Assembly: GCF_014174395.1 (NCBI RefSeq)
Contig: NZ_JABEQD010000003.1
Location: forward strand, 372,001 to 436,000
Reading direction: 5' to 3'
DNA length: 64,000 nt
DNA from: Gluconacetobacter aggeris
Lineage (GTDB): Bacteria; Pseudomonadota; Alphaproteobacteria; Acetobacterales; Acetobacteraceae
A model generated the notes under the pieces. It did no database searches, was not told the origin of the DNA, and saw only the letters and a list, made by a program, of their open reading frames with translations. Shown here piece after piece: positions 1-64,000 of the stretch. Positions within the stretch are counted from its first letter, which is position 1, and each line of letters opens with the position of its first letter. The translations under genes and the position numbers were made by a program.

Positions 1-712
1 GCCGGCGGATGCGGTTTCCGACCTGTCGCTGGACCTCAGCCTGGGCGGCTTCTGGCGCAATCAGGATATTCTCCCGTCCGACCGACAGCGTACGAACCTG
101 CGTCGTGCAGGCGCTCTCAAGTTGGTAGATCCGCCCGAACGCGGCCCCGATCGTATCGCCGAGCGCCAACGTGCCGTGATTGCGCAACAGCAGGAAATTC
201 GCGTTGCCCAGATCGGCGACCAGACGCTCGCGCTCGTCGAGATTGAAGGCGATGCCTTCATAATCATGATAGGCAAGTGAAGGAATGATGCCCAGCGCAC
301 GCTGGTTTATCGGCAACAGCCCTTCCGCATGGGCCGAGACGGCAGTGCCGTCCGCGCTGTGGAAATGCGCGATGAACTGCGCATCCGGCCTGGCGGCATG
401 GATGGCGGAATGAATCACGAAACCGGCATAGTTGATGCCATACGCGCTGTCGGTATCGAGAATATTACCTTCGAGGTCAATCTTGACCAGGCTGGAAGCC
501 GTAATTTCCTCGAACAGCAAGCCAAGCGGATTGAGCAGGAAATGATGCTCCGGCCCCGGCACGCGCGCGGAAATATGGGTGGCAAGCAAATCATCCCAGC
601 CGTAGATCGCGGCGAGCCGGTAGAAGGCCGCAAGATTGACTCGCGCCTCCCACTCCGCCGAGCTGAAAGCGTCCCGTCGCGCACGTGGATGTGAGAAAAT
701 CGCTGTGCTCAT
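1..712 (-). CDS. Class II aldolase/adducin family protein (3' end outside window)
   Basis: About 237 codons of a class II aldolase/adducin-fold protein are visible; the C-terminus lies beyond base 1. Reading from the ATG at 712 the protein shows the family landmarks NPLGLLF, a metal-site HFHS motif followed by a further His in AVSAH, and the later RNHGTLALG segment. Family members cleave or form C-C bonds in sugar phosphates using a divalent metal, or are decarboxylase-like. A second, intact member of the family sits at 33068-33898 in a sulfur operon, so a role in handling the carbon skeleton left after C-S cleavage is plausible but inferred. The fold assignment is secure; the substrate is unknown. 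Confidence 0.85.
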   Translation of the reverse strand, partial: MSTAIFSHPRARRDAFSSAEWEARVNLAAFYRLAAIYGWDDLLATHISARVPGPEHHFLLNPLGLLFEEITASSLVKIDLEGNILDTDSAYGINYAGFVIHSAIHAARPDAQFIAHFHSADGTAVSAHAEGLLPINQRALGIIPSLAYHDYEGIAFNLDERERLVADLGNANFLLLRNHGTLALGDTIGAAFGRIYQLESACTTQVRTLSVGRENILIAPEAAQAEVQRQVGNRIRR

Positions 713-972
713 GATCAAGCCTCATCGCGTGAACTTATTTTCACGTCAATTTACGATATGAATTCATTATCCACTCATAAAAAAAGTTCATTCGTGTCGT
801 AAGAGAGGCTTGATCAGCCCTTCAGAAGACAAGCCGGTCTCCATGGCGCCGGCCACATCCAGCCGGCGCGGAGTCGTGCGCGTTTCGAACGAAATCGGAA
901 GCTTTCCGCTATTTCGTCACGATCTCGGGCGGAAAGCGGCATGAGGCCGCGCATCGGGTCAGCAGGGCAGCC
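713..972. promoter_or_regulatory. Intergenic region with operator-like palindrome upstream of the aldolase
   Basis: This AT-rich spacer lies between two minus-strand genes and should hold the promoter of the aldolase. At 728-745 there is an inverted repeat CGTGAA-CTTATT-TTCACG, 16 bases upstream of the aldolase ATG. The 6-bp arms, 6-nt loop and absence of a T-run fit a protein-binding site better than a terminator. The cognate regulator is unknown. Confidence 0.35.
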
Positions 973-3639
973 TCACCAGCTATACCCGACCTTTCCGTAG
1001 AAATAACTGCCTTCCTGACCATAGATCGCCGCTGAACTATAGTTCGGATTGGCATACAGGAGCGAACTCTTGCTCTGGGCGAGCGCGCTGAGCACTTGCG
1101 GGCGATGGTTGAATACGTTGTTACCGCCCACGGAAAGCCTGATCCGGTTCCTGAACGTATAGGTGATGTCAAAATCCATCAGCCACGCCGCCGCGACTGT
1201 CTCGTCATAGGCTGCGCCGAGATTGCTCAGATTATGTGTGGGCGAGTAACGGGTGACCCGAACCGTCGTCGCCCAGCCGTCCTTGTTCCAGGTTCCGGAC
1301 AGGCGCAACGTGTTACGCGGGTAGATCGAGGTGATGTTGCCGATCTGGTTTCGGTACAGGGCATTGACAGCCGGCCCGAGATAAACCGAAAGCGGATTGA
1401 CGCGCTCCAGCTGGTGCTGCTGCTGATTCATCATGACCGTCCACAACACCGTCCCCGCGTTGCCGAAGCGGCTCAGGTAATGCGCCTGAAGATCCAGGCC
1501 CATGGTGCGGGTGTGGGCGGCGTTCCGCTCGTAGGTATAGCCGTAGTAATTTCCGTCATTGGGCACATATCCGCCCGCATGAAGAATATTCATGACATAT
1601 TGCCCGGACACACCGGAGCCCGACACCGAGATCGGCACAATCTGGTTGAAGATGTCGATACGGTAGGCATCGACGCTGATATCGAGACGCGGCGCCGGCG
1701 TCAGAACGAAACCCACGTTGAAATTATGCGATGTTTCGGGCTTCAGAGGCGTGGCGCCCAATGCGCGGGCCGCAGGATTGTTGACCGAGGCATAGGTGTT
1801 ATAGGACGGCACAAGCTGGTTGCTGTTGGGCAACACATTGAATGCCAGCGCGGTGCTCTGAAAATCCTCCTGCTGTAGCGTAGGGGCGTGGAATCCGTTG
1901 CTGGCCGAGCCGCGCAAGGCGAGCCACGGCGTCACCTGGTAGCGCAAGGATGCCTTTCCATTCAGCGTATTGCCGAAATCGCTGTATTGTTCATCCCGGC
2001 CCGACAGCCCGATCGTCAGATCACGGGTCACCCGCTGGGCGAGGTCGATATAGAACGCGCCATTCATGCGGGAATAGGTTCCAGCCTGCTCGGGCGAAGT
2101 GTTGCCCAGACCGGCCGCCTCCGGGAGGCCTGGGGTCGGGCTGGAAAACGGATAGACCGCCGGGTTGATATAATCACCGTTGGCATAGGAAGCGGGATCG
2201 CCGGCAGCGACCTCATACTGATTGTATCGATACTCGATTCCACCCGCGACCTGGAGCGGGTTGGCGAACAGGCCCGTGCGGAAGTCGCGCTTGATGTCGA
2301 AATCCGCCGTAAGCTCGGAATTTGTCAGAGACTGTAAATGAAAATCATGTGGGCTTGTCGGACCAAGCGAGTTGTTGATGGAGTTGTTGATGCCGATGGA
2401 GGAATAGTTTCGGCCATAATTGACGCTTGCGTCCCATTTCCAGCCGAAGAAATTATTGCCGCGGAATCCTGAGGTGAACTGAAAATCCTGGTCCTCGGTC
2501 GTATCGGTCGGCAGGTAGCCCTGCGGGTAGACGCTGATGATATTCTGCGTCGAGTTCGACGGCCGGTACCAGGCGGATGCGAAGACCGTGCGGTGGGTAT
2601 AGGTCGCGAACGAGTAAAAGGTCGCGGCGGCGCTCAGCGGAAGCTCGAGATTGTAGCTCACGCTCTGGCGCTCGGATTCCGGCTGGCCGTTGATCCAGCG
2701 ATAGCGGTTTCCGTTTTCCCGAGGGTCCTGCTGACCATTCGCCAGCAGGGGATAGAGCAGGATCAGGCCGCCTTGATTGTGAGGGGTCGCCCCGGCATTG
2801 TTCGTGGACTGGTTGCCCGTCAGTTCCGCCGATAGGTTGAGGAACCCACCTCGCCCCAAATGGAATCCCTGGTTGAATTCCAGATTGCCGCCCCGGCCAT
2901 AATCCCCGAGCGGCCCCACGGTCGAGCCATACTGGTTGTAGCCCAGTTCCGCCGAACCGCCATGGTCGCCCGATTTGAGGATGATGTTGACAACGCCAGC
3001 GATGGCGTCGGAGCCATATTGGGCGGCAGCACCATCCTTGAGTATCTCGATATGGTCCACGGCGCTCATCGGGATCATGTCGAGATCGACCGGAGACTGC
3101 CCTTGCATCGCACCGCCGAAGAAGATCGACGACATGGTGTGCCGACGCTTGCCGTTGACCAGCACGAGCGTCTCATTCGCCCCCAACCCACGCAGCGAGA
3201 TCGACTTGGTCGTGAAACCGAGCTGCCCCGGATAACCCGGCGTATTGTTGACGGAGGGGTCGAGTTGTACAAGCGCGTTCTTCAGGTTCGTCTGCCCGGT
3301 TCGCCGCAAATCCGCGCCGGAGATAATGACGATGGGCGCCATGCTGCGCGAGGCCCGCACTGCGGAACGCGTTCCCGTGACAATGACGGCCTCGCCACCC
3401 TCGCTCGGCGTCCGTTGACGCGTCGGCGCAGGGGCAAGGACCGTGGCACGGGGAGAGGCGACGTCCGTGGCGGATTTGACCGCCGTTTTTCCGGGGCGGA
3501 TTTTCTCGTTCTGTACCGCAGCGTCTGCCGCATGGACCATGCGCGCCGGGAACAGGCAAAGGGTAGCCACGACCAGTCGTGCGGCATGCCTCTGATGGCG
3601 CACACGCAAGACGCCAGACTCTGCGGGAGAACGGGGCAT
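973..3639 (-). CDS. TonB-dependent outer-membrane receptor
   Basis: An 888-aa TonB-dependent receptor. Residues 1-37 form a signal peptide (basic start, hydrophobic LVVATLCLF, cleavage near VHA/AD). A TonB-box-like segment EAVIVTGTR follows at about 83-91, then the plug (about 95-210, with VLVNGKRRH and YGSDAIAGVVNIIL) and a long beta-barrel ending in a terminal aromatic (KVGYSW), as usual for outer-membrane proteins. It closely resembles the receptor at 42514-45030 in the plug. The start is preceded by AAGGA about 12 bases upstream in an AT-rich leader. It lies downstream of an NtaA-type monooxygenase but is separated from it by 364 bases and a terminator, so it probably has its own promoter. 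The ligand is inferred to be an organosulfur compound from context only. Confidence 0.92.
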   Translation of the reverse strand: MPRSPAESGVLRVRHQRHAARLVVATLCLFPARMVHAADAAVQNEKIRPGKTAVKSATDVASPRATVLAPAPTRQRTPSEGGEAVIVTGTRSAVRASRSMAPIVIISGADLRRTGQTNLKNALVQLDPSVNNTPGYPGQLGFTTKSISLRGLGANETLVLVNGKRRHTMSSIFFGGAMQGQSPVDLDMIPMSAVDHIEILKDGAAAQYGSDAIAGVVNIILKSGDHGGSAELGYNQYGSTVGPLGDYGRGGNLEFNQGFHLGRGGFLNLSAELTGNQSTNNAGATPHNQGGLILLYPLLANGQQDPRENGNRYRWINGQPESERQSVSYNLELPLSAAATFYSFATYTHRTVFASAWYRPSNSTQNIISVYPQGYLPTDTTEDQDFQFTSGFRGNNFFGWKWDASVNYGRNYSSIGINNSINNSLGPTSPHDFHLQSLTNSELTADFDIKRDFRTGLFANPLQVAGGIEYRYNQYEVAAGDPASYANGDYINPAVYPFSSPTPGLPEAAGLGNTSPEQAGTYSRMNGAFYIDLAQRVTRDLTIGLSGRDEQYSDFGNTLNGKASLRYQVTPWLALRGSASNGFHAPTLQQEDFQSTALAFNVLPNSNQLVPSYNTYASVNNPAARALGATPLKPETSHNFNVGFVLTPAPRLDISVDAYRIDIFNQIVPISVSGSGVSGQYVMNILHAGGYVPNDGNYYGYTYERNAAHTRTMGLDLQAHYLSRFGNAGTVLWTVMMNQQQHQLERVNPLSVYLGPAVNALYRNQIGNITSIYPRNTLRLSGTWNKDGWATTVRVTRYSPTHNLSNLGAAYDETVAAAWLMDFDITYTFRNRIRLSVGGNNVFNHRPQVLSALAQSKSSLLYANPNYSSAAIYGQEGSYFYGKVGYSW

Positions 3640-4003
3640 CGTTTATTAAAGTCCTTAAAATAAATTTGATCTTTTAAAAATAATTACGATTTCAGAAAAT
3701 AATAGAAAATTATCGAAATGGGAGAGATGACGACTCGAAATACGTCCCAATCCCTCATTAATATAAAAGAGCGCCGGAGAAATAAAAAATCTGGAACGAT
3801 CATGCTCCACGCCTCGAATATGGCGACAGTTTCGGAAGCAGATTGCAGGATACCGCCGGCGTCAGATACGACGCCAAAGTTTTCGCCGACCGCATCCCTG
3901 CAATGAATTGATCTGCCCGAACGGAATGTCATCGACAATCCGTTCGGGCATTTCGGGCCATGACGCGGTCGCTGCCGGAAGACAGGAAAAGCCGGCCTCC
4001 CCT
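3640..4003. other. 364-base intergenic region with two inverted repeats
   Basis: No gene is seen. The part next to the receptor start (3640-3720) is strongly AT-rich and is the likely promoter region of the minus-strand receptor. A perfect 12-bp inverted repeat and a terminator hairpin at the monooxygenase end are listed separately. Confidence 0.5.
3914..3950. repeat. Perfect 12-bp inverted repeat
   Basis: TGCCCGAACGGA at 3914-3925 pairs exactly with TCCGTTCGGGCA at 3939-3950 across a 13-nt loop. It lies about 55 bases past the stop of the upstream monooxygenase and about 275 bases before the receptor start on the minus strand. No T-run follows in either direction except a short TTTC, so it could be a second, weaker terminator or an operator. 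Confidence 0.6.
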
Positions 4004-4014
4004 TCAGGAGGCCG
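3985..4014 (-). terminator. Rho-independent terminator overlapping the stop codon of the NtaA-type gene
   Basis: On the minus strand CGGCCTCC (4014-4007), loop TGAAGG and GGAGGCCG (4000-3993) form a perfect 8-bp GC-rich stem followed by GCTTTTCC. The TGA stop codon of the monooxygenase (4006-4004) is inside the loop. Stem plus T-run is typical of an intrinsic terminator and separates this gene from the downstream TonB receptor. Confidence 0.7.
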
Positions 4015-5413
4015 CGACCTGAAGATCGCCGGACGCCGGGACGGTAGAGAACCCGGTTCCCGCGTCGTTCGACGCACGCACCGCCTCCGGCTCTTTGGCC
4101 GACCACCGATTTTCGGGAACCGGCAGGCCCAGATGGCCCCGAAGCGTATCCTGTTCGTAGTCCGTCTTGAAAAGACCACGCTGCTGAAGGATCGGAATCA
4201 CGCGTTCGCGGAACAATGCGAAATCGTGCGGAGCCGAGACACGGACATTGAATCCATCGGCGGCGCCATCGCGGAACCAGCGCTCGATCTCGTCCGCCAC
4301 CGTCTCCGCCGAGCCCACGAAGGAAAGACGCCAGGTCCCATAGCGCTCGGCAGCTTCTCGCAGCGTGAGTGCGTTCGCCTTGACGCCACGCAGGATACGT
4401 TCGGCATGTCCTTTGTAACTGTTGAGCGTCAGGCCGCTGACGTCGGGGAACGGCGCATCGAGCGGATACTGGCGGAAATCGTGATAATTGAACGCACGAC
4501 CAAGTGCGACCAGCTTCTGTTCTATCGTGATGTCCCCGGTGCGCTCCCGTGCGATGGCCTGTGCTTCCTCATCGGTATCCGCGATAATCGGTGCGATGCC
4601 CGGCAGGACGGTGATCAGGTCCGGATCGCGACCGGCAGCGCGTGCCCGGCGCTTCAGGTCCTGATAATAATCGCGGGCACCATCGAAATCCTCGACGCCG
4701 GCGAAGGTGGCATCCGCGATCTCCGCACCGAGCTGCCGCCCGTCATTGCTGTCACCGGCCTGGAAGATCACCGGATAACCCTGTTTCGAACGGCTCAGGG
4801 CCAGCGGGCCGGCGACAGACAGGAACGCACCCTGATGGTTCAAGGCATGCTGCTTGGATTTGTCGAGGAAAATGCCCTTCTCTTTGTCATAGGGAAAGGC
4901 ATCGGCCTCGTAGCTGTCCCACAACCCCTTGACCACCTCGACGAACTCCTTCGCCCGGCGATAGCGGACGGCGTGATCCAGGTGCTTGTCGTGCCCGTAG
5001 TTCCGGGCAGCGCCTTCAAGCCCCGTGGTCACCACGTTCCAGCCCGCCCGGCCACGGCTGATATGATCGAGCGAGCCGAACAGCCGCGCGACATTGTAAG
5101 GCTCCCAATAGGTGGTGGTCAGCGTGCCAACCAGGCCGATCTTCGACGTCGAGACCGCCAGCGCCGAAAGAAGCGTCAGCGGTTCCAGACGGTTGAGGAA
5201 ATGCGGCGCCGTATCCGGCGTGATGAATGGGCTGTCGACGATAAAGACGAGGTCGAACTTCGCCTCCTCCGCCAATCGGGCATTCCGGATATACCAATCG
5301 ATATCGATGCTGGCATTGGACGGTAGATCGGGAAGGCGCCATGAGGAGAAATCGGTCCCCACGCCAGCCAGAATGGCACCGAGCTTGAGGGTACGCGGCT
5401 TGGAGTGGCTCAT
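4004..5413 (-). CDS. NtaA/SnaA/DszA-type FMN-dependent monooxygenase
   Basis: A 469-aa luciferase-like (LLM) flavin monooxygenase of the NtaA/SnaA/DszA/SoxA family, which uses FMNH2 and O2 to cleave C-S or C-N bonds. The TIM-barrel hallmarks are visible: LKLGAILAGVG at the N-terminus, FIVDSPF, HFLNRLEPLTLLSALA, VGTLTTTYWEPYNVARLF and RGRAGWNVVT. Length fits the family (about 440-480 aa). I chose ATG 5413 because GAGG lies nine bases upstream; an ATG at 5422 is an alternative. The gene is divergent from the flavoprotein/ferredoxin/SBP operon at 5663. Two paralogues lie at 17155 and 19505. Substrate unknown; a sulfone, sulfonate or thioether is inferred from the locus. Confidence 0.9.
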   Translation of the reverse strand: MSHSKPRTLKLGAILAGVGTDFSSWRLPDLPSNASIDIDWYIRNARLAEEAKFDLVFIVDSPFITPDTAPHFLNRLEPLTLLSALAVSTSKIGLVGTLTTTYWEPYNVARLFGSLDHISRGRAGWNVVTTGLEGAARNYGHDKHLDHAVRYRRAKEFVEVVKGLWDSYEADAFPYDKEKGIFLDKSKQHALNHQGAFLSVAGPLALSRSKQGYPVIFQAGDSNDGRQLGAEIADATFAGVEDFDGARDYYQDLKRRARAAGRDPDLITVLPGIAPIIADTDEEAQAIARERTGDITIEQKLVALGRAFNYHDFRQYPLDAPFPDVSGLTLNSYKGHAERILRGVKANALTLREAAERYGTWRLSFVGSAETVADEIERWFRDGAADGFNVRVSAPHDFALFRERVIPILQQRGLFKTDYEQDTLRGHLGLPVPENRWSAKEPEAVRASNDAGTGFSTVPASGDLQVAAS

Positions 5414-5662
5414 GATGGTCATCCTCGAATGCTGTGACGGGTCCTCAGGCAACGATCTTGCGAACGCAGATCCCGCCACGGCCAGCGAGAAATATTCAAT
5501 CGATCCATGTGCAAGACAAAAGCATCGACGCATTCAGGAGTGCCAAACCGTCACACGATAAAAACTCATTTGCCTGACCACGGACGCTCGTACGATCTTC
5601 GTCCGCGCCCCGCACCCGCTTTTTCTTGGCTTCCACATCAGATTTTCAGGATATGGTACGAC
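5414..5662. promoter_or_regulatory. Divergent promoter region
   Basis: A 249-base divergent spacer between the minus-strand NtaA-type monooxygenase and the plus-strand flavoprotein operon. It must contain both promoters; I could not pick clear -35/-10 pairs by eye. Confidence 0.4.
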
Positions 5663-7255
5663 ATGAAGGAAATGGATGCAGATGTGCTGGTCGTCGGTGG
5701 CGGCATGGCCGCGGGATGGGCAGCCATCTCCGCCGCGAAGACCGGCGCTTCCGTGATCGTCGTGGACAAGGGTTTCATGGGAACGAGCGGCGTCACCGCT
5801 CCCGCCGGCCCGAACCACTGGTGGGTTCCTCCCGACCCCGCGCAGCGCGAGGCGGCCATCCGCCGCAGGCTGGAGACCGCCTTCGGTCTGGCGGATTCGA
5901 AATGGATGGAACGGATCATCGACATCACCTGGCGATCGATCCCGGAACTGGACCCTTACTACCCGTTTTCGGGTGACGGCAAGGGCGGCCTCTTCCGTTC
6001 CGGTCTGCGCGGGCCGGAATATGTGCGGGCATTGCGCCGGTACGCGACGGATCTGGGCGTGCACGTGCTCGATCATCATCCGGCGCTGGAACTTCTGGGA
6101 CGGCAGGACGGCTCGGTCGGCGGCGCGGCGGGATATGACCGGCTGGGCGGTGTTTCATGGCATGCCCGCGCCGGGGCAGTGGTCCTGGCGACCGGGGGGT
6201 GCGGCTTTCGTTCCGGCCTGATAGGCAGTTATTCCAATACCGGGGACGGCTATCTGATGGGCGTCGAGGCTGGCGCGGAACTATCGGGTATGGAATTCTG
6301 CATCTCCTATTCCATTTCCCCTGCCTGGCTCAGCACCCGGACGCTTCCCTATACCGGTGCGCGCTATTATGACGCAGCCGGTGCGGAGATCGATGTTCCC
6401 GCAGGTGTCAGCCGGATGCGCGAACATCTGCTCGTGCTCGCCGATGCATTCCGTGCCGGGCCGGTCTACGCGGATCTGCGGGAGGCGCCGAAGGCGCTCC
6501 CGGACGTAGTGCGCCAGATCCAGCCGGCGACAGTCGCGGCCTTCGAGCGCCGGGGACTGGACATGTTTCGTGACCGCTTCGAAGTAAAGCTGTTCGGCGA
6601 AGGCACCATCCGTGGCACCGGAGGCTTGCGGATCGTGGATACGGGCTGCGCAACGTCGGTGCGTGGACTTTTCGCTGCGGGAGATGCCGCAACGCGCGAG
6701 CATATCGCCGGCGCGACCAGCGGCGGCGGCGCACAGAATGCAGCCTGGGCGCTCTCGTCGGGCGTTCTGGCGGGCCAGGCCGCAGCCGCCCTCGCCCGCC
6801 ACGAAGGCAAACGCGCAGCGGACGAGGGACTGGCCCCCCTGGGCCAGGCGGGCCTGCGCCCCCTGGCCGGCATGCGCCCGGTCGACCAGAAAGCCCTTCA
6901 GCAAACCGCCGGAGAAGAGATCCTCGATCTCGACAAGGCCTTGCGCCGCCGTGCGACCGGACTGGAAGCCTCGGGCCGCCGGCTTGAGGGCGCGTGGCAG
7001 GAGGTGAGCGGCCATCTGGTCGGCAAAAGCCTCGACGCGGTTGCCGCACGCGAAACAGCGGCAATGGTCGCCACCGCCCGCTGGTGCAATGAAGCTGCCC
7101 TCGCTCGCACGGAAAGCCGAGGCATGCATGTGCGTGAGGATTTTCCGCACATCTCGCCACTCCAGGCCCATCGCCAGATGGTGGGCGGGCTCGATCGGGC
7201 TTGGATCAGGCCCGATGTCGCGCCCCAAAGGCAGACAAAAGGACACCCAGGATGA
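5663..7255 (+). CDS. FAD-dependent oxidoreductase (AprA / fumarate-reductase flavoprotein-like)
   Basis: A 530-aa flavoprotein of the succinate dehydrogenase/fumarate reductase/adenylylsulfate-reductase alpha family. The dinucleotide motif VVGGGMAAGWAA is at residues 10-21, followed by VVDKGFMG and, near the C-terminal part of the FAD domain, FAAGDAA plus GGGAQNAAWAL. It has no signal peptide, so it is cytoplasmic. ATG 5663 starts just before the conserved ADVLVVGGG strand; longer in-frame starts would add an unrelated leader. It is coupled by an ATGA overlap to a two-cluster ferredoxin, which in turn is coupled to an SBP. This mirrors the AprA/AprB arrangement, so electrons probably pass between FAD and the Fe-S partner. 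Chemistry and substrate are unknown; a sulfur-oxyanion or organosulfur redox step is inferred. A deleted relic of the same pair is at 45100-45512. Confidence 0.85.
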   Translation: MKEMDADVLVVGGGMAAGWAAISAAKTGASVIVVDKGFMGTSGVTAPAGPNHWWVPPDPAQREAAIRRRLETAFGLADSKWMERIIDITWRSIPELDPYYPFSGDGKGGLFRSGLRGPEYVRALRRYATDLGVHVLDHHPALELLGRQDGSVGGAAGYDRLGGVSWHARAGAVVLATGGCGFRSGLIGSYSNTGDGYLMGVEAGAELSGMEFCISYSISPAWLSTRTLPYTGARYYDAAGAEIDVPAGVSRMREHLLVLADAFRAGPVYADLREAPKALPDVVRQIQPATVAAFERRGLDMFRDRFEVKLFGEGTIRGTGGLRIVDTGCATSVRGLFAAGDAATREHIAGATSGGGAQNAAWALSSGVLAGQAAAALARHEGKRAADEGLAPLGQAGLRPLAGMRPVDQKALQQTAGEEILDLDKALRRRATGLEASGRRLEGAWQEVSGHLVGKSLDAVAARETAAMVATARWCNEAALARTESRGMHVREDFPHISPLQAHRQMVGGLDRAWIRPDVAPQRQTKGHPG

Positions 7256-7704
7256 TCGAAGACATTTTTCCGGAACGCTGCACCGGCTGCAATGATTGCG
7301 TCACCGTCTGTCCCGACCATGTGCTGGACCCCGGCGCGGCAGGCGCTCCTCCCGTCATCGCCCGTGTCGCGCAATGCCAGACCTGTTTCCTGTGCGAACT
7401 CTATTGCGCGCATGATGCCATCTACGTCGCGGTGGAGGGAGCAGGAACCGGAACGACGCTCCATCATCCCACGCCGCTGATCGGGCGTCTTCGCCATGAT
7501 TATGGTTGGGACGGCAGCACCGACGATCCATTACGTGCGTTCTGGCAACTCGGGCCGCTATTGCGGGAGGGACTGGAAATATCGGCCGCGCGCCATACCC
7601 GACGGCAGGCGACCGCGCTGAGCGAGGCAGCCACCGGGCAGGAAGGAGACGAAGCTCTCTCCTCCCGCGCTCTGGGGACCACGCCGAAAGACCCGGCGGC
7701 ATGA
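7252..7704 (+). CDS. 2x[4Fe-4S] ferredoxin-type subunit (AprB-like) with C-terminal extension
   Basis: A 150-aa small Fe-S protein. Cys10, 13, 16 and 20 (CTGCNDCVTVCP) and Cys42, 45, 48 and 52 form two CxxCxxCxxxC cluster sites, as in bacterial ferredoxins and AprB. A roughly 90-residue tail follows (LIGRLRHDYGWDG and a basic/alanine-rich end) that is not part of the ferredoxin fold. The start codon overlaps the stop of the flavoprotein gene (ATGA at 7252-7255) and its own stop overlaps the SBP start (7701-7704), so the three proteins are very likely made together. It should be the electron-transfer partner of the flavoprotein. The tail motif is conserved in the relic at 45.1 kb, so it is functionally meaningful. 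Confidence 0.87.
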   Translation: MIEDIFPERCTGCNDCVTVCPDHVLDPGAAGAPPVIARVAQCQTCFLCELYCAHDAIYVAVEGAGTGTTLHHPTPLIGRLRHDYGWDGSTDDPLRAFWQLGPLLREGLEISAARHTRRQATALSEAATGQEGDEALSSRALGTTPKDPAA

Positions 7705-8678
7705 TCCGCCTGCCTGGCCGCCGCACCATACTCGGCGCATCCATCGCAGCGCTGCTTCCTCTGCCCGCTGTCGCGGGAACGGATCAGGCCGGCGCCATTG
7801 ATGGCAATGGCACCATTACCCTGCTTGTCGGCGATCAGCGCGGAGCAACCCGTTCCATCCTCAAATCCGCAGGCCAGCTGGAGGGCCTGCCCTATCGGGT
7901 CCAATGGGCCTTTTTCCCGGTCGGCGCGCCGCTGGTTACGGCTATCGCCGCGGGTGCGCTCGATTTCGGTTATGTCGGCGACGCGACGGCCACATTCGCC
8001 TTCGCGGGAGAGCGCCCCCTCAGGGTCATCACGGTCTGGAAAATGGATGGGGCCAGCAGCGCGCTCGTCGTCCCCAGGGGAAGCACCGCACGGACGATGC
8101 GCGACCTCGTCGGCCGCCGCATCGCGTTCGTCAAGGGATCACCCGGACATCTGCTGGTGCTTGCGGCGCTGAAGCGTGAGGGGCTGACGCCCGACCAAAT
8201 CATCGCGACGCCGCTTTCTGCCGCTAACGCCCGGACCGCCCTGGCGAACGGCAGCATCGACGCATGGGCCATCTGGAACCCATTCATCGCCACGGTCGAA
8301 CGCGAAGACCAGGCCCGCATTCTCCTGACCGCTCACGGGCTTGTCGATGAAGTCGAATGCGGCGTGGCAAACCAGGGCGCGATCACAGGGAAGAGAGGCG
8401 AATTCCTCGATTTTCTGGCGCGCGTCAACAGGGCCCTCGCCTGGGGCAACACCCATCGGGAAGAACGGGCCCGCGGGTTCAGCCAGGATAGCGGTGTGCC
8501 CATCGAGGTCGCCCGGCTGACCTCATCGCGTCTGCATGTGATGCCGCTCAACCATGTGACCGACGAGGCGATCACGATACACCAGCGGGTCGCCAACCTC
8601 TATCAGTCAGCCGGCGTCATCCCTTCGCCGATCGACGTGGCCCGGTTCTACGACCGATCCTTCGTCATTCCTGCCTGA
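7701..8678 (+). CDS. Periplasmic sulfonate/nitrate/taurine-type substrate-binding protein
   Basis: A 325-aa type 2 periplasmic binding protein (SsuA/NrtA/TauA superfamily). Residues 1-25 form a signal peptide with a twin-arginine-like GRRTILG start and cleavage near AVA/GT. Family segments include LVGDQRGATRSIL, WAFFPVGAPLVTAIAAGALDFGYVGDA, a hinge-like DLVGRRIAFVKGS and SIDAWAIWNPF. The start overlaps the ferredoxin stop (ATGA). No permease or ATPase is adjacent, so it must share one of the two SsuBC-type transporters in the window or act otherwise. The ligand is inferred to be the substrate or product of the upstream flavoprotein/ferredoxin pair. Confidence 0.9.
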   Translation: MIRLPGRRTILGASIAALLPLPAVAGTDQAGAIDGNGTITLLVGDQRGATRSILKSAGQLEGLPYRVQWAFFPVGAPLVTAIAAGALDFGYVGDATATFAFAGERPLRVITVWKMDGASSALVVPRGSTARTMRDLVGRRIAFVKGSPGHLLVLAALKREGLTPDQIIATPLSAANARTALANGSIDAWAIWNPFIATVEREDQARILLTAHGLVDEVECGVANQGAITGKRGEFLDFLARVNRALAWGNTHREERARGFSQDSGVPIEVARLTSSRLHVMPLNHVTDEAITIHQRVANLYQSAGVIPSPIDVARFYDRSFVIPA

Positions 8679-8987
8679 GCCCCGCAGCCCGACGACGAAG
8701 CACTGGGCATTGCGCATGTATCTTCCGATACATGAATAACGGCAAACATTCGTGTAATATTTTCTCGTATGACATATCCACACATTACCGCGATATTTTT
8801 TCGGACAACACGATCTATGCATGTTCACGTAAATCCACGCGGTAATCGCCCTCACGACGCCAGGTAAACCAGGGGCATATCGGGTCAAGGGACTGAAATA
8901 GCCATGTAACGCGGCCACCATGAGTGTGCAGAACGTGATCTTGACGGGTGCTACGCCCGGGTATTTCGATTCGGGATCCAATATTCG
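8679..8987. promoter_or_regulatory. 309-base intergenic region upstream of TonB receptor
   Basis: No gene is seen. A perfect inverted repeat ATGTATC-TTCC-GATACAT lies at 8716-8733, 38 bases after the SBP stop; it is AT-rich with no T-run, so an operator or mRNA element is more likely than a terminator. AT-rich sequence around 8740-8815 probably carries the promoter for the receptor at 8988. Confidence 0.4.
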
Positions 8988-11246
8988 ATGACACGAGCCT
9001 CGAGACAGAGAACAATCAAGCGGGTGAACGGGGCGACGTCTGCGTTCGTAGCCGGCCTGCTTGCCTCCGCGTCGGCCTATGCAGACACGCCGCCAACCGA
9101 AGAACGATCGACTCATCATACCGGCCGGGCAACCCCTCCGGCGCCGCGCACGGTGGCCGCACAACCGTTCTCCCCCACCACGCGGCCTGCGGTTGCAGCG
9201 GCACATGCCGTTCCAGCACCGGCAGCGCCTGAAACGATCAGCGTACGGGGCAGCACGCGCGCACCACGTCTAGCCGCGTCGGTGCCGATGGGCGCGCTAG
9301 GAGCGCGCTCGGAACTTGATACGCCGTTCTCCCTCAGTTCCGTCTCGGCAGCAAAGATGGAACAGCTCCAGGCCGCCGATATCAACGACGTGTTCCGGGC
9401 GGAACCCGGCGTGCAGGAAAATTCAAATGGCGGATCCACCGCCTCGGGTGCCAGCTTCCGTGTCCGTGGTCTCAGTCTGGACTGGAGCAACGGCTACAAG
9501 ATCGACGGCATGGCGGTCCCATACTGGTATATCGACTTGCCGATGGCGAATTTCGAACGCCTGCAACTGACCAAGGGCGCATCCGCCTTCATGTACGGGT
9601 TCGGTTCGCCGGGTGGCGTCCTGGACTTCCAGCTCAAGAAGCCGGTCGAGGAACGCAAGCTGACGCTCGAAGCCGGGTATCGTACCGATGCGGTGTTCCG
9701 CCAGATGCTCGATACCGGTGGGTCCTTCGATCGCGCCCATCGTTTTACGTATCGGCTGGTGTTCGGCAACGAAGTCGGCAACCAGTATAACAGTAGCTTC
9801 ATGCGCAACACGTCGGTGTCGTTTTCGACACGCGCGCAGATCACCGACACCCTGTCATGGCATTTCGACTCGTTTTACGACGCCAGCCTGCAAAAGGATA
9901 TGGTCAACGGCGTCGCCGTCAGTTCGAGCGCCATCGGGCCGAACTTCAATTATCTTGCGCCCATCAGCGGACGTGCGCCGTTCGGTGCGCCGGGGTCGTG
10001 GAAGACGAACGACGTCAAAGTGTTCCGTACCGGCTTTGACTGGAATTTCGCCAAGGATTGGCGTGCGAGTCTCGCCTATGGCTACACGCACCTCGACGAA
10101 CGCTTCCCGTCCAACCAGGTTACGTTCACCAGCACGTACGGCAATTATGTGTCGCAGGAGTTCGAGCAGGACCGCGTGCTGGGCTATCATCAGGTCGATG
10201 CCTCGACCGAGGGCCATTTCCGGACCGGTCCGCTCCAGCATGACGTGTTGATCGGCATCACCTGGCAAAAGCAGGACTTCGACGCCGACGCGACAGCCGG
10301 CACGCAAGGCCCCAAGGAGTCGGGCAACATTCATGACGACCGTCCGACCCTGACGAATGCCACCAACTTCAATCCGCGACTCTATCATTACCTGGACAAT
10401 CAGCAGGTCGCGCCTTTCTGGACCGATACGATCACCTGGCGCAAATGGTCGCTGCTCGCCGGCGCCCGCTATACCAACTACCAGGAAAATGATTTCGCAA
10501 CGTCGGGCACGCAGACCGCCGCGCGCCGAAACAACCCGGTGACCCCGATCGTTTCGCTGTCCTACAAGGTCGATCCCGGCATCAACGCCTATTTCTCATA
10601 TGTCGAGGCGATGCAGACCGGCGGAATCGGCGGCCCCACCAATGTCAACTACATGCAGGTGTTCGGCCCGATCCGCAGCCAGGAATACGAGCTTGGGGTG
10701 AAGATTCAGAGACGGATATGGAGCGGCACCGTGGCGCTGTACCGGCTCGATACCGGATCGGCGTACACCAACGCACAGAATTACTACACGCAGGACGGGC
10801 TCTCCCGCTATCAGGGCGTGGAGGCCGCCGGCGGCGTGCGCGTGACCCGGGACCTCACGCTCAATGGCAGCATCACCTATCTCAATGCCTATTACGCCTC
10901 GGGCCCGAAATCGGTCCTGGGCCACAAGCTCGAGGCCGTGGCGCCTTTCCAGGCCTCGTTCAGCGCGGATTATGCCATCCCGCTGGTGCATGGGCTGAGC
11001 GTGAATGGCGGCTTCAACTATGTCGGACCAAGCTGGCTCGACGCCGCCAATACGTTCCACCTGCAATCCTACCTGGTGGGCGACCTGGGCGCGTCCTACG
11101 TCACGCAGGTTGACAGGCATAAGCTGACCTTTCGCGCCACAGTCAAGAATATCGGCAACGAACGCTACTGGGTCAGCCGGGGCAGCTACAACCTGTTTCC
11201 CGGCGCGCCACGGACCATCGTGCTGTCCATGCGCTTCGATCTCTGA
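8988..11246 (+). CDS. TonB-dependent receptor (siderophore-receptor type)
   Basis: A 752-aa outer-membrane receptor. Signal peptide residues 1-33 (ending ASAYAD); TonB-box-like PETISVRG at about 81-88 after a Pro/Ala-rich linker; plug with SSVSAAKMEQLQ, FRVRGLSLD and KGASAFMYGFGSPGGVLDFQLKKP; barrel ending LSMRFDL with terminal hydrophobic residue. The plug resembles the ferric-siderophore receptor class, yet the next gene, 23 bases downstream, is an SsuD-like monooxygenase, so a sulfur ligand is at least as likely. It is a different subfamily from the receptors at 973 and 42514. Confidence 0.92.
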   Translation: MTRASRQRTIKRVNGATSAFVAGLLASASAYADTPPTEERSTHHTGRATPPAPRTVAAQPFSPTTRPAVAAAHAVPAPAAPETISVRGSTRAPRLAASVPMGALGARSELDTPFSLSSVSAAKMEQLQAADINDVFRAEPGVQENSNGGSTASGASFRVRGLSLDWSNGYKIDGMAVPYWYIDLPMANFERLQLTKGASAFMYGFGSPGGVLDFQLKKPVEERKLTLEAGYRTDAVFRQMLDTGGSFDRAHRFTYRLVFGNEVGNQYNSSFMRNTSVSFSTRAQITDTLSWHFDSFYDASLQKDMVNGVAVSSSAIGPNFNYLAPISGRAPFGAPGSWKTNDVKVFRTGFDWNFAKDWRASLAYGYTHLDERFPSNQVTFTSTYGNYVSQEFEQDRVLGYHQVDASTEGHFRTGPLQHDVLIGITWQKQDFDADATAGTQGPKESGNIHDDRPTLTNATNFNPRLYHYLDNQQVAPFWTDTITWRKWSLLAGARYTNYQENDFATSGTQTAARRNNPVTPIVSLSYKVDPGINAYFSYVEAMQTGGIGGPTNVNYMQVFGPIRSQEYELGVKIQRRIWSGTVALYRLDTGSAYTNAQNYYTQDGLSRYQGVEAAGGVRVTRDLTLNGSITYLNAYYASGPKSVLGHKLEAVAPFQASFSADYAIPLVHGLSVNGGFNYVGPSWLDAANTFHLQSYLVGDLGASYVTQVDRHKLTFRATVKNIGNERYWVSRGSYNLFPGAPRTIVLSMRFDL

Positions 11247-11269
11247 CTTCAACAACGAGGAGAAAACCA

Positions 11270-12352
11270 ATGTCCGTCAACTTCATCGGTTATATCGGCT
11301 TCAACAACAATTCCGAGATCCATGGCGGCGTCCGCAAGCGAGTGCTCGATCGAACCTATGTCGTGGACGCCCTGCGCGCGCAGGAAGCGGGCGGGTTCGA
11401 CCGCGTGCTGATCCCGTTCGGGTCTAACTCGCCGGAAAGCCAGCTTGTCGCGGCTTATGGCGCGGCGTTGACGACGCGGCTCGGCTTCCTGGTCGCCCAC
11501 CGGCCAGGCTTTACACAGCCGACATTGGCCGCACGCCAGCTCGCTACCCTCGATCAGCTCTCCCAGGGGCGCGTCGCCGTACACATCATCACCGGTGGGG
11601 CGGATGAGGAAATGGCACGCGATGGCGATGTCGGCACCACCAAGGCCGAACGCTACGCACGATCCGACGAATACCTGACCATCCTGCGCCAAGAATGGTC
11701 CGCGCAAACACCCTTCGATCATGACGGAAAATTCTATCATATCCGCCAGGCCAGCAGCGCGATCCATCCCGAGAACCTGCCGGTCTTCTTCGGCGGCACC
11801 TCGGCCGAAGCCGTCGACGTCGCCGGCCGCCATGCCGACGTCTACGCGACCTGGGGCGAGACGCTGGATGCCACCCGTGAGATCGTGTCGCGCGTCCGTG
11901 CCTCGGCTGCCCGCCATGGCCGGCAGATCGGCTTTTCGCTGTCGTTGCGCCCGGTGATCGCGGATACGGAAGAGGCGGCCTGGAAACGTGCCGACGAGAT
12001 CGTTGAGCGCGTGCGCGCCAACCGCGAGGCCGCCGGCCTGCCGACCAGCGGCCACCGCCCGCCCAACGACGGATCGCGACGCCTGCTGGAAACCGCATCG
12101 TCCAACCGCCGTGACACCAGGCTGTGGACCGGCGTGGCCCAGTTGACGGGCGCTGCCGGCAACTCGACCGGCCTCGTGGGCACGCCGGAGCAGGTCGCTG
12201 ATGCCCTTCTGGAATATTACAAGATCGGCATCGGAAACTTCCTTATCCGTGGCTTCGATCCCCTGGCCGATGCCATCGCTTACGGCCGCGACCTGATTCC
12301 GCTGGTGCACGAGAAGGTGGCCGCACTGGACGAACTGGCCGCCGCAAGCTGA
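11270..12352 (+). CDS. SsuD-like FMNH2-dependent alkanesulfonate-type monooxygenase
   Basis: A 360-aa luciferase-like monooxygenase of the SsuD family, which converts alkanesulfonates to aldehyde plus sulfite with FMNH2 and O2. Visible family segments: NFIGYIGFNNNSE, GFDRVLIPFGSNSPES, LGFLVAHRPGF, PTLAARQLATLDQLSQGRVAVHIITGG, VFFGGTSAEAVDVAGRHADVYATWGE and LWTGVAQLTG/GNSTGLVG. A strong GAGGAG ribosome site precedes ATG 11270. It follows the TonB receptor closely, suggesting co-transcription. A decayed near-copy is at 41385-42066. Whether it prefers sulfonates or a related C-S compound cannot be read from the sequence. Confidence 0.92.
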   Translation: MSVNFIGYIGFNNNSEIHGGVRKRVLDRTYVVDALRAQEAGGFDRVLIPFGSNSPESQLVAAYGAALTTRLGFLVAHRPGFTQPTLAARQLATLDQLSQGRVAVHIITGGADEEMARDGDVGTTKAERYARSDEYLTILRQEWSAQTPFDHDGKFYHIRQASSAIHPENLPVFFGGTSAEAVDVAGRHADVYATWGETLDATREIVSRVRASAARHGRQIGFSLSLRPVIADTEEAAWKRADEIVERVRANREAAGLPTSGHRPPNDGSRRLLETASSNRRDTRLWTGVAQLTGAAGNSTGLVGTPEQVADALLEYYKIGIGNFLIRGFDPLADAIAYGRDLIPLVHEKVAALDELAAAS

Positions 12353-12450
12353 CCCCATCGCCACGCACCAGTCAGCCGGCCGGCCACTGGCGCCGGATTC
12401 ACTGACGGCATGGACGATCCGGCCCGGCTGCATCGAGAGGAGTTGTCATT

Positions 12451-13296
12451 ATGAACGCGATTACCAAACCGGGAAGCTTCACGATAACGCCGCTGGAGCC
12501 CACCATCGGGGCCGAGATCAGTGGGCTCGACCTGCGCACGCCGATCACGGACGGGGTCCGGGACGACCTGAAGCAGGCGCTGCTGCGTCATAAGGTCCTG
12601 TTTTTCCGTGACCAGAACATCGACACGCATCAGCAAGCCGCGTTCGCGAACCGCTTCGGGCCGCTCTATACCCATCCCAGCACGCATCGCTCACCCGAAA
12701 TCCCTTCGGCACATGCGATTTCGGCCGCGGATTTCAAAGTCTACGCCGCCGATTACGACCAGCGGCGTCAGGGCTGGGACGCCTATCATACCGATACGAG
12801 CTGGCGCCTGGTGCCGACCTGGGGCGCGGTCCTGCGCGCGGTCAATTTGCCGGAACAGGGGGGCGACACGATCTGGGTCGACGGCGCACGCGCGCTTGAA
12901 ACATTGCCCGACGACACCCGGGCACGACTGGAAGGCCTTCACGTCACGCATGATTTCGGCAGTTCGCTGAAGCGGGCAGGCCATGAATATCCGATCGTGG
13001 CGCACCCCGTGATCCGCACCCATCGCGAGACGGGGCAGAAGATCCTGTGGGTGAATTTCTCCCTGCGCCCAACACTGATCGGTCTCGATATCGCGGAAAG
13101 CCGTGCGTTGCTGACCATCGTCAGCGACCAGTATCGCCGGCCGGAAAACCAGGTGCGCTTCTCATGGCGCCCCGGCTCGCTCGCCTTCTGGGACAATCGT
13201 GCCGCCGTCCATTACGCCGTGCGCGATTATGGCGATTTTCCGCGTCTGCTCGAACGGATCCTGATTGCGGACGAACCGCTCTACGCGGATCTCTGA
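12451..13296 (+). CDS. TauD/TfdA-family Fe(II)/2-oxoglutarate dioxygenase
   Basis: A 281-aa taurine/alkylsulfatase-type dioxygenase, likely cytoplasmic. It has the family N-terminus IGAEISGLDL, the first iron ligands in YHTDTSW (HxD), the distal His in AAVHYAVRDYG and the 2-oxoglutarate-binding Arg in LLERILIAD. Enzymes of this family hydroxylate taurine, alkylsulfates or sulfonates next to the heteroatom so that sulfite or sulfate is released. GAGAGGAG eight bases upstream supports ATG 12451. It lies 98 bases after the SsuD-like gene and probably belongs to the same transcript. Substrate unresolved (taurine, alkylsulfate or another sulfonate). Confidence 0.92.
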   Translation: MNAITKPGSFTITPLEPTIGAEISGLDLRTPITDGVRDDLKQALLRHKVLFFRDQNIDTHQQAAFANRFGPLYTHPSTHRSPEIPSAHAISAADFKVYAADYDQRRQGWDAYHTDTSWRLVPTWGAVLRAVNLPEQGGDTIWVDGARALETLPDDTRARLEGLHVTHDFGSSLKRAGHEYPIVAHPVIRTHRETGQKILWVNFSLRPTLIGLDIAESRALLTIVSDQYRRPENQVRFSWRPGSLAFWDNRAAVHYAVRDYGDFPRLLERILIADEPLYADL

Positions 13297-13532
13297 CGTC
13301 ATGGCGAGGGACGTGACCATGCCACACGGGCGTCGCGATGCCCTGCGACGTGCGGTGGCGGGGATCGTCCCTCGGACAGTGTGAATGACGTCGCCTGCCA
13401 TTGTCCGCTCCAGGGATGATGGCCTCAATTCTTGAGTAATTCCAAACCATCATATGAATTATATTTTCGCGACACGCCCCCCGTCTCCATAGTTAGGTTC
13501 CACGCCAGGATGTCAGGGGAGAGAAACGCGAC

Positions 13533-14684
13533 ATGCCCGTGGAATTCATCGGCTATGTGACTGGTCGCAACCAGTCCGAAACCATTCCCGGCGCCGGGCC
13601 GGCGGTCGATCCCGACTATATCGCGACGACCGCCAGGGTGCATGAGGATGCCGGGTTCGACCGCGTGCTGGCCGCATTTCACTCCAATTCCCCCGACAGC
13701 ATCCTGATCGCCCAGCACGCGGCGTCAGTTACGCGACGGCTCGGCCTGCTGGTGGCGCATCGGCCCGGCTTCGTGGCTCCCACCCTCGCCGCGCGGCAAC
13801 TCGCCACGCTCGACCAGATCACGCGCGGGCGGGTCGCCGTCCACATCATCACCGGCGGGAACGATATCGAGCTTCAGGCCGATGGCGATCACACGACCAA
13901 AGTCGAGCGGTATGCCCGAACCGACGAATATCTCGATATCGTCCGCAAGGAATGGGCCAGCCAGACACCATTCGACCATCAGGGACCATTCTATCGCGTC
14001 GATGGCGCGCAATCGCAGGTCCATCCCTATCGCCCGACCGGGATTCCGATCTATTTCGGCGGCGTCTCGGACGAGGCCATCCGCGTCGCCGGACGCCATG
14101 CGGATGCCTATGCGCTATGGGGCGAGACATATGACGAAGTGGCCAGACTGATCGCCCGTGTCAGTGCCTCAGCAGCCGCAAACGGGCGCCCGGCACCACG
14201 TTTTTCCCTCTCGCTGCGGCCGATCCTTGCCGAGACCGAAGACGCGGCATGGGACCGGGCACAACAGATCCGCGCGCGCATCGTCGCCTTGCAGGGCGAC
14301 GCGATCCAGCCCGGCGCGTCGGCCGCACTCGACACGGCAGGCGCGCGCCCTTCCGCCGAAACCCTGCCGACGAACGAGGGCTCGCGCCGGCTGCAAAGAC
14401 TGGTCGCGCGTGGCGAACGGCTGGATACGCGACTCTGGACCGGCGTTGCCGCCGTGACCGGAGGCCGCTGGAACTCCACCTCCCTGGTGGGCACGCCGGA
14501 CCAGGTGGCGGAGTCGCTGCTCGCATATTATCGTCTCGGCATCACGACGTTCCTGATTCGCGGTTTCGATCCAATCAGCGATGCCGTGGCCTACGGGCGC
14601 GATCTGATCCCGCGCGTGCGCGCGCTCGTCGCCGCCGAGGATGCAACCGGGGGCGCGACCCAGATCAATCCGCACGCGGCATGA
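13533..14684 (+). CDS. SsuD-like FMNH2-dependent monooxygenase
   Basis: A 383-aa luciferase-like monooxygenase, paralogous to the genes at 11270 and especially 34957 (shared start EFIGYVTGRNQSETIP, GFDRVLAAFHSNSPDS, AHRPGFVAPTLAARQLATLDQ, HIITGGNDIELQADGDHTTK, IYFGGVSDEAIRVAGRHADAYALWGE, LWTGVAAVTG). GGGGAGAG precedes ATG 13533. A 236-base gap with an AT-rich stretch (13430-13480) before it suggests its own promoter. Its stop overlaps the ATG of the next SBP gene (ATGA), so enzyme and SBP are translationally coupled. Function in sulfite release from a sulfonate-like compound is inferred from family and context. Confidence 0.91.
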   Translation: MPVEFIGYVTGRNQSETIPGAGPAVDPDYIATTARVHEDAGFDRVLAAFHSNSPDSILIAQHAASVTRRLGLLVAHRPGFVAPTLAARQLATLDQITRGRVAVHIITGGNDIELQADGDHTTKVERYARTDEYLDIVRKEWASQTPFDHQGPFYRVDGAQSQVHPYRPTGIPIYFGGVSDEAIRVAGRHADAYALWGETYDEVARLIARVSASAAANGRPAPRFSLSLRPILAETEDAAWDRAQQIRARIVALQGDAIQPGASAALDTAGARPSAETLPTNEGSRRLQRLVARGERLDTRLWTGVAAVTGGRWNSTSLVGTPDQVAESLLAYYRLGITTFLIRGFDPISDAVAYGRDLIPRVRALVAAEDATGGATQINPHAA

Positions 14685-15646
14685 TCCCTATCGGCCGACG
14701 ACGGCTCATCCAGGCTCTGGCGGCCGTCGCCTCTCCACTTCCTTCTCGGGCCTGGGCCGACACTGGCGCGCAGCCCGTCGCCATCAGCTACCAGCGCTCG
14801 TCGGCGGTGATGCTGGCTCTCCAGACCAATCCTGATCTCGCCACCAGATTCAACGCGGCGATGGCCCGCATCGGCCTCGTGCCGCACTGGTATCAGTTCA
14901 CGCATTTCCAGGATGCGATGATCAGCGACAGCATCCAGATCCAGGGCGATTCCGCCGATGCCGTCGCGATCTTCGCCCAGGCGGCGAATGCCCCCCTGAC
15001 CTATCTGGCGCAGGAAAGTCCCTCCCCCGCCGCCGAGGCGCTGATCGTCCACGCGACCGACGGGATCGATACGATTGCCGGCCTGCGTGGAAAGCGCGTC
15101 GCCGTCGCACGCGGGTCCGGGTGCCATTACCTGCTTGTGCGCGTGCTGCGCGATGCCGGGCTGGCGCCGGGCGACGTGCATATCGCCTTCCTCGAACCAC
15201 CCCAGGCCTCCGCGGCATTCGCGCAGAAATCCGTCGATGGCTGGGCCATCTGGGACCCTTTCCTCGCGGTGACGCAGGCCCGCATGCCCGTACGCGTGCT
15301 CTGCGATGGACATGGCGTCACCGATTATTATCGCTTCTACATGATCGACAATACTTTCGCGGCCGCCCATCCCCAGGCCGCCGGCGTCATGTACACAGCG
15401 CTGCGAGAGGCATCGGACTGGCTCCGCGCCCATCCCGATGATGGCGCCCGGCTGCTGTCGCCCGTGTGGGGCAATATGCCGCAGGAAATCGTCCGCAGCA
15501 TCATCGACCGCCGCAGCCTGCATGTGGAGGCAATCACGCCGGCTGCACTCGTCGCTCAACAGCGCATCGCCGATGAATTCACAAGGCTGGGGCTGGTTGC
15601 CGGACGGGTGGATATCAGCAGGATGCCGGTATGGCGCGCGCCATGA
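14681..15646 (+). CDS. Periplasmic sulfonate-type substrate-binding protein
   Basis: A 321-aa SsuA/TauA-type binding protein. Signal peptide residues 1-26 (GRRRLIQALAAVAS, cleavage after SRAWA/D), probably Tat-compatible. Mature part begins PVAISYQRSSAVMLALQ and contains TDGIDTIAGLRGKRVAVARGS and KSVDGWAIWDPFLAV, typical of aliphatic-sulfonate binders. Coupled by ATGA to the upstream SsuD-like gene. The next dioxygenase begins eight bases downstream. No permease or ATPase is adjacent. Confidence 0.9.
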   Translation: MIPIGRRRLIQALAAVASPLPSRAWADTGAQPVAISYQRSSAVMLALQTNPDLATRFNAAMARIGLVPHWYQFTHFQDAMISDSIQIQGDSADAVAIFAQAANAPLTYLAQESPSPAAEALIVHATDGIDTIAGLRGKRVAVARGSGCHYLLVRVLRDAGLAPGDVHIAFLEPPQASAAFAQKSVDGWAIWDPFLAVTQARMPVRVLCDGHGVTDYYRFYMIDNTFAAAHPQAAGVMYTALREASDWLRAHPDDGARLLSPVWGNMPQEIVRSIIDRRSLHVEAITPAALVAQQRIADEFTRLGLVAGRVDISRMPVWRAP

Positions 15647-15653
15647 CACAGCC

Positions 15654-16577
15654 ATGACGCACCCTCAGTTTTTTCGTGCAGGCGATCCGGGGCTGACAGC
15701 CACCCGCATCGATTTTTCCGACGCCGCACAGGCTGAACTGCATGACCTTGCCCGTCATCCCGACATGAGATCGGACCTGCCGGCCTGCCAGGAGACCATG
15801 GGGCAGGTCCGACGCCTGCTGCATGAGGGGCCCGGGTTTGCCGTCCTCGGCACGCTTCCCCTCGACGCGACGACGCCGGACGTAGCGCGCGCGCTGTACC
15901 AGCGTCTCGCCGCCATGGTCGCGCGGCCCGTCGCACAGAAATTCACCGGCATCACTCTCTACGATGTGCATGACACCGGACGCCAGGCCCTGCCCGGCAG
16001 TGGCGTGCGGCCGGACCAGACCAATATCGAACTCCATATCCATAACGACAACGCCTACAACACGACGCCGCCCGAGATCGTGGCCCTGCTGTGCCTGCGT
16101 CCCGCCGCCCGGCAAGATGAGGGCTGGAACCGCGTCGTGAGCTTCGCCGCCGTGCACGAGGCGCTTGCCGCACGCTTTCCTCACCTGCTGCCGCGCCTGT
16201 ACCGCCCCTTTCCGTTCGACCGGCAGCGCGAACACGCGCCGGGTGACGCCCCGATCCTGTACGCGCCGATCTTCGCGCGCGAGGACGGGCGCCTGATCAC
16301 CCGGATGGGCCTGCATCAGGTGCGTTCCGGCCTGGTGATGACGGACGAAGCCGTGGACGAGGAGACCCATGCGGCACTCGCGGCGGTCACGCACATTCTC
16401 GCTGACCCGTCGCTCGCCGTCGATCTGCGCCTGCGCGCGGGAGAAATGCTGTTCGTCGCCAATCGCGCGATCGGGCACAGCCGCACCGGCTTCACCGATC
16501 CGCCGGACCCGACGAGAAAGCGGCTGATGGTCCGGTTGTGGCTCCGTGATAGCGGGTCTCCTGCCTATATGCAGTAA
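15654..16577 (+). CDS. TauD/TfdA-superfamily dioxygenase
   Basis: A 307-aa clavaminate-synthase/TauD-type Fe(II)/2-oxoglutarate oxygenase, clearly divergent from the protein at 12451. Putative metal ligands are in LHIHNDNAYN (HxD) and the distal His in NRAIGHSRTGF, with a late Arg in KRLMVRLWLRD for the co-substrate. No signal peptide. ATG 15654 lies eight bases after the SBP stop; upstream in-frame codons overlap the SBP and are unlikely to be used. As the last gene of the cluster it may act on the compound delivered by the coupled SBP, or on a product of the SsuD-like enzyme. The fold is clear, the substrate is not. Confidence 0.85.
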   Translation: MTHPQFFRAGDPGLTATRIDFSDAAQAELHDLARHPDMRSDLPACQETMGQVRRLLHEGPGFAVLGTLPLDATTPDVARALYQRLAAMVARPVAQKFTGITLYDVHDTGRQALPGSGVRPDQTNIELHIHNDNAYNTTPPEIVALLCLRPAARQDEGWNRVVSFAAVHEALAARFPHLLPRLYRPFPFDRQREHAPGDAPILYAPIFAREDGRLITRMGLHQVRSGLVMTDEAVDEETHAALAAVTHILADPSLAVDLRLRAGEMLFVANRAIGHSRTGFTDPPDPTRKRLMVRLWLRDSGSPAYMQ

Positions 16578-16825
16578 ATAAAATGGCTGATCCAACTGGC
16601 AGGCACACATCTGACTGGATGGTATCTCGCGCGGCGCCCCTCGTCGCAGAGCAAGGACGGAGCATCTCATCCCCGGCTAACGATAAACACGATGCATGAC
16701 ACATTCTCGACGAATGATTTTTATTTCTCATTTAGCCCCCCGATCGATTGGTTTCCTGTTTCCATCGACCAGATAGCCAAACTCTCGCACACCGGAGTGG
16801 AAAGCGCGGCGGCGCCCTAACGTAG

Positions 16826-16951
16826 ATGACGGTCGTGCCCTACCTCTTTGGGATAATCCTCCCCGACATGGGCTACGGTGGAGCTTGGGAACTCCTTGCG
16901 CTTCCGGTGGTCGCGTCGGCAATCGCCCAGTTGGCGTCGGCCCGCCTTTAG
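16826..16951 (+). pseudogene. Possible C-terminal remnant of a membrane protein
   Basis: A 41-codon reading frame with a strongly hydrophobic product (PYLFGIILPDMG, then WELLALPVVASAIAQLA) that ends at TAG 16949-16951. It resembles the last transmembrane helix of a larger protein whose front has been lost; an in-frame TAG lies directly upstream. The family cannot be named. Confidence 0.25.
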
Positions 16952-16980
16952 GCGATCCGAGGAGGGAGAGAACAAGCGCC

Positions 16981-17058
16981 ATGTATCAGATCTACGCCTT
17001 GCAACTCGGCATGAACGACTTGCGCATGCGAGCGACAGCCTCGTCGGAGGAGGCCTGA
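16981..17058 (+). pseudogene. Possible N-terminal remnant of an AHL-lactonase-like metallo-beta-lactamase-fold protein
   Basis: ATG 16981 has a good ribosome site (GGAGGGAG about 13 bases upstream) but the frame closes after 25 codons. The product starts MYQIYALQLGMNDLRMR, which I recognise as resembling the start of N-acyl-homoserine-lactonase family hydrolases (Y-x-[IV]-[YH]-A-L-[RQ]-x-[GA] then a basic stretch). The metal-binding HxHxDH region is absent, so only the 5' end survives. Confidence 0.35.
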
Positions 17059-17154
17059 TCGATTAGTTTCACCCACTATGCTATTGATGATTTCTCGCTG
17101 GTTCTGCCGCCACGCATAGCCCACGCTGCGCGCAGCAGAAGACCAGGACGGGAC

Positions 17155-18489
17155 ATGGCTCAGGATCGACACATCAAACTCGGCTTCATTCTTCATGGAG
17201 TCGGACGCACCTGGGACGATTGGCGCCACCCTGACCGCGACATCCGCGCCAGCACGAACATCCGTTTCTACCGCCAGCAGGCACAAACGGCGGAACGGGG
17301 GAAGTTCGATTTCCTCTTCGTCGCCGACAGCCTGTCGATCACCGAAAAATCCAGCCCTCATTACCTCAACCGCTTCGAACCCCTGACCATCCTCTCGGTG
17401 CTGGCTGGCTCGACGGAGCATATCGGGTTGGTGGGCACACTGAGCGTGAGCTATTCCGAGCCCTTCAACGTGGCCCGGCAATTCGCCTCGCTGGATCATA
17501 TCAGCGGCGGCCGGGCGGGATGGAATGTCGTGACCTCCTGGCTGGGGGACACCGCCGCGAATTTCAGCCGCACCGCCCATCCGCCCCACCATGAACGCTA
17601 CCGCATTGCCGCCGAGCATCTGGCAGTGGTGCAAGGGCTATGGGACAGCTGGGAAGATGATGCGCTGGTCGGCGACAAAGAGCGGGGCGTCTTTCTGGAC
17701 CCCACCAAGTTGCATCGCCTGGACCATATCGGCCAACATTTCCAGGTGCGGGGCCCGCTGAATATCGGCCGCTCGCCCCAGGGGCAGCCGGTCATCTTCC
17801 AGGCGGGTGCGTCCGAGGACGGGCGCGATTTCGCTGCCCGGCATGCCGAGGTGGTCTTTTGCGGCCCGCAGGATCTGGAGGAAGCCCAGGCCTATTACCG
17901 TGACGTCAAGACACGGGCTGCACGGTTGCGGCGGGATGCCGGCCTGCCGCTGATCCTGCCCGGCATTGCGCCGATCGTGGGCCGGACGGATGAAGACGCC
18001 GAAGGGCTCTACCAGGACCTGGTCGCCCTGACCTCGCTGGACACCGGGCTCGGTTTCCTGTCGCGGGCGTTCAGCGACCATGATTTCCGCGCCTACGACC
18101 TGGACGGCCCGTTTCCCGACGTTGCCGCGATCGGGCAGCAGAGCAATCAGAGTGCCGCGCAGCGCATCCTTGCGCGCGTGCGGCACGGCAATCTGTCCAT
18201 CCGGCAGATCGCCAGGGAACTGGCGACCCCACGGGGCGATTTCGTGGGCGGTCCGCAGACTGTGGCCGATGCCCTGCAACGCTGGGTGGAACAGGGCGGT
18301 GCGGACGGTTTCAACCTGTTCGAACCTCTGCCCGGGCAGTTGGAAGCCTTCGTGGATCTGGTCGTCCCGATTCTGCAGGAACGCAAACTGCTGCGCAGCG
18401 ACTACGAACAGACAACGCTACGCGGCAATCTCGGCCTGGCCTACCCGATCAACCGTCACGCGGCGGACAAAGGGACGCAGGCCGGATGA
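17155..18489 (+). CDS. NtaA/SnaA/DszA-type FMN-dependent monooxygenase
   Basis: A 444-aa luciferase-like monooxygenase. Family marks: IKLGFILHGVGRTWDDWRHPD, FVADSLSITEKSSPHYLNRFEPLTILSVLAG, VGTLSVSYSEPFNVARQFASLDHISGGRAGWNVVTSW, PVIFQAGASEDGRDFAARHAE and the C-terminal DYEQTTLRGNLGL shared with the 4004 paralogue. These enzymes use FMNH2 from a separate reductase and cleave C-S or C-N bonds. Its stop overlaps the start of an SBP gene (ATGA at 18486). The SBP is followed by another NtaA-type gene, giving a monooxygenase/SBP/monooxygenase operon. Confidence 0.9.
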   Translation: MAQDRHIKLGFILHGVGRTWDDWRHPDRDIRASTNIRFYRQQAQTAERGKFDFLFVADSLSITEKSSPHYLNRFEPLTILSVLAGSTEHIGLVGTLSVSYSEPFNVARQFASLDHISGGRAGWNVVTSWLGDTAANFSRTAHPPHHERYRIAAEHLAVVQGLWDSWEDDALVGDKERGVFLDPTKLHRLDHIGQHFQVRGPLNIGRSPQGQPVIFQAGASEDGRDFAARHAEVVFCGPQDLEEAQAYYRDVKTRAARLRRDAGLPLILPGIAPIVGRTDEDAEGLYQDLVALTSLDTGLGFLSRAFSDHDFRAYDLDGPFPDVAAIGQQSNQSAAQRILARVRHGNLSIRQIARELATPRGDFVGGPQTVADALQRWVEQGGADGFNLFEPLPGQLEAFVDLVVPILQERKLLRSDYEQTTLRGNLGLAYPINRHAADKGTQAG

Positions 18490-19490
18490 CCATGCCGGAC
18501 ACGCCCGGAACAGACACGGTCGAACCATCGGAATCCATCCGTCCGAGCCGCCGGCATGTTCTCGCAGCCCTGGGCGCTACGTCTATCCTGCCTTCTCTGG
18601 TATTGGAGCGGCCTCGCGCATGGGCGGACACGCCGCTGCGGCTCGGTGACCAGAAAGGCGGCGCGCGTTCGCTGATCGAGGCGGCCGGCATGACGGGCAA
18701 TGGCGCCCTGCCCGTGCAATGGAGCCTGTTCGCCGGCGCGCCGATGTTGATCCAGGCGCTGGCCGCGAATGCCGTGGACGCCGGGGTCATTGGAGACGCG
18801 CCCCTGGTCTTTGCCCAGGCGGGCGACGTGCCGGTGAAGGCGATTGCCGGCATCCAGACCGACGGCACGACCACCGCCATTGTCGTGGCGAAAAATAGCC
18901 CGCTCCGGAGTGTGCGCGACCTGAAGGGGAAGCGTGTGGCGACCCTGCGTGCCCAGACCGGCCATTACCTGACCCTAGCAGCCCTGCGCGCGGCGGGCAT
19001 GAAGGATGACGACGTCGCGTTCGTCTTCATTCCGCCGGTCTCGGCCAAGCTGGCACTGCAGACCGGTGCCGTCGATGCCTGGGCCACCTGGGGGCCCTAT
19101 ATCTCGGATGCGAAGATCGCCGATGGCGCACGCGAGATCGTCAATGGCGGCAAGCTGATGAGCGGCCTAAGCTACGTCGTGGCGACCGAAGCAGCGCTGC
19201 GCGACCGGCGGGAAAGCCTGGCGGGGTATCTTCGCCGCTTCCACGCCGCCCACCGGTGGATGCTGACGCATCAGGACATCTATGCCGAGGTCTGGGGCCG
19301 CGATGTCGGCCTGCCGCTTCCCGTCGCCCGTGACGTCGTCAGGGGCCTGGCCGGCACCGTCGTGCCCCTCTCCCCCGACATCATCGCCAAGCAACAGCAG
19401 GTCTCCGATTTCATGACCGAAACACGCATGGTCCCACGCCGGCTCGATACCGCCGGCATCGTCGATTCCAGCTTCACCTTCCAACCCTGA
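18486..19490 (+). CDS. Periplasmic sulfonate-type substrate-binding protein
   Basis: A 334-aa SBP of the SsuA/NrtA group with an extended n-region and a Tat-like signal (PSRRHVLAALGATS..., cleavage near RAWA/D at about residue 40). Features include LRLGDQKGGARSLIEAAG, WSLFAGAPMLIQALAANAVDAGVIGDAPLVFAQ, LKGKRVATLRAQTGHYL and GAVDAWATWGPYI. It is coupled to the upstream monooxygenase by ATGA. It resembles the SBP at 28670 (shared DQKG, NGGGLM/NGGKLM segments). No ABC partner adjacent. Confidence 0.9.
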   Translation: MTMPDTPGTDTVEPSESIRPSRRHVLAALGATSILPSLVLERPRAWADTPLRLGDQKGGARSLIEAAGMTGNGALPVQWSLFAGAPMLIQALAANAVDAGVIGDAPLVFAQAGDVPVKAIAGIQTDGTTTAIVVAKNSPLRSVRDLKGKRVATLRAQTGHYLTLAALRAAGMKDDDVAFVFIPPVSAKLALQTGAVDAWATWGPYISDAKIADGAREIVNGGKLMSGLSYVVATEAALRDRRESLAGYLRRFHAAHRWMLTHQDIYAEVWGRDVGLPLPVARDVVRGLAGTVVPLSPDIIAKQQQVSDFMTETRMVPRRLDTAGIVDSSFTFQP

Positions 19491-19504
19491 ATGGCACCCG
19501 CCCA

Positions 19505-20827
19505 ATGACCCCTCCTGGACGTTCCTTCGCCCTCGGCGCCTATCTGAGCGGCTCGGCCACCAACGGGGATGCGTGGCGCGCACCGGACGAGGATATCGAC
19601 GCGGATATCGACTTCGCGCGCTACCGCTCGTATGTCGATCTTCTGGAACAGGGGCGATTCGACAGCATCTTCCTCTACGACAATGTCCTGCCGGTGCCCG
19701 ATCCGTCGGCCGTGGCCAACAGCCCGGCCCTGCCGCGCTGGGATACGTTCACGCTTCTGGCGGCACTGGCCGTCACATCGCGTCATATCGGCCTGATCGG
19801 CACGGCCAGCACAACCTTCAACGAGCCCTACAACGTTGCCCGGCGCATTGCCTCGCTGGACCGACTGAGCGGCGGGCGCGCAGGCTGGAACGTGGTGACC
19901 GCGACGGGTGGCGGCGAGAATTTCAACCTGCCCCACCATGTCGACCATGCCGAACGCTATGTGCGCGCCCATGAATTCGTCGACGTCGTCAGGGGATTAT
20001 GGGACAGCGTGGCGCCGGATGCCTTTCTGCGCGACAAGGCGAGCGGCCGCTGGCTCGATCCCGACCGCATCCGCCCGCTCAATCATGAAGGCCGCTATTA
20101 CCGCGTGGCCGGACCGCTCAATGCGCCCCCCCCGATTCAGCAGCGCCCGGTTCTGGCCCAGGCCGGCGCGTCCGACGCGGGAATGGACCTGGCCGCCCGC
20201 ATCGGTGAGGTGATCTACACCGCCGAATACGACCCCGACGCCGGCCGCGCCTGGCGTGCGGAAGTGCTGGATCGCGCGGGCCGGCATGGCCGGGACGCAG
20301 CGCATCTGCGGATCCTGCCCGGTCTGGCGCCCTTCGTCGGCGAAAGCGATGCCGAGGCACGGGCGAAATTCGAGACCTATCTCCGATATCTGGATCATGG
20401 CGAGAGCCTGCGCGCGCTGTCGTCCTATGCCAGCCTCGGCATCGATCTGTCGGCATGGCCCGAGGATCGTCCGATCGAACTGGAGGGTGTCGCCGAGACG
20501 AACAGCCACAAGAGCCGCCAATCTCTGATCGTCAACTGGATCCGTCGCGAACGCCCCTATGTGCGCGATGTCCTGCGCCGCTTCACACGCGGCGGCCACC
20601 GCATCATTGTCGGAACGCCGCGCCAAATCGTCGATGACATGGAAGGGTGGTATCGCGACGGCGCGTCGGACGGCTTCAACATCATGTTCACTTCGACACC
20701 CGGTGGCATTCGCGACTTCGTGGATTTCGTCACACCCGAATTGCAAAGGCGAGGACTATTGCGGCTGCATTATACCGGCAGGACCTTGCGCGAAAATCTC
20801 GGCTTGCCGCCGTCGCGCGCCTCGTGA
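19505..20827 (+). CDS. NtaA/SnaA/DszA-type FMN-dependent monooxygenase
   Basis: A 440-aa luciferase-like monooxygenase, the third NtaA-type gene in the window. It shows FALGAYLSGSATNGDAWRAPDEDI, LPRWDTFTLLAALAVTSRHIGLIGTAS, YNVARRIASLDRLSGGRAGWNVVTATG, RPVLAQAGASDAGMDLAARIGEV and GTPRQIVDDMEGWYRDGASDGFNIM. The C-terminal YTGRTLRENLGLP matches the paralogues. It starts 14 bases after the SBP stop, so it is probably the last gene of the operon. It is divergent enough from the 17155 gene to suggest a different substrate or a second step. Confidence 0.9.
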   Translation: MTPPGRSFALGAYLSGSATNGDAWRAPDEDIDADIDFARYRSYVDLLEQGRFDSIFLYDNVLPVPDPSAVANSPALPRWDTFTLLAALAVTSRHIGLIGTASTTFNEPYNVARRIASLDRLSGGRAGWNVVTATGGGENFNLPHHVDHAERYVRAHEFVDVVRGLWDSVAPDAFLRDKASGRWLDPDRIRPLNHEGRYYRVAGPLNAPPPIQQRPVLAQAGASDAGMDLAARIGEVIYTAEYDPDAGRAWRAEVLDRAGRHGRDAAHLRILPGLAPFVGESDAEARAKFETYLRYLDHGESLRALSSYASLGIDLSAWPEDRPIELEGVAETNSHKSRQSLIVNWIRRERPYVRDVLRRFTRGGHRIIVGTPRQIVDDMEGWYRDGASDGFNIMFTSTPGGIRDFVDFVTPELQRRGLLRLHYTGRTLRENLGLPPSRAS

Positions 20828-21221
20828 AAAGAAGCGCTTTACCGTTCTGGTCAGGCGACTGATTGCGCGGCCAGCCCCGCGGGGACCAGAACCCACAACA
20901 CACGATCAAGATACTGCCGGGCGATTTGGTTGCATCCACTGACGTGGCCGACGAGCATCCAGAGATGCCGCAGGTCCTGACCCCGCCCCTGACGCTTCAG
21001 GATACGTCACCGGGGTCTGGATTGTCCCGACAGAACCGCACAAGTCTGGAATTGAATTTCTCAAGACCGCTGACAGACATGGGCATTCCACTTGCTGCAC
21101 TGCTGCCGGGCGACTGGACTGCCGTCCACGCGACGGCCTCTGAACAACCCGCTCGAACACATCTGACTCAGCGCGAGGACAACACTACGGAGCAGCTCGA
21201 GACTCGAGGAAATCAACGATT
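20828..21221. other. 394-base gap without recognisable gene
   Basis: Lies between the convergent NtaA-type operon (plus) and the Ldh-type dehydrogenase (minus). Open frames exist on both strands but none gives a recognisable protein or a convincing ribosome site. A short AAGCGCTT palindrome lies just after the monooxygenase stop. It may be the remnant of a lost gene. Confidence 0.4.
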
Positions 21222-22256
21222 CTATCCAAGGTAAAACGGAAGTTCGCTACGGACAAATTCGGCACGCAACTCCTCCAGCAACGTCATGCCAAGCGGTATT
21301 CCAAGTCGGATCCGCTCCTCATAAGCTGCGTATTCAGGGTCGCCTGGAACCAGCACGGATTGATCGAGGTCCTGCCGCGCCAAACCGTGTACCAAGTCGA
21401 TCAAGCGATCAAGACCGGCTTCAAACGCTCCATCCTCGCCGAAAGAGAGCGGATTGATCGCCATAACAAAATGGCCTGTTTCTCCTGCGCTCTTGTTGGC
21501 TCCGGTCATCGTTGCGCAGAGGACTTCCACCATAAGCGCAAGGCCGTACCCCTTGTGACCGCTTGAAGAACGACCTCCCCCCAATGGTGTAAGCCGACGC
21601 GACTTTGCAGCGATATTTGCATCCGTTACGGCTTTCCCTTCTTCATCCACCGCCCAGCCTTCAGGAATCGGCTTCCCGGCGCGTCTGGCTATTGTGATCT
21701 TACCATAGGCAACCGTCGTCGTCGCCATATCGAGTACTAACGAGGGATTTCTGGCGGCTGGCGCGGCAAACGCAATAGGATTCGTTCCGAGAAACGGTTC
21801 GCGTCCAAACGTGGGAACAGCGAGGGGTCCTGTCGAGTTGGTAAATGCGAGGCCGATCAGTCCCGCATCTGCTGCCATCTGGGCGTAATATCCGGCAGCT
21901 CCGAAATGACGCGACCGCGTCACTCCCGCGATCCCGACCCCGGTTTCCCGCGCCTTCCCAATTGCTTTTGACATGGCCATGACGGCCGCAGGGTGCCCGA
22001 GCCCATTGTCTGCATCTATCAACAATGCAGACTGGCGCTCATGCAGAACCGCGATGTTTGGCCGGAGATTAAGCCTTCCCTCTCGTGCAGCTTCTGCGTA
22101 GAATGGAATCATTCCCACTCCATGGGAATCTATCCCTCTGAGATCCGTCTCCACCATAACGTGAGAAGCTGTCCGCGAAAACGTCTCGGGCATCCCCCAT
22201 GTGACGAGCAATGATACTATCTCACGTTCCAGAAGCCGGGCTGCAATTCTTTTCAT
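21222..22256 (-). CDS. Malate/L-lactate dehydrogenase (Ldh/sulfolactate dehydrogenase) family oxidoreductase
   Basis: A 344-aa NAD(P)-dependent oxidoreductase of the Ldh2/MDH2 family, which includes malate, (S)-sulfolactate (ComC), ureidoglycolate and delta-1-piperideine-2-carboxylate reductases. Conserved segments: DLRGIDSHGVGM (39-50), catalytic His117 in SRHFGAAGYYAQMA, TNSTGPLAVPTFGREPFLGTNPIAFAAPA and GHKGYGLALMVEVL. No signal peptide. It lies 188 bases downstream of a TonB receptor on the same strand. In a sulfur island, oxidation of sulfolactate to sulfopyruvate is an attractive but unproven role; an ordinary hydroxyacid is equally compatible. Codon use looks less GC-rich than its neighbours. 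Confidence 0.85.
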   Translation of the reverse strand: MKRIAARLLEREIVSLLVTWGMPETFSRTASHVMVETDLRGIDSHGVGMIPFYAEAAREGRLNLRPNIAVLHERQSALLIDADNGLGHPAAVMAMSKAIGKARETGVGIAGVTRSRHFGAAGYYAQMAADAGLIGLAFTNSTGPLAVPTFGREPFLGTNPIAFAAPAARNPSLVLDMATTTVAYGKITIARRAGKPIPEGWAVDEEGKAVTDANIAAKSRRLTPLGGGRSSSGHKGYGLALMVEVLCATMTGANKSAGETGHFVMAINPLSFGEDGAFEAGLDRLIDLVHGLARQDLDQSVLVPGDPEYAAYEERIRLGIPLGMTLLEELRAEFVRSELPFYLG

Positions 22257-22372
22257 GACTTTTTATTCCTGAGGCAGCCTACAGCGAACGATATCGAGAT
22301 TACGTGGGCCATCCAGCCTACAAGGCCCTCAGCCGCCTTCCCCACCGTTCCTTATCGAGCCAAATCAATTCA

Positions 22373-22402
22373 CCCAGGAAAAATACATTTACCCTTCCTG
22401 GG
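22373..22402. promoter_or_regulatory. 8-bp inverted repeat between TonB receptor and Ldh-type gene
   Basis: CCCAGGAA (22373-22380) and TTCCTGGG (22395-22402) pair across a 14-nt AT-rich loop, about 45 bases past the receptor stop and 117 bases before the dehydrogenase start on the minus strand. No T-run follows the stem. It could be a weak terminator/attenuator or an operator. Confidence 0.4.
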
Positions 22403-22444
22403 CAGATCAATGACGCAGTCAGAGATGAATTGCACTTTTGTTCT

Positions 22445-24751
22445 TCAGTTAAACCCCACGTCAATGCCAGCAAAGACTCCGAACCCGTCACCTGGCATTT
22501 CGGCGGCAGCATCACCGTGTGTCGCTGTGTAAACCGGAATGACGGCGCTGGCATAATGCTTGTTGGTAAGGTTATGAAGCTGGAAATAGACACGCCGGCT
22601 TTTCTTTGGCCAAAGATAGCCGAACGTCAGATTGTAGATATGGTAAGCCGCCGCTTTCGCCTTGTTATCATAGGTTGCATAAACTGAAGACGCGGCCTCC
22701 ACATCGAACGAAGAATAGAAGCCATTGTTGAAGTCCGCATGAAGCTGAGCCTGATAGAGATGTTCCGGAATTCCGGGGAGGCGGTTATGGCCGAAATTCG
22801 GGTCATGGTTGTAACGGAAATCCTGATACGTATACGCATGCATAAGGTAGATACTATTACCATTCCACTGATAGAGCTTGTGACTCAACCCTACCTCCAC
22901 GCCCTGATGTGTAGTGGGAGAGGCGTTGCTGAGAACAGCGGTATTATAGAGCGCCGATGTGGCCGTCATAACGGACAGGAGTTCGTTCCGTACGGCCGAA
23001 TGATAATAGGAAATGCTCCAGTGCTGGCCTTTGAACGTCCCTTCGCTACCGATCTCGAAAGTCGTTGCCGTTTGTGGCGTGAGTCTTTGGTAACCCTCGG
23101 TCAATCCTGTGGCCGGACCACTTTGGTAGCGTGATCCGGATAGGAAGTCATTGTCTGTTGCTGATTGTACGCTGCGCGTAACGTTGCCATAGACACGGAT
23201 ATCCGGCGTGATCTGATAACGAAATCCACCACGGGGAGCAAAATACAAGGGATCAACACTAAAATGGCTGTGGACCGGATAGGTCGTTGTCGTGCTCCGT
23301 GGCATGTAGCTCAGTGCACCACCAGCGGTCAGCCACAAATTCTTGTACACTTCCGTGTCATTGCTGATATGCCATATCGTATTGCTCCCTCCTCTGTGCC
23401 AACTGTTGACCAGAGCACCAAATGGAAGGCCATAAGCAGCATATGCAGACGTGGATCTAACATGATAGTTATAGACGTTATAACCGACATCGACGGTCGT
23501 GTAGACGCCGATAGTCGTGTTGCTTTTATGGCCAGCTATGTTGTCCTTGCGGGTGTAGTTAACAACGCCATTTGCACCAATGACGTTCATCGGCAGCTGG
23601 AGAGTTGGAAGGCCATGATTCATCGGAGCGTCGATGTAAGTAAATCCTATCAAAAGATTTGACTTGTCATCGATACGGATCCTCGTTCTATCTCCGAAGT
23701 ATTTTGTTCCGGGAAGTATTGTGTATGTATTATAATATCCCGGACGCGCCTGCCGAGGATTCTCGGCGATCTGCGCGCGTGTCAAGTAATTCGGCTGCCC
23801 TTCATAGGACTGGCGATACCGAAAGAAAAATCGTGTATCAACTGCATCATTGAAACGATATCCATAATTAAAATTGATTCCAAAATTTGATATTTTTGTA
23901 TTTTTCTGATAGCCTCCCCGATAGGAATTTGTAACACTGATATAGTAATCGGACTTTCCGATCACCTTGCCCGAAGAAAGCTGCTCCTTGACATAACCGA
24001 AGCTCCCGGCTTCCACACGCGCCTGGTATGTTTTCGCGTCGTAGCCCGTCAAAGTGTGCATGTTAATCGCACCACCCAAGAGAGTAGAGCCAAGATCGAA
24101 CCCGTTTCCTCCTCGGTAAATCTCCATATATTGCATACCAAGGGGCTCCATCAGCTCCATTGGAGCACCTCCTATTCTTGTGGCGGGAAGGTCGTCCAGA
24201 AGAACAAGCGTGCCGACACGGGCGGAACCGGTACCTGCCTGGATCCCGGAACCACGTATCGACAGATGGACGTCGTTGTCGCCGGTTGCCGCGGGAGCAT
24301 AGACGCCAGGCTGAAACGCGAGCCAGTCGCCAATGGTCGAAGTACGCTGCCTAAGGATCATTTTAGAATCTACAACGCTGGTGCCACCAGGTACCGAAAT
24401 AAGTCGTGCCGCGGCACGACGAACCGACGACATACCCGTCACCTGCACTTCTTCGGCGTCTGTGGCACGGGCGCCGCCGTGATACATCCCCTCCATGTCG
24501 TCATCGTGGTTCGGCGTCTGCGCCGCCCTCTTCTGAGCGCCTTGACCGGTTGCCGACGACGCGACCGAACGGCCACCCGCATTGGATGACGATTGCATAT
24601 GATGATGGTGCGTGACCTGAGCCTCGTCTACATTTTGCGCGTGGGCGCAACGGATACTTTCAAAAGAGGTGGAAGCTATTGCCAGTGCTACAAATTTTCC
24701 GACTCGTCCCAAATGGATATGGGCGACAAAGGGGCGGGCTATTTTTGGCAC
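22445..24751 (-). CDS. FecA-like TonB-dependent receptor with His/Met-rich N-terminus
   Basis: A 768-aa outer-membrane receptor. A signal peptide covers about residues 1-38 (CAHA/QN). The mature N-terminus carries a four-His run at 48-51 and an acidic/Met/His cluster (HDDDMEGMYH, 82-91), unusual for TonB proteins and suggestive of metal binding. The TonB box EEVQVTG is at about 101-107; the plug has SIRGSGIQAG, LVLLDDLPATRIGG and EIYRGGNGFDLGSTLLGGAINMHT, typical of the FecA/COG4772 type. The barrel ends GIDVGFN. Its base composition is distinctly lower in GC than the flanking genes, suggesting separate acquisition. A metal-chelate ligand (e.g. copper or iron complex) is one reading; a sulfur ligand is another. 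Confidence 0.9.
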   Translation of the reverse strand: MPKIARPFVAHIHLGRVGKFVALAIASTSFESIRCAHAQNVDEAQVTHHHHMQSSSNAGGRSVASSATGQGAQKRAAQTPNHDDDMEGMYHGGARATDAEEVQVTGMSSVRRAAARLISVPGGTSVVDSKMILRQRTSTIGDWLAFQPGVYAPAATGDNDVHLSIRGSGIQAGTGSARVGTLVLLDDLPATRIGGAPMELMEPLGMQYMEIYRGGNGFDLGSTLLGGAINMHTLTGYDAKTYQARVEAGSFGYVKEQLSSGKVIGKSDYYISVTNSYRGGYQKNTKISNFGINFNYGYRFNDAVDTRFFFRYRQSYEGQPNYLTRAQIAENPRQARPGYYNTYTILPGTKYFGDRTRIRIDDKSNLLIGFTYIDAPMNHGLPTLQLPMNVIGANGVVNYTRKDNIAGHKSNTTIGVYTTVDVGYNVYNYHVRSTSAYAAYGLPFGALVNSWHRGGSNTIWHISNDTEVYKNLWLTAGGALSYMPRSTTTTYPVHSHFSVDPLYFAPRGGFRYQITPDIRVYGNVTRSVQSATDNDFLSGSRYQSGPATGLTEGYQRLTPQTATTFEIGSEGTFKGQHWSISYYHSAVRNELLSVMTATSALYNTAVLSNASPTTHQGVEVGLSHKLYQWNGNSIYLMHAYTYQDFRYNHDPNFGHNRLPGIPEHLYQAQLHADFNNGFYSSFDVEAASSVYATYDNKAKAAAYHIYNLTFGYLWPKKSRRVYFQLHNLTNKHYASAVIPVYTATHGDAAAEMPGDGFGVFAGIDVGFN

Positions 24752-25039
24752 AAGAAACCTCCATGAAATGCAAGAAAAAAATCTATTCTGGGTATTGAGT
24801 GCAACCCAAGATTTCTATATTTTAATTTTGACATCAATTCGGATCAAATGAGTAATGATCAAGGACGAATTGACGTTATAAAAATTGTTTGTTTTTCTAA
24901 TTCTTTCATATTTCTGTGCGTCCATTCATAACAAAATCACGACGTCGAAATGGCTTTTGGCTTTTGGCTTAGTGCTCCACTCCCGGCAGGCCGAATCGAT
25001 TTCGATTTGCGTTTTCCTTCTGCGTTTCCTCTCGAATTT

Positions 25040-25301
25040 CGGTCAAAAAAATTCTCAGGATGGACAACACTGATTGTCTCGAGCTTTCTGGGGCTCATCG
25101 CCTCTCACTATTCCCAGCCGGAATATCAAGTGCCTTTTGCGTGGCATCGGGGTACGACCGCGTCCCGCGGACAATCGCGCTACCGCTCATTATGCCAGTC
25201 GAAATTATGGGGACTTTCGAACACCTGTTGAACGGGTTCTCATTGGCGACAAGCCGCTTGCGCTTTATATGAACCCTGACCCACAAACCGAGACGCATTA
25301 G
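25040..25301 (+). pseudogene. Frameshifted C-terminal remnant of a TauD/TfdA dioxygenase
   Basis: One frame reads LGLIASHYSQPEYQVPFAWHRG (last part up to about 25155 split here as QPEYQVPFAWHRG), and from 25170 the +1 frame reads DNRATAHYASRNYGDF followed by PVERVLIGDKPL before TAG 25299-25301. These match in order the end of the intact dioxygenase at 12451 (PENQVRFSWRPG, DNRAAVHYAVRDYGDF, LLERILIADEPL), including the distal iron His and the co-substrate Arg. The frameshift between about 25148 and 25170, and the absence of the first two thirds of the gene, show it is dead. Confidence 0.72.
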
Positions 25302-25419
25302 GGCGCACATGCGCCCTCCATTTCCATCGCACCATGTTATGTCGTCGGAAGCCGAGATTGAGTGGAGCGGCGGAGCAAGCTATTCACCGACGGGCCTGCG
25401 AATAATCGGGTAGACCATC

Positions 25420-25452
25420 GAGAAAAAATCGAGACAGATTTTATTTTTTCTC
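25420..25452. repeat. 10-bp perfect AT-rich inverted repeat
   Basis: GAGAAAAAAT (25420-25429) is mirrored by ATTTTTTCTC (25443-25452) across a 13-nt spacer. It stands about 380 bases upstream of the SBP at 25830 and about 120 bases past the dioxygenase relic. It ends in a T-rich arm, so it might serve as a terminator for the lost gene; an operator is also possible. Confidence 0.5.
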
Positions 25453-25646
25453 ATTCGTCTCCTTCAGCATGATGCCTAGAATAGTATCAGCGCGTGATAG
25501 TCACGAGGTTCCGATGACCGCTCGTTGTCGCCTTTCCCTGTCTGCGCCGGTCAATATTTCCGATATTGAACGGAGCGTGCGCGTCGATCTGGCGGTTCGG
25601 GCGGCACTCTATCGTCTAAACCGCCTGCACGGAGCAGCTCCGGACC

Positions 25647-25814
25647 ATGTCCATCGGCCGGGACAATGTGCTTCTGGCGCATCAGGCCGCGCAGGAGACG
25701 GTGCGCCGACAGACCGACCTCAACCTGCAACCGGTCGAGGGCGATCGGGATCTGGACAATTTGATCTGTGAGGCCGCGCCGCGTGCGCGGCCACGCAAAG
25801 GGTTTCGACATTGA
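25647..25814 (+). CDS. Small hypothetical ORF (55 aa), doubtful
   Basis: ATG 25647 to TGA 25812-25814 encodes a hydrophilic 55-residue peptide beginning MSIGRDNVLLAHQAAQ and ending in a basic tail (RARPRKGFRH). It ends 15 bases before the SBP start. No family was recognised. It could be a small leader gene or the tail of a lost gene, because the sequence upstream in the same frame is closed by a TAA 27 bases before. Confidence 0.2.
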   Translation: MSIGRDNVLLAHQAAQETVRRQTDLNLQPVEGDRDLDNLICEAAPRARPRKGFRH

Positions 25815-25829
25815 ATTAAGGAAGTCATC

Positions 25830-26825
25830 ATGTTCCGTAGCCCGTACCGGCCCACGCGCCGCCAGTTTATGCATCTGTTCAGCGGGAGCGCCCTTGTCTT
25901 GGCGCTCCCATCGTCGCCGCGCGCCGCCGAGGCGCCGGATCTGTCGCGCGTCACGTTGCGCGTGGCGACCTTTCGCGGGCAGGACAATACGCTCTTGCCT
26001 GCGGCAGGACAGGCCGATTTTCCCTATCAGGTCCAGTTCAGCGAATTCAATTCCGGCAACCTGATCGCCCAGGCCATCAATGCCGATGCGATCGATCTGG
26101 GTGGCTGGAGCGAAATCCCGATGGTCTTTGCGGCCGCATCGGGTTCGCGGGTCGCCATCGTCGCGACCCTGGATGGCCCGACCACCGACCAGGCAGTGCT
26201 GACCCCGCTACATAGCCCCTACCGTTCGGTTGCCGACCTGCGCGGCCGACGCGTGGGCTATATCAAGGCGACCACCGCCCATTACTTCCTGATTCGCATG
26301 CTCGCACAGCACAGTATGAGTTTTGCGGACATTCATCCGATCGCACTGGGGATGAGCGAGGGCCTGACGGCGATGAAGGCGGGCAGCCTGGATGCGTGGG
26401 CGACCTACGGCTATGCCATCCAGACGCTGGAAGCCGACGGCACCGCGCGGATACTGCAGAGCGCCAGGGACATCCTGTCTGGGCATTATTTCATAGGCGC
26501 CAATCCGCGCCGGCTGGACGACCCTGCCTTCCGCTATGCCGCCGCCGATTATATCCGGCGACTGGGCCGCGCCTATGCCATCCTTAGCGCCGACAAGCGG
26601 CGTTGGGCACAAACGGTGGCGCCCGTGATCCAGGTGCCCGAACCGGCCGTCCTGGCCTACCTGCAAGGGCAAAATCGCCCCTATAGAACCCGTGCCTGGA
26701 CAGACGTCGACATCGCCGGCGCTCAATCCGTCGCGGACACCTTTGCCCATGCCGGCGTTCTCCCCACCGGAACACGGGTCGATTCCGTCTTCTCGCCGGC
26801 TCTGTCACGGCTCCTGGCCGCATAA
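25830..26825 (+). CDS. Periplasmic sulfonate-type substrate-binding protein
   Basis: A 331-aa SBP. Tat-like signal peptide (PTRRQFMHLFSGSALVLAL, cleavage near AAEA). The mature protein starts TLRVATFRGQDN and has QFSEFNSGNLIAQAINADAIDLGGWSEIPMVFAA, DLRGRRVGYIKATTAHYFLI and GSLDAWATYGYAI. The motif set is SsuA-like but more divergent than its paralogues. It is transcribed towards the ssuCB pair on the other strand (97-base convergent gap), so it is not in an operon with them, although it may still deliver to them. Upstream lies only relic DNA. Confidence 0.87.
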   Translation: MFRSPYRPTRRQFMHLFSGSALVLALPSSPRAAEAPDLSRVTLRVATFRGQDNTLLPAAGQADFPYQVQFSEFNSGNLIAQAINADAIDLGGWSEIPMVFAAASGSRVAIVATLDGPTTDQAVLTPLHSPYRSVADLRGRRVGYIKATTAHYFLIRMLAQHSMSFADIHPIALGMSEGLTAMKAGSLDAWATYGYAIQTLEADGTARILQSARDILSGHYFIGANPRRLDDPAFRYAAADYIRRLGRAYAILSADKRRWAQTVAPVIQVPEPAVLAYLQGQNRPYRTRAWTDVDIAGAQSVADTFAHAGVLPTGTRVDSVFSPALSRLLAA

Positions 26826-26893
26826 TCCGCCGTAACCCCGACCCGTCGATGGACTGGGAGCGGCAAAGACATCCGCGTTCCTGCGTCGCCAGT

Positions 26894-26917
26894 CTCCGAT
26901 GCTCCGATGCTCCGATG
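26894..26917. repeat. Triple tandem repeat of CTCCGATG
   Basis: Three perfect head-to-tail copies of an 8-mer (26894-26901, 26902-26909, 26910-26917) in the convergent gap between the SBP and ssuB stop codons. Too short for a minisatellite claim; it is a slippage-prone site and a possible strain-typing locus. Confidence 0.7.
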
Positions 26918-26921
26918 CGGC

Positions 26922-27665
26922 TCAGCCGTCACACACTCCCAGCGCGTCCAGCAAGACGCTACGCAAACGTTCGAACTCTGGATCGGCATGGCGGCGCGGA
27001 CGCGCCAGTCCGATGGGCAGATCGGTGCGGATCTGGCCGTGTTCCAGCACCACGGCCCGGTCAGCCAGCAGCAATGCCTCGTCCACGTCGTGGGTCACAA
27101 GCAGGACTGCGCAGCGATGACGAAGCCACAGTTCCGAAACCAGTCCCTGCATCTTCAGCCGCGTCAGCGCATCCAAGGCCGCGAACGGCTCGTCCAGCAT
27201 CAGGAATTGCGGCTCGCGCACCAAGGCACGGGCCAGCGCCGCGCGCTGCGCCTCGCCCCCCGACAGGGTCAGCGGCCAGGCATCGATCCGATGACCCAGG
27301 CCGACTTCCCGCAACACTTTTGCCGCACGCTCCCGCCGGTCGGCGCCGTCCTGCCCCAGGACGACATTCTCCCATACGCGCTTCCACGGTAGCAGCCGGC
27401 TTTCCTGAAAGACCACCGAGACATCCCTCGGCCGTGTGATCGTACCTTCGGTGACCGGATCAAGCCCTGCGAGGGTGCGCAGCAAAGTCGACTTGCCCGA
27501 ACCGCTATGGCCCAGCAGGGCCACGAATTCGCCCGGCGCGATCGTCAGGTCCAGGCGATCGAGAACGGCCGGCCCGTCGCCAAAGCGCCGCGTCAACCGC
27601 CTGATCGCGACGGCCTTGCCTGCCTCGTCCGCACCTCGTGGCCTCGGGTCGGTCAGCGCATTCAT
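26922..27665 (-). CDS. ssuB: Aliphatic sulfonate ABC transporter ATP-binding protein SsuB
   Basis: A 247-aa ABC ATPase. Walker A GHSGSGKST (52-60), Q-loop in VVFQESRLLPW, signature [15 protein letters not shown], Walker B FLMLDEPFAALD and switch His in LVTHDVDEAL. The RLLPWKRVWENV segment is typical of the SsuB/TauB/NrtD subfamily. I chose ATG 27665, which overlaps the permease stop (ATGA), over a longer start that would run further into the permease. It energises the SsuC permease encoded immediately upstream on the same strand. Which of the seven exported SBPs feeds this transporter is not fixed by the map; the divergent SBP at 28670 is the nearest candidate. Confidence 0.92.
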   Translation of the reverse strand: MNALTDPRPRGADEAGKAVAIRRLTRRFGDGPAVLDRLDLTIAPGEFVALLGHSGSGKSTLLRTLAGLDPVTEGTITRPRDVSVVFQESRLLPWKRVWENVVLGQDGADRRERAAKVLREVGLGHRIDAWPLTLSGGEAQRAALARALVREPQFLMLDEPFAALDALTRLKMQGLVSELWLRHRCAVLLVTHDVDEALLLADRAVVLEHGQIRTDLPIGLARPRRHADPEFERLRSVLLDALGVCDG

Positions 27666-28501
27666 GATGCCCTGCCGCGATAGACCGGCCGCCACCCCAG
27701 CAGCGCGCTCTCCAGCGCCCGCACCGCCTGATCAGAGGCGAGGCCGAGCAGGCCGTAAACGGCCAGCCCCACCAGAATGATATCGGTGCGCAGAAAATCC
27801 TCGGCATCCATCATCATATGCCCGATCCCGCTATCGGCATTGACCTGTTCCGCCACCACCAGCATCAGCCAGGAAATGCCGACCGCGAAGCGCAGTCCGA
27901 CCAGCAGGTCCGGCAGGGCGCCGGGCAGAATGACCTCGCGGATCGTTCGGCCGCGCGACAGGCCCAGCGTACGCGCCATTTCCAAAAGCTTGGGATCGAT
28001 GGCACGGATGCCCTTATGCAGGTTCAGGTAGACCGGGAACATCGCCCCCAGCGCCACCATCAGGATTTTCGGCGTCTCGCCAATGCCGAACCACAGGATG
28101 AACAGCGGCACCATCGCCAGCACCGGCAGGGTCCGCAGAATCTGCAGCGGCGCGTCGACGACGTCCTCACCCAGCCGCGACAGGCCCGAGACCAAGGCCA
28201 GGCAGACACCAACCACCAGCGCCAGCCCCAACCCGCTGGCGGCGCGGACCAGCGACACCGAAAGATTGGCGGGCAGCGTTCCGTCCCGCGTCAGCGACCA
28301 GCCCGTCGCCACGATCTGCGCGGGCGAGGCAACCAGCCGGGTGGACAACAGACCGGACGAGCAGGCGATCTGCCATCCCAGCACCAGCAATACCGGCGTC
28401 GCAAAACGTCTGAACGGCAGCAGCGCCGACAATCGCGGCAGTCGCCGCGCGACAGGGCGGCTTCCGTTTCGGGCTCCGATCCCGATGAGTGTCTCCGACA
28501 T
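27662..28501 (-). CDS. ssuC: Aliphatic sulfonate ABC transporter permease SsuC
   Basis: A 279-aa inner-membrane permease with about six hydrophobic segments. It matches SsuC along its length: WQIACSSGLLSTRLVASP, LVSGLSRLGEDVVDAPLQILRTLPVLAMVPLFILWFGIGE, the EAA loop EMARTLGLSRGRTIREVILPGALPDLLVGLRFA and VAEQVNADSGIGHMM. ATG 28501 has GGAG ten bases upstream; ATG 28516 is an alternative adding five residues. It heads the ssuCB operon and is divergent from an SBP gene at 28670, across a 168-base spacer rich in A/T. The three genes together probably form one sulfonate importer. Confidence 0.92.
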   Translation of the reverse strand: MSETLIGIGARNGSRPVARRLPRLSALLPFRRFATPVLLVLGWQIACSSGLLSTRLVASPAQIVATGWSLTRDGTLPANLSVSLVRAASGLGLALVVGVCLALVSGLSRLGEDVVDAPLQILRTLPVLAMVPLFILWFGIGETPKILMVALGAMFPVYLNLHKGIRAIDPKLLEMARTLGLSRGRTIREVILPGALPDLLVGLRFAVGISWLMLVVAEQVNADSGIGHMMMDAEDFLRTDIILVGLAVYGLLGLASDQAVRALESALLGWRPVYRGRAS

Positions 28502-28669
28502 CGACGCAGGCTCCATGGCAAGGGAATGGCCCGGACAGCCTCCCATGAACCACGATGCGTTGTCAGGTGATTTTAATTCATACAAAACTTTATCGTGATT
28601 TAATTGTGTTGTCCGGCGCCGCGCGGCAGGGTGTCGGACATCTCCCGACATCCTGTTCCGAGACCAGGC
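28502..28669. promoter_or_regulatory. Divergent promoter region between ssuC and SBP gene
   Basis: A 168-base spacer with an AT-rich core at about 28566-28612 (TTTTAATTCATACAAAAC, then TTTATCGTGATTTAATT) that should hold both promoters and is a natural place for a LysR-type sulfur regulator. No exact box was assigned. Confidence 0.45.
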
Positions 28670-29635
28670 ATGAGATTGACGCGCCGGCCTTTCCCGTTGC
28701 TGACCACGCTGCTTCTTGTCGGGGCTGTCGCCGCCGGTCTGTCCTGCCGCATCGCGCCAGCCCATGCCGAGGACGAACTGGTCGTCGCCGACCAGAAAGG
28801 ACAGCAGAAGGCATTGCTGGAGGCTGCCGGCGCCGACCGGGATCTGCCCTATCGCATCCGCTGGACCGAATTCGAAGCCGCGGCGCCCCTGTTGCAGGCG
28901 CTCGGTGCCGGAGCAGTCGATACCGGGATTGCCGGCGATGGCCCGTTCCTGTTCGCCTGGGGCTCCGGCCTGCCGGTGAAAGCCGCCTTCCTGCTGCCGC
29001 CGCGCGGCGGTGGCCGGTCGACGGCCGTGGTGGTCGCGGCCGGCTCGCCGATCCATGATGCCGCCGGGCTCTCCGGCAAGCGGATCGCCACCGGGCGCGG
29101 CTCGATCGGGCATCTGCTGCTGCTGCGCCTGATCCAGAGCGGCGCCATCCCGCCGCCCGCGCCCCGCATCGTGTTGCTGACCCCGGCCCAGGCAAAGGCC
29201 GCGCTGGATGCCGGCACGCTCGACGCCTGGTCGACGTGGGAACCTTATGTCTCGCTGGAAGTCCTGCATGCTCACGGGCATGAGGTCGTGAATGGCGGCG
29301 GACTGATGCCCGGCAACAGTTTCTTCGTCGCGAATGACGTGGCGCTGAACGGCAAGCGCGCGCAACTGGCCGATTTCTACCGGCGCGTGACCCAGGCCTA
29401 TGCCTGGGGACATGCCCATCTGGCCGACTATGCCGCGATCCTGGCGCGGCAGACCGGACTGCCGGGCGACGTGGCCCTGGCCGTCGCCGAAAAACAGATC
29501 GCAGCACCCGTGCCGCTGGATCACCATGTCGCGGAGCAGGAACAGGCGACATTGGACAGCTATCGCAAGGCCGGACTGGTGCAGGGAAGCGGAAGCGTGG
29601 CTTCGGCCTTCGACGAAACCCTTGCTTCCCCCTGA
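28670..29635 (+). CDS. Periplasmic sulfonate-type substrate-binding protein
   Basis: A 321-aa SBP with a clear signal peptide (RRPFPLLTTLLLVGAVAAGL, cleavage near AHA/ED at residue 33). Conserved parts: LVVADQKGQQKALLEAAG, WTEFEAAAPLLQALGAGAVDTGIAGDGPFLFAW, LSGKRIATGRGSIGHLLL, GTLDAWSTWEPYV and EVVNGGGLMPGN. ATG 28670 is the start that places the hydrophobic core correctly. It is divergent from ssuC and only 15 bases before an SfnB/DszC-type gene, so it is most likely the binding protein of the ssuCB importer, with the enzyme acting on the imported compound. Confidence 0.91.
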   Translation: MRLTRRPFPLLTTLLLVGAVAAGLSCRIAPAHAEDELVVADQKGQQKALLEAAGADRDLPYRIRWTEFEAAAPLLQALGAGAVDTGIAGDGPFLFAWGSGLPVKAAFLLPPRGGGRSTAVVVAAGSPIHDAAGLSGKRIATGRGSIGHLLLLRLIQSGAIPPPAPRIVLLTPAQAKAALDAGTLDAWSTWEPYVSLEVLHAHGHEVVNGGGLMPGNSFFVANDVALNGKRAQLADFYRRVTQAYAWGHAHLADYAAILARQTGLPGDVALAVAEKQIAAPVPLDHHVAEQEQATLDSYRKAGLVQGSGSVASAFDETLASP

Positions 29636-29650
29636 TCCGGGGCGAAGGAC

Positions 29651-30832
29651 ATGACGAAAGAGAACGGACGCATGGACACATTACCGGCCGCGCTGGCGCA
29701 GCATGACACGCCGGACTGGGCGGCGCTCGAACGGCTGGTACCGCGTTTCGCGGCGCGCGCCGCGGAATATGACCGTTCGGGCGACATCGCGCTGGATAAT
29801 CTGGCGGATCTGCGCGACGCGGGTTTTCTGGCGCTGGCCCTGCCCCGCGCCTATGGGGGCCTCGCGATCGGGCTGCGCACCGTGCTGGAAGTCGTCAGCC
29901 GCATCGCGCGCGGCGATCCCTCCACCGCGCTGATCGTGTCCATGCAGTATCTGCAATCGGGTGCCGTCGTCCGCTCGGATCGCTGGCCGGCGGACGTCAA
30001 GGCGGAACTGTTCCGCAGCATCCGGCACGAGGGTGCGCTGATCAACGCGCTGCGCGTGGAACCCGAACTGGGGACCCCGGCGCGCGGCGGCCTGCCGGCC
30101 ACCACCGTCCGGCATGACGGCACGACCTGGCGCATCAGCGGGCGCAAGATCTTCTCGACCGGCTCGACGGCCCTGCGCTGGGGTGTGGCGTGGGCGCGCA
30201 CGGAGGGTGACGCGCCGCGCGTCGGGCAGGTGCTGGTACCGCTGGACCTGCCCGGGGTGCGGATCGAGAAGAGCTGGCACCAGATGGGGATGCGCGCGAC
30301 GGGCAGTCACACCGTCATCTTCGAGGATGTCGCGATCCCCGAACGCTATCTGGTCAACCTGAACCCGCCCGCAGCCGCGCCCGACGATGCCGTGCAACTG
30401 GCCAGTTGGCATGCCGTCGTCATCGGGGCGCTCTATGACGGGGTGGCCCGCGCGGCCCGCGACTGGCTGGTCCGGTTCCTGCACGAGCGCGCGCCCAGCA
30501 ATCTGGGGGCGTCGTTGGCCACCCTGCCGCGCTTCCAGACCCTGATCGGCGAGATCGACGCCCTGCTGCTGACCAACCGCGCCCTGATCGACCACGCGCT
30601 GGCCCGCGAGGAAAGCGGCGAGCACGTGGACAGCGATGCCGGGCTGGTCAAGCATCTGGTGACCGAAAATGCCATCGCCGCCGTCGGCAAGGCCGTGGCG
30701 GCAATCGGCAATCCGGGCCTGAGCCAGGACAATCCGCTGGAACGCCACTATCGCGACGTGCTCTGCGGCCGGATCCATACCCCGCAGGGCGACAGCGCGC
30801 TCGGCACCGCCGGCAGGGCCGCCCTGGGCTGA
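29651..30832 (+). CDS. SfnB/DszC-type acyl-CoA-dehydrogenase-fold flavin monooxygenase
   Basis: A 393-aa protein with the acyl-CoA dehydrogenase fold, of the branch that contains SfnB and DszC, flavin-dependent oxygenases used in sulfur scavenging from dimethyl sulfone or dibenzothiophene. Visible: LRDAGFLALALPRAYGG, RIARGDPSTALIVSMQYLQ, WRISGRKIFSTGS, VRIEKSWHQMGMRATGSHTVIFEDVAIPERYLV and the C-terminal NPLERHYRDVLCGRIHTPQGDSALGTAG. The usual acyl-CoA dehydrogenase catalytic Glu region is not evident. AAGGA directly precedes ATG 29651; ATG 29672 is an alternative. It sits 15 bases after an SBP gene. A second enzyme of the same fold starts at 63268. Confidence 0.85.
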   Translation: MTKENGRMDTLPAALAQHDTPDWAALERLVPRFAARAAEYDRSGDIALDNLADLRDAGFLALALPRAYGGLAIGLRTVLEVVSRIARGDPSTALIVSMQYLQSGAVVRSDRWPADVKAELFRSIRHEGALINALRVEPELGTPARGGLPATTVRHDGTTWRISGRKIFSTGSTALRWGVAWARTEGDAPRVGQVLVPLDLPGVRIEKSWHQMGMRATGSHTVIFEDVAIPERYLVNLNPPAAAPDDAVQLASWHAVVIGALYDGVARAARDWLVRFLHERAPSNLGASLATLPRFQTLIGEIDALLLTNRALIDHALAREESGEHVDSDAGLVKHLVTENAIAAVGKAVAAIGNPGLSQDNPLERHYRDVLCGRIHTPQGDSALGTAGRAALG

Positions 30833-30868
30833 CAGGGCGCCCCCGTCCGCGGCGTCAGGGTCGCATGG

Positions 30869-32458
30869 TCATTCCAGCACGCTGAATCCATGGGTCCCGT
30901 CGCGCTCCAGTTGCGCGACCAGCCCGAATTCCCAGTCCAGATAGGCCTGCATCGCGGCGGCGGCGTTATCCGTGCCTTCATAGGGGCGCTTATAGACATC
31001 GTCGGTGCCGGACAGGGCGGTCGCGGGATCGAACCCGCTTTCCAGGTCCAGGCCGGCATCGCGCCAGCCCTGCGTTCCTCCCTCCAGCACCCGCACGCGC
31101 AGACCGGCGCACGCCAGTTCCGGCGCTGCCAAACGCGCGGCGATCCCGTCAGGCGATGTCAGCACCACATCCCGCACATCCGTCAGCGCAGGGTGGCCCG
31201 GCAGGTCGGCCCGGATCGCGAAGCGCGCCCCCGGCACATGGCCCTTGCGGAATTCCGGGCTGGTGGCCAGGTCGATCACCCATACCCCGTCGCCCAGCGC
31301 CGCGACGTCGGATGACCCGATCGTCTCCACCTCCGGCAAGGGGGCCGCCAGTAGCGACGGTTCCGGCCCGGTCTCGCGTGGCAGGCTGGACCAGTCGTCC
31401 AGCACATACACCTCACGCCAGCCGAGCTGACGCAGCCAGTGGGCGGTCATGCGGGCGCGCACGCCGTCATCGTCCGTCAGGATGATCGTGCCGTGCCGCA
31501 CGCCGATCCACTCATCGGTCGCCTGGACAAGCTGGCCGCCGGGGGCCGAGCGGAAGCCTGCCAGATGACCGTGCACATATTCTTCGGGCGATCGAACATC
31601 CAGACGATAGACCGTACGCGCCGGGTCCGCCGCCAAGGCACGCAGGCCGCCGGCGTCGATCGCCCGCACACCCGTCCGCTCCGCCAGTGTCGCGGCGCCT
31701 TGCCGCGCCAGTGCCGTGTTGCCGGGTGTCACGTCGCCCGCGCGGCGGGTCGCGCCGCGATCCAGCGCCAGCCCTTCCAGCGTCCAGCCGATCGTGCCGT
31801 TGCGCAGCGCGACGACCGGATTGGGGATGCCCGCATTGACCAGCGACTGGGTGCCGATGATCGAGCGCGTACGGCCCGCGCAGTTCACCACCACCGTGGT
31901 CTCGGCCGAAGGCGCGATATCGCGCACGCGCAACGCCAGTTCCGCCCCCGGCACCGAACGTCCGCCCGGAATCGACATGACAGTGTATTCGCTGAAGCGC
32001 CTTGCATCGAGAATCACCAGATCGTCGCCGCGCGCGATCCGGTCATGCAACTCCCGCGCCGGGATCGATGGCGTGTGGCGCACGTGCTCGACCAGTTCAC
32101 CGAACGATTTGGAAGGCACGTTGACGTCGATGAAGATCTCGCCGCCCGACTGCCGCCAGCCAGCCAGCCCGCCGTCCAGAACGGCCACCTGGCTGTAACC
32201 CAGCGCCGCCAGCACGGGCCGCGCCCGCGCCACACGCCCCGCCCCGTCGTCATACAGCACGACCGGCGCGTCGCGGCGGGGGATCAGGCCGGCGATCCGC
32301 TCCTCGATCCGCCCCAGCGGCAGGTTGACGGCGAACAGCGGATGGCCGGCCGCAAATGGACCTTCCTCGCGCAGATCGAGCAAGGCGATTTCCTCGCCCT
32401 CGCGGAGGCGGCGACGGACCTCGTCCGACGACAGCGTGGGCGCTGCGGGGTGCGTCAT
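30869..32458 (-). CDS. Four-domain rhodanese (sulfurtransferase)
   Basis: A 529-aa protein of four tandem rhodanese-like domains, at about 10-105, 130-235, 258-365 and 375-475, plus a roughly 50-residue tail. Only domain 2 keeps a catalytic cysteine (Cys193 in VVNCAGRTRS); the matching loops in domains 1, 3 and 4 read VVLYDDGAGR, IILTDDDGVR and VVLTSPDGIA. The architecture and length match the sulfurtransferase encoded beside the 3-mercaptopropionate dioxygenase gene of Pseudomonas aeruginosa (PA2603 next to PA2602), from memory. ATG 32458 begins five bases after the thiol dioxygenase stop, so it is the last gene of the 36.0-30.9 kb operon. It likely accepts sulfane sulfur or sulfite produced by the dioxygenase pathway; this is inference. 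Confidence 0.9.
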   Translation of the reverse strand: MTHPAAPTLSSDEVRRRLREGEEIALLDLREEGPFAAGHPLFAVNLPLGRIEERIAGLIPRRDAPVVLYDDGAGRVARARPVLAALGYSQVAVLDGGLAGWRQSGGEIFIDVNVPSKSFGELVEHVRHTPSIPARELHDRIARGDDLVILDARRFSEYTVMSIPGGRSVPGAELALRVRDIAPSAETTVVVNCAGRTRSIIGTQSLVNAGIPNPVVALRNGTIGWTLEGLALDRGATRRAGDVTPGNTALARQGAATLAERTGVRAIDAGGLRALAADPARTVYRLDVRSPEEYVHGHLAGFRSAPGGQLVQATDEWIGVRHGTIILTDDDGVRARMTAHWLRQLGWREVYVLDDWSSLPRETGPEPSLLAAPLPEVETIGSSDVAALGDGVWVIDLATSPEFRKGHVPGARFAIRADLPGHPALTDVRDVVLTSPDGIAARLAAPELACAGLRVRVLEGGTQGWRDAGLDLESGFDPATALSGTDDVYKRPYEGTDNAAAAMQAYLDWEFGLVAQLERDGTHGFSVLE

Positions 32459-32462
32459 GGCG

Positions 32463-33062
32463 CTAGTCGGCTCCCTTGTTCTTCGAGCGGTCCCACAGAT
32501 TGGGCACCACCGCACTGGAATAGCCGGAGATGAAGTTCTTCTCCGCCCCCGTCTCGGGGTCGTAGGTCGCGCGCGACACGCCGCCGATATTGTCGCCATA
32601 GACATGGATCGAAATCGAGGTCCGATCCGTCAGGGCATTGGCGACCTGGTGATAGTCATTCACGCCCGGGGCCAGGAGCGCGACCTCGCCCGGTTCCAGA
32701 TAGCTGGTCTCGCCCACGCGGAACCGGCCGTCTGTGTCGCGGGTAAACTGCGTCTCGCTCTCGCGCCCGCGCAGCATGCCGATCAGCCCCCACACGCGAT
32801 GGTCATGCAGAGGCGTCTTCTGCCCCGGTCCCCAGACGAAGCTGACGACGGAAAACCGCTCCAGCGGATCGCAATGCAGCAGATACTGGCTGTAGCGTTC
32901 GGGATGCGGCTGGGCGAATTCCTCCGGCAGCCAGTCGTCCTGCGCCACCAGGCTACGCAGCAGTCCCGCCCCTTCCTGCTGCAGGGCAGCGCGGTCCAGG
33001 CCGCGCTCGTGCAATACCGTGAAGCGGACGACGAAGTCTCTCAGTCGGGCAATCGATGTCAT
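32463..33062 (-). CDS. 3-mercaptopropionate dioxygenase-type thiol dioxygenase (cysteine dioxygenase family cupin)
   Basis: A 199-aa cupin of the cysteine dioxygenase family. Iron ligands are His86, His88 (PLHDHRVWG) and His138 (NDYHQVANA). Ser-His-Tyr of the catalytic triad are seen in SISIHVYG (His153, Tyr155). Residue 59 in RYSQYLLH is Gln, as in bacterial mercaptopropionate dioxygenases, where true cysteine dioxygenases have Arg. Strings such as QDDWLPE, RFSVVSFVWGPGQ and FISGYS closely resemble P. aeruginosa 3MDO. It would oxidise a thiol (3-mercaptopropionate, possibly cysteine or cysteamine) to the sulfinate in the cytoplasm. ATG 33062 begins five bases downstream of the aldolase stop (33068), within a tight five-gene operon. 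Confidence 0.9.
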   Translation of the reverse strand: MTSIARLRDFVVRFTVLHERGLDRAALQQEGAGLLRSLVAQDDWLPEEFAQPHPERYSQYLLHCDPLERFSVVSFVWGPGQKTPLHDHRVWGLIGMLRGRESETQFTRDTDGRFRVGETSYLEPGEVALLAPGVNDYHQVANALTDRTSISIHVYGDNIGGVSRATYDPETGAEKNFISGYSSAVVPNLWDRSKNKGAD

Positions 33063-33067
33063 GTCGG

Positions 33068-33898
33068 TCAATCCAGCAGATCGGGTTCCTGTGCGACGAT
33101 CCAGTCCCACAGGGGTTGGAAGGAGTGGTAGCCGCCCTGATGCGTGCCGACCTGACTGGCGGTCAGACGCGCGATTTCGGGCGCGATGGGCCTGACGGGT
33201 CCCGCCGCCTGGGCCAGAAGTTGCGCATGCGCCGCGTTGTCCATGGTGATGAACCACCAGGCCGCGGCCTCGACCGTCGGCCCGACCGTCAGCAGCCCGT
33301 GATTCTGCAGAATCACCGCCTTGCGATCGCCCAGCGTCGCGGCCAGCCTTTCGCCCTCGCTGTCGTCCAGCACCACGCCGCTGAACGGATCAAATACGGC
33401 ATGGTCTTCGAAGAATGCACAGGAATCCTGGGTGAGCGGCAAAAGCTCCGTTCCCAGCGCGGAAAAGGCCTTGCCATAAGTCGAATGCGTATGGGCCGCC
33501 GCGATCACGTCCGGTCGCGCCCTATGCAAGGCGGAATGGATGGTGAAGCCGGCCGTGTTGATCGGACGGTCGCCGATCAGGATCGTGCCGTCATGGTCCA
33601 CCAGTTGCAGATCGGAGACCCGGATCTGCGAAAAATGGACGGCCAGCGGATTGATCCAGTACTGGTCTGGAAATTCCGGATCACGCGCCGTGACGTGCCC
33701 CGCCAGGCCCTGATCGAAACCGTAGCGGCCGAACAGGCGGAAGGTTGCGGCCAGCCGCTGCTTGCGATGCAGGCGCTCTTCCGCAAACGACGCCGCCGGC
33801 GGCCGCGGTTCCAGACGACGTTCCCGCGCCTGGGTGGAAACCGGCAGTGCCGGCGGGGCCGCGCCGCGCGCGCGACCGGTCAGGACCGGAGCATTCAT
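33068..33898 (-). CDS. Class II aldolase/adducin family protein
   Basis: A 276-aa class II aldolase/adducin-fold protein, complete. The metal site is formed by AAAHTHSTYGKAFSALG (His-x-His) and a further His in LQNHGLLTVG; FGRYGFDQGLAGHVTARDP and YWINPLAVHFSQI are family typical. A roughly 40-residue Ala/Pro/Arg-rich N-terminal extension precedes the domain, so an internal start cannot be excluded. It sits between a D-2-hydroxyacid dehydrogenase and the thiol dioxygenase, with gaps of 36 and 5 bases. It may act on an aldehyde or hydroxyacid formed when the upstream SsuD-like enzyme cleaves the C-S bond. It is paralogous to the partial gene at 1-712. Confidence 0.88.
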   Translation of the reverse strand: MNAPVLTGRARGAAPPALPVSTQARERRLEPRPPAASFAEERLHRKQRLAATFRLFGRYGFDQGLAGHVTARDPEFPDQYWINPLAVHFSQIRVSDLQLVDHDGTILIGDRPINTAGFTIHSALHRARPDVIAAAHTHSTYGKAFSALGTELLPLTQDSCAFFEDHAVFDPFSGVVLDDSEGERLAATLGDRKAVILQNHGLLTVGPTVEAAAWWFITMDNAAHAQLLAQAAGPVRPIAPEIARLTASQVGTHQGGYHSFQPLWDWIVAQEPDLLD

Positions 33899-33934
33899 GT
33901 CGTGGAGTCCCCTTTCGTTCGCTTCACTGTCAAC

Positions 33935-34945
33935 TCAATATCCACGGGTCGCATCGACCACGTCGCGCAATGGCCGGCCATCGAGGAACGATTCGATATT
34001 TTCCACGAGTTTCCGGGCGAAATTCGCCCGCACTGCCGGACCGGACCATGAGATATGCGGCGTCAGCCGTACCGCCGGATGGGTGTAGAAGGGATGGCCC
34101 GCCGGCAGCGGCTCCGGGCTGGTCACGTCCAGCGTCGCGAAGCCGACCTGCCCCCGGTCCAGGGCCGACAGCAGCGCCGCGTGGTCGATCAGCGCCCCCC
34201 GCGCGACATTGACCAGATGCAGCCCCGGCCGTGCGCCCGCCAGCACTTCGGCGTCCACACACCCCGCCGTCTCGGGCGTCAGGGGGAGCGCCAGTACCAG
34301 GTGATCCACCTGGGCTGCCAGTTCCGCCAGGCTGCCGACGGGTTCGGCCAGACCGTCCCCGGTCCACGCCCCGCGCCGCCAGGCCAGGACACGCAGGCCG
34401 AAGGCGCGCGCCCGCGCCGCGACGGCCCGGCCGATGGCGCCATAGCCCGCCACCCCCAGCACCTGCCCCTGCAGGGAATCCAGCGGCGTGACGTCCCGGG
34501 TCGCGACCGCGTCCCGGGTCCAGTCATCCGGCCCCGTGGGACGAAGCGCGTCCAGGCGCTTCGCCCGCAGCAGCAGCGCCGTCAGCACATATTCGGCGAT
34601 CGGCGCCGCCGCATCGCCCCGCCCGCAGGTGACGATCCGCCCGCGCAGCAGCCAGGACGGAAACCCGTCCACCCCGGCCGAGGCGATCTGCACCCAGAGC
34701 GGCCCCCCGGGGCAACCGGACGCCCATGCGACCGGCTGCTCGGTGGGGGCCTGCTTCCAGTTGCGCGACGGGCCCGTCAGCAGGATGTCGGCCCGCTCGG
34801 CGCCCAGCGCGGTCCAGTCCCAGGGGGCCTCGGCCTCACGGCTGCCCGCGACGACGCGCAGGCGCCCGCCGAACCGGCCCAGCGCGTCGCCCACCTCCGG
34901 CCCCAGATGGTTGACGACGACAAGCGGCGAGACATCGGCGGGCAT
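33935..34945 (-). CDS. D-2-hydroxyacid dehydrogenase family protein
   Basis: A 336-aa NAD(P)-dependent D-isomer 2-hydroxyacid dehydrogenase. The Rossmann motif GVAGYGAIGRAVAARARAFG lies in the middle; catalytic Arg is in VNVARGALID, Glu in DVTSPEPLPAGHPF and His in RLTPHISWSG. ATG 34945 gives the family-typical length; 11 bases separate it from the stop of the SsuD-like gene. Together with the aldolase it would process the carbon product of desulfonation, for example a 2-oxo or 2-hydroxy acid. Substrate not deducible. Confidence 0.9.
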   Translation of the reverse strand: MPADVSPLVVVNHLGPEVGDALGRFGGRLRVVAGSREAEAPWDWTALGAERADILLTGPSRNWKQAPTEQPVAWASGCPGGPLWVQIASAGVDGFPSWLLRGRIVTCGRGDAAAPIAEYVLTALLLRAKRLDALRPTGPDDWTRDAVATRDVTPLDSLQGQVLGVAGYGAIGRAVAARARAFGLRVLAWRRGAWTGDGLAEPVGSLAELAAQVDHLVLALPLTPETAGCVDAEVLAGARPGLHLVNVARGALIDHAALLSALDRGQVGFATLDVTSPEPLPAGHPFYTHPAVRLTPHISWSGPAVRANFARKLVENIESFLDGRPLRDVVDATRGY

Positions 34946-34956
34946 GACCGCGCGCC

Positions 34957-36048
34957 CTATGCCGCGCGACCCGGCGCGGCACGGTCCTCGGCCGCGACCA
35001 GGGCGCGCACGCGCGGGATCAGGTCCCGTCCATAGACATAGGCATCCAGCAACGGATCGAAACCGCGGATCAGGAAGGTCGAGATTCCCAGCCGGTAATA
35101 ATCCAGCAGCGCGTCCGCCACCTGGTCCGGCGTGCCGACCAGCGCGGTCGAATTGCCCCGCGCGCCAGTCAGGGCGGCGATGCCGGTCCACAGGCGCTTG
35201 TCCAGCCGCGCACCCTGCTCGGCCGCCGCCAGCAGGCGGCGCGACCCCTCGTTCGGGATCACCGCCGGGCGCGCGTATCCGGTGCGCTCCTGCAAGGCGC
35301 GGGCGGTCTCCAGGATCCGGTCGGCCTTGCGCCAGGCCTCGTCCTCGGTCTCCGCCAGGATCGGCCGCAGCGACAGCGAGAAGCGGGGCGTGCGCCCATG
35401 CCGCGCCGCCGCCTCGCGCACGCGGGAGACGGTCTCGCTCACCTGCTCGTAGGTCTCGCCCCACAGCGCATAGACGTCGGCGTGCCGGCCCGCCACGGCG
35501 ATCGCCTCGTCCGACGAGCCGCCGAAATAGACCGGGATACCGACCTCGCGATAGGGACGGACCAGGGAATGCGCGCCCCGGACATCATAGAAGCGGCCCT
35601 GATGGTCGAACGGCGCCTGCGCCGACCATTCCCGCCGGACGATCTCCAGATATTCGTCGGTCCGGGCATAGCGCTCGGCCTTGGTGGTGTGGTCGCCGTC
35701 GGCCTGCAATTCGATATCGCTGCCGCCGGTGATGATATGGACCGCCACCCGCCCGCGCGTCAGCTGGTCCAGCGTCGCCAGTTGCCGCGCCGCCAGCGTC
35801 GGCGCGGTAAAGCCGGGCCGGTGCGCGATCAGCACGCCCAGATCGCGTGTCACGGCAGCCACATGCTGCGCCAGGAGCAGGCTGTCGGGCGAATTGGAAT
35901 GAAAGGCGATCAGCGTGCGATCGAACCCTCCATTCTCATGGATCTTCGCCGTGGCCTCGACATGCGCCAGGTCAATGACGGGACCGGATGGCGGGATGGT
36001 TTCCGACTGGTTCTGGCCGTTGACGAAGCCGATAAACTCCACAGTCAT
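34957..36048 (-). CDS. SsuD-like FMNH2-dependent monooxygenase
   Basis: A 363-aa luciferase-like monooxygenase, first gene of the five-gene minus-strand operon. Very similar in motifs to the 13533 protein (EFIGFVNGQNQSETIPPSGP, GGFDRTLIAFHSNSPDS, HIITGGSDIELQADGDHTTK, VYFGGSSDEAIAVAGRHADVYALWGE, LWTGIAALTG). It is divergent from the LysR gene at 36205, across a 156-base spacer. FMNH2 would come from the reductase encoded at 37886. Likely releases sulfite from a sulfonate or oxidises a sulfur compound feeding the thiol dioxygenase branch; the direction of flow is inferred. Confidence 0.92.
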   Translation of the reverse strand: MTVEFIGFVNGQNQSETIPPSGPVIDLAHVEATAKIHENGGFDRTLIAFHSNSPDSLLLAQHVAAVTRDLGVLIAHRPGFTAPTLAARQLATLDQLTRGRVAVHIITGGSDIELQADGDHTTKAERYARTDEYLEIVRREWSAQAPFDHQGRFYDVRGAHSLVRPYREVGIPVYFGGSSDEAIAVAGRHADVYALWGETYEQVSETVSRVREAAARHGRTPRFSLSLRPILAETEDEAWRKADRILETARALQERTGYARPAVIPNEGSRRLLAAAEQGARLDKRLWTGIAALTGARGNSTALVGTPDQVADALLDYYRLGISTFLIRGFDPLLDAYVYGRDLIPRVRALVAAEDRAAPGRAA

Positions 36049-36204
36049 CCTGACCTCACCGGATAATTGAACGATTATTTCATGTTATTTGTCCTATATA
36101 ACACTTGCAATCAGATCTTCATCAAGTCAGAAATGATCATCAAACGCTTTTGAATCGTTAATATGAGCGTTTGCGGTTTCTCATTGCAGTGGAGATTTCC
36201 CGCC
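36049..36204. promoter_or_regulatory. Divergent LysR-controlled promoter region
   Basis: This 156-base AT-rich spacer separates the SsuD-like operon from the LysR gene, the classic arrangement for a LysR-type regulator acting on both sides. It includes an interrupted inverted repeat AAACGC (36142-36147) / GCGTTT (36167-36172) and runs such as TTGAACGATTATTTC. The repeat is a plausible regulator site. Confidence 0.5.
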
Positions 36205-37098
36205 ATGTCCCAGACCGCCACGGTGGCGGCGCCCCATCGAGCAACGCGGAATATCCCTACTGAATTGCTGCGTTCGTTCGTGGCGATTGCCGAGGCGGGC
36301 TCCATGGCGCAGGCGACCGACATCATCTTCCTGACCCAGAGCGCGCTCAGCCTGCAGATGAAACGGCTGGAAGATCTGTTGCAGCAGAAGCTGTTTCGCC
36401 GCGACGGCCGCCGGCTGACCCTGACGGCGGCCGGAGAGGATCTGGTCGGCTACGCGCGGCAATTGCTCGCGCTGAATGACCAGATCGTGCACAAGCTCGG
36501 CCTGACCGATGATCCCGAACCGATCACCATCGGCATGGTGCAGGATTTCGCCGACACCATCCTGCCCGACGTGCTCGTCCGCTTCCGGATGGAACATCCC
36601 CGTGCTCGCCTGGTCATCCGCGTGGGAGGGACCGCCGAACTGCTGGAGATGTTCGACCGCTCGCGCCTGGACCTGGTGTTGTGCCTGGGCCAGCATGGCG
36701 ACCGGCCGGGCGCCACCTGGAAAGTCGTCGGCCATGACAGGATGGTCTGGCTGGGCGATCCCGCGGCCACCGAGCAGGAAGAACTGCCGCTGGTCCTGCT
36801 CGAACCGCCCTGCCGTTTCCGGGACGCCGCCTTGCGGGCATTGACCGGCGCGCGGCGGAACTATCGGATTGTCCTGGAAACCCCCAATCTCCCCGCTCTT
36901 CGCGCCGGGATCAGGGGACAATTGGGCGCAAGTTGTCGCACACGGCGCTTCGCGACGGCCGAAGGGCTGCCCACCATTCCACCAGGGATCCTGCCCGATG
37001 TCCCGGACATCGAAACCATCCTGGTCCAGCGGGACAAGTTGAGCGACGCGGCACGCGATCTCGGCGACCTTCTGTCCGAGGCCGCCGGCCATCCATAA
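36205..37098 (+). CDS. LysR-family transcriptional regulator
   Basis: A 297-aa LysR-type regulator. The winged-helix region is at about residues 15-75 (PTELLRSFVAIAEAGSMAQATDIIFLTQSALSLQMKRLEDLL split by its usual landmarks AEAGSM and QSALSLQMKRLE), followed by the effector domain starting PITIGMVQDFADTILP. ATG 36205 has GGAG nine bases upstream and gives the normal N-terminal length. It is divergent from the SsuD-like operon and precedes the peroxiredoxin/flavin reductase/ABC operon, so it probably controls both in response to sulfur supply, in the way CysB/Cbl do in enterics. The effector is unknown. Confidence 0.9.
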   Translation: MSQTATVAAPHRATRNIPTELLRSFVAIAEAGSMAQATDIIFLTQSALSLQMKRLEDLLQQKLFRRDGRRLTLTAAGEDLVGYARQLLALNDQIVHKLGLTDDPEPITIGMVQDFADTILPDVLVRFRMEHPRARLVIRVGGTAELLEMFDRSRLDLVLCLGQHGDRPGATWKVVGHDRMVWLGDPAATEQEELPLVLLEPPCRFRDAALRALTGARRNYRIVLETPNLPALRAGIRGQLGASCRTRRFATAEGLPTIPPGILPDVPDIETILVQRDKLSDAARDLGDLLSEAAGHP

Positions 37099-37197
37099 GA
37101 AATACCCAACTCTCGCTTTAGGGAAACTCCCTGGAATGGATCAGCCGCCCTGATCCATAAGTTCAGCTATTCCTTTCCCTTTGCAGGACATTTCCCC

Positions 37198-37896
37198 ATG
37201 GGCCTTTCCGGTTCCGATACTGCCCCGACGCTGCGCGAACGTTTCCAGACGCTCGAGGACGAACGCCGGCGAAGCTGGGCGCCCGAAGCCCTGGCAATCA
37301 ACGTCAACCAGCGGCAGACGCTGGTGCGCGGGCATGCGGCGACACGTCATGTCCAGGCCGGCGACACCCTTCCGCCCGCGACGCTGCGCGGAACGGACGG
37401 TGGCCCGGTCGAACTCGACGCGCTGGTCGTGGACAGGCCGGCGGTCCTGATCTTCTTCCGCTTCGCCACATGTCCGGCCTGCAACATCGCCCTGCCCTAT
37501 TACAGGGACACATTATGGCCCGCGCTGGCGCGGGCCGGCATCGCCCTAGCCGCGATCTCGCCCCAGCCGGAAGCCCTGTTGGGCGAGATCGTCGCGCGTC
37601 ATGCCCTGCCCTTTCCGGTGCTGAGCGATCCCGGCCTGACGCTGTCGCGCGCCGTGGGCATCACCTATCTCTTCGACGATGCCTCGCGCGCGGCGGCCGA
37701 GGCGAGGGGCGGCACCAGCCAGCAGCTCAACGGCACCGGGTCGTGGGAATTGCCCAAGCCGGCGATCGTCATCGTCGATCCCGGCCGGGTCGCGCGCTTC
37801 GTGGACATCTCACCGGACTGGATGGACCGGACCGAAACAGCCGAAATCCTGGCGGCGCTGGACCTGTCGGCGGAGGGCGCGTCCCGTGCCGCGTGA
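37198..37896 (+). CDS. AhpC/TSA peroxiredoxin-like protein with CPAC site
   Basis: A 232-aa thioredoxin-fold protein of the AhpC/TSA (peroxiredoxin-like) family, without a signal peptide. The redox motif is CPAC (Cys92, Cys95) in FFRFATCPACNIALPYY, preceded by a helical N-terminus of about 50 residues; GDTLPPATLRGTDG and PFPVLSDPGLTLSRAVGI are family landmarks, and PKPAIVIVDPGRVARFVDISPDW is the C-terminal strand region. It starts 99 bases after the LysR gene and overlaps the flavin reductase by 11 bases. Coupled to a flavin reductase, it may detoxify peroxide leaking from FMNH2-dependent monooxygenases, or reduce a disulfide substrate. Confidence 0.87.
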   Translation: MGLSGSDTAPTLRERFQTLEDERRRSWAPEALAINVNQRQTLVRGHAATRHVQAGDTLPPATLRGTDGGPVELDALVVDRPAVLIFFRFATCPACNIALPYYRDTLWPALARAGIALAAISPQPEALLGEIVARHALPFPVLSDPGLTLSRAVGITYLFDDASRAAAEARGGTSQQLNGTGSWELPKPAIVIVDPGRVARFVDISPDWMDRTETAEILAALDLSAEGASRAA

Positions 37897-38434
37897 CACG
37901 GGCCTGGCGCTGACCAACGAGACTATCGTGACGGATATTGGAACGGACGTCAGCCGCGACGCCTTCCGCGACGCCATGAGCCTGCTGGGCGCGCCTGTGG
38001 TCCTGGTCACCACGGACGGTGCCGCCGGGTGCCAGGGGCTGACCGTATCGGCGATCACCAGCGTCAGTGACGACCCGCCGACCGTGCTGGTCTGCCTCAA
38101 CCGGGCCAATCGCTCGCACGGGGCCTTCCTGCGCAATGGCATCATCGGCATCAGCATCCTGGGCCGGGGCCATGACGGGCTCGCCGGCACCTTCGCCAGC
38201 AGCCGCCTGTCTGCCGAGGAAAAATTCAGCCAGGGGACGTGGCGCGACGACGTGACCGGTGCGCCGCTGCTGGCGGACGCGCCGGTCACGCTCGATTGCA
38301 CCATCGACGCGCTGCACGCATCGGGCAGCCATGACGTGCTGTTCTGCCGCGTCCGGTCGATCGGCCTGCATTCCGGAGCACGCCACGGCCTGGCCTGGTT
38401 CTCCCGCCGCTTTCACCTGTTGCCCGCCGAGTGA
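37886..38434 (+). CDS. Flavin reductase (FMN reductase, HpaC/DszD-like split-barrel)
   Basis: A 182-aa flavin reductase-domain protein. GCQGLTVSAITSVSDDPPTVLVCLNRANRSHGAF is the FMN-binding core (residues about 49-82 by landmarks GCQGLTVSAITSVS and CLNRANRSH), followed by GIISI-type strand and FCRVRSIGLHSG. It starts with GTG 37886, eight bases after GGAGGG (37872-37877), overlapping the end of the peroxiredoxin-like gene; no ATG fits. It would supply FMNH2 to luciferase-type monooxygenases. It is the only flavin reductase recognised in the window, against six intact luciferase-type and two DszC-type enzymes. Confidence 0.9.
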   Translation: MPRDTGLALTNETIVTDIGTDVSRDAFRDAMSLLGAPVVLVTTDGAAGCQGLTVSAITSVSDDPPTVLVCLNRANRSHGAFLRNGIIGISILGRGHDGLAGTFASSRLSAEEKFSQGTWRDDVTGAPLLADAPVTLDCTIDALHASGSHDVLFCRVRSIGLHSGARHGLAWFSRRFHLLPAE

Positions 38435-38442
38435 GGCGCGGG

Positions 38443-39519
38443 ATGTCGTCATTCAAGGCCAGATCAATGTCCGATATGAACAGCCTGTCTCGCCGCACGC
38501 TGCTGGGGACGTCCCTGGCGGGCGTTGCATCGCTGCCCTTCGTGCCGGGCCTGGCCCGGGCGGATGACGGGACCCACTGCGCCGCCGCCGGCAAGAGCGA
38601 CGTGCCACCGGTGGCCGGGCCGCCCCGCAAGCTGACCATCGCCTGGAACCAGAGTGCGATCTGCACCGCCGCGGTGCCGGTGGCGAAGGCGAAGGGCTTC
38701 TTCGCGCGCTACAATCTCGACGTCGATTATGTGAATTTCGCCGGCGCCACCGACCAGTTGCTGGAAGCCCTGTCGACCGGAAAGGCCGACGGCGCGCCGG
38801 GCATGGCGCTGCGCTGGCTCAAGCCGTTGCAGCAGGGATTCGACGTCAAGCTGGTCGCAGGCCTGCATGCGGGCTGCATGTATCTGCTGGCCCCGCCCGA
38901 TGGCGGGATCAGGCAATTGACCGACCTGCGGGGCAAGACCGTCGGCGTGACGGATATCGGCGGCCCGGACCGGAATTTCTTCGGCATCCGCCTGAAGGAA
39001 GCAGGCGTGGACCCGGAAGCCGAGGTGCAGTGGCGGCAATACCCCGCCGACCTGCTGCCCGTCGCGCTACAGCGCGGCGAGGTTCAGGCCATCACCGATG
39101 GCGACCCGTTTTCCTATCTGCAGAAGCGGCAGTTCGGACTGGTCGAGATCGACAGCAATATGCATGGCGAATGGGCCCATATCGCCTGCTGCGTCATCGG
39201 CCTGCGCGGCAGCCTGATCCGCAACGAACCCGCGGTCGCGGTGGCGGTGACCCGCGCGATCCTGGAGGCCGGAGCGTGGCTCGCCTGCAATCCCGAAGAG
39301 GCAGGCCAGATCTTCAAGCCCTATGCCGCCCACGCCAGCGCGGAGGATCTTGCCGAGATGATCCGGATCCAGGGCCATCACCACCAGACCCTGGGATCGT
39401 CCTTCCGCGACGACATCGTGCGTTACGCCGATGCGTTGAAGCAGATCGGCGTGTTTCGCCTCTCGCTCGATACGTCCCGCTATGCCCAGCGGGTCACGCA
39501 GGATCTCTTCGCGGCATGA
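38443..39519 (+). CDS. NitT/TauT-family ABC substrate-binding protein
   Basis: A 358-aa periplasmic binding protein with a Tat-type signal (SRRTLLGTSLAGVASL, cleavage near ARA/DD). The mature part contains LTIAWNQSAICTAAVPVAKAKGFF, GATDQLLEALSTGKADGAPGMALRWL, GLHAGCMYLLAP and LRGKTVGVTDIGGPDRN. It is more NrtA/CmpA-like than the other SBPs. ATG 38443 follows GAGG by six bases; a GTG at 38431 overlapping the reductase stop is an alternative. The stop overlaps the permease ATG, so with the next two genes it forms the only complete contiguous SBP-permease-ATPase set in the window. A Cys pair near the ligand cleft (AIC, AGC) is notable. Confidence 0.9.
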   Translation: MSSFKARSMSDMNSLSRRTLLGTSLAGVASLPFVPGLARADDGTHCAAAGKSDVPPVAGPPRKLTIAWNQSAICTAAVPVAKAKGFFARYNLDVDYVNFAGATDQLLEALSTGKADGAPGMALRWLKPLQQGFDVKLVAGLHAGCMYLLAPPDGGIRQLTDLRGKTVGVTDIGGPDRNFFGIRLKEAGVDPEAEVQWRQYPADLLPVALQRGEVQAITDGDPFSYLQKRQFGLVEIDSNMHGEWAHIACCVIGLRGSLIRNEPAVAVAVTRAILEAGAWLACNPEEAGQIFKPYAAHASAEDLAEMIRIQGHHHQTLGSSFRDDIVRYADALKQIGVFRLSLDTSRYAQRVTQDLFAA

Positions 39520-40529
39520 GCGGCTCCGGCTCCCTGGATCTGCCGGCCGGGCGGCCCCGTCAGGACCGCCAGGCCGTCACGCGCCGGCCCGTCCTGGGGC
39601 GTACCGTGCCCTCGCGGGCCCTGCTGCCTTGGGCCGCCGGGCCGGCATGGTTTATCGCGGCGCTGGTCACCTGGCGCTGGCCGGACGCCGACGATTTTCC
39701 CGACACCAACCAGCTCGCGGCCCTGTTCCTGGCCGCCGGGCTCGGCCTGACGGCCGCCGCAGCCCTGCGCCGCCTGTCGGCGCGCGCACCCTGGGCCATC
39801 GCGCTGGGTCTGGGCTTCACGGCATGGGAAATCGCGCAAGCCAAGCTGCTGTGGCTGCCCCGCCCCTTCTTCGGCACCCCGCAGGATCTGCTGGACGTGT
39901 TCCTGACCGACTGGAAGCGGCTGGGCGACAGCCTGCTGCATTCGCTCGGCCTGCTGGCGGTGGGGTACGGCATCGGCGCAGCACTTGGGGTCGCCATCGG
40001 TGTCGGGCTGGGCCGTTCGCTGCGGTTCCGCTACTGGGTGCGCCCGCTGATCCGCCTGATCGGCCCGCTGCCGCCGGTGGCGTTGCTGCCGCTGGCCTTC
40101 GTGCTGATTCCGTCCGGCCGGCTGGCCAGCGAGGCCCTGCTGGCGCTGGCGGCGTGCTTTCCCACCACCATCCTCACCTGGTCGGGCGTCGCCGCCGTCG
40201 ATCCGGCCTATTACGATGTCGCCCGCACCATGGGGGCACGCAACCGCTTCCTGGTGCTGCGCGTCGCCCTGCCCGCCGCGATGCCGCAGATCTTCGTCGG
40301 CCTGTTCATGGGGCTGGGCGTGTCCTTCGCCACCCTGGTGGTGGCCGAGATGCTGGGCGTGAAATCGGGCCTCGGCTTCTACATGCAATGGGCCCAGGGC
40401 TGGGCGGCCTATCCCAACATGTATGCGGCGCTGCTGGTGATGTCGCTGATGTGCACGGGGCTGGTCACTCTGCTGTTCAAGGTACGCGACCGCGTCCTCT
40501 CCTGGCAGAAGGACGGCCTGAAATGGTAA
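39516..40529 (+). CDS. NitT/TauT-family ABC transporter permease
   Basis: A 337-aa inner-membrane permease. After a hydrophilic, Arg-rich N-terminus of about 35 residues there are two hydrophobic segments not found in short SsuC proteins (PWAAGPAWFIAALVTW; LAALFLAAGLGLTAAA), then the standard transport domain with HSLGLLAVGYGIGAALGVAIG, GPLPPVALLPLAFVL, the EAA loop in YYDVARTMGARNRFLVLRVALPAAMPQIFVGLFMG and VVAEMLGVKSGLGFYMQW. Coupled by ATGA to the SBP and by a seven-base overlap to the ATPase. Substrate probably a sulfonate or other oxyanion. Confidence 0.91.
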   Translation: MSGSGSLDLPAGRPRQDRQAVTRRPVLGRTVPSRALLPWAAGPAWFIAALVTWRWPDADDFPDTNQLAALFLAAGLGLTAAAALRRLSARAPWAIALGLGFTAWEIAQAKLLWLPRPFFGTPQDLLDVFLTDWKRLGDSLLHSLGLLAVGYGIGAALGVAIGVGLGRSLRFRYWVRPLIRLIGPLPPVALLPLAFVLIPSGRLASEALLALAACFPTTILTWSGVAAVDPAYYDVARTMGARNRFLVLRVALPAAMPQIFVGLFMGLGVSFATLVVAEMLGVKSGLGFYMQWAQGWAAYPNMYAALLVMSLMCTGLVTLLFKVRDRVLSWQKDGLKW

Positions 40530-41299
40530 CCACCCCCACCCGCACCGCGCACCCGCTGGGGCTGGAACTCGACCATATCGACCACGGCTACATGATCGGC
40601 GGCGCGTTCACGCCGGTTCTCGACGATATCAGCCTCACCATCGCGCCGGGCGAATTCGTCGCCCTGCTCGGCCCCTCGGGCTGCGGCAAATCCACCCTGC
40701 TGCGCCTGATCGCAGGGCTGGAGCCCCCGCACGGCGGCACGATCCTGGCCGAGGGCACCCCCATCACCGGCCCGGGCCCCGACCGCATCGTGATGTTCCA
40801 GGACCCAACGCTCTATCCCTGGCGTACCGTGCGCGGCAACGTGGCGCTGGGCCACGACATCGCCGGCCGCAAGGACCCGGCATCGGTCGACGCCGCCATC
40901 GAACTGGTGGGGCTGAAGAGTTTCGAACGCGCCTGGCCGCACCAATTGTCCGGCGGCATGGCCCAGCGCGCGGCGCTCGCCCGCGCCCTGGTCAACGACC
41001 CGCGCGTGCTGATCCTGGACGAACCGCTGGGCAAGCTGGACAGCCTGACGCGGCTGACGATGCAGACCGAACTGCACCGCCTGTGGCGCGATCGCGGCTT
41101 CACCGCCATCATGGTCACCCACGATGTCGAGGAAGCCCTGCTGCTGGCCACCCGGATCATCGTCTTCAGCCCCCGCCCCGCCCGCATCATCGGCGACCTG
41201 CCGATCGACCTTCCCCCCCACCGCCACCGCGACGATCCGCGCCTGCTGGACCTGCGCAAGAACATCCTGGTCCAGCTCGGACACAGCGCAGACTGGTAG
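40523..41299 (+). CDS. NitT/TauT-family ABC transporter ATP-binding protein
   Basis: A 258-aa ABC ATPase. Walker [10 protein letters not shown] (50-58), [14 protein letters not shown], signature [15 protein letters not shown], Walker [13 protein letters not shown] and [16 protein letters not shown]. The sequence resembles SsuB/TauB/NrtD. Start ATG 40523 overlaps the permease stop by seven bases. It ends the LysR-peroxiredoxin-reductase-SBP-permease-ATPase run; a strong hairpin follows at 41334. Confidence 0.92.
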
Positions 41300-41333
41300 A
41301 AGGCATTCAAAAGCCCCGCTGCAGCCGGCCCGA

Positions 41334-41372
41334 TGCCGGGGCCACCAGTTCGCACTGGTATCGGCCCCGGCA
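41334..41372. terminator. Long bidirectional terminator hairpin
   Basis: TGCCGGGGCC (41334-41343) pairs with GGCCCCGGCA (41363-41372), and inside it ACCAGT (41344-41349) pairs with ACTGGT (41354-41359) around the loop TCGC, with a three-base bulge on one arm. It sits between the convergent ATPase gene and the SsuD-like relic. There is no long T-run, but stem strength and position fit a transcription terminator for both sides. Confidence 0.7.
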
Positions 41373-41384
41373 CGCGCGACGGGT

Positions 41385-42066
41385 TTATGCGGCGGCGGCG
41401 TTCGCCCGCGCCTTCAAGGCGGCAACGCGTTCGCGTACCAGCGGGATCAGTTCGCGCCCGTAGCGTTCGGCATCGTCCAGCGGCTTGAAGCCCAGGATCA
41501 GGAAATTCTCAACCCCCCGAGCATGATAATCCAGCAGCGCGTCGGCCACCTGCTCGGGTGTGCCCACCAGTCCGGTCGAATTGCCGGCAGCCTCGGTCAG
41601 TTGCGCGACGCCCGTCCACAGGCACTTGTCACGCCGCAGGCCGGTTGCCGTTTCCAGCAGGCGGCGCGATCCGTCATTGGGCGGGGTGTGGCCACTGGTC
41701 GGCAGGCCCGCTGGCTCGCGGTTCGCGCGTACCTGCTCCACGATGTCCGCCGCGCGCTTCCACGCGGCGTCGTCAGTGTCCACGATCGCCAGCGACAGGG
41801 AAAACCCGACCGACCTCTTTTGGCGCGCGGCCGACGCCCGGACGCGCGCCACACCCGCGCGCGTCGCATCCAGGGTTTTGCCCCAGGTGGCATAGACATC
41901 GGCATGCCGGAGAATTCGACCCGAACGGGATCAGCACTCGATCGAAGCCTCCATCCTCCTGCACCTACAGCGCTGCCCGCACGTAATCGCCATCCAGCGA
42001 CCGACTGCCTATGCCGGCATGCAGTTCCGAACTTTTGTTGAAGCCGATATAGCCGACAAAATTCAC
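41385..42066 (-). pseudogene. Decayed SsuD-like monooxygenase gene (internal stop plus internal deletion)
   Basis: Reading from GTG 42066 the N-terminus VNFVGYIGFNKSSELHAGIG parallels the intact SsuD-like protein at 11270. A TAG at 41967-41965 interrupts it after VRAAL; reading on, QEDGGFDRVLIPFGSNSP matches the intact copy, then near 41905 the sequence jumps, with a frame change, to RHADVYATWGKTLDATRAG, skipping about 130 residues including the whole HRPGF...HIITGG region. The last 155 residues (41852-41385; FSLSLAIVDTDDAAWKRAADI, GNSTGLVGTPEQVADALLD) are preserved. No functional enzyme can be made. Confidence 0.88.
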
Positions 42067-42513
42067 AGGCGCGCACGCTCTCTTTCCACGAACATGATGA
42101 GACGCGGAATGTCGGCCGTCATGGCCGTGCCTGTCACACGAGTAAGGATCAAGTCTCGATCCACAGCCCATCACTTGTCACCGGTCCGAACGCCACATGT
42201 GCTCGGGCATAGGGGTGCCGGCGACATACCGATGTGGGTTGGTTTTTTTCTCGCGCCCGAAAATTACAACGACGATAAAAATAATTTCGGTATAGATATT
42301 AACCTAATATCGAATCCGAAACAGACTGCGGTCAGAAACGCGCATATTATTTGATTAAAATTCAAAATGTCTGAGTTATGTTATGTAAAACTGTGGCAAT
42401 TATACATCAATGTTTTACATTTACATTTATATTCACCTTTTCTTATTTTGCGTCAGGCTAATTTAACGCAATCATTCGTTCACTACTCAATAGAATTCTC
42501 GGAAGATCTTCAT
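42067..42513. promoter_or_regulatory. 447-base AT-rich leader of TonB receptor
   Basis: No gene recognised. The stretch from 42240 to 42513 is markedly AT-rich compared with the flanks and should contain the receptor promoter and a long leader. GGAAG at 42501-42505 is the ribosome site for ATG 42514. Confidence 0.45.
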
Positions 42514-45030
42514 ATGCTGAGGAAAAACTATCTCCTGGCTATTACAATCCTGACAAGCTCTGTCGGGTATGCGAATGCCGCCACGCCCCAGACGGACAGA
42601 ACGCATTCTTCGCGCAAAACCACTCCTGCCACGCCGGTGACGCATGTGGACGCCAAAGCCTCCCCAACTGCCGTGATAGAACCAGTGACCCCAGCGACAT
42701 CACGCCGCGACGCATCCAATGACGCAGCCGAGGCAGTGATCGTCACCGGTACCCATGCCTTCAATCGCAAGGCACGGGATAGTTCTGCGCCTATTTCTGT
42801 TATTTCAAATGCTCAGATACAGCGTTCCGGGCAGCTCAATCTGGCGGACGCCATCGCCCGAATCGACCCATCCATTACGCTGGGTGCCATGGGGAATGAC
42901 GTTGGAGCATTGACGTCATCCATCCGCATGCGTGGCCTGAACCCCAATGAGGTTCTGGTGCTCGTCAACGGCAAGCGTCGCAATACGACGGCAAACATCT
43001 ATGCCGATGGCGGGCCGCAGCAAGGCTCGACCCCGGTCGACGTGAATATGATCCCCGCCGGAGCGATTGACCATATCGAGGTCCTGCGTGACGGCGCAGC
43101 GGCCTTATACGGTTCGGACGCAATCGCCGGCGTGATCAACATCATTACCAAAAAGAGAGACCATGGCCTCAATGCAGTCACTCAGACCGGTGCGAACGCC
43201 TATAATGGCGATGGCTGGCAGTATCTGGTCGGCGCCGATGGCGGCCTGAAACTGGGCAATGACGGATTCTTGCATCTCAGCGGTCAAGTCTATCATACGG
43301 ATCATTTCGTATCAAAATCGACTGGCACGAATGATCATCGTTGGACACCGACTTCAACCTGGCCAGCCAACTCGAACCAGAGCCTAATGACGCCCGAGGA
43401 AACCCGCGAAAATCTCTCGATCGAATGGGGCAAGCCCATTACCGAGGGAATTGAGACCTATGGCCTGATCACCTATGCACACCGTCACTCGGAAGCATAT
43501 GAAAACTACCGCCTGCCTTCCATCGCCCCCAATGCCTATCCTTACGGCTTTTCACCGCTGGAGACGATCGAAGAAAACAATTTTCAGGCCAATATTGGGT
43601 TGAAGGGGGGCAATCTGCTCGGGTTCAACTGGGACCTCAGCACGCTATATGGCGAGGATGCCGACAAGATCGGGAACAAGAACACCTTCAACCCCAATTA
43701 CTACGCCGCTTATGGCTGGTCGCCGACGACCGTTCGGGCCGAAAGCTACAGCCTCGCGCAATGGACCAGTAATTTCGACCTGCGCCGCAATTTCAGCATC
43801 GGGCATGTCGTCCCGGTGACATTCGCGATGGGGGCCGAACACAGGCTGGAAATATACGACGTCAAGGCAGGCAATCCACCCTCCTATCTGCTGGGCGGTA
43901 CGGCCGGCTATGCGGGGTTGACCCCGCAAAACGCCGGCAACTGGCAGCGCAATGTCTGGGCCGGATATATCGACGGCGACTTCCATCCGCTGAAACACTG
44001 GGATCTCGATTTCGCCGGTCGCTTCGAACATTATACCGATGCAGGCGACACCGAGACCGGCAAGGTCACCACGCGCTATGACTTTACCCGTCGGATCGCG
44101 GTTCGCGGCACGATCAGCAACGGTTTCCGTGCCCCCACGCTGCCGGAAGAACATTTCAGTGCGCTCAACGTCTCGCCGACCGGTGCGTCCGGCCTGCTCT
44201 CCACGACCAGCGCCGCGGGCCGCTCCATCGGGGCGCAGCCGCTCAAGCCCGAACGGTCGACCAGCATCGAGGGCGGCATCATCGTCGAACCTGTCGACGG
44301 CTTCCATGTCTCGGTCGATGCCTACCAGATCAATATCCGCGACCGTATCGTGGGCGCGGCCAGTATCAACGGCCTGGCCGCCTATGACGCGATCGCGCTG
44401 ACCGGCGTGACCGTGCCGAGCGGGCCGGGGGTCGAACTCAATGGCATCTCCGCGAACTATTTCGCCAACGCGGCCAGCACGCGCACGCAGGGCGTGGATA
44501 TCTCCGCAGATTACGATTTCAGGCTGCATCAATACGGCAATCTGAACCTCTCCCTGCAACTGAACCTGAACCGTACGCGTATTCACCATGTCAATACGAA
44601 TGCTTACGGCAATTCGCTGGTCAACGCCCAGACTCTCGCCTATCTGACGACGGAATCCCCCCGCAGCAAGATCGTGCTGGACGCGTACTGGACGTATCAT
44701 GACTGGGGCGTGAACATTCGCCAGACCCGCTACGGGCAGACCTCAGGAATGCTGTCCTATTCGGATCTGGCCCCGTCCTCCATCCGTTATTCGACGACGA
44801 CGTTCGCCCCGTTCACGAATACCCCAGCCTGGCTGACGGATATCGAGATCGGCTATCGGATCAATGCGCACTGGCACCTCGCTGTCGGAGCCAATAATAT
44901 CTTCAACGTACGCCCGCGTCGCGTGAACCCAATCAATAACTATCTCGGTCCCAGGATGTATGACGTCAACTCGTCCGGCATTCCAATCACTGGTGGCTAT
45001 TATTATGGCCGCGTAAACGTCAGCTTCTGA
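42514..45030 (+). CDS. TonB-dependent outer-membrane receptor
   Basis: An 838-aa receptor, close in plug sequence to that at 973. Signal peptide residues 1-22 (LLAITILTSSVGYANA); Thr/Pro-rich linker; TonB-box-like EAVIVTGTH at 73-81; plug with SIRMRGLNPNEVLVLVNGKRR, GSTPVDVNMIPAGAIDHIEVLRDGAAA and YGSDAIAGVINIITKK; barrel ending YYYGRVNVSF with terminal Phe. I chose ATG 42514 because of the GGAAG site and the signal peptide; the upstream in-frame extension is AT-rich and not signal-like. It is flanked by two decayed genes and is separated from them by terminator-like hairpins, so it is a stand-alone unit. Ligand unknown. Confidence 0.92.
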   Translation: MLRKNYLLAITILTSSVGYANAATPQTDRTHSSRKTTPATPVTHVDAKASPTAVIEPVTPATSRRDASNDAAEAVIVTGTHAFNRKARDSSAPISVISNAQIQRSGQLNLADAIARIDPSITLGAMGNDVGALTSSIRMRGLNPNEVLVLVNGKRRNTTANIYADGGPQQGSTPVDVNMIPAGAIDHIEVLRDGAAALYGSDAIAGVINIITKKRDHGLNAVTQTGANAYNGDGWQYLVGADGGLKLGNDGFLHLSGQVYHTDHFVSKSTGTNDHRWTPTSTWPANSNQSLMTPEETRENLSIEWGKPITEGIETYGLITYAHRHSEAYENYRLPSIAPNAYPYGFSPLETIEENNFQANIGLKGGNLLGFNWDLSTLYGEDADKIGNKNTFNPNYYAAYGWSPTTVRAESYSLAQWTSNFDLRRNFSIGHVVPVTFAMGAEHRLEIYDVKAGNPPSYLLGGTAGYAGLTPQNAGNWQRNVWAGYIDGDFHPLKHWDLDFAGRFEHYTDAGDTETGKVTTRYDFTRRIAVRGTISNGFRAPTLPEEHFSALNVSPTGASGLLSTTSAAGRSIGAQPLKPERSTSIEGGIIVEPVDGFHVSVDAYQINIRDRIVGAASINGLAAYDAIALTGVTVPSGPGVELNGISANYFANAASTRTQGVDISADYDFRLHQYGNLNLSLQLNLNRTRIHHVNTNAYGNSLVNAQTLAYLTTESPRSKIVLDAYWTYHDWGVNIRQTRYGQTSGMLSYSDLAPSSIRYSTTTFAPFTNTPAWLTDIEIGYRINAHWHLAVGANNIFNVRPRRVNPINNYLGPRMYDVNSSGIPITGGYYYGRVNVSF

Positions 45031-45034
45031 CAGC

Positions 45035-45068
45035 AGCACCCCCACTTCGTACATGCGGTGGGGACGCT
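45035..45068 (+). terminator. Terminator-like hairpin after the TonB receptor
   Basis: Five bases past the receptor stop, CCCCAC (45040-45045) pairs with GTGGGG (45058-45063), with outer AGC (45035-45037) / GCT (45066-45068) across a mismatch, followed by CATTCTTCCC. Position between the receptor stop and the convergent relic supports a terminator; the T-tract is weak. Confidence 0.5.
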
Positions 45069-45099
45069 CATTCTTCCCGTCGCACGAGGATCGTTGTAA

Positions 45100-45512
45100 T
45101 CAAGGCGTGTCCGGAGCCTCGGCTTGGCGGGCACCGCGCGCGGACGATATCTCCACCCCCTCCCTGAACAGCGGCCCAAGCTGCCAGGAGACGCGCAGGG
45201 GATCGTCCGTGCCGCCGTCCCAACCATAATCATGGCGCAGACGCCCGATCAACGCGCCCGGATGGCGCAGGGCTGTCCCGTCCAGCCGGCGCGCCGCCGC
45301 CTCCAGCCGGTCCGCACGGCGCCACGGGGCCCGATCCAGGTCCAGGATTTCCTCCCGCGTCACCCGCGTCGCCGCCCAGACGATCATATCCCGCCGTGCC
45401 GCCGATCGAACCGTCCGGCCGCGCCTGAAGCTCCAGCACCGGATGATGGTCGCGCACACGCACGCCCAGAGCTGCCACCGACGATCAGCACATCGGCCTC
45501 TATTTCTATCAT
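45100..45512 (-). pseudogene. Deletion-fused relic of the flavoprotein/ferredoxin pair
   Basis: Four pieces of the 5663-7704 gene pair survive in order but in changing frames. From ATG 45512: the flavoprotein start IEADVLIVGG; then LGVRVRDHHPVLEL and GSIGGTAGYDRLGG (compare LGVHVLDHHPALEL and GSVGGAAGYDRLGG); then EEILDLDRAPWRRADRLEA; then the ferredoxin tail ALIGRLRHDYGWDGGTDDPL and WQLGPLFREGVEISSAR. All FAD-domain bulk and all eight cluster cysteines are gone. About 2 kb has collapsed to 0.4 kb. It lies downstream of an ssuA-type gene on the same strand, so this locus once also joined an SBP to the pair. Confidence 0.88.
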
Positions 45513-45790
45513 GAGCCTGTTCGCTTTCACTTTTCCCGACCGAGACCACCAGAACGGCGCGAACGCCCGGCGACGGATTGCAATTGCCGATCATGAAAGC
45601 AGGCCAGGCCAGGCGCATGTCTGAATCATGCCTGCCGTCCTGAGTAAGCGGGAGTGCGCACCCACGCGCCGTGGCATAGCGCCCCGGCCATCTAATCACC
45701 GGCCTCCCCGCGCCAGGCTCTCACCCCGACACTACTGGATGCGGTCCATGACGTCGCATCTCACGACGATCATTTTCCACTGCTCGACAG
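45513..45790. other. 278-base gap between relic and ssuA
   Basis: No gene recognised. It separates the ssuA stop from the relic start on the minus strand and may contain more decayed sequence. Confidence 0.35.
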
Positions 45791-46744
45791 TCAGGGCGAC
45801 AGGACGGCCTTGCGGACATCCACCGCCACGGGCAGCAATCCTGCCTTATGGAACGTGTCGGCGATAAACTGTTGGCGGGCCATCGTGTCGGGTCCGACCG
45901 GCTGGATCCCATAAGTGACCTTCGCCACCGATCTGGCCACGACCGCCGGGTCCAGCCCCGTGGTGCCGGCAAGTATCCGCGCGACTTCCGGCTTGTTCGC
46001 CTGCGCCCAGGCATCGCATCGTGCCAAGGCATCGCGAATCACGTTCAGCAGCGCCCCCTGCCCTTCGACGAAGGCCCGTCGCGCCAGGAAGAACTCGGTG
46101 CCGCCGCCGACATCGGCCCCAGTCATCAGTACCCGCACGTCCCGCCCTGCAGCCGACAGGAACGGATCCCAGATCGACCAGGCATCCACCACACCCGTTT
46201 CGAACGCAGGCCGCGCCGCAGCGGGCAGCAGATAGCTTACAGAGACATCGCGCAGCGACAATCCATTCTTCAGCAACGCCGCCAGAAGCAACCAATGCGC
46301 ATCCGAACCACGTGTCACGGCGATCTTGCGGCCTCGCAGATCGCCAACCGCCCGTATTGGACTACCGCTGGGAACGATGATGGCTTCGCTGGACCCCACC
46401 TGCGGTTCATGCCCGACATAGACCAGGGCATCTGGCGTACTGGCCTGGGCGAAGACCGGCGGCAGGTCGCCGGTCTGACCGAAATCGAGCGCGCCTGATG
46501 CCATCGCCTGCAACATCGGCGGCCCCGCCGGGAATTGCGCCCACTGCACGGCAATGCCCTCCGGCGCCAGGGCTGCCTCCAGGATCCCCTTCTGCTTCAA
46601 AAGGATCAAGGAGCCGTATTTCTGATAGCCGATGCGGACAATGCTATCGGCGCCATACGTGACACGCGACGAGAAAGACAACACCAGCCCCGCGAGCCCC
46701 AGCGAGAGCGCCGAACGTCTGGACGGGATCATCTGCCGAGCCAT
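45791..46744 (-). CDS. ssuA: Aliphatic sulfonate substrate-binding protein SsuA
   Basis: A 317-aa SBP and the closest in the window to classical SsuA: mature start VRIGYQKYGSLILLKQKGILE, then WAQFPAGPPMLQAMASGALDFGQTGDLPPVFAQ, VGHEP, DLRGRKIAVTRGSDAHWLL and TGVVDAWSIWDPFLSAA. Signal peptide about residues 1-31 (SRRSALSLGLAGLVLSF, cleavage near TYGA/DS). It begins nine bases after the cysE stop, so it is probably co-transcribed with groESL-cysE. No ABC partners adjacent; it would have to use the SsuCB or the second ABC system. Confidence 0.9.
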   Translation of the reverse strand: MARQMIPSRRSALSLGLAGLVLSFSSRVTYGADSIVRIGYQKYGSLILLKQKGILEAALAPEGIAVQWAQFPAGPPMLQAMASGALDFGQTGDLPPVFAQASTPDALVYVGHEPQVGSSEAIIVPSGSPIRAVGDLRGRKIAVTRGSDAHWLLLAALLKNGLSLRDVSVSYLLPAAARPAFETGVVDAWSIWDPFLSAAGRDVRVLMTGADVGGGTEFFLARRAFVEGQGALLNVIRDALARCDAWAQANKPEVARILAGTTGLDPAVVARSVAKVTYGIQPVGPDTMARQQFIADTFHKAGLLPVAVDVRKAVLSP

Positions 46745-46753
46745 TTCTTGTCC

Positions 46754-47665
46754 TCAGATTTCATATTCGAGCGGCGGCAGCGTCTGATCCATGGTCAAGG
46801 ACGGCAATCCTTCGTGGCGCGTACCGACGACACGCGCGGGATTGCCGACGACCGTCGTAAACGGCGAGACGGATTTCAGCACGATCGACCCGGCACCGAC
46901 CTTCGCGCCTTCGCCGATCTCGATATTGCCCAATACCTTGGCCCCGGTGCCGATCAGCGCGCCGCGCCGCACCTTGGGGTGCCGATCACCGCTTTCCTTG
47001 CCGGTGCCGCCCAGGGTGACATTCTGCAACAGGGCGACGTCATCCTCGATGACCGCCGTCTCGCCGACCACGATGCCGGTCCCATGGTCGAACATGATCC
47101 GTTGCCCCAGCCGCGCCGCGGGATGGATATCCACCGCGAACAATTCCGATGCCCGGCTCTGGACATACTGTGCCAGCGGCTGGCGGCTCTCGTGCCACAG
47201 CCAGTGCGCGAGCCGGTAAGACTGGATCGCGTGAAAGCCCTTGAAGAACAGGAAAGGCACCAGATAACCGGTCGCAGCCGGATCGCGCGCGCGGATCGAT
47301 ACCAGATCGGCCGCCGCCATCTCGACCGTCGACGGGCGACTACGCTGGAAATCCCGCACCAAGGCGAAAATCGTGGCCTTGCGCACCAGATCGCTGCTGA
47401 GCTTGCGCGACAACAGGAAAGCCAGGGCGGAGGCGAAATCCGGCTGGTCGAGGACGGCAGGCCGCGTCAATTCCCGCAGCACGGGGTCGCGATGGCTCCT
47501 CGCCTCCGCCTGCATCAGTTCCCACAGCCCGGCCGGGGAGGAGGACAAGGAGGGCGGCAACGGCTTCGTCGTAACCGCCGTATCCGACTCCCCGCGCTCA
47601 AAGTAGGCGCGCAGGCTGGTGACGTCTCCAGCCATCTTCTGCTTCTGCTTCCGCTCCGGCTTCAT
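46754..47665 (-). CDS. cysE: Serine O-acetyltransferase
   Basis: A 303-aa serine acetyltransferase, which makes O-acetylserine for cysteine synthesis. N-terminal helical SATase domain (LWELMQAEARSHRDPVLRELTRPAVL; DFQRSRPSTVEMAAADL; FHAIQSYRLAHWLWHESRQPLA), then the left-handed beta-helix with DIHPAARLGQRIMFDHGTGIVVGETAVI and TLGGTGKESGDRHPKV, where catalytic Asp and His are visible. The tail ends in Ile (LPPLEYEI), compatible with the C-terminal docking into cysteine synthase. ATG 47665 or 47635 are both possible. It follows groEL by 59 bases. Its presence ties sulfite made by the monooxygenases to cysteine formation. Confidence 0.93.
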   Translation of the reverse strand: MKPERKQKQKMAGDVTSLRAYFERGESDTAVTTKPLPPSLSSSPAGLWELMQAEARSHRDPVLRELTRPAVLDQPDFASALAFLLSRKLSSDLVRKATIFALVRDFQRSRPSTVEMAAADLVSIRARDPAATGYLVPFLFFKGFHAIQSYRLAHWLWHESRQPLAQYVQSRASELFAVDIHPAARLGQRIMFDHGTGIVVGETAVIEDDVALLQNVTLGGTGKESGDRHPKVRRGALIGTGAKVLGNIEIGEGAKVGAGSIVLKSVSPFTTVVGNPARVVGTRHEGLPSLTMDQTLPPLEYEI

Positions 47666-47724
47666 TTCGGATCGTAGGGAGGGTCGCCCATGCCTTGCGG
47701 CCGGCTCGGCCCTCCCCGCATCCC

Positions 47725-49676
<1,952 letters not shown>

Positions 49677-49703
49677 TATCTTGAAACCTCTGAATATCCT
49701 GAA

Positions 49704-49919
49704 TTATCGCAACGGGGCGTGGGCGTTTGCCTGGGCCCGGGCATGGCGGAACTGGCGCGCCACCTGCCGCGTCAGTTCATCCGGCTCGGCCAGGACGCGG
49801 TTGTGCAGGGGGCGCACGCTGTCATGCGTCGCATAGAAGCGCCGCGTCCTGCGGTCACCTTCCACGATCAACGCACCCAGGAAGGTGCCCTCGATCTCCA
49901 CGATCTGCGATTCATACAT
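49704..49919 (-). CDS. Small hypothetical protein, first gene of the groESL operon
   Basis: A 71-aa protein beginning MYESQIVEIEGTFLGALIVE, then DRRTRRFYATHDSVRPLHNR and an Arg/Gln-rich end. It lies 27 bases upstream of groES on the same strand. I recall similar small proteins of unknown function next to secondary groESL operons in alpha- and betaproteobacteria, with the same MYESQ-VEI start and a RRF-A-H-VR pattern, so I regard it as a real gene. Function unknown. Confidence 0.65.
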   Translation of the reverse strand: MYESQIVEIEGTFLGALIVEGDRRTRRFYATHDSVRPLHNRVLAEPDELTRQVARQFRHARAQANAHAPLR

Positions 49920-50725
49920 GGGTTGCTGCCTTGTCGTTCCGCTTGCGCGGGCCCGCCGGCAGCCTTCGCCGCCGGCGCGTTATCGGGCGGGCATCGGTCT
50001 CGTGCGGCCGGCTCGTCCTGCGCTACATCGTTCGATGCGACACATTCGCGCGGTGATGCGGGTCATCGGGCTCCATCCCTGGATCGGGCCGTCACAACGG
50101 GTGGCGACCAAGCCACGATTACAGCGTCCCCGCCTCGCGTCAAGCCAATACAATCATTTAATATAGTAATATGTAAAATTTACCGTCACTAACGAACCGC
50201 GATCACAAGACAGCGCATTGTCACTTTAACATATTGATATTTAAATATATAATATCCATATCGCCGCGACGAATCAGCATTCCGCACCTCGCCAGTCAAG
50301 CCGGGCTTGCGCCGATTGTGGCGCATTCCCATCGACATGAAAATTTAATCACACGATTATTTTTGTTGTTTATTTCATATCACGATTATATATCGCAGAG
50401 TGATGCATCCGACTGCCAAGCGAGCAAGACCGAGCAAACTCCCTGCGCCAACCATGCGCGCCGGATATTCGGGGAACGCCATCGATCGGTCAGGATCATT
50501 TGTCTGCGAGAGGATTCCGGAAAGACCATGCCGTCACGCGCTGCTCCGTCCACAGCTTGCTGTCCACCGTTCCCTTTTTACGCATTGCCCGCCCGGCAGA
50601 ACCCAGGACGCTGCGGATCGGCAACTGACTGACATGACAGTTGGCATGAAGCCAGATCCGCTCCCCACGCCTATCGCACACGCGATTGTTCTCCGAAATA
50701 TGTTCAGGATTTGGAATCGGGATAA
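49920..50725. other. 806-base intergenic region, partly very AT-rich
   Basis: Divergent spacer between the groESL-cysE-ssuA operon (minus) and the 50726 operon (plus). The stretches 50156-50270 and 50335-50400 are very AT-rich. I looked for a CIRCE operator (TTAGCACTC and its complement) and did not find one. Short open frames at 50234-50729 give no recognisable protein. Confidence 0.45.
50116..50143 (-). promoter_or_regulatory. Possible promoter of the groESL operon
   Basis: On the minus strand TTGACG (50143-50138) is followed after 16 bases by TAATCG (50121-50116). The CTTGAC hexamer is a good -35 element for sigma-70 or RpoH; the -10 match is weak. It lies about 200 bases upstream of the small first gene. 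Confidence 0.3.
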
Positions 50726-51115
50726 ATGAAAGCCAGCACGTCAGATTCCCCGTCGATCCGCGGGCCGTCTTACAAGGGCGTCTCCTTTCCCACAGATCAC
50801 AGCGGACGCCAGGCCTATCCGGAAAAGCGCTTTATAAAATATGCCTCTTCCGATCTGCCACAGGACCTTCATACCGTTCGTCAGGTGTGGGTGTCCAAGT
50901 TCGCGACGATGGGCGCCATCTATCGTATCAAAGGCGAGCCGCGCGACGACGGATGGTTTACCCCCGAGGATGAAACACAAGCGTTGCGGATCGGGAGGGA
51001 CTGCTTTCTCTCGCGCTACGAAGCCGCGCTGGATGCCGATTCACGACGCCAACACAAGATCACGTCCTTGAAAAATACGCTCGAACGGATCGAGAAGCTC
51101 ATCGCCTCCGATTAG
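50726..51115 (+). CDS. Hypothetical protein (129 aa)
   Basis: A hydrophilic 129-aa protein with no signal peptide or membrane segment. It contains RFIKYASSDLPQDLHTVRQVW, IYRIKGEPRDDGWFTPEDETQA and a C-terminal amphipathic helix KITSLKNTLERIEKLIASD that could form a coiled coil. No family recognised. It is followed 62 bases later by the peroxiredoxin-like gene and seems to start an operon of poorly understood genes. The codon usage fits a real gene. Confidence 0.6.
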   Translation: MKASTSDSPSIRGPSYKGVSFPTDHSGRQAYPEKRFIKYASSDLPQDLHTVRQVWVSKFATMGAIYRIKGEPRDDGWFTPEDETQALRIGRDCFLSRYEAALDADSRRQHKITSLKNTLERIEKLIASD

Positions 51116-51177
51116 GCGCCCGTTCACGTCCATCCGCTCCAACGATCCGAAGCGATTCAGTTTCAAGAGGCCGACGA

Positions 51178-51681
51178 ATGGCACTGTTCCCCGGCTGGAC
51201 GGCTCCGGACTTCGCCTGCGACACGACATCCGGGCCGGTCCGATTTCACACATGGCTCGGCTCAAGCTGGGGTGTCGTTCTGACGCATCTGGATGATTAC
51301 ACGTTTCAGAGTCTTGAAGCAGGGATGGCATGGGCCAACGCATGTACCCGACCGATCAAGGTACTGGGCCTGGATTCCACATCCCATGAGTACAGCGTGC
51401 CGGCCGATCGGCCCTCGGTCTCCTTGCCAGTCCCACGACTCATAGACCCATCTGGCGCCGTTCAGGGCCTTTGGCACGGCATCGCCGTTGATATCGGTTG
51501 TAAAGCATCCGCTTTTGACGATGACCATGTGGTCTATTTTCTGGACCCGGCCAAAACCATACGCATGACGCTTTCATATCCCATTTCCCAACATCGTGAT
51601 TTTTCGGAGGTTGTCGCTATTCTCCATGCCTTGGAGGCAGACCGCCATTGCGGATGCCGTCCCGCCCTGCGGGCAGCCTGA
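51178..51681 (+). CDS. Peroxiredoxin-6-like protein lacking the peroxidatic cysteine
   Basis: A 167-aa thioredoxin-fold protein that follows the 1-Cys peroxiredoxin (Prx6) pattern: APDFACDTTSGPVRFHTWLGSSWGVVLTH near the N-terminus, and TIRMTLSYPISQHRDFSEVVAILHALEADRH near the C-terminus, where Prx6 has KLSLxYPxxTGRNFDE. The catalytic segment DFTPVCTTE is replaced by DYTFQSLEA, so the peroxidatic Cys is Ser45 and the conserved Pro is Phe. The Prx6 C-terminal domain is missing; instead the chain ends HCGCRPALRAA with a CxC pair. Either a non-enzymatic peroxiredoxin relative or one that uses other cysteines (Cys14, Cys56, CxC). It begins 62 bases after the 50726 gene. Confidence 0.75.
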   Translation: MALFPGWTAPDFACDTTSGPVRFHTWLGSSWGVVLTHLDDYTFQSLEAGMAWANACTRPIKVLGLDSTSHEYSVPADRPSVSLPVPRLIDPSGAVQGLWHGIAVDIGCKASAFDDDHVVYFLDPAKTIRMTLSYPISQHRDFSEVVAILHALEADRHCGCRPALRAA

Positions 51682-51746
51682 GATATGACCAGATTGCTTG
51701 GCACGCCCTACGCCCGTACGACGCACGACACGGGCCCGGTCGCGTG

Positions 51747-52853
51747 ATGCAGGGACTCACTCCGGCTCTTGCCGCGCTGGAAACCGGCATGCTTGACCGT
51801 TCGCCGGAGGACAGCGAAGCGAACCCCTGGGAGTTCGTCTCTCCCTGGATCGTCTATGGACCATTGGTGATCTTCTGGATCATGATGGGGTTACGCTATC
51901 GCGACTTCGCCATCGCGACGCTCGCTAATCCGCATATACCGACCGGTGGTCTTTGCGGTGAAAGCAAAAGCGGCATCCTTGCCCGACTCCGCGCGCCACA
52001 AAGCTTTTGGATCGCCCCCTGGCAGGCCTTCATGACCGGCAAGGGCAGCATCCGACACGCCACGGATGCCATGGAGCGATTGGATCTATCTTTCCCCGTA
52101 GTCCTGAAGCCCGATATCGGCTGCAAGGGCGCCGGCGTCAGGCTGATCCGCACCATGGACCGCCTGGAGGAGACACTGGCTCTCTATCCGGACGATATTC
52201 CGGTCATGATCCAGAAATTCATCCCCTACGAATGTGAAGCCGGCATTTTCTATTCCCGTCTGCCGACCGAGAGCGAAGGGCAGATCCTGTCCATGACGTT
52301 CAAATCGTCACCTTTCGTGACAGGTGACGGCGTATCCACCCTGCATGAACTCATCCTCGGTCATCCCCGCGCCGGCAAGCTGCCTCACATCTATCTACCC
52401 CGGGTGAAAGGCCGCCTGGATGATATCCCCCCACGGGGCGAAGTCGTTCCTCTGGTCTTTACGGGCAATCATTCCAAAGGATCGCTGTTTCGCGATGCCA
52501 CGCATCTGGTCACACCAGCGTTGACGCGACGCATCGATAGCATCCTGCGCGCGCTTCCCGATTTCCATCATGGGCGTGTGGATCTGCGTTTCGCGTCTAT
52601 CGAAACCCTCCGGGAGGGACGCGGCTTTCAGATCATCGAAGTGAACGGCATCGGCTCCGAGCCGATCCAGATGTGGGCGCCGGAAGCGACTCTCGTTTCG
52701 ATCTGGCGCACACAATTTCGCTTCTACGGCCGGGCCTTCAAGATTGGTGCGTTGATGCGGCAGCGCGGCTTTCGCAGCAAGGGAGCATTCGACATGCTCA
52801 GACAATGGAGACGCCAGTCGGCCCTGATCGCCCGGTATCCATCAAGCGACTGA
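51747..52853 (+). CDS. ATP-grasp-fold protein with N-terminal hydrophobic segment
   Basis: A 368-aa protein. Residues about 33-49 are hydrophobic (WIVYGPLVIFWIMM), directly followed by GLRYRDFAIATLANPHIPTGGLCGESKSGIL. The ATP-grasp core is visible as FPVVLKPDIGCKGAGVRLI, IPVMIQKFIPYECEAGIFYSR and FQIIEVNGIGSEPIQMW with the Glu/Asn metal ligands. ATP-grasp enzymes join a carboxylate to an amine or thiol through an acylphosphate. ATG 51747 is the first good in-frame start after the previous stop (66-base gap). Proteins of this type occur in many proteobacteria without a known substrate. Together with the next hydrolase it may make or modify a peptide-like compound; inference. Confidence 0.8.
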   Translation: MQGLTPALAALETGMLDRSPEDSEANPWEFVSPWIVYGPLVIFWIMMGLRYRDFAIATLANPHIPTGGLCGESKSGILARLRAPQSFWIAPWQAFMTGKGSIRHATDAMERLDLSFPVVLKPDIGCKGAGVRLIRTMDRLEETLALYPDDIPVMIQKFIPYECEAGIFYSRLPTESEGQILSMTFKSSPFVTGDGVSTLHELILGHPRAGKLPHIYLPRVKGRLDDIPPRGEVVPLVFTGNHSKGSLFRDATHLVTPALTRRIDSILRALPDFHHGRVDLRFASIETLREGRGFQIIEVNGIGSEPIQMWAPEATLVSIWRTQFRFYGRAFKIGALMRQRGFRSKGAFDMLRQWRRQSALIARYPSSD

Positions 52854-52894
52854 TCCAGCCAGCAGAATCACTCTCAAAAAAGGAGGAACCACCG

Positions 52895-53587
52895 ATGCAG
52901 GTTGCCAATCAGCCCGACCAGGGCACAGACATCCTGCGCCAGTCACTGACCTGTCGTCAGTCAACTCCGCTGACGCTCGAACCGGTTTCCACTTCCGACA
53001 CGATCGACATCCTGTCCCGCTTCGAGATCGTGATCGTTCCCGGTCTCGACGATTCTGGCCCCCATCACTGGCAATCAAGGTGGGAGCATTTTCTAGGTCA
53101 GCAGGGCGTTACAATCCACCGGGTCATCCAGACGAATTGGGAACAGCCAAGCTATCCCGCCTGGCGCCGTGGGTTGTGGCACGCTCTGGCAGTCTGCCGG
53201 CGCCCAACGATCCTGGTTGCACACAGCCTCGGCGCCGTCCTGGCCGCCCGCTGGGCCAGCGAGTGTCCCATGGAACCTGTCTCGGGTGCATTTCTGGTAG
53301 CCCCGGCTGACGTGGAACAGTATTCTGGGCCGGATGCCGGGCGAGTTTCCGATTTCGGCCCACTGCCGGCCGATCGCCTACCATTCCCGTCAATCCTGGT
53401 TGCGAGCCGCAACGATGAATGGCTGACCATGCAGCGCGCACGCGCCATGGCGCGTCAGTGGGGATCGACAATGCTCGATGTCGGTCAACTCGGGCATATC
53501 GGCAATAGATCGGACGTCGGACTATGGCCGGCTGGCTTGTCCGCCCTTGCCGACCTGGCGCGCTCATTGTCCGGCATCTCTGCCTGA
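52895..53587 (+). CDS. RBBP9/YdeN-family alpha/beta hydrolase
   Basis: A 230-aa serine hydrolase. The RBBP9/YdeN signature is clear: IVIVPGLDDSGPHHWQSRWE, nucleophile Ser111 in VAHSLGAVLAARWA, PFPSILVASRNDEW with the Asp, and catalytic His in DVGQLGHIGNRSDVG. About 40 extra residues precede the fold. AGGAGG eight bases upstream of ATG 52895 makes the start firm. It lies 41 bases after the ATP-grasp gene. Members are small esterase/amidase-like enzymes; the substrate is unknown. Confidence 0.88.
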   Translation: MQVANQPDQGTDILRQSLTCRQSTPLTLEPVSTSDTIDILSRFEIVIVPGLDDSGPHHWQSRWEHFLGQQGVTIHRVIQTNWEQPSYPAWRRGLWHALAVCRRPTILVAHSLGAVLAARWASECPMEPVSGAFLVAPADVEQYSGPDAGRVSDFGPLPADRLPFPSILVASRNDEWLTMQRARAMARQWGSTMLDVGQLGHIGNRSDVGLWPAGLSALADLARSLSGISA

Positions 53588-53750
53588 TCGTTGACGGGTC
53601 CACATCCCACAGCGATGGGAGCGAACCTCTCAGTCCTGCCCTTCGCCATCTGATGAACCAACGCATTTTACCATGATACAGGGCGTTCTTGCAGTGCATG
53701 ACGTGAAGCCCAAATTTTCTCCCGAGTCCATAACATGGAAAGCCGAAACA

Positions 53751-54311
53751 ATGAGCCGACTGACGATCTATCATGACGATGCGCCCCAGACGAAGCTGCT
53801 CGACATTACGCAGCCGCGTCTAATTGCCGAGACACTGCGGCCTGTCGGCATTCGTTTCGAGCGCTGGGAAACACCGGTCGTACTGCCCGCAGACGCGGAG
53901 CCAGAAGCTGTGCTGGGAGCCTATCGGCCTTATCTGGACGGCCTGATGGGAGAAACAGGCGCGGGTTCGGCAGATATGATACGCATCAATGCGAACACAC
54001 CCAATCTGCCCGCCCTGCGGGACAAGTTCCTGTCCGAACATACGCACTTCGAGGACGAAGTGCGCTTCTTCGTCCATGGCCAAGGGACTTTCGTCTTGCA
54101 TATCGATGGCAAGGTCTATTCGATCCTCTGCACGCAGGGCGATCTAATCTCCGTCCCGGCCGGCATTCCGCACTGGTTCGATGCCGGACTCTCACCAGAT
54201 GTCGTGGCCCAGCGCATCTTCACCAACACCACCGGCTGGATCGCGCACTACACCGGGGACGAGATCGCGCGTCGTTTTCCGACGGAAATCCCGCAAACAA
54301 CCCCGGCATAA
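53751..54311 (+). CDS. mtnD: Acireductone dioxygenase
   Basis: A 186-aa ARD-family cupin. Metal ligands His97, His99, Glu103 (EHTHFEDEVRFF) and His141 (GIPHWFDAG) are all present, and the length is normal. The enzyme converts acireductone to 2-oxo-4-methylthiobutanoate plus formate (Fe form) in methionine salvage. No other methionine-salvage genes (mtnA, B, C) are in the window. ATG 53751 gives the standard N-terminus; a start at 53673 would add 26 non-conserved residues. It is 163 bases past the hydrolase. In this island it would recycle the methylthio group. Confidence 0.92.
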   Translation: MSRLTIYHDDAPQTKLLDITQPRLIAETLRPVGIRFERWETPVVLPADAEPEAVLGAYRPYLDGLMGETGAGSADMIRINANTPNLPALRDKFLSEHTHFEDEVRFFVHGQGTFVLHIDGKVYSILCTQGDLISVPAGIPHWFDAGLSPDVVAQRIFTNTTGWIAHYTGDEIARRFPTEIPQTTPA

Positions 54312-54423
54312 ACTCAGCGCGGTTCAATTCTACCGGTTCGAGGCTTACTTCTGGGCGAGGATCATCCATCGGCACCCAAAGTCGCTCAATCCTTAGGGAT
54401 ACTCTCAGAATCTGGCTTTGATG

Positions 54424-55548
54424 CTACCGCTCCAGGTTCGCATCATGAAGGGGTGGTAAAGGTATATAGCGCGCGTTGTTGATGTTATCGACGCCGATAT
54501 CCGCCGTCATTGTCTTCGTCAGGTCGTAATGCACATGCAGGTCGGCGACCAGGAACGCGTCGAAGGCGCCAAACACGTTGGCGATCCGGTCGGTATTGTC
54601 CAACGTCGAATACATCTTGCCCTGGTACCGCAGCGCCCCGGTCAGATCCAGCCGCTTCGTCGCGTGCCACGTCAGTTGCAGCGTATCGCGCCATGCCGGC
54701 ACATAGGGCACGTGCTTGCCGGTCGCGGTGGTGCCGCTGGTGCTGGAGAAGCCAGGGTCGGACAGGATGCGGGAATCGACATAAGTGACGCTGTTCGTCA
54801 GATCCAGGCCGCTGCCGAACAGGCTGCGTTTCTGGAGCACGAACTCGACACCACGATTGCGGATTTCAGTCACATTCTGGTTGGTGGTGACATAGATCTG
54901 ATTCATCAGCGTCATCTGCGAGATCAGGGCATCATGCGTGTTTTCCTGGAACAGCGACAGCCGGACCAGGCTGTCCGCGGCGCGGCGTTCGATCACCGCC
55001 TCGCCGGACAGCACGCGTTCGGGGCGCAGGTTCGCGTTCGGTACCGCATAGGTCGGGCCGGTAGCGACGATCTGATACAGTTCCGACACGGTGGGGAAGC
55101 GCCACGCCTCGCCGAACGACAATTTCGCCTGCCAACGCGGATCGATCTCCCACGTTAGTGTCGCCTTGGGTGAGAAATGGGCGTCGGTCACACGCGGCTG
55201 CGCCCGGCCAACCGTTCCGGCCAGATTATAACCGTTCGACGCCTGCCAGAATTCCATCCGGCCGCCGACGGTCAGCGTCCAGCCCGGCAGAAAATGCCAT
55301 GCATCCTTCTTCTGCCTGACCAGCAGTTCGAGGGCACGGAAGCGGCGCCCGCCCGCCGGCACCTCGAACGTGCCAGTTTCCGCGCCGTCCGCATCGAGAA
55401 CCGGCCGCACGTTGAGGCTCTGCAACAGCCCGCGCCGCGCGATGTCGCCGGCCTTCACCCGGCGGACATTGGCCTGCGACAGCACCAACCTGTTGAAGGG
55501 AATATCACGGGACGAACTGAGGGTGATTTTCTGGATGGCGCTTGTCAT
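54424..55548 (-). CDS. ParB-TonB-receptor chimera (5' ParB fragment fused to 3' barrel of a receptor)
   Basis: A 374-aa open frame made of two unrelated parts. Residues 1-80 (MTSAIQKITLSSSRDIPF..., VLSQANVRRVKAG, LLQSLNVRPVLDADG, FEVPAGGRRFRALELL) are the start of a plasmid-type ParB/Spo0J-like nuclease-domain protein, itself missing about ten residues after VKAG. From about residue 81 (KDAWHFLPGWTLTVGGRM..., base about 55308) it is the C-terminal half of a TonB-receptor barrel (FGEAWRFPTVSELYQIV, NLRPERVLSGEAVIERR, DIGVDNINNARYIPL). It has no signal peptide or plug, so it cannot be a working receptor and may best be seen as a pseudogene kept open by chance. Confidence 0.85.
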   Translation of the reverse strand: MTSAIQKITLSSSRDIPFNRLVLSQANVRRVKAGDIARRGLLQSLNVRPVLDADGAETGTFEVPAGGRRFRALELLVRQKKDAWHFLPGWTLTVGGRMEFWQASNGYNLAGTVGRAQPRVTDAHFSPKATLTWEIDPRWQAKLSFGEAWRFPTVSELYQIVATGPTYAVPNANLRPERVLSGEAVIERRAADSLVRLSLFQENTHDALISQMTLMNQIYVTTNQNVTEIRNRGVEFVLQKRSLFGSGLDLTNSVTYVDSRILSDPGFSSTSGTTATGKHVPYVPAWRDTLQLTWHATKRLDLTGALRYQGKMYSTLDNTDRIANVFGAFDAFLVADLHVHYDLTKTMTADIGVDNINNARYIPLPPLHDANLER

Positions 55549-55812
55549 GGCGGGAAACTCCGCGACGGACGGCCGGAAGACCCTCTCCCAGCCTCGAAAT
55601 CCATCGCGCCCCCCCCCTCCCCTCTTCCTCCACCCAGGCTTCCCACCCGCGCGTCCTCTCACTCCATACGAATTCATTTGTCAGCAATGGCAGAAAGAAC
55701 CATCACGATTCATCTCAGATCCGCACCACCAAACCCCGAGACTAAACACCTCGCGCGGAGGAATGAATCCTGGCAGGGCAAACCAGACTTCAGAACGCGC
55801 AATGACGCCCGG
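55549..55812. other. 264-base gap with C-rich tract
   Basis: Between two minus-strand genes. It contains a long C/T-rich run (about 55607-55650). No promoter or gene recognised. Confidence 0.35.
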
Positions 55813-57279
55813 TCATAGAGAGGCCATCAGGGAAAAAACTCTGTCGATTTCCTGATCATCGATTTCGCCATAGCCGTGCGAGATGATGCGCGCGTTTATG
55901 GGCGACTTCATGTCCGAAGCCGGGACCAGCGGGTAGCGGCCCGGAACATAGATCCCAGCTTCGGCGGCGCGCGCGACGAAGATGGCCGTGTCGGGCCATT
56001 GTTCGGGAAGAAGCCAGCTCATCCTCGGCGCTTTGCCGGTGCCGACGGGCGTGACCTCGCCCAGATGGCGGCGCTGTGTGTCGAGAACCACCTGGCGGCG
56101 GCGCATCATCACCGTTCGGGTGCGGCGCAGGAGCTGGTCCAGTTCTCCGCTGTCGATCAGGCGGGCGAGGGCTTCCTGCTCCAGCCAGGGGAGGCCGTTA
56201 TCCATGAGGAGCTTGGTCTCGATCACCGCCTGGAGTTCCGCCCACGGCACGACGAGATAGCCGAGCATGACGCCGCCGCCCAGCGTCGGCGCGAACAGCC
56301 CCGCATGGATGACGCCCTGCCCGCCGCCGAGCGACAGCAGGGACGGCGGATCGTCATCGAGGCTGAGCAGGTCGTACATCGATTCCTCGACGACCAGCGT
56401 TCCGGCCGCGCGCGCGGCGGCCAGGAGCTGGCGCCTGCGGCCGAGCGGCAGCGTGACGTTAAGCGGGACGTGGCAGCCCGGATTGACCACCGCGAGCCCC
56501 ACGCCGTCGAACGAGGCGTCGTGCAGGTTGATCCCGTGTTCATCGACCGGCACCGGGCGGACGCCCTCGCCGAATGCCGCGTAGAGGCGGCGTTTGCCGA
56601 CATAGCAGGGATCTTCCAGCATCACGCTCCGGCCGGGCCGCAGCAGCGCCCTGGCGATGATCGAATGTGCCTGCTGGAGTCCGGCGACGACAATGACCTG
56701 CCGGGCGTCGACCGGCAGGCCGTGCCGGGCGGTCAGCCAACGGGCCAGCGTTTCGCGCAGGAAGGGTAGGCCGGCATTGGGCTGGAATTGGCCGCCGCCC
56801 CGCCAGCCGTCATGGGCCAGGAGGCGCTGGACGACCCGGCGCCATTCGCGGGCGCGATAAAGCGGCATGTTGGAGCCGAAGCCGAGGCTGAGCGGCACCG
56901 CCTGGAGCGGCCTGTGCTGGCTGTCATCGACGAAGGCCGGATCGAGCGCTGAACGGGCCGGGCGCGGGCGCCGGCTTTCCCCGGCCTCGAGCCCCGCGGA
57001 CGGATTGGTGATGGCCTGCCGGGCGCCCGGCGGCATGCGATGGACGAACGTGCCGCTGGAGGAGCGGGCCTCGACATAGCCTTCGGCCTCCAGGCGCTCA
57101 TAGGCCAGGACGACGGTGTTGCGCGACACGCACCAGCGGGCGGCGCTTTCCCGCACGCTGGGCAGTCTCTGTCCCGGACGCAGACCGCCTTCCGCGATCG
57201 CCGTGATGAACTGGCGGACGATCTGTTCCTGCAAATTGTCGTCCGCACCCCGGTCCAGGGACGGAAGGAAGGCCTTCAT
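55813..57279 (-). CDS. MocR-type GntR/aminotransferase transcriptional regulator lacking the PLP lysine
   Basis: A 488-aa MocR-family regulator. The GntR winged-helix is at residues 15-82 (QIVRQFITAIAEGGLRPGQRLPSVRESA; VSRNTVVLAYERLEAEGYV). The class I aminotransferase-like domain follows from about 125 (QPNAGLPFLRETLARWL, VVAGLQQAHSIIARALLRPGRSVMLEDPCYVG, NPGCHVPLNVTLPLGRRRQLL). The usual SFSK-x-L-x-P-G-L-R-x-GYLVVP segment reads GLFAPTLGGGVMLGYLVVP (327-345), so the Schiff-base Lys is absent (Ala/Pro there), and the EDDYD motif reads EESMYD. It is divergent from the TonB receptor operon at 57492, which it probably controls with a ligand other than, or non-covalently bound, PLP. Confidence 0.88.
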   Translation of the reverse strand: MKAFLPSLDRGADDNLQEQIVRQFITAIAEGGLRPGQRLPSVRESAARWCVSRNTVVLAYERLEAEGYVEARSSSGTFVHRMPPGARQAITNPSAGLEAGESRRPRPARSALDPAFVDDSQHRPLQAVPLSLGFGSNMPLYRAREWRRVVQRLLAHDGWRGGGQFQPNAGLPFLRETLARWLTARHGLPVDARQVIVVAGLQQAHSIIARALLRPGRSVMLEDPCYVGKRRLYAAFGEGVRPVPVDEHGINLHDASFDGVGLAVVNPGCHVPLNVTLPLGRRRQLLAAARAAGTLVVEESMYDLLSLDDDPPSLLSLGGGQGVIHAGLFAPTLGGGVMLGYLVVPWAELQAVIETKLLMDNGLPWLEQEALARLIDSGELDQLLRRTRTVMMRRRQVVLDTQRRHLGEVTPVGTGKAPRMSWLLPEQWPDTAIFVARAAEAGIYVPGRYPLVPASDMKSPINARIISHGYGEIDDQEIDRVFSLMASL

Positions 57280-57491
57280 GGGGTTACCTCATGCTTACTC
57301 ACTATTTTATACCGTTATATCTGTACCCATGTAAAATTTAATCACTGTCCCTATGATGTTTTTTGGCCTCCACTACACTACGTTTCGTTGTTGTTTATGT
57401 GAAAAGGCATACACAAGTGTCCAATACCGTCCGGCACTTCTATCCCACGTTCCAGAACCGGAGAGGACGCCTGCACGCGCCCCGTCCCGGC
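57280..57491. promoter_or_regulatory. Divergent promoter region MocR / TonB operon
   Basis: A 212-base spacer with an AT-rich core (about 57296-57360) between the divergent MocR and receptor genes. This is the expected binding region of the regulator; no specific direct repeat was assigned by eye. Confidence 0.45.
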
Positions 57492-59837
57492 ATGGGCAGG
57501 CAGAGGGGAATGACGCCTGCCGCGCGCATTCTGGTGTGTGGTACGGTGCTTGTCGGCCTGTCCTGCCCCATTGCCCGGGCGGATACGCCGGCCCGGAAAG
57601 ATGGCCATCGCCAGCCGCCGGCCCCCAAAGCCGCGACGACGGAGAAGAATCCACAGAACCATGGTGTGGAAACCGTCATGGTGACGGCGAACCGGCGGTC
57701 GCAGGATATCCAGAAAGTCGCCGGCACCGTCACCGCCATCAGCGCGCAGACGATTGCCCGCCAGCATCTGGACAGCGCGGCGGATGTCGCCGCGTTCGCG
57801 CCCAATGCGCTTGGCTACAATTTCGACGGGCGGCTGCGGCCGCGCTATTATATTCGCGGGGTCGGCAACGGAAACCAGGCGAACAACGCGGTGGGCGCCG
57901 TCGCGGTCTATGCCGATGACGTCTATCTGAACAGCCTTGCCTTCCAGGGATTCCCGCTCTTCGACCAGGCACAGGTGGCGGTGCTGAACGGGCCGCAGGG
58001 TACGCTCTGGGGCAAGAACGCGACGGCCGGGGCGATCCAGTTTACTTCGCACCGCCCGGAATTCGGCGAGAGCGGCCATGCGCAGGTCGATTTCGGCAAT
58101 TACGGGCAGAAACGCGGCGAACTGGTGTTCAACACGCCCGTGGTGAAGGACAGGCTCGCCGTTCGGCTTTCGGTCCGCGATGAAAACCAGGATGGCTGGG
58201 CGCACAACCTGTACAGCGGCAAGCGCGTGGGGACGTTCGGCGATTTCGCCACCCGCTTCCAGGCGTTGTGGAAGCCCACCGACGCGCTGGAATTTCTGCT
58301 GAACCTGCATGTGCGCGACATGCAGGGTACGAACGTGCCCTATTACAGCGCCCGTGGCACGTCGGTCTATTCACCGCTGGTCATCGGCAGCCGGGACCAT
58401 ACGAACACCAACGTCAACGGACGCCAGGCGCTGGTGTCGGAAGGGGTGTCGCTTCATACCATCTGGCATCCGGGCCATGGGCTGACCTTCACCGCGATTA
58501 CTTCTTTCGACAATGCCGAGCGCCGGGTATCGGGCGACGGGGATTATACGCCGATGGAATACAGCCGGTCGTACGACAAGCTGCACCCCACGCAGGTGAG
58601 CCAGGAATTCCGCCTGGCGTCCGATCCGCGCCGGCGCATTTCCTGGATCGCGGGGGCCTATTATTTCCACGAGAACCTGAACGACAGCTACGCCACGGCG
58701 ACATTGCCGCCCGGTGCCGTCACCACGCCCACGATCATCGGCCAGCCGGCATGGGCGGGCACGCATTATACCCAGACGACCGACAGTTTCGCGCTGTTCG
58801 CCAATACCACGATCCATGTGGTGAAGTGGTTCCAGATCGCGGGCGGCGTGCGGTGGACGCATGACCACCTGCATCTGGACCTCGACAGCCGGCAGGCGCT
58901 GTATCCCGTCTCGTTCGCGGCCAATCCGGCGAACTGGTGGAACGCCGCCAGCGTCGGCAGCGGGATTGCGACGATCGACGCCTATCATGGGGCGCGGAAC
59001 TGGTCGAATGTCAGTTTCGACGTCGAGCCGCAATTCCTGATCGCCGAGCATCAGATGCTCTATGTGCGGATCGCGGACGGATACCGGTCAGGCATCTTCA
59101 ATACCCAGATCACGCCCAATCCGGTCAATCGCGGCGGGGCGCCGTTGCAGAAGGCAGCACCGGTCAGTCCGGAAACCCTTATTTCCTATGAGGGCGGATA
59201 CAAGGGGAGCTGGTTCGATCGTCGCCTGATGCTGAGCGCCGACGGCTTCTATTCGCAGTACAACAACATCCAGACATCGTGGACCGCGACCGACGCGGCG
59301 ACGAAGGCGACCGTGCTGGCACTGACGAACGCGGCGTCGGGCAAGTCCTATGGCGGGGAGTTCTCGTTCCAGGCCCGGCCGGTCGAGGACCTGACCCTTT
59401 CGGGCAATGTCGGCGTGCTGCGGACGGAGTTCACCCGCTTTGCAGCACCCGCCGGTACCACCGGGGCTACCAACCTGACGGGGAACGAGTTTGCCCGCGC
59501 GCCGCACCAGACGGCCAATATCGCGGCCGACTGGGACTTCCGCACGCCCATCGGCAATGGCTCGGTGGGCACGCGGTGGAACTATACCGGCCATTATTAC
59601 TACCTCGTGTCCAACGAGACCGCATCGGCGCTCCAGCAGCGGGCGGTATGGCTGGGGGATGTCCATGCCTCGTTCCGCCCCGGCAACAGCCGGTGGGAGA
59701 TCAGCGGCATCGTCAACAACGTCGCGGGTGCGCGCTACCTGGTGCAGGTGCTGCCGTACTCGGCCACGTCGCAGACCTTTACCTACCAGTACGGCGCGTC
59801 GCGCATGTTCCTGCTGTCCGCCCGTGCCGATTTCTGA
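57492..59837 (+). CDS. TonB-dependent outer-membrane receptor
   Basis: A 781-aa receptor from ATG 57492 (ATG 57510, directly after GAGGGGA, is an alternative giving 775 aa). Signal peptide TPAARILVCGTVLVGLSCPIARA/DT; TonB-box-like VETVMVTANRR; plug with YYIRGVGNGNQANN, VAVYADDVYLNSLAFQGFPLFDQ and VLNGPQGTLWGKNATAGAIQF, the form common in sphingomonad-type receptors; barrel ending LLSARADF. It heads a plus-strand operon with amidohydrolase, DszB-like, MFS and DszC-like genes (10-base gap to the next), so its ligand is probably an aromatic or alkyl sulfur compound. Confidence 0.91.
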   Translation: MGRQRGMTPAARILVCGTVLVGLSCPIARADTPARKDGHRQPPAPKAATTEKNPQNHGVETVMVTANRRSQDIQKVAGTVTAISAQTIARQHLDSAADVAAFAPNALGYNFDGRLRPRYYIRGVGNGNQANNAVGAVAVYADDVYLNSLAFQGFPLFDQAQVAVLNGPQGTLWGKNATAGAIQFTSHRPEFGESGHAQVDFGNYGQKRGELVFNTPVVKDRLAVRLSVRDENQDGWAHNLYSGKRVGTFGDFATRFQALWKPTDALEFLLNLHVRDMQGTNVPYYSARGTSVYSPLVIGSRDHTNTNVNGRQALVSEGVSLHTIWHPGHGLTFTAITSFDNAERRVSGDGDYTPMEYSRSYDKLHPTQVSQEFRLASDPRRRISWIAGAYYFHENLNDSYATATLPPGAVTTPTIIGQPAWAGTHYTQTTDSFALFANTTIHVVKWFQIAGGVRWTHDHLHLDLDSRQALYPVSFAANPANWWNAASVGSGIATIDAYHGARNWSNVSFDVEPQFLIAEHQMLYVRIADGYRSGIFNTQITPNPVNRGGAPLQKAAPVSPETLISYEGGYKGSWFDRRLMLSADGFYSQYNNIQTSWTATDAATKATVLALTNAASGKSYGGEFSFQARPVEDLTLSGNVGVLRTEFTRFAAPAGTTGATNLTGNEFARAPHQTANIAADWDFRTPIGNGSVGTRWNYTGHYYYLVSNETASALQQRAVWLGDVHASFRPGNSRWEISGIVNNVAGARYLVQVLPYSATSQTFTYQYGASRMFLLSARADF

Positions 59838-59847
59838 GAGGTTTTCC

Positions 59848-60924
59848 ATGAGCAGCACACGCCCTGTCATCGACCTGCATGCCCACTGGTTCCCGCCCTC
59901 CACGCTAGAGATTCTGGGCCGGCGGACGGAGGCGCCGCGCATCGGCACGGCGAACGGCGCGCTGGCCATCTGGCGCACCGGGGCCGGTGCGGGGGCCGGT
60001 GGGGCCTTTCCGCTGGGGCCGCAATGGCATGATGTCGACCGGCGCCTGGCGCATCTGGATGATGCCGGGATCGTGCATCAGCTTCTGTCCTGGCCGACGA
60101 CGCTGGGGGTGGATGCCGCCCTGCCCGCCGAGGCCACGCGCGACCTGTGGTCGGCCTGGAACGACGACACGGCGGCGCTGATCCGGCGCCATCCTGACCG
60201 CTTCAGCGCGGTGGCCGCCCTGAGCACGAGCGATATCGGCTGGTCGGTGCGCGAGCTTGAGCGCGCGCATGGCAGGCTGGGGCTGATCGGCGGCGTGCTG
60301 CCGGTCAACGGCTTCTTTTCCCGCGCCTCCGCCGAGCAGTTCCGCCCGCTGCTGGAAGCTGCCCAGGCGCATCGCAGCCATCTGTACCTGCATACGGGTT
60401 TTGCCAATCCGGCCATTACCGGGCAGCCGCCCGATATCGTCCATGGTGACAATGACGGCATCCGCTGGGTGATCGATAACGGCTTTCACTTCGCCTCGGC
60501 GGTGGCGACGCTGGCCTTTACCGATTTTCTCGACCCCTTCCCCGACGTCACGATCCAGATCGCGATGCTGGGCGGATCGGGGCTGGGGGCGCTGGCGGCC
60601 GAGCAGGCCGAAGTGTCGCCGCGTATCGAAATCGGTCCGCTGCGCCGGCATTTCCGGCAGATCTGGCTGGATACCGGGGCGGCGGGCAGCGGCACCGCCG
60701 CCGTGGCCGCCGCGATCCGCGTGCTGGGAGCGCAGCGCATCGTCTTCGGCTCGGACTATGCCCCCCTGCCCGACGCGGTGCCGACGCTGGAGCGGGTGCG
60801 TGCCGCCACGGCGACCGACCCGGACAGCCAGGACGCCGTGCTGTTCGGCAATGCGCGCGCGCTGCTGGCGCGGCACGGACATCTGCCCGCATCCCTTTCC
60901 TGGCTCAAGGAGCAAACATCATGA
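59848..60924 (+). CDS. Amidohydrolase-family protein (ACMSD-like metal-dependent hydrolase/decarboxylase)
   Basis: A 358-aa TIM-barrel amidohydrolase of the amidohydrolase-2/ACMSD group. Metal-site HxH in IDLHAHWFPP near the N-terminus; SHLYLHTGFANP with a later His; conserved FGSDYAPLPDAVPTLERV near the C-terminus with the metal Asp. Members decarboxylate aromatic acids or hydrolyse C-C/C-N bonds in the cytoplasm. GAGAGG precedes ATG 59848. Its stop overlaps the start of the DszB-like gene (ATGA), so the two proteins are coupled and probably act in one pathway. Confidence 0.86.
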   Translation: MSSTRPVIDLHAHWFPPSTLEILGRRTEAPRIGTANGALAIWRTGAGAGAGGAFPLGPQWHDVDRRLAHLDDAGIVHQLLSWPTTLGVDAALPAEATRDLWSAWNDDTAALIRRHPDRFSAVAALSTSDIGWSVRELERAHGRLGLIGGVLPVNGFFSRASAEQFRPLLEAAQAHRSHLYLHTGFANPAITGQPPDIVHGDNDGIRWVIDNGFHFASAVATLAFTDFLDPFPDVTIQIAMLGGSGLGALAAEQAEVSPRIEIGPLRRHFRQIWLDTGAAGSGTAAVAAAIRVLGAQRIVFGSDYAPLPDAVPTLERVRAATATDPDSQDAVLFGNARALLARHGHLPASLSWLKEQTS

Positions 60925-61952
60925 CCGCGCCTGTCATTTCCTATACGCGCTGCCCATCCGTGCCGACCGTCAGTGCGATCGCCCAGGCGCGCGGCCTGCT
61001 GGAAGACGAGTTCCGCGACGAGCGCGACGTGCGGTTCGCCTTCAAATCGGTCGGGTTTTCGCCCCAGATCGCCTACGGCCATGACGAGCGTTTCTGGATC
61101 CGCAATGCGGGCCATGCGCCGGCCGTGTGGAAGCGCAGCCAGGGCGTGGACTGCAAGGTGGTCGGGCTGGCGTTTCTCGACGGGCGCTATCCGGTTCTCT
61201 CGCTGCACCGGTCGGGCCTTGACCGGGTGGAGGAGCTGCGGGGGCGGAAGCTGGCGGTGTTCCATAATCCCGACAGCCCGTTCGACCTGATGGTGGCCCA
61301 GCAGCTCAAGATCTATCGCGTGGCGCTGCAACAGGCGGGACTGACGCTGGAGGATGTGGACCTCGTCTATATCCCGCGCCGGTTCAGCCCGGCTGTCGCC
61401 AAGGGGGGCTTTCTGCGCTTTGCGTTCCAGACCGCGCTGGAAGCGCTGGAGAGTGGTGCCGTGGACGCGGTGACAGCCTCGATTCCGCCCGATGGCGGGT
61501 TCTATCCGCTTTTGAACGTGCTGTACGATACCCGCCTGGCGCCCGACCTGACCGCGCGCGTGCATCCGTCGGTCCTGCGCGGGCTGGTGGTGAGCGGGCC
61601 GCTGCTCGAAGAGCGGCGGGACCTGGTGGTGCGTGTCGTCGCGCGGCTGATCGAGGCGTCGGACTGGGCGGCGTCGGCGCCGATCGCGGCCGTGCGGGCG
61701 CTGGCCGCCGACCTGCATCAGGAACCGGAAAGCCTGACGGCGGTGTACGAGAACATTCCGCAGGGCATTCGCCTCTCGCTTGAAGACGCCTATGTCGAGA
61801 CGCTGGCGGTGCAGAAGGCGTTTCTGCTCGAACAGAAGCTGATCGAACGGGATTTCGACCTGGAAGGCTGGATCGACCGGGACATTCTGGCCGAGGCCGC
61901 TTCGCTGCTGCGCGCGCGCGATGCCGCCGTGCCTGCCGACGTGGAAACGTAA
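60921..61952 (+). CDS. DszB-like cytoplasmic desulfinase (SBP-fold enzyme)
   Basis: A 343-aa protein with the periplasmic-binding-protein fold but no signal peptide. Its start ISYTRCPSVPTVSAIAQARGLLED aligns with the DszB segment around its catalytic cysteine (TYSNCPVPNALLTASESGFLDA, Cys27); Cys11 is the equivalent. Arg61 (FWIRNAGHAP) matches DszB Arg70, and His54 is near the position of DszB His60, though shifted by three. The C-terminal QKAFLLEQKLIERDFDLEGWI parallels QFLLTNNLLQEPVALDQWA. DszB hydrolyses an aryl sulfinate to sulfite; a desulfinase role is the best reading. Alternatively it is an unusual cytoplasmic binding protein. Confidence 0.75.
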   Translation: MTAPVISYTRCPSVPTVSAIAQARGLLEDEFRDERDVRFAFKSVGFSPQIAYGHDERFWIRNAGHAPAVWKRSQGVDCKVVGLAFLDGRYPVLSLHRSGLDRVEELRGRKLAVFHNPDSPFDLMVAQQLKIYRVALQQAGLTLEDVDLVYIPRRFSPAVAKGGFLRFAFQTALEALESGAVDAVTASIPPDGGFYPLLNVLYDTRLAPDLTARVHPSVLRGLVVSGPLLEERRDLVVRVVARLIEASDWAASAPIAAVRALAADLHQEPESLTAVYENIPQGIRLSLEDAYVETLAVQKAFLLEQKLIERDFDLEGWIDRDILAEAASLLRARDAAVPADVET

Positions 61953-61956
61953 GACG

Positions 61957-63240
61957 ATGTCCGCCACGCAGATGCTGTCGCCACCCGTACAGGGCGGCTC
62001 CGCGCCCGGCAGGATCGATGCCAACGGGACCGTACGCACGCGCTCCGTCGTCGTCATGCTCGCGACCGGGACCGTCGCCGCGATGGAGAGCATGATCCTG
62101 TCCGGCCTGCTGACGCCGATAAAGGCGGACCTTCACCTGTCCGACACGGCTTTCGGCAGCGTCATGGCGGTCTCGACCCTGGCCGGCGTGATCGGCGCGC
62201 CGCTCTTCGCCCTGCTCACGGGGCGCTTCGGGCGCAAGGCCGTGCTGGTCGGCACCGTCATCCTGTGGAGCCTCGCCTCCGCCGGCAGCGCGCTGGCAGG
62301 AGGCCTGCCGACGCTCATCCTATGGCGGGCGCTGACCAGTTTCGGCATCGCCGCCTATCTGGGGATCGCGCCCGGCTGGCTTGCCGACCTCTATGACCGC
62401 AAGGCCCGAAATCTCGTGTTCGCGCTGTTCATGGTGCGCAACAAGCTGGGTTCGGCCCTGGCCTTCGGCCTGGCAGGATGGATCGCCGCACGGTACGGAT
62501 GGCATCAGGCGTTTCTGCTGACCGGCCTGCCCGGATTGGTTCTGGCGCTGTTTCTGCTCTTCCTGCCGGAACCGCGTCCGGGTCATGCGGACGGGCTGGC
62601 GGTGGATGCGCCGCGCGGCGCATCGTGGAAGCAGCAGCTTGCGGTGCTGCGCATCGGGCCTTACGTCACGCATCTTCTGGCGTTCAGCCTGTTTCTGTCC
62701 GGCATGATGACGGCGCAGATGTGGCTGCCGCCTTTCCTGCACCGGGTGCATGGGGTGGATAACCTGCATGCGACCGGTTTCCTGTCCACCGTCCTGCTGC
62801 TGACCCTGCCGGTGGGGCCGCTCGGCGGGTGGCTGACGGGGCGGTATCTGGCGCATCGGGCCTGGGGCCTGCCAGCCAGCCTGGCCGCGACGACACTGAT
62901 GGCGGCGGTGCTGTTCACCGTCTCGTTCTGCACCGGCAGTCTGCGCGTCAGTGAAATCACGGCCCTGGGCGGCATCATCGCCTTCGGTTCGACGGCCGGC
63001 AGCCTGACCACGCTGCTGATCGAGACGGTGCCCGCGACGCTGCGGACGATTTCGGGCTCGTTCGGCGCCATGGCTTCCACCGCCGTTTCGGGCTTTTTCG
63101 CGCCCTGGCTGCTGGGGGCCCTGTCGGACCATTACGGCCTCGCCCATGCCATTCTGATCGGACCGCTGTTCTACGCCTGCGCCGGGCTGCTCTGGACCGG
63201 GCTCGCTCTCCATTCGCTCGTTCGCAAGACCGCTGCCTAA
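61957..63240 (+). CDS. MFS transporter
   Basis: A 427-aa major facilitator with about 12 hydrophobic helices. The loop 2-3 motif GRFGRKAVLVG, PGWLADLYDRKARN and LPPFLHRVHG are seen; the N-terminus (about 38 residues) is hydrophilic. It starts five bases after the DszB-like stop. It resembles the aromatic-acid/sugar-acid uptake families more than drug exporters. It would import the compound that the receptor at 57492 passes through the outer membrane, replacing an ABC system in this operon. Confidence 0.9.
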   Translation: MSATQMLSPPVQGGSAPGRIDANGTVRTRSVVVMLATGTVAAMESMILSGLLTPIKADLHLSDTAFGSVMAVSTLAGVIGAPLFALLTGRFGRKAVLVGTVILWSLASAGSALAGGLPTLILWRALTSFGIAAYLGIAPGWLADLYDRKARNLVFALFMVRNKLGSALAFGLAGWIAARYGWHQAFLLTGLPGLVLALFLLFLPEPRPGHADGLAVDAPRGASWKQQLAVLRIGPYVTHLLAFSLFLSGMMTAQMWLPPFLHRVHGVDNLHATGFLSTVLLLTLPVGPLGGWLTGRYLAHRAWGLPASLAATTLMAAVLFTVSFCTGSLRVSEITALGGIIAFGSTAGSLTTLLIETVPATLRTISGSFGAMASTAVSGFFAPWLLGALSDHYGLAHAILIGPLFYACAGLLWTGLALHSLVRKTAA

Positions 63241-63267
63241 CGGCTCTTTCTACAGGATATCCCGACC

Positions 63268-64000
63268 ATGAATCAGGTTTCTTCCGCTCACCCGTCCGCG
63301 CCCCATGCCCTGTGGGAGCAGACGCGCCCGCGCGAGCATGCCTCCTACCCTGCCGACTGGATCGGCAAAGCCCGCGAACTGGCGGGCATTTTCTCCGAAG
63401 GGACAGTCGATCGCGACCATGACGGCACGCGGCCTCTAGAACAGATCCGGCTGCTGAGGGAAAGCGGGCTGGTCAATCTGCTTTATCCCGCGCCGCTAGG
63501 CGGCGGGGGTGGCACGCTGCATGACGCAGCGCATGCAGTGCTGGAAATCGCGAAGACCGATGGCTCCACGGCGGCTCTACTGGGCTTTCATTTTTATAAT
63601 TCCCTTGTGCCGCTACTGACGGATTACGAAGACCGCAATGCGGAGATCGTGCGGCGTGCGACCGGGGCACGGTGGCTGTGGGGCAATGTGACCCAGTATG
63701 TGAACCGCGCGTTCGTGGCGCAGCATCATCCGGATGGCGGTTTCGTGCTCAGCGGCACCAAGCGCTGGAATACCGGGGCGCCGCTGGCTGAGATCACGAC
63801 CGTTCTGGCCATTCATCCGGACCAGGACCGCTATCTCTACGCCACCATTCCGACGAGCCGTGAGGGGCTGCATTTCCACGACGACTGGGCGCCGATCGGC
63901 CTGCGGGGCACGGATTCGAGCACGATCACCTTCGAGAATGTCAGGATCTTTCCCGACGAGGTGCTGTACTGGTCGCACGGACCGGCACAGACGGGGCCGT
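63268..64000 (+). CDS. SfnB/DszC-type acyl-CoA-dehydrogenase-fold monooxygenase (3' end outside window)
   Basis: The first 244 codons of an acyl-CoA-dehydrogenase-fold protein are present. It shows LRESGLVNLLYPAPLGGGG, VLEIAKTDGSTAALLGFHFYN, GFVLSGTKRWNTGAPLAE and FHDDWAPIGLRGTDSSTITFENVRIFPDE, as in SfnB/DszC relatives that oxidise sulfides or sulfones with FMNH2. It lies 27 bases after the MFS gene. With the DszB-like protein it recreates the DszC/DszB logic of C-S bond cleavage. The end of the gene is not visible. Confidence 0.85.
   Translation, partial: MNQVSSAHPSAPHALWEQTRPREHASYPADWIGKARELAGIFSEGTVDRDHDGTRPLEQIRLLRESGLVNLLYPAPLGGGGGTLHDAAHAVLEIAKTDGSTAALLGFHFYNSLVPLLTDYEDRNAEIVRRATGARWLWGNVTQYVNRAFVAQHHPDGGFVLSGTKRWNTGAPLAEITTVLAIHPDQDRYLYATIPTSREGLHFHDDWAPIGLRGTDSSTITFENVRIFPDEVLYWSHGPAQTGP

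Follow-up and report, generated by a model that had tools for sequence, protein, structure and literature searches.

A flavoprotein-ferredoxin pair encoded beside SsuA/TauA-type importers is a candidate for scavenging sulfur from organic sulfonates

The window analyzed here, a stretch of 64,000 nucleotides from Gluconacetobacter aggeris, carries adjacent genes for a flavoprotein and a ferredoxin that may together form a soluble two-subunit oxidoreductase of the FAD_binding_2 superfamily, used for scavenging sulfur from imported organic sulfonates or similar compounds; we give this sequence-based reading a probability of about 45%. Sulfonate-type importers and sulfur-scavenging enzymes are more frequent around such pairs than in random stretches, which upholds the organosulfur link proposed in the original prediction.

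Gene organization and subunit features

The flavoprotein gene (5663..7255, plus strand, 530 amino acids [aa]) is followed by the gene of a 2x[4Fe-4S] ferredoxin subunit (7252..7704, plus strand, 150 aa) and by that of an SsuA-family substrate-binding protein (SBP; 7701..8678, plus strand, 325 aa), an optional partner. As originally predicted, the three genes are joined by two ATGA overlaps, at 7252-7255 between the flavoprotein and ferredoxin genes and at 7701-7704 between the ferredoxin and SBP genes; no permease or ATPase gene was found beside this trio. The flavoprotein scores 55.9 bits with PF00890 (gathering threshold, 20.4) and 33.9 bits with PF02910 (20.8), which places it in the FAD_binding_2 (SdhA-FrdA) superfamily, and the ferredoxin has two CX2CX2CX3C motifs (C10, C13, C16, and C20; C42, C45, C48, and C52) whose eight cysteines are invariant in 15 of 15 aligned members, in agreement with the predicted FAD flavoprotein and eight-cysteine ferredoxin. 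The ferredoxin tail had been regarded as a novelty of this copy, but its GxxR..GW motif is family-wide: G85-W86 is found in all 15 aligned members and G78 and R81 are found in at least 90%, with variation confined to the far end. The SBP is SsuA-like as proposed, passing the TIGR01728 (SsuA_fam) cut-off by a narrow margin (166.3 versus 163.5 bits), and its N terminus is of the export type and, by eye, twin-arginine-like.

An NtaA/DmoA-family FMN-dependent monooxygenase gene (4004..5416, minus strand; 490.4 bits, cut-off 279.7) is the divergent neighbor of the flavoprotein gene, and genes for an SsuD-like luciferase-family monooxygenase (11270..12352, plus strand; 219.9 bits, under the SsuD cut-off of 518.2) and a TauD/TfdA-family dioxygenase (12451..13296, plus strand; 220.2 bits, under the taurine dioxygenase cut-off of 313) lie farther downstream. 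DNA matches reveal an eroded second flavoprotein-ferredoxin pair at 45000..45581 (minus strand; clearest at 45126-45513), of which a few collinear fragments are left with piecewise DNA identities of 68 to 89% to relatives; its best match is the G. tumulicola pair (74 to 89%), and this match continues into the 3' flank. The relic predicted at 45.1 kb is thus real and does adjoin an SsuA-family binding protein gene (45791..46744, minus strand, in the window gene list), but that gene lies upstream of the relic, whereas the SBP gene of the intact pair lies downstream, so the gene order differs.

Relationship of the flavoprotein to SDH/FRD, AprA, and PAPS reductase

A tree was computed from the window protein and 21 of the 80 named loci (the best 80 of at least 388 confirmed, i.e., those nearest to the window's protein), with a midpoint root and long-branch warnings; one AprA row (L198), which gave no usable frame, was dropped, and L206 and L207 were unused. 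The flavoprotein family forms its own clade (support 100/100) on a long stem, outside the AprA clade of nine rows. Judged by sequence, the flavoprotein is nearer to the SdhA/FrdA/TfrA/NadB group than to AprA. It shares with that group the FAD_binding_2 and Succ_DH_flav_C domain make-up, and the profile-profile alignment covers nearly the full length (E value 8.7e-49, 21% identity). However, R297, H364, and R409 (numbered as in row 1 of alignment A6), which are invariant in six SDH/TfrA-type rows and which we take to be the substrate-site Arg and His of SDH/FRD, are replaced in the pair flavoproteins. R317, R345, and E/D313 are instead present in 75 of 75 flavoprotein rows, drawn from the best 80 of at least 388 loci and including the window, after omission of rows outside 500 to 570 aa (L073, L087, and L123) and of L144, L145, and L146; by profile alignment alone, R317 and R345 fall in segments holding the substrate-binding His/Arg of SDH/FRD.

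The label "AprA-like" in the original prediction finds support only at the superfamily level, as family models, tree, and profile alignment all speak against it. The flavoprotein reaches 43.3 bits with NF005331 against a cut-off of 557, and a TIGR02061 (aprA model) search of its own genome did not report the gene at an E value of 0.001. The conserved AprA segments GRVWYAPW, RFKDGYGPVGA, TCLRNH, and SEPY..GSH, presumably the APS site, have no like residues in the flavoprotein family. AprAB nevertheless has the two-subunit architecture in common with the pair, and the AprA alpha subunit is homologous over its full length (20% identity), although the flavoprotein is approximately 100 residues shorter. 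Two [4Fe-4S] motifs are likewise found in AprB, in the PAPS reductase beta subunit, and in the pair ferredoxin. The PAPS reductase of Methanothermococcus thermolithotrophicus (8a8o) combines, in the excerpts of its description available to us (PMC10322725), an FAD alpha subunit with a small 2[4Fe-4S] beta subunit, as does the pair, and both of its subunits are matched weakly (8a8o_A, E value 2.7e-5; 8a8o_C, E value 4e-4). This shared architecture would fit an enzyme of the AprAB or PAPS reductase type with APS, PAPS, or sulfite as its substrate, but we consider such an activity highly improbable given the separate clade and the absent AprA segments. Trp42 of the 8a8o ferredoxin subunit (CWDC), which lies between cluster and FAD and is a proposed electron-transfer residue according to the same excerpts (PMC10322725), is not kept either, this position being Gln in 13, Glu in 1, and His in 1 of 15 pair ferredoxins. 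In addition, the own genome has two PF01507 stretches, CysH/CysD-type by position, so that a substitute for (P)APS reductase is not obviously needed.

Distribution of the pair and its optional SBP partner

The pair is an accessory unit present in at least four phyla among the matches listed; its carriers there belong to Alpha-, Beta-, and Gammaproteobacteria, Cyanobacteria, Paenibacillus, and Actinomycetota and are partly plasmid borne (of 14 plasmid regions inspected, 2 lacked annotation). The ferredoxin gene lies directly downstream of the flavoprotein gene in 76 of the best 80 of at least 388 loci, with a 4-base overlap in 60 of these 76, and this adjacency exceeds chance. An earlier greedy longest-ORF count, which had placed the ferredoxin cluster in only 39 of the 80 loci, probably owing to shadow ORFs, is superseded by the tblastn count. 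Only 21 of the 76 adjacent loci have a same-strand SBP gene within the next 400 nucleotides, and the closest relative among the matches listed, G. tumulisoli, has the pair without an adjoining SBP; the trio is therefore not a fixed unit. What recurs, contrary to the predicted recurring trio, is the pair, and the expected co-occurrence of the three families in other genomes holds to the extent that the pair is near-constant and an SBP is often nearby, though not directly linked throughout.

At least 10 carriers were sampled without regard to neighborhood, a lower bound as three candidates per genome were scored; this set and the 80 named loci may share members. With the same scoring, 394 genomes of the family of genome G459, where Rhodobacter was sought, yielded at least two carriers, both previously known, and 385 genomes of the class yielded at least two, including the own genome.

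Genomic linkage to sulfur genes

Neighboring genes were identified by tblastn with a limited set of reference proteins taken from pair loci (mostly plasmids) and the window, so that "only the pair" means no other recognized enzyme. Controls for nine window-family loci were 36 random 17.5-kb stretches from the contigs, in nine genomes, that carry these loci, scored with the same reference proteins; four stretches of G051, which has a distant homologue only, were excluded from the 36, and the G013 and G039 loci are outside the set of nine. An SBP lies near the pair in 7 of 9 window-family loci versus 2 of 36 random stretches, an LLM monooxygenase in 6 of 9 versus 2 of 36, and an SfnB-like protein in 3 of 9 versus 0 of 36; two or more of SBP, LLM, SfnB, and TauD occur in 7 of 9 versus 0 of 36. 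Within approximately 8 kb of the pair, the best 80 of at least 388 loci have an SBP in 60, LLM in 49, SfnB in 22, and TauD in 17, and all four are absent in 9 of these 80 and in 2 of the 9 window-family loci. A recognized transporter or oxygenase-type gene is absent from the co-directional run in 26 of 90 loci.

In the 10 neighborhood-blind carriers, the ferredoxin is present in 10, and an SsuA/TauA-type SBP, a permease, and an ATPase in 9 each, with LLM in 2, SfnB in 2, and TauD in 1. The pair could in principle supply electrons to the oxygenases encoded in its clusters, LLM monooxygenases among them, as the LLM genes at 49 of the best 80 loci and an LLM gene overlapping the flavoprotein gene in Sphingobium yanoikuyae would suggest. 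However, LLM, TauD, and SfnB all go unrecognized within approximately 8 kb in 7 of the 10 neighborhood-blind carriers, and FAD_binding_2 is, to our knowledge, not a flavin-reductase family, making this role distinctly unlikely. An importer without recognized LLM, SfnB, or TauD is found at 11 of the best 80 of at least 388 loci, and plasmid pAMI6 of Paracoccus aminophilus has this arrangement.

The SBPs near pairs match SsuA_fam at E values of 1e-30 or lower in 47 of 48 cases (the distant SBP of L068 was excluded from SBP alignment A5), and one is a TauA equivalog above cut-off, encoded in the row SBP-ATPase-permease-flavoprotein-ferredoxin. Because SsuA_fam is a broad subfamily, the sulfonate specificity of these SBPs is putative. 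The sulfur link might accordingly be indirect, with importers for another anion or a heterocycle and SBPs that merely resemble SsuA: NMT1 is a broad family as well, and of nine neighboring SBPs scanned singly, six fall under the SsuA_fam cut-off and do not exceed that of TauA. This appears very unlikely in view of independent sulfur genes nearby, which include, besides SfnB and TauD, rhodanese (11 of the best 80 of at least 388 loci versus 0 of 36), OAH sulfhydrylase-type genes (7 of the best 80 versus 0 of 36, alone not significant; Fisher 0.10), serine acetyltransferase, and sulfatase.

Class II aldolase genes (21 of the best 80 of at least 388 loci versus 1 of 36) and 2-hydroxyacid dehydrogenase genes (20 of the best 80 versus 2 of 36) also occur near pairs. 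They would fit the carbon-processing needs of an FrdA/NadB-type dehydrogenase that oxidizes the imported compound at a carbon or amine, readying it for desulfonation by another enzyme while the ferredoxin removes the electrons. The nearest profile relatives (SDH, FRD, TfrA, and NadB) and the TauA equivalog in one pair operon point the same way, but the SDH/TfrA-invariant R297, H364, and R409 are not kept and no obvious electron sink is seen in the operons, and we consider this reading unlikely.

Comparison with known sulfonate systems and proposed role

Like the ssu and tau operons, pair operons can have genes for an SsuA/TauA-type importer and for the enzyme side by side in one row; in some of them, however, the flavoprotein and ferredoxin are the sole recognized enzyme, in place of the SsuD or TauD oxygenase. 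Both oxygenase routes require O2. The open-access literature, as far as searched, gave no paper naming the flavoprotein-ferredoxin pair, consistent with the predicted undescribed module, and one possible lead, the isethionate locus of Rhodobacter capsulatus SB1003 (PMC11423573). In excerpts of that paper, the FAD-dependent oxidoreductase gene rcc02232 is clustered with ntaA, ssuCAB, and tauABC, has an Ise/Sul transcript ratio of 3987.9, and yields a mutant that retains anaerobic growth on isethionate (PMC11423573); its likeness to the pair flavoprotein is one of gene description and cluster only. A scan for NifH-type P-loop proteins near pairs, in which the R. capsulatus isethionate layout was sought, gave two matches (L120 and L139), both Mrp-type ATPase-like by eye.

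For the preferred reading, a sulfur-scavenging oxidoreductase, we envisage that the substrate would enter via an SsuABC/TauABC-type importer and that flavoprotein and ferredoxin would form one complex. Two electrons would pass between the FAD and the imported, negatively charged substrate, for which the family-invariant R317 and R345, as placed by profile alignment alone, are the probable anchors, and the two [4Fe-4S] clusters would carry electrons to or from the cellular ferredoxin pool. In rows whose only recognized members are importer and pair, the pair would stand in for the SsuD or TauD enzyme of ssu and tau operons. We lean slightly toward reduction on two grounds: no quinone, cytochrome, or NAD module is seen common to the operons, and some pairs adjoin a gene for OAH sulfhydrylase, which uses sulfide or thiols. 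Reductive cleavage of an unactivated alkyl C-S bond by a flavin is difficult. A further proposal, which we regard as rather unlikely, is that the pair joins the FMNH2-dependent (SsuD/MsuD) and 2-oxoglutarate-dependent (TauD) oxygenases as a third type of system for releasing sulfonate sulfur, one that would be O2 independent, have its own SsuABC/TauABC-type importer, and release or prepare the sulfur.

Soil sulfur is mostly organic, according to the abstract of PMC4267179. The occurrence of the pair beside organic-sulfur importers in many unrelated bacteria suggests an uncharacterized route to nutrient sulfur, and another sulfur assimilation route has a concrete candidate in this widespread, partly plasmid-borne redox pair encoded with SsuA/TauA-type importers.

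Conservation of the flavoprotein-ferredoxin pair

The window carries genes for an FAD flavoprotein (5663-7255), a ferredoxin (7252-7704) and an SsuA-family substrate-binding protein (SBP; 7701-8678, SsuA_fam score just above the cut-off), and rechecking of the coordinates confirmed the three genes and the two ATGA overlaps of the original prediction. The flavoprotein contains FAD_binding_2 and fumarate-reductase C-terminal domains according to a domain search; its closest relative among the matches listed in a scan of named genomes is that of Gluconacetobacter tumulisoli (87% identical). In an alignment of the ferredoxin, two complete four-cysteine motifs are invariant in 15/15 relatives. The tail, first regarded as novel, bears a family-wide motif (GW in 15/15, with G78 and R81 each at ≥90%); its far end alone is variable.

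The named-genome scan confirmed 388 loci, of which we analyzed the best 80, hence those nearest the window's flavoprotein. They belong to Pseudomonadota, Cyanobacteriota, Bacillota, and Actinomycetota. Ferredoxin lies directly 3' of the flavoprotein in 76 of these 80, with a -4 overlap at the junction in 60 of the 76. The exceptions are L111 and L120, where ferredoxin is found elsewhere in the locus; L115, the only one of the best 80 with no ferredoxin in the locus; and L087 of G. tumulicola, where, as in L050 (7826-9943), the flavoprotein is split over two frames upstream of an intact ferredoxin, reflecting either a decaying gene or a sequencing error. A same-strand SBP gene lies no more than 400 nt downstream in 21/76 loci, including those of Acetobacter sicerae and A. 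musti. The conserved unit is the pair, not the trio; of the recurring three-gene unit proposed originally, the pairing stands, and the downstream SBP is an optional partner. At least 11 of 398 phylum genomes carry the pair (own genome counted, three candidates scored per genome), as do plasmids (65 matching records), and the pair is a patchy accessory gene. Two pairs occur within a few kilobases in L105, L106, L116, L121, L137, L144, and L145 (Bradyrhizobium and Paenibacillus loci) and in L209, which suggests two substrate specificities or a heteromer. In L217 (7.5-9.5 kb) the order is reversed, ferredoxin before flavoprotein, preceded by an SBP, two permeases, and an ATPase.

A relic on the minus strand at 45.0-45.6 kb comprises short collinear flavoprotein pieces and the ferredoxin tail, 68-89% identical in DNA to relatives. 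It is most similar to the G. tumulicola pair, L050, at 74-89%, and the match extends past the ferredoxin gene. A TonB-receptor-like gene is convergent both with this relic (window 42367-45030, by eye) and with the G. tumulicola pair (L087); in all likelihood, then, the relic is what is left of a second copy of the pair. It does adjoin an SBP gene, as predicted, but upstream rather than downstream, so that the trio's gene order is not repeated there.

Relationship to known enzymes

The flavoprotein scores far under the cut-offs of the 25 NCBIfam families shown, the nearest being TfrA (111 bits versus 718). In a PDB profile search SDH/FRD came first, M. thermolithotrophicus PAPS reductase and NadB came next, and AprA ranked further down; profile-profile E values were 8.7e-49 for the SDH/TfrA set and 1.2e-15 for the AprA set, which are just roughly comparable because the sets differ in diversity. 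In a midpoint-rooted tree of 40 rows, the flavoprotein family forms a single 100/100 clade with a long stem; AprA clusters with the uncharacterized family NF006131, a join flagged by the program as a possible long-branch effect. Two comparison loci, L032 and L034, belong to this NF006131/PRK08275 family and group with AprA; against NF005331, an APS reductase model with a cut-off of 557, L032 scores 275.8 bits.

R297, H364, and R409 (row 1 of the SDH/TfrA-type alignment), invariant in six SDH/TfrA rows, are not retained in the flavoprotein family, which instead has R317 and R345 in 75/75 rows and E or D at position 313; these residues may line the substrate site. In the PAPS reductase, a ferredoxin Trp has been proposed for electron transfer (PMC10322725), whereas the pair's ferredoxins have Gln, Glu, or His there. 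A model search of the own genome gave no AprA above cut-off, and its two PF01507 stretches are of CysH/CysD type by position. AprAB-type chemistry is now unlikely for the pair.

Genes surrounding the pair

The window region forms a sulfur-scavenging gene island, with three NtaA/DmoA-type monooxygenases, one SsuD-like and one TauD-like enzyme, SsuA-family SBPs, and a serine acetyltransferase; an acyl-CoA-dehydrogenase-type gene is SfnB-like by resemblance only. At 41597-42174 (minus strand) lies, by eye, an eroded SsuD-like copy, an open reading frame with VNFVGYIGFNKSSELHAGI that resembles the start of 11270-12352.

The same reference proteins were compared with the best 80 loci, nine loci from genomes of the window's family, and, as controls, 36 stretches of 17.5 kb drawn at random from the very contigs on which these nine loci lie. 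SBPs were found in 60/80, 7/9, and 2/36, respectively, FMN-dependent luciferase-family monooxygenases (LLM) in 49/80, 6/9, and 2/36, SfnB-like proteins in 22/80, 3/9, and 0/36, and TauD in 17/80, 1/9, and 0/36; at least two of the four occurred in 51/80, 7/9, and 0/36. ABC ATPases by themselves are hardly informative (46/80 and 6/9 versus 13/36). All four are absent from 9/80 and 2/9 loci, which counts against a sulfur-scavenging reading.

Other genes near the best 80 include peroxiredoxin-type (18/80 within ~8 kb versus 0/36), class II aldolase (21/80 versus 1/36), 2-hydroxyacid dehydrogenase (20/80 versus 2/36), and rhodanese (11/80 versus 0/36) genes. Not significant at 0.05 were OAH sulfhydrylase-type (7/80), nitroreductase-type (8/80), and glutathione-transferase-like (6/80, named by eye) genes, each versus 0/36, LysR (11/80 versus 3/36), and the cupin, CysE, and amidohydrolase references (2, 2, and 1 of 80); family names were checked for the peroxiredoxin, aldolase, dehydrogenase, rhodanese, nitroreductase, and OAH sulfhydrylase references. 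A peroxiredoxin/AhpC-TSA-family gene adjoins the pair in L088, L092, L101, L102, L103, L107, L110, L113, and L214. In L104, L105, L106, L116, L123, L137, and L209, dehydrogenase and aldolase genes follow on the same strand, a possible carbon-processing extension.

The importer as partner

Ten of the at least 11 carriers among the 398 phylum genomes, own genome left out, formed a sample blind to neighbors. Here ferredoxin accompanies the flavoprotein in 10/10, SBP, permease, and ATPase each in 9/10, LLM and SfnB each in 2/10, and TauD in 1/10. No LLM, SfnB, or TauD was recognized within ~8 kb in seven of the ten (among them L214, whose stretch spans just 12 kb), six of which have SBP, permease, and ATPase. 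The importer, not a monooxygenase, is thus the most constant partner in this sample; in the best 80 loci, LLM is nearly as frequent as SBP (49 versus 60), and 11, seven of them Paenibacillus, have importer genes with no recognized LLM, SfnB, or TauD. Co-directional runs in these 80 and the ten neighbor-blind loci include a transport gene in 54 of 90, an oxygenase-type gene (LLM/TauD/SfnB) in 33, and neither in 26. Of the window's own SBP and 47 taken from these runs, 48 in all, 47 match SsuA_fam at E 1e-30 or better. The SBP of L216 is a TauA equivalog (428 bits versus a cut-off of 304), and its gene heads a row that continues with ATPase, permease, flavoprotein, and ferredoxin. Importer genes (SBP, permease, ATPase) directly adjoin the pair in 6 of 12 annotated plasmid loci viewed; in Paracoccus aminophilus pAMI6, for example, one row runs from the pair through an SBP and two permeases to an ATPase.

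No paper naming the pair was found in the open-access literature searched. One report (PMC11423573) describes an isethionate-induced R. capsulatus locus in which the FAD-dependent oxidoreductase gene rcc02232 (transcript ratio ~4000) clusters with ntaA, ssuCAB, and tauABC and is dispensable for anaerobic growth on isethionate; rcc02232-rcc02233 is a possible member of the pair's family.

Beyond the observed pairing, gene overlap, cofactor motifs, and linkage, flavoprotein and ferredoxin would form a complex, with electrons probably passing between FAD, [4Fe-4S], and the ferredoxin pool. Reduction is slightly favored as the direction, the strongest rival being that the pair acts as a dehydrogenase on the imported compound. 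Mainly because the importer is the most constant partner in the neighbor-blind sample, the pair itself may well act on the imported compound, which would be a substrate of the sulfonate type.
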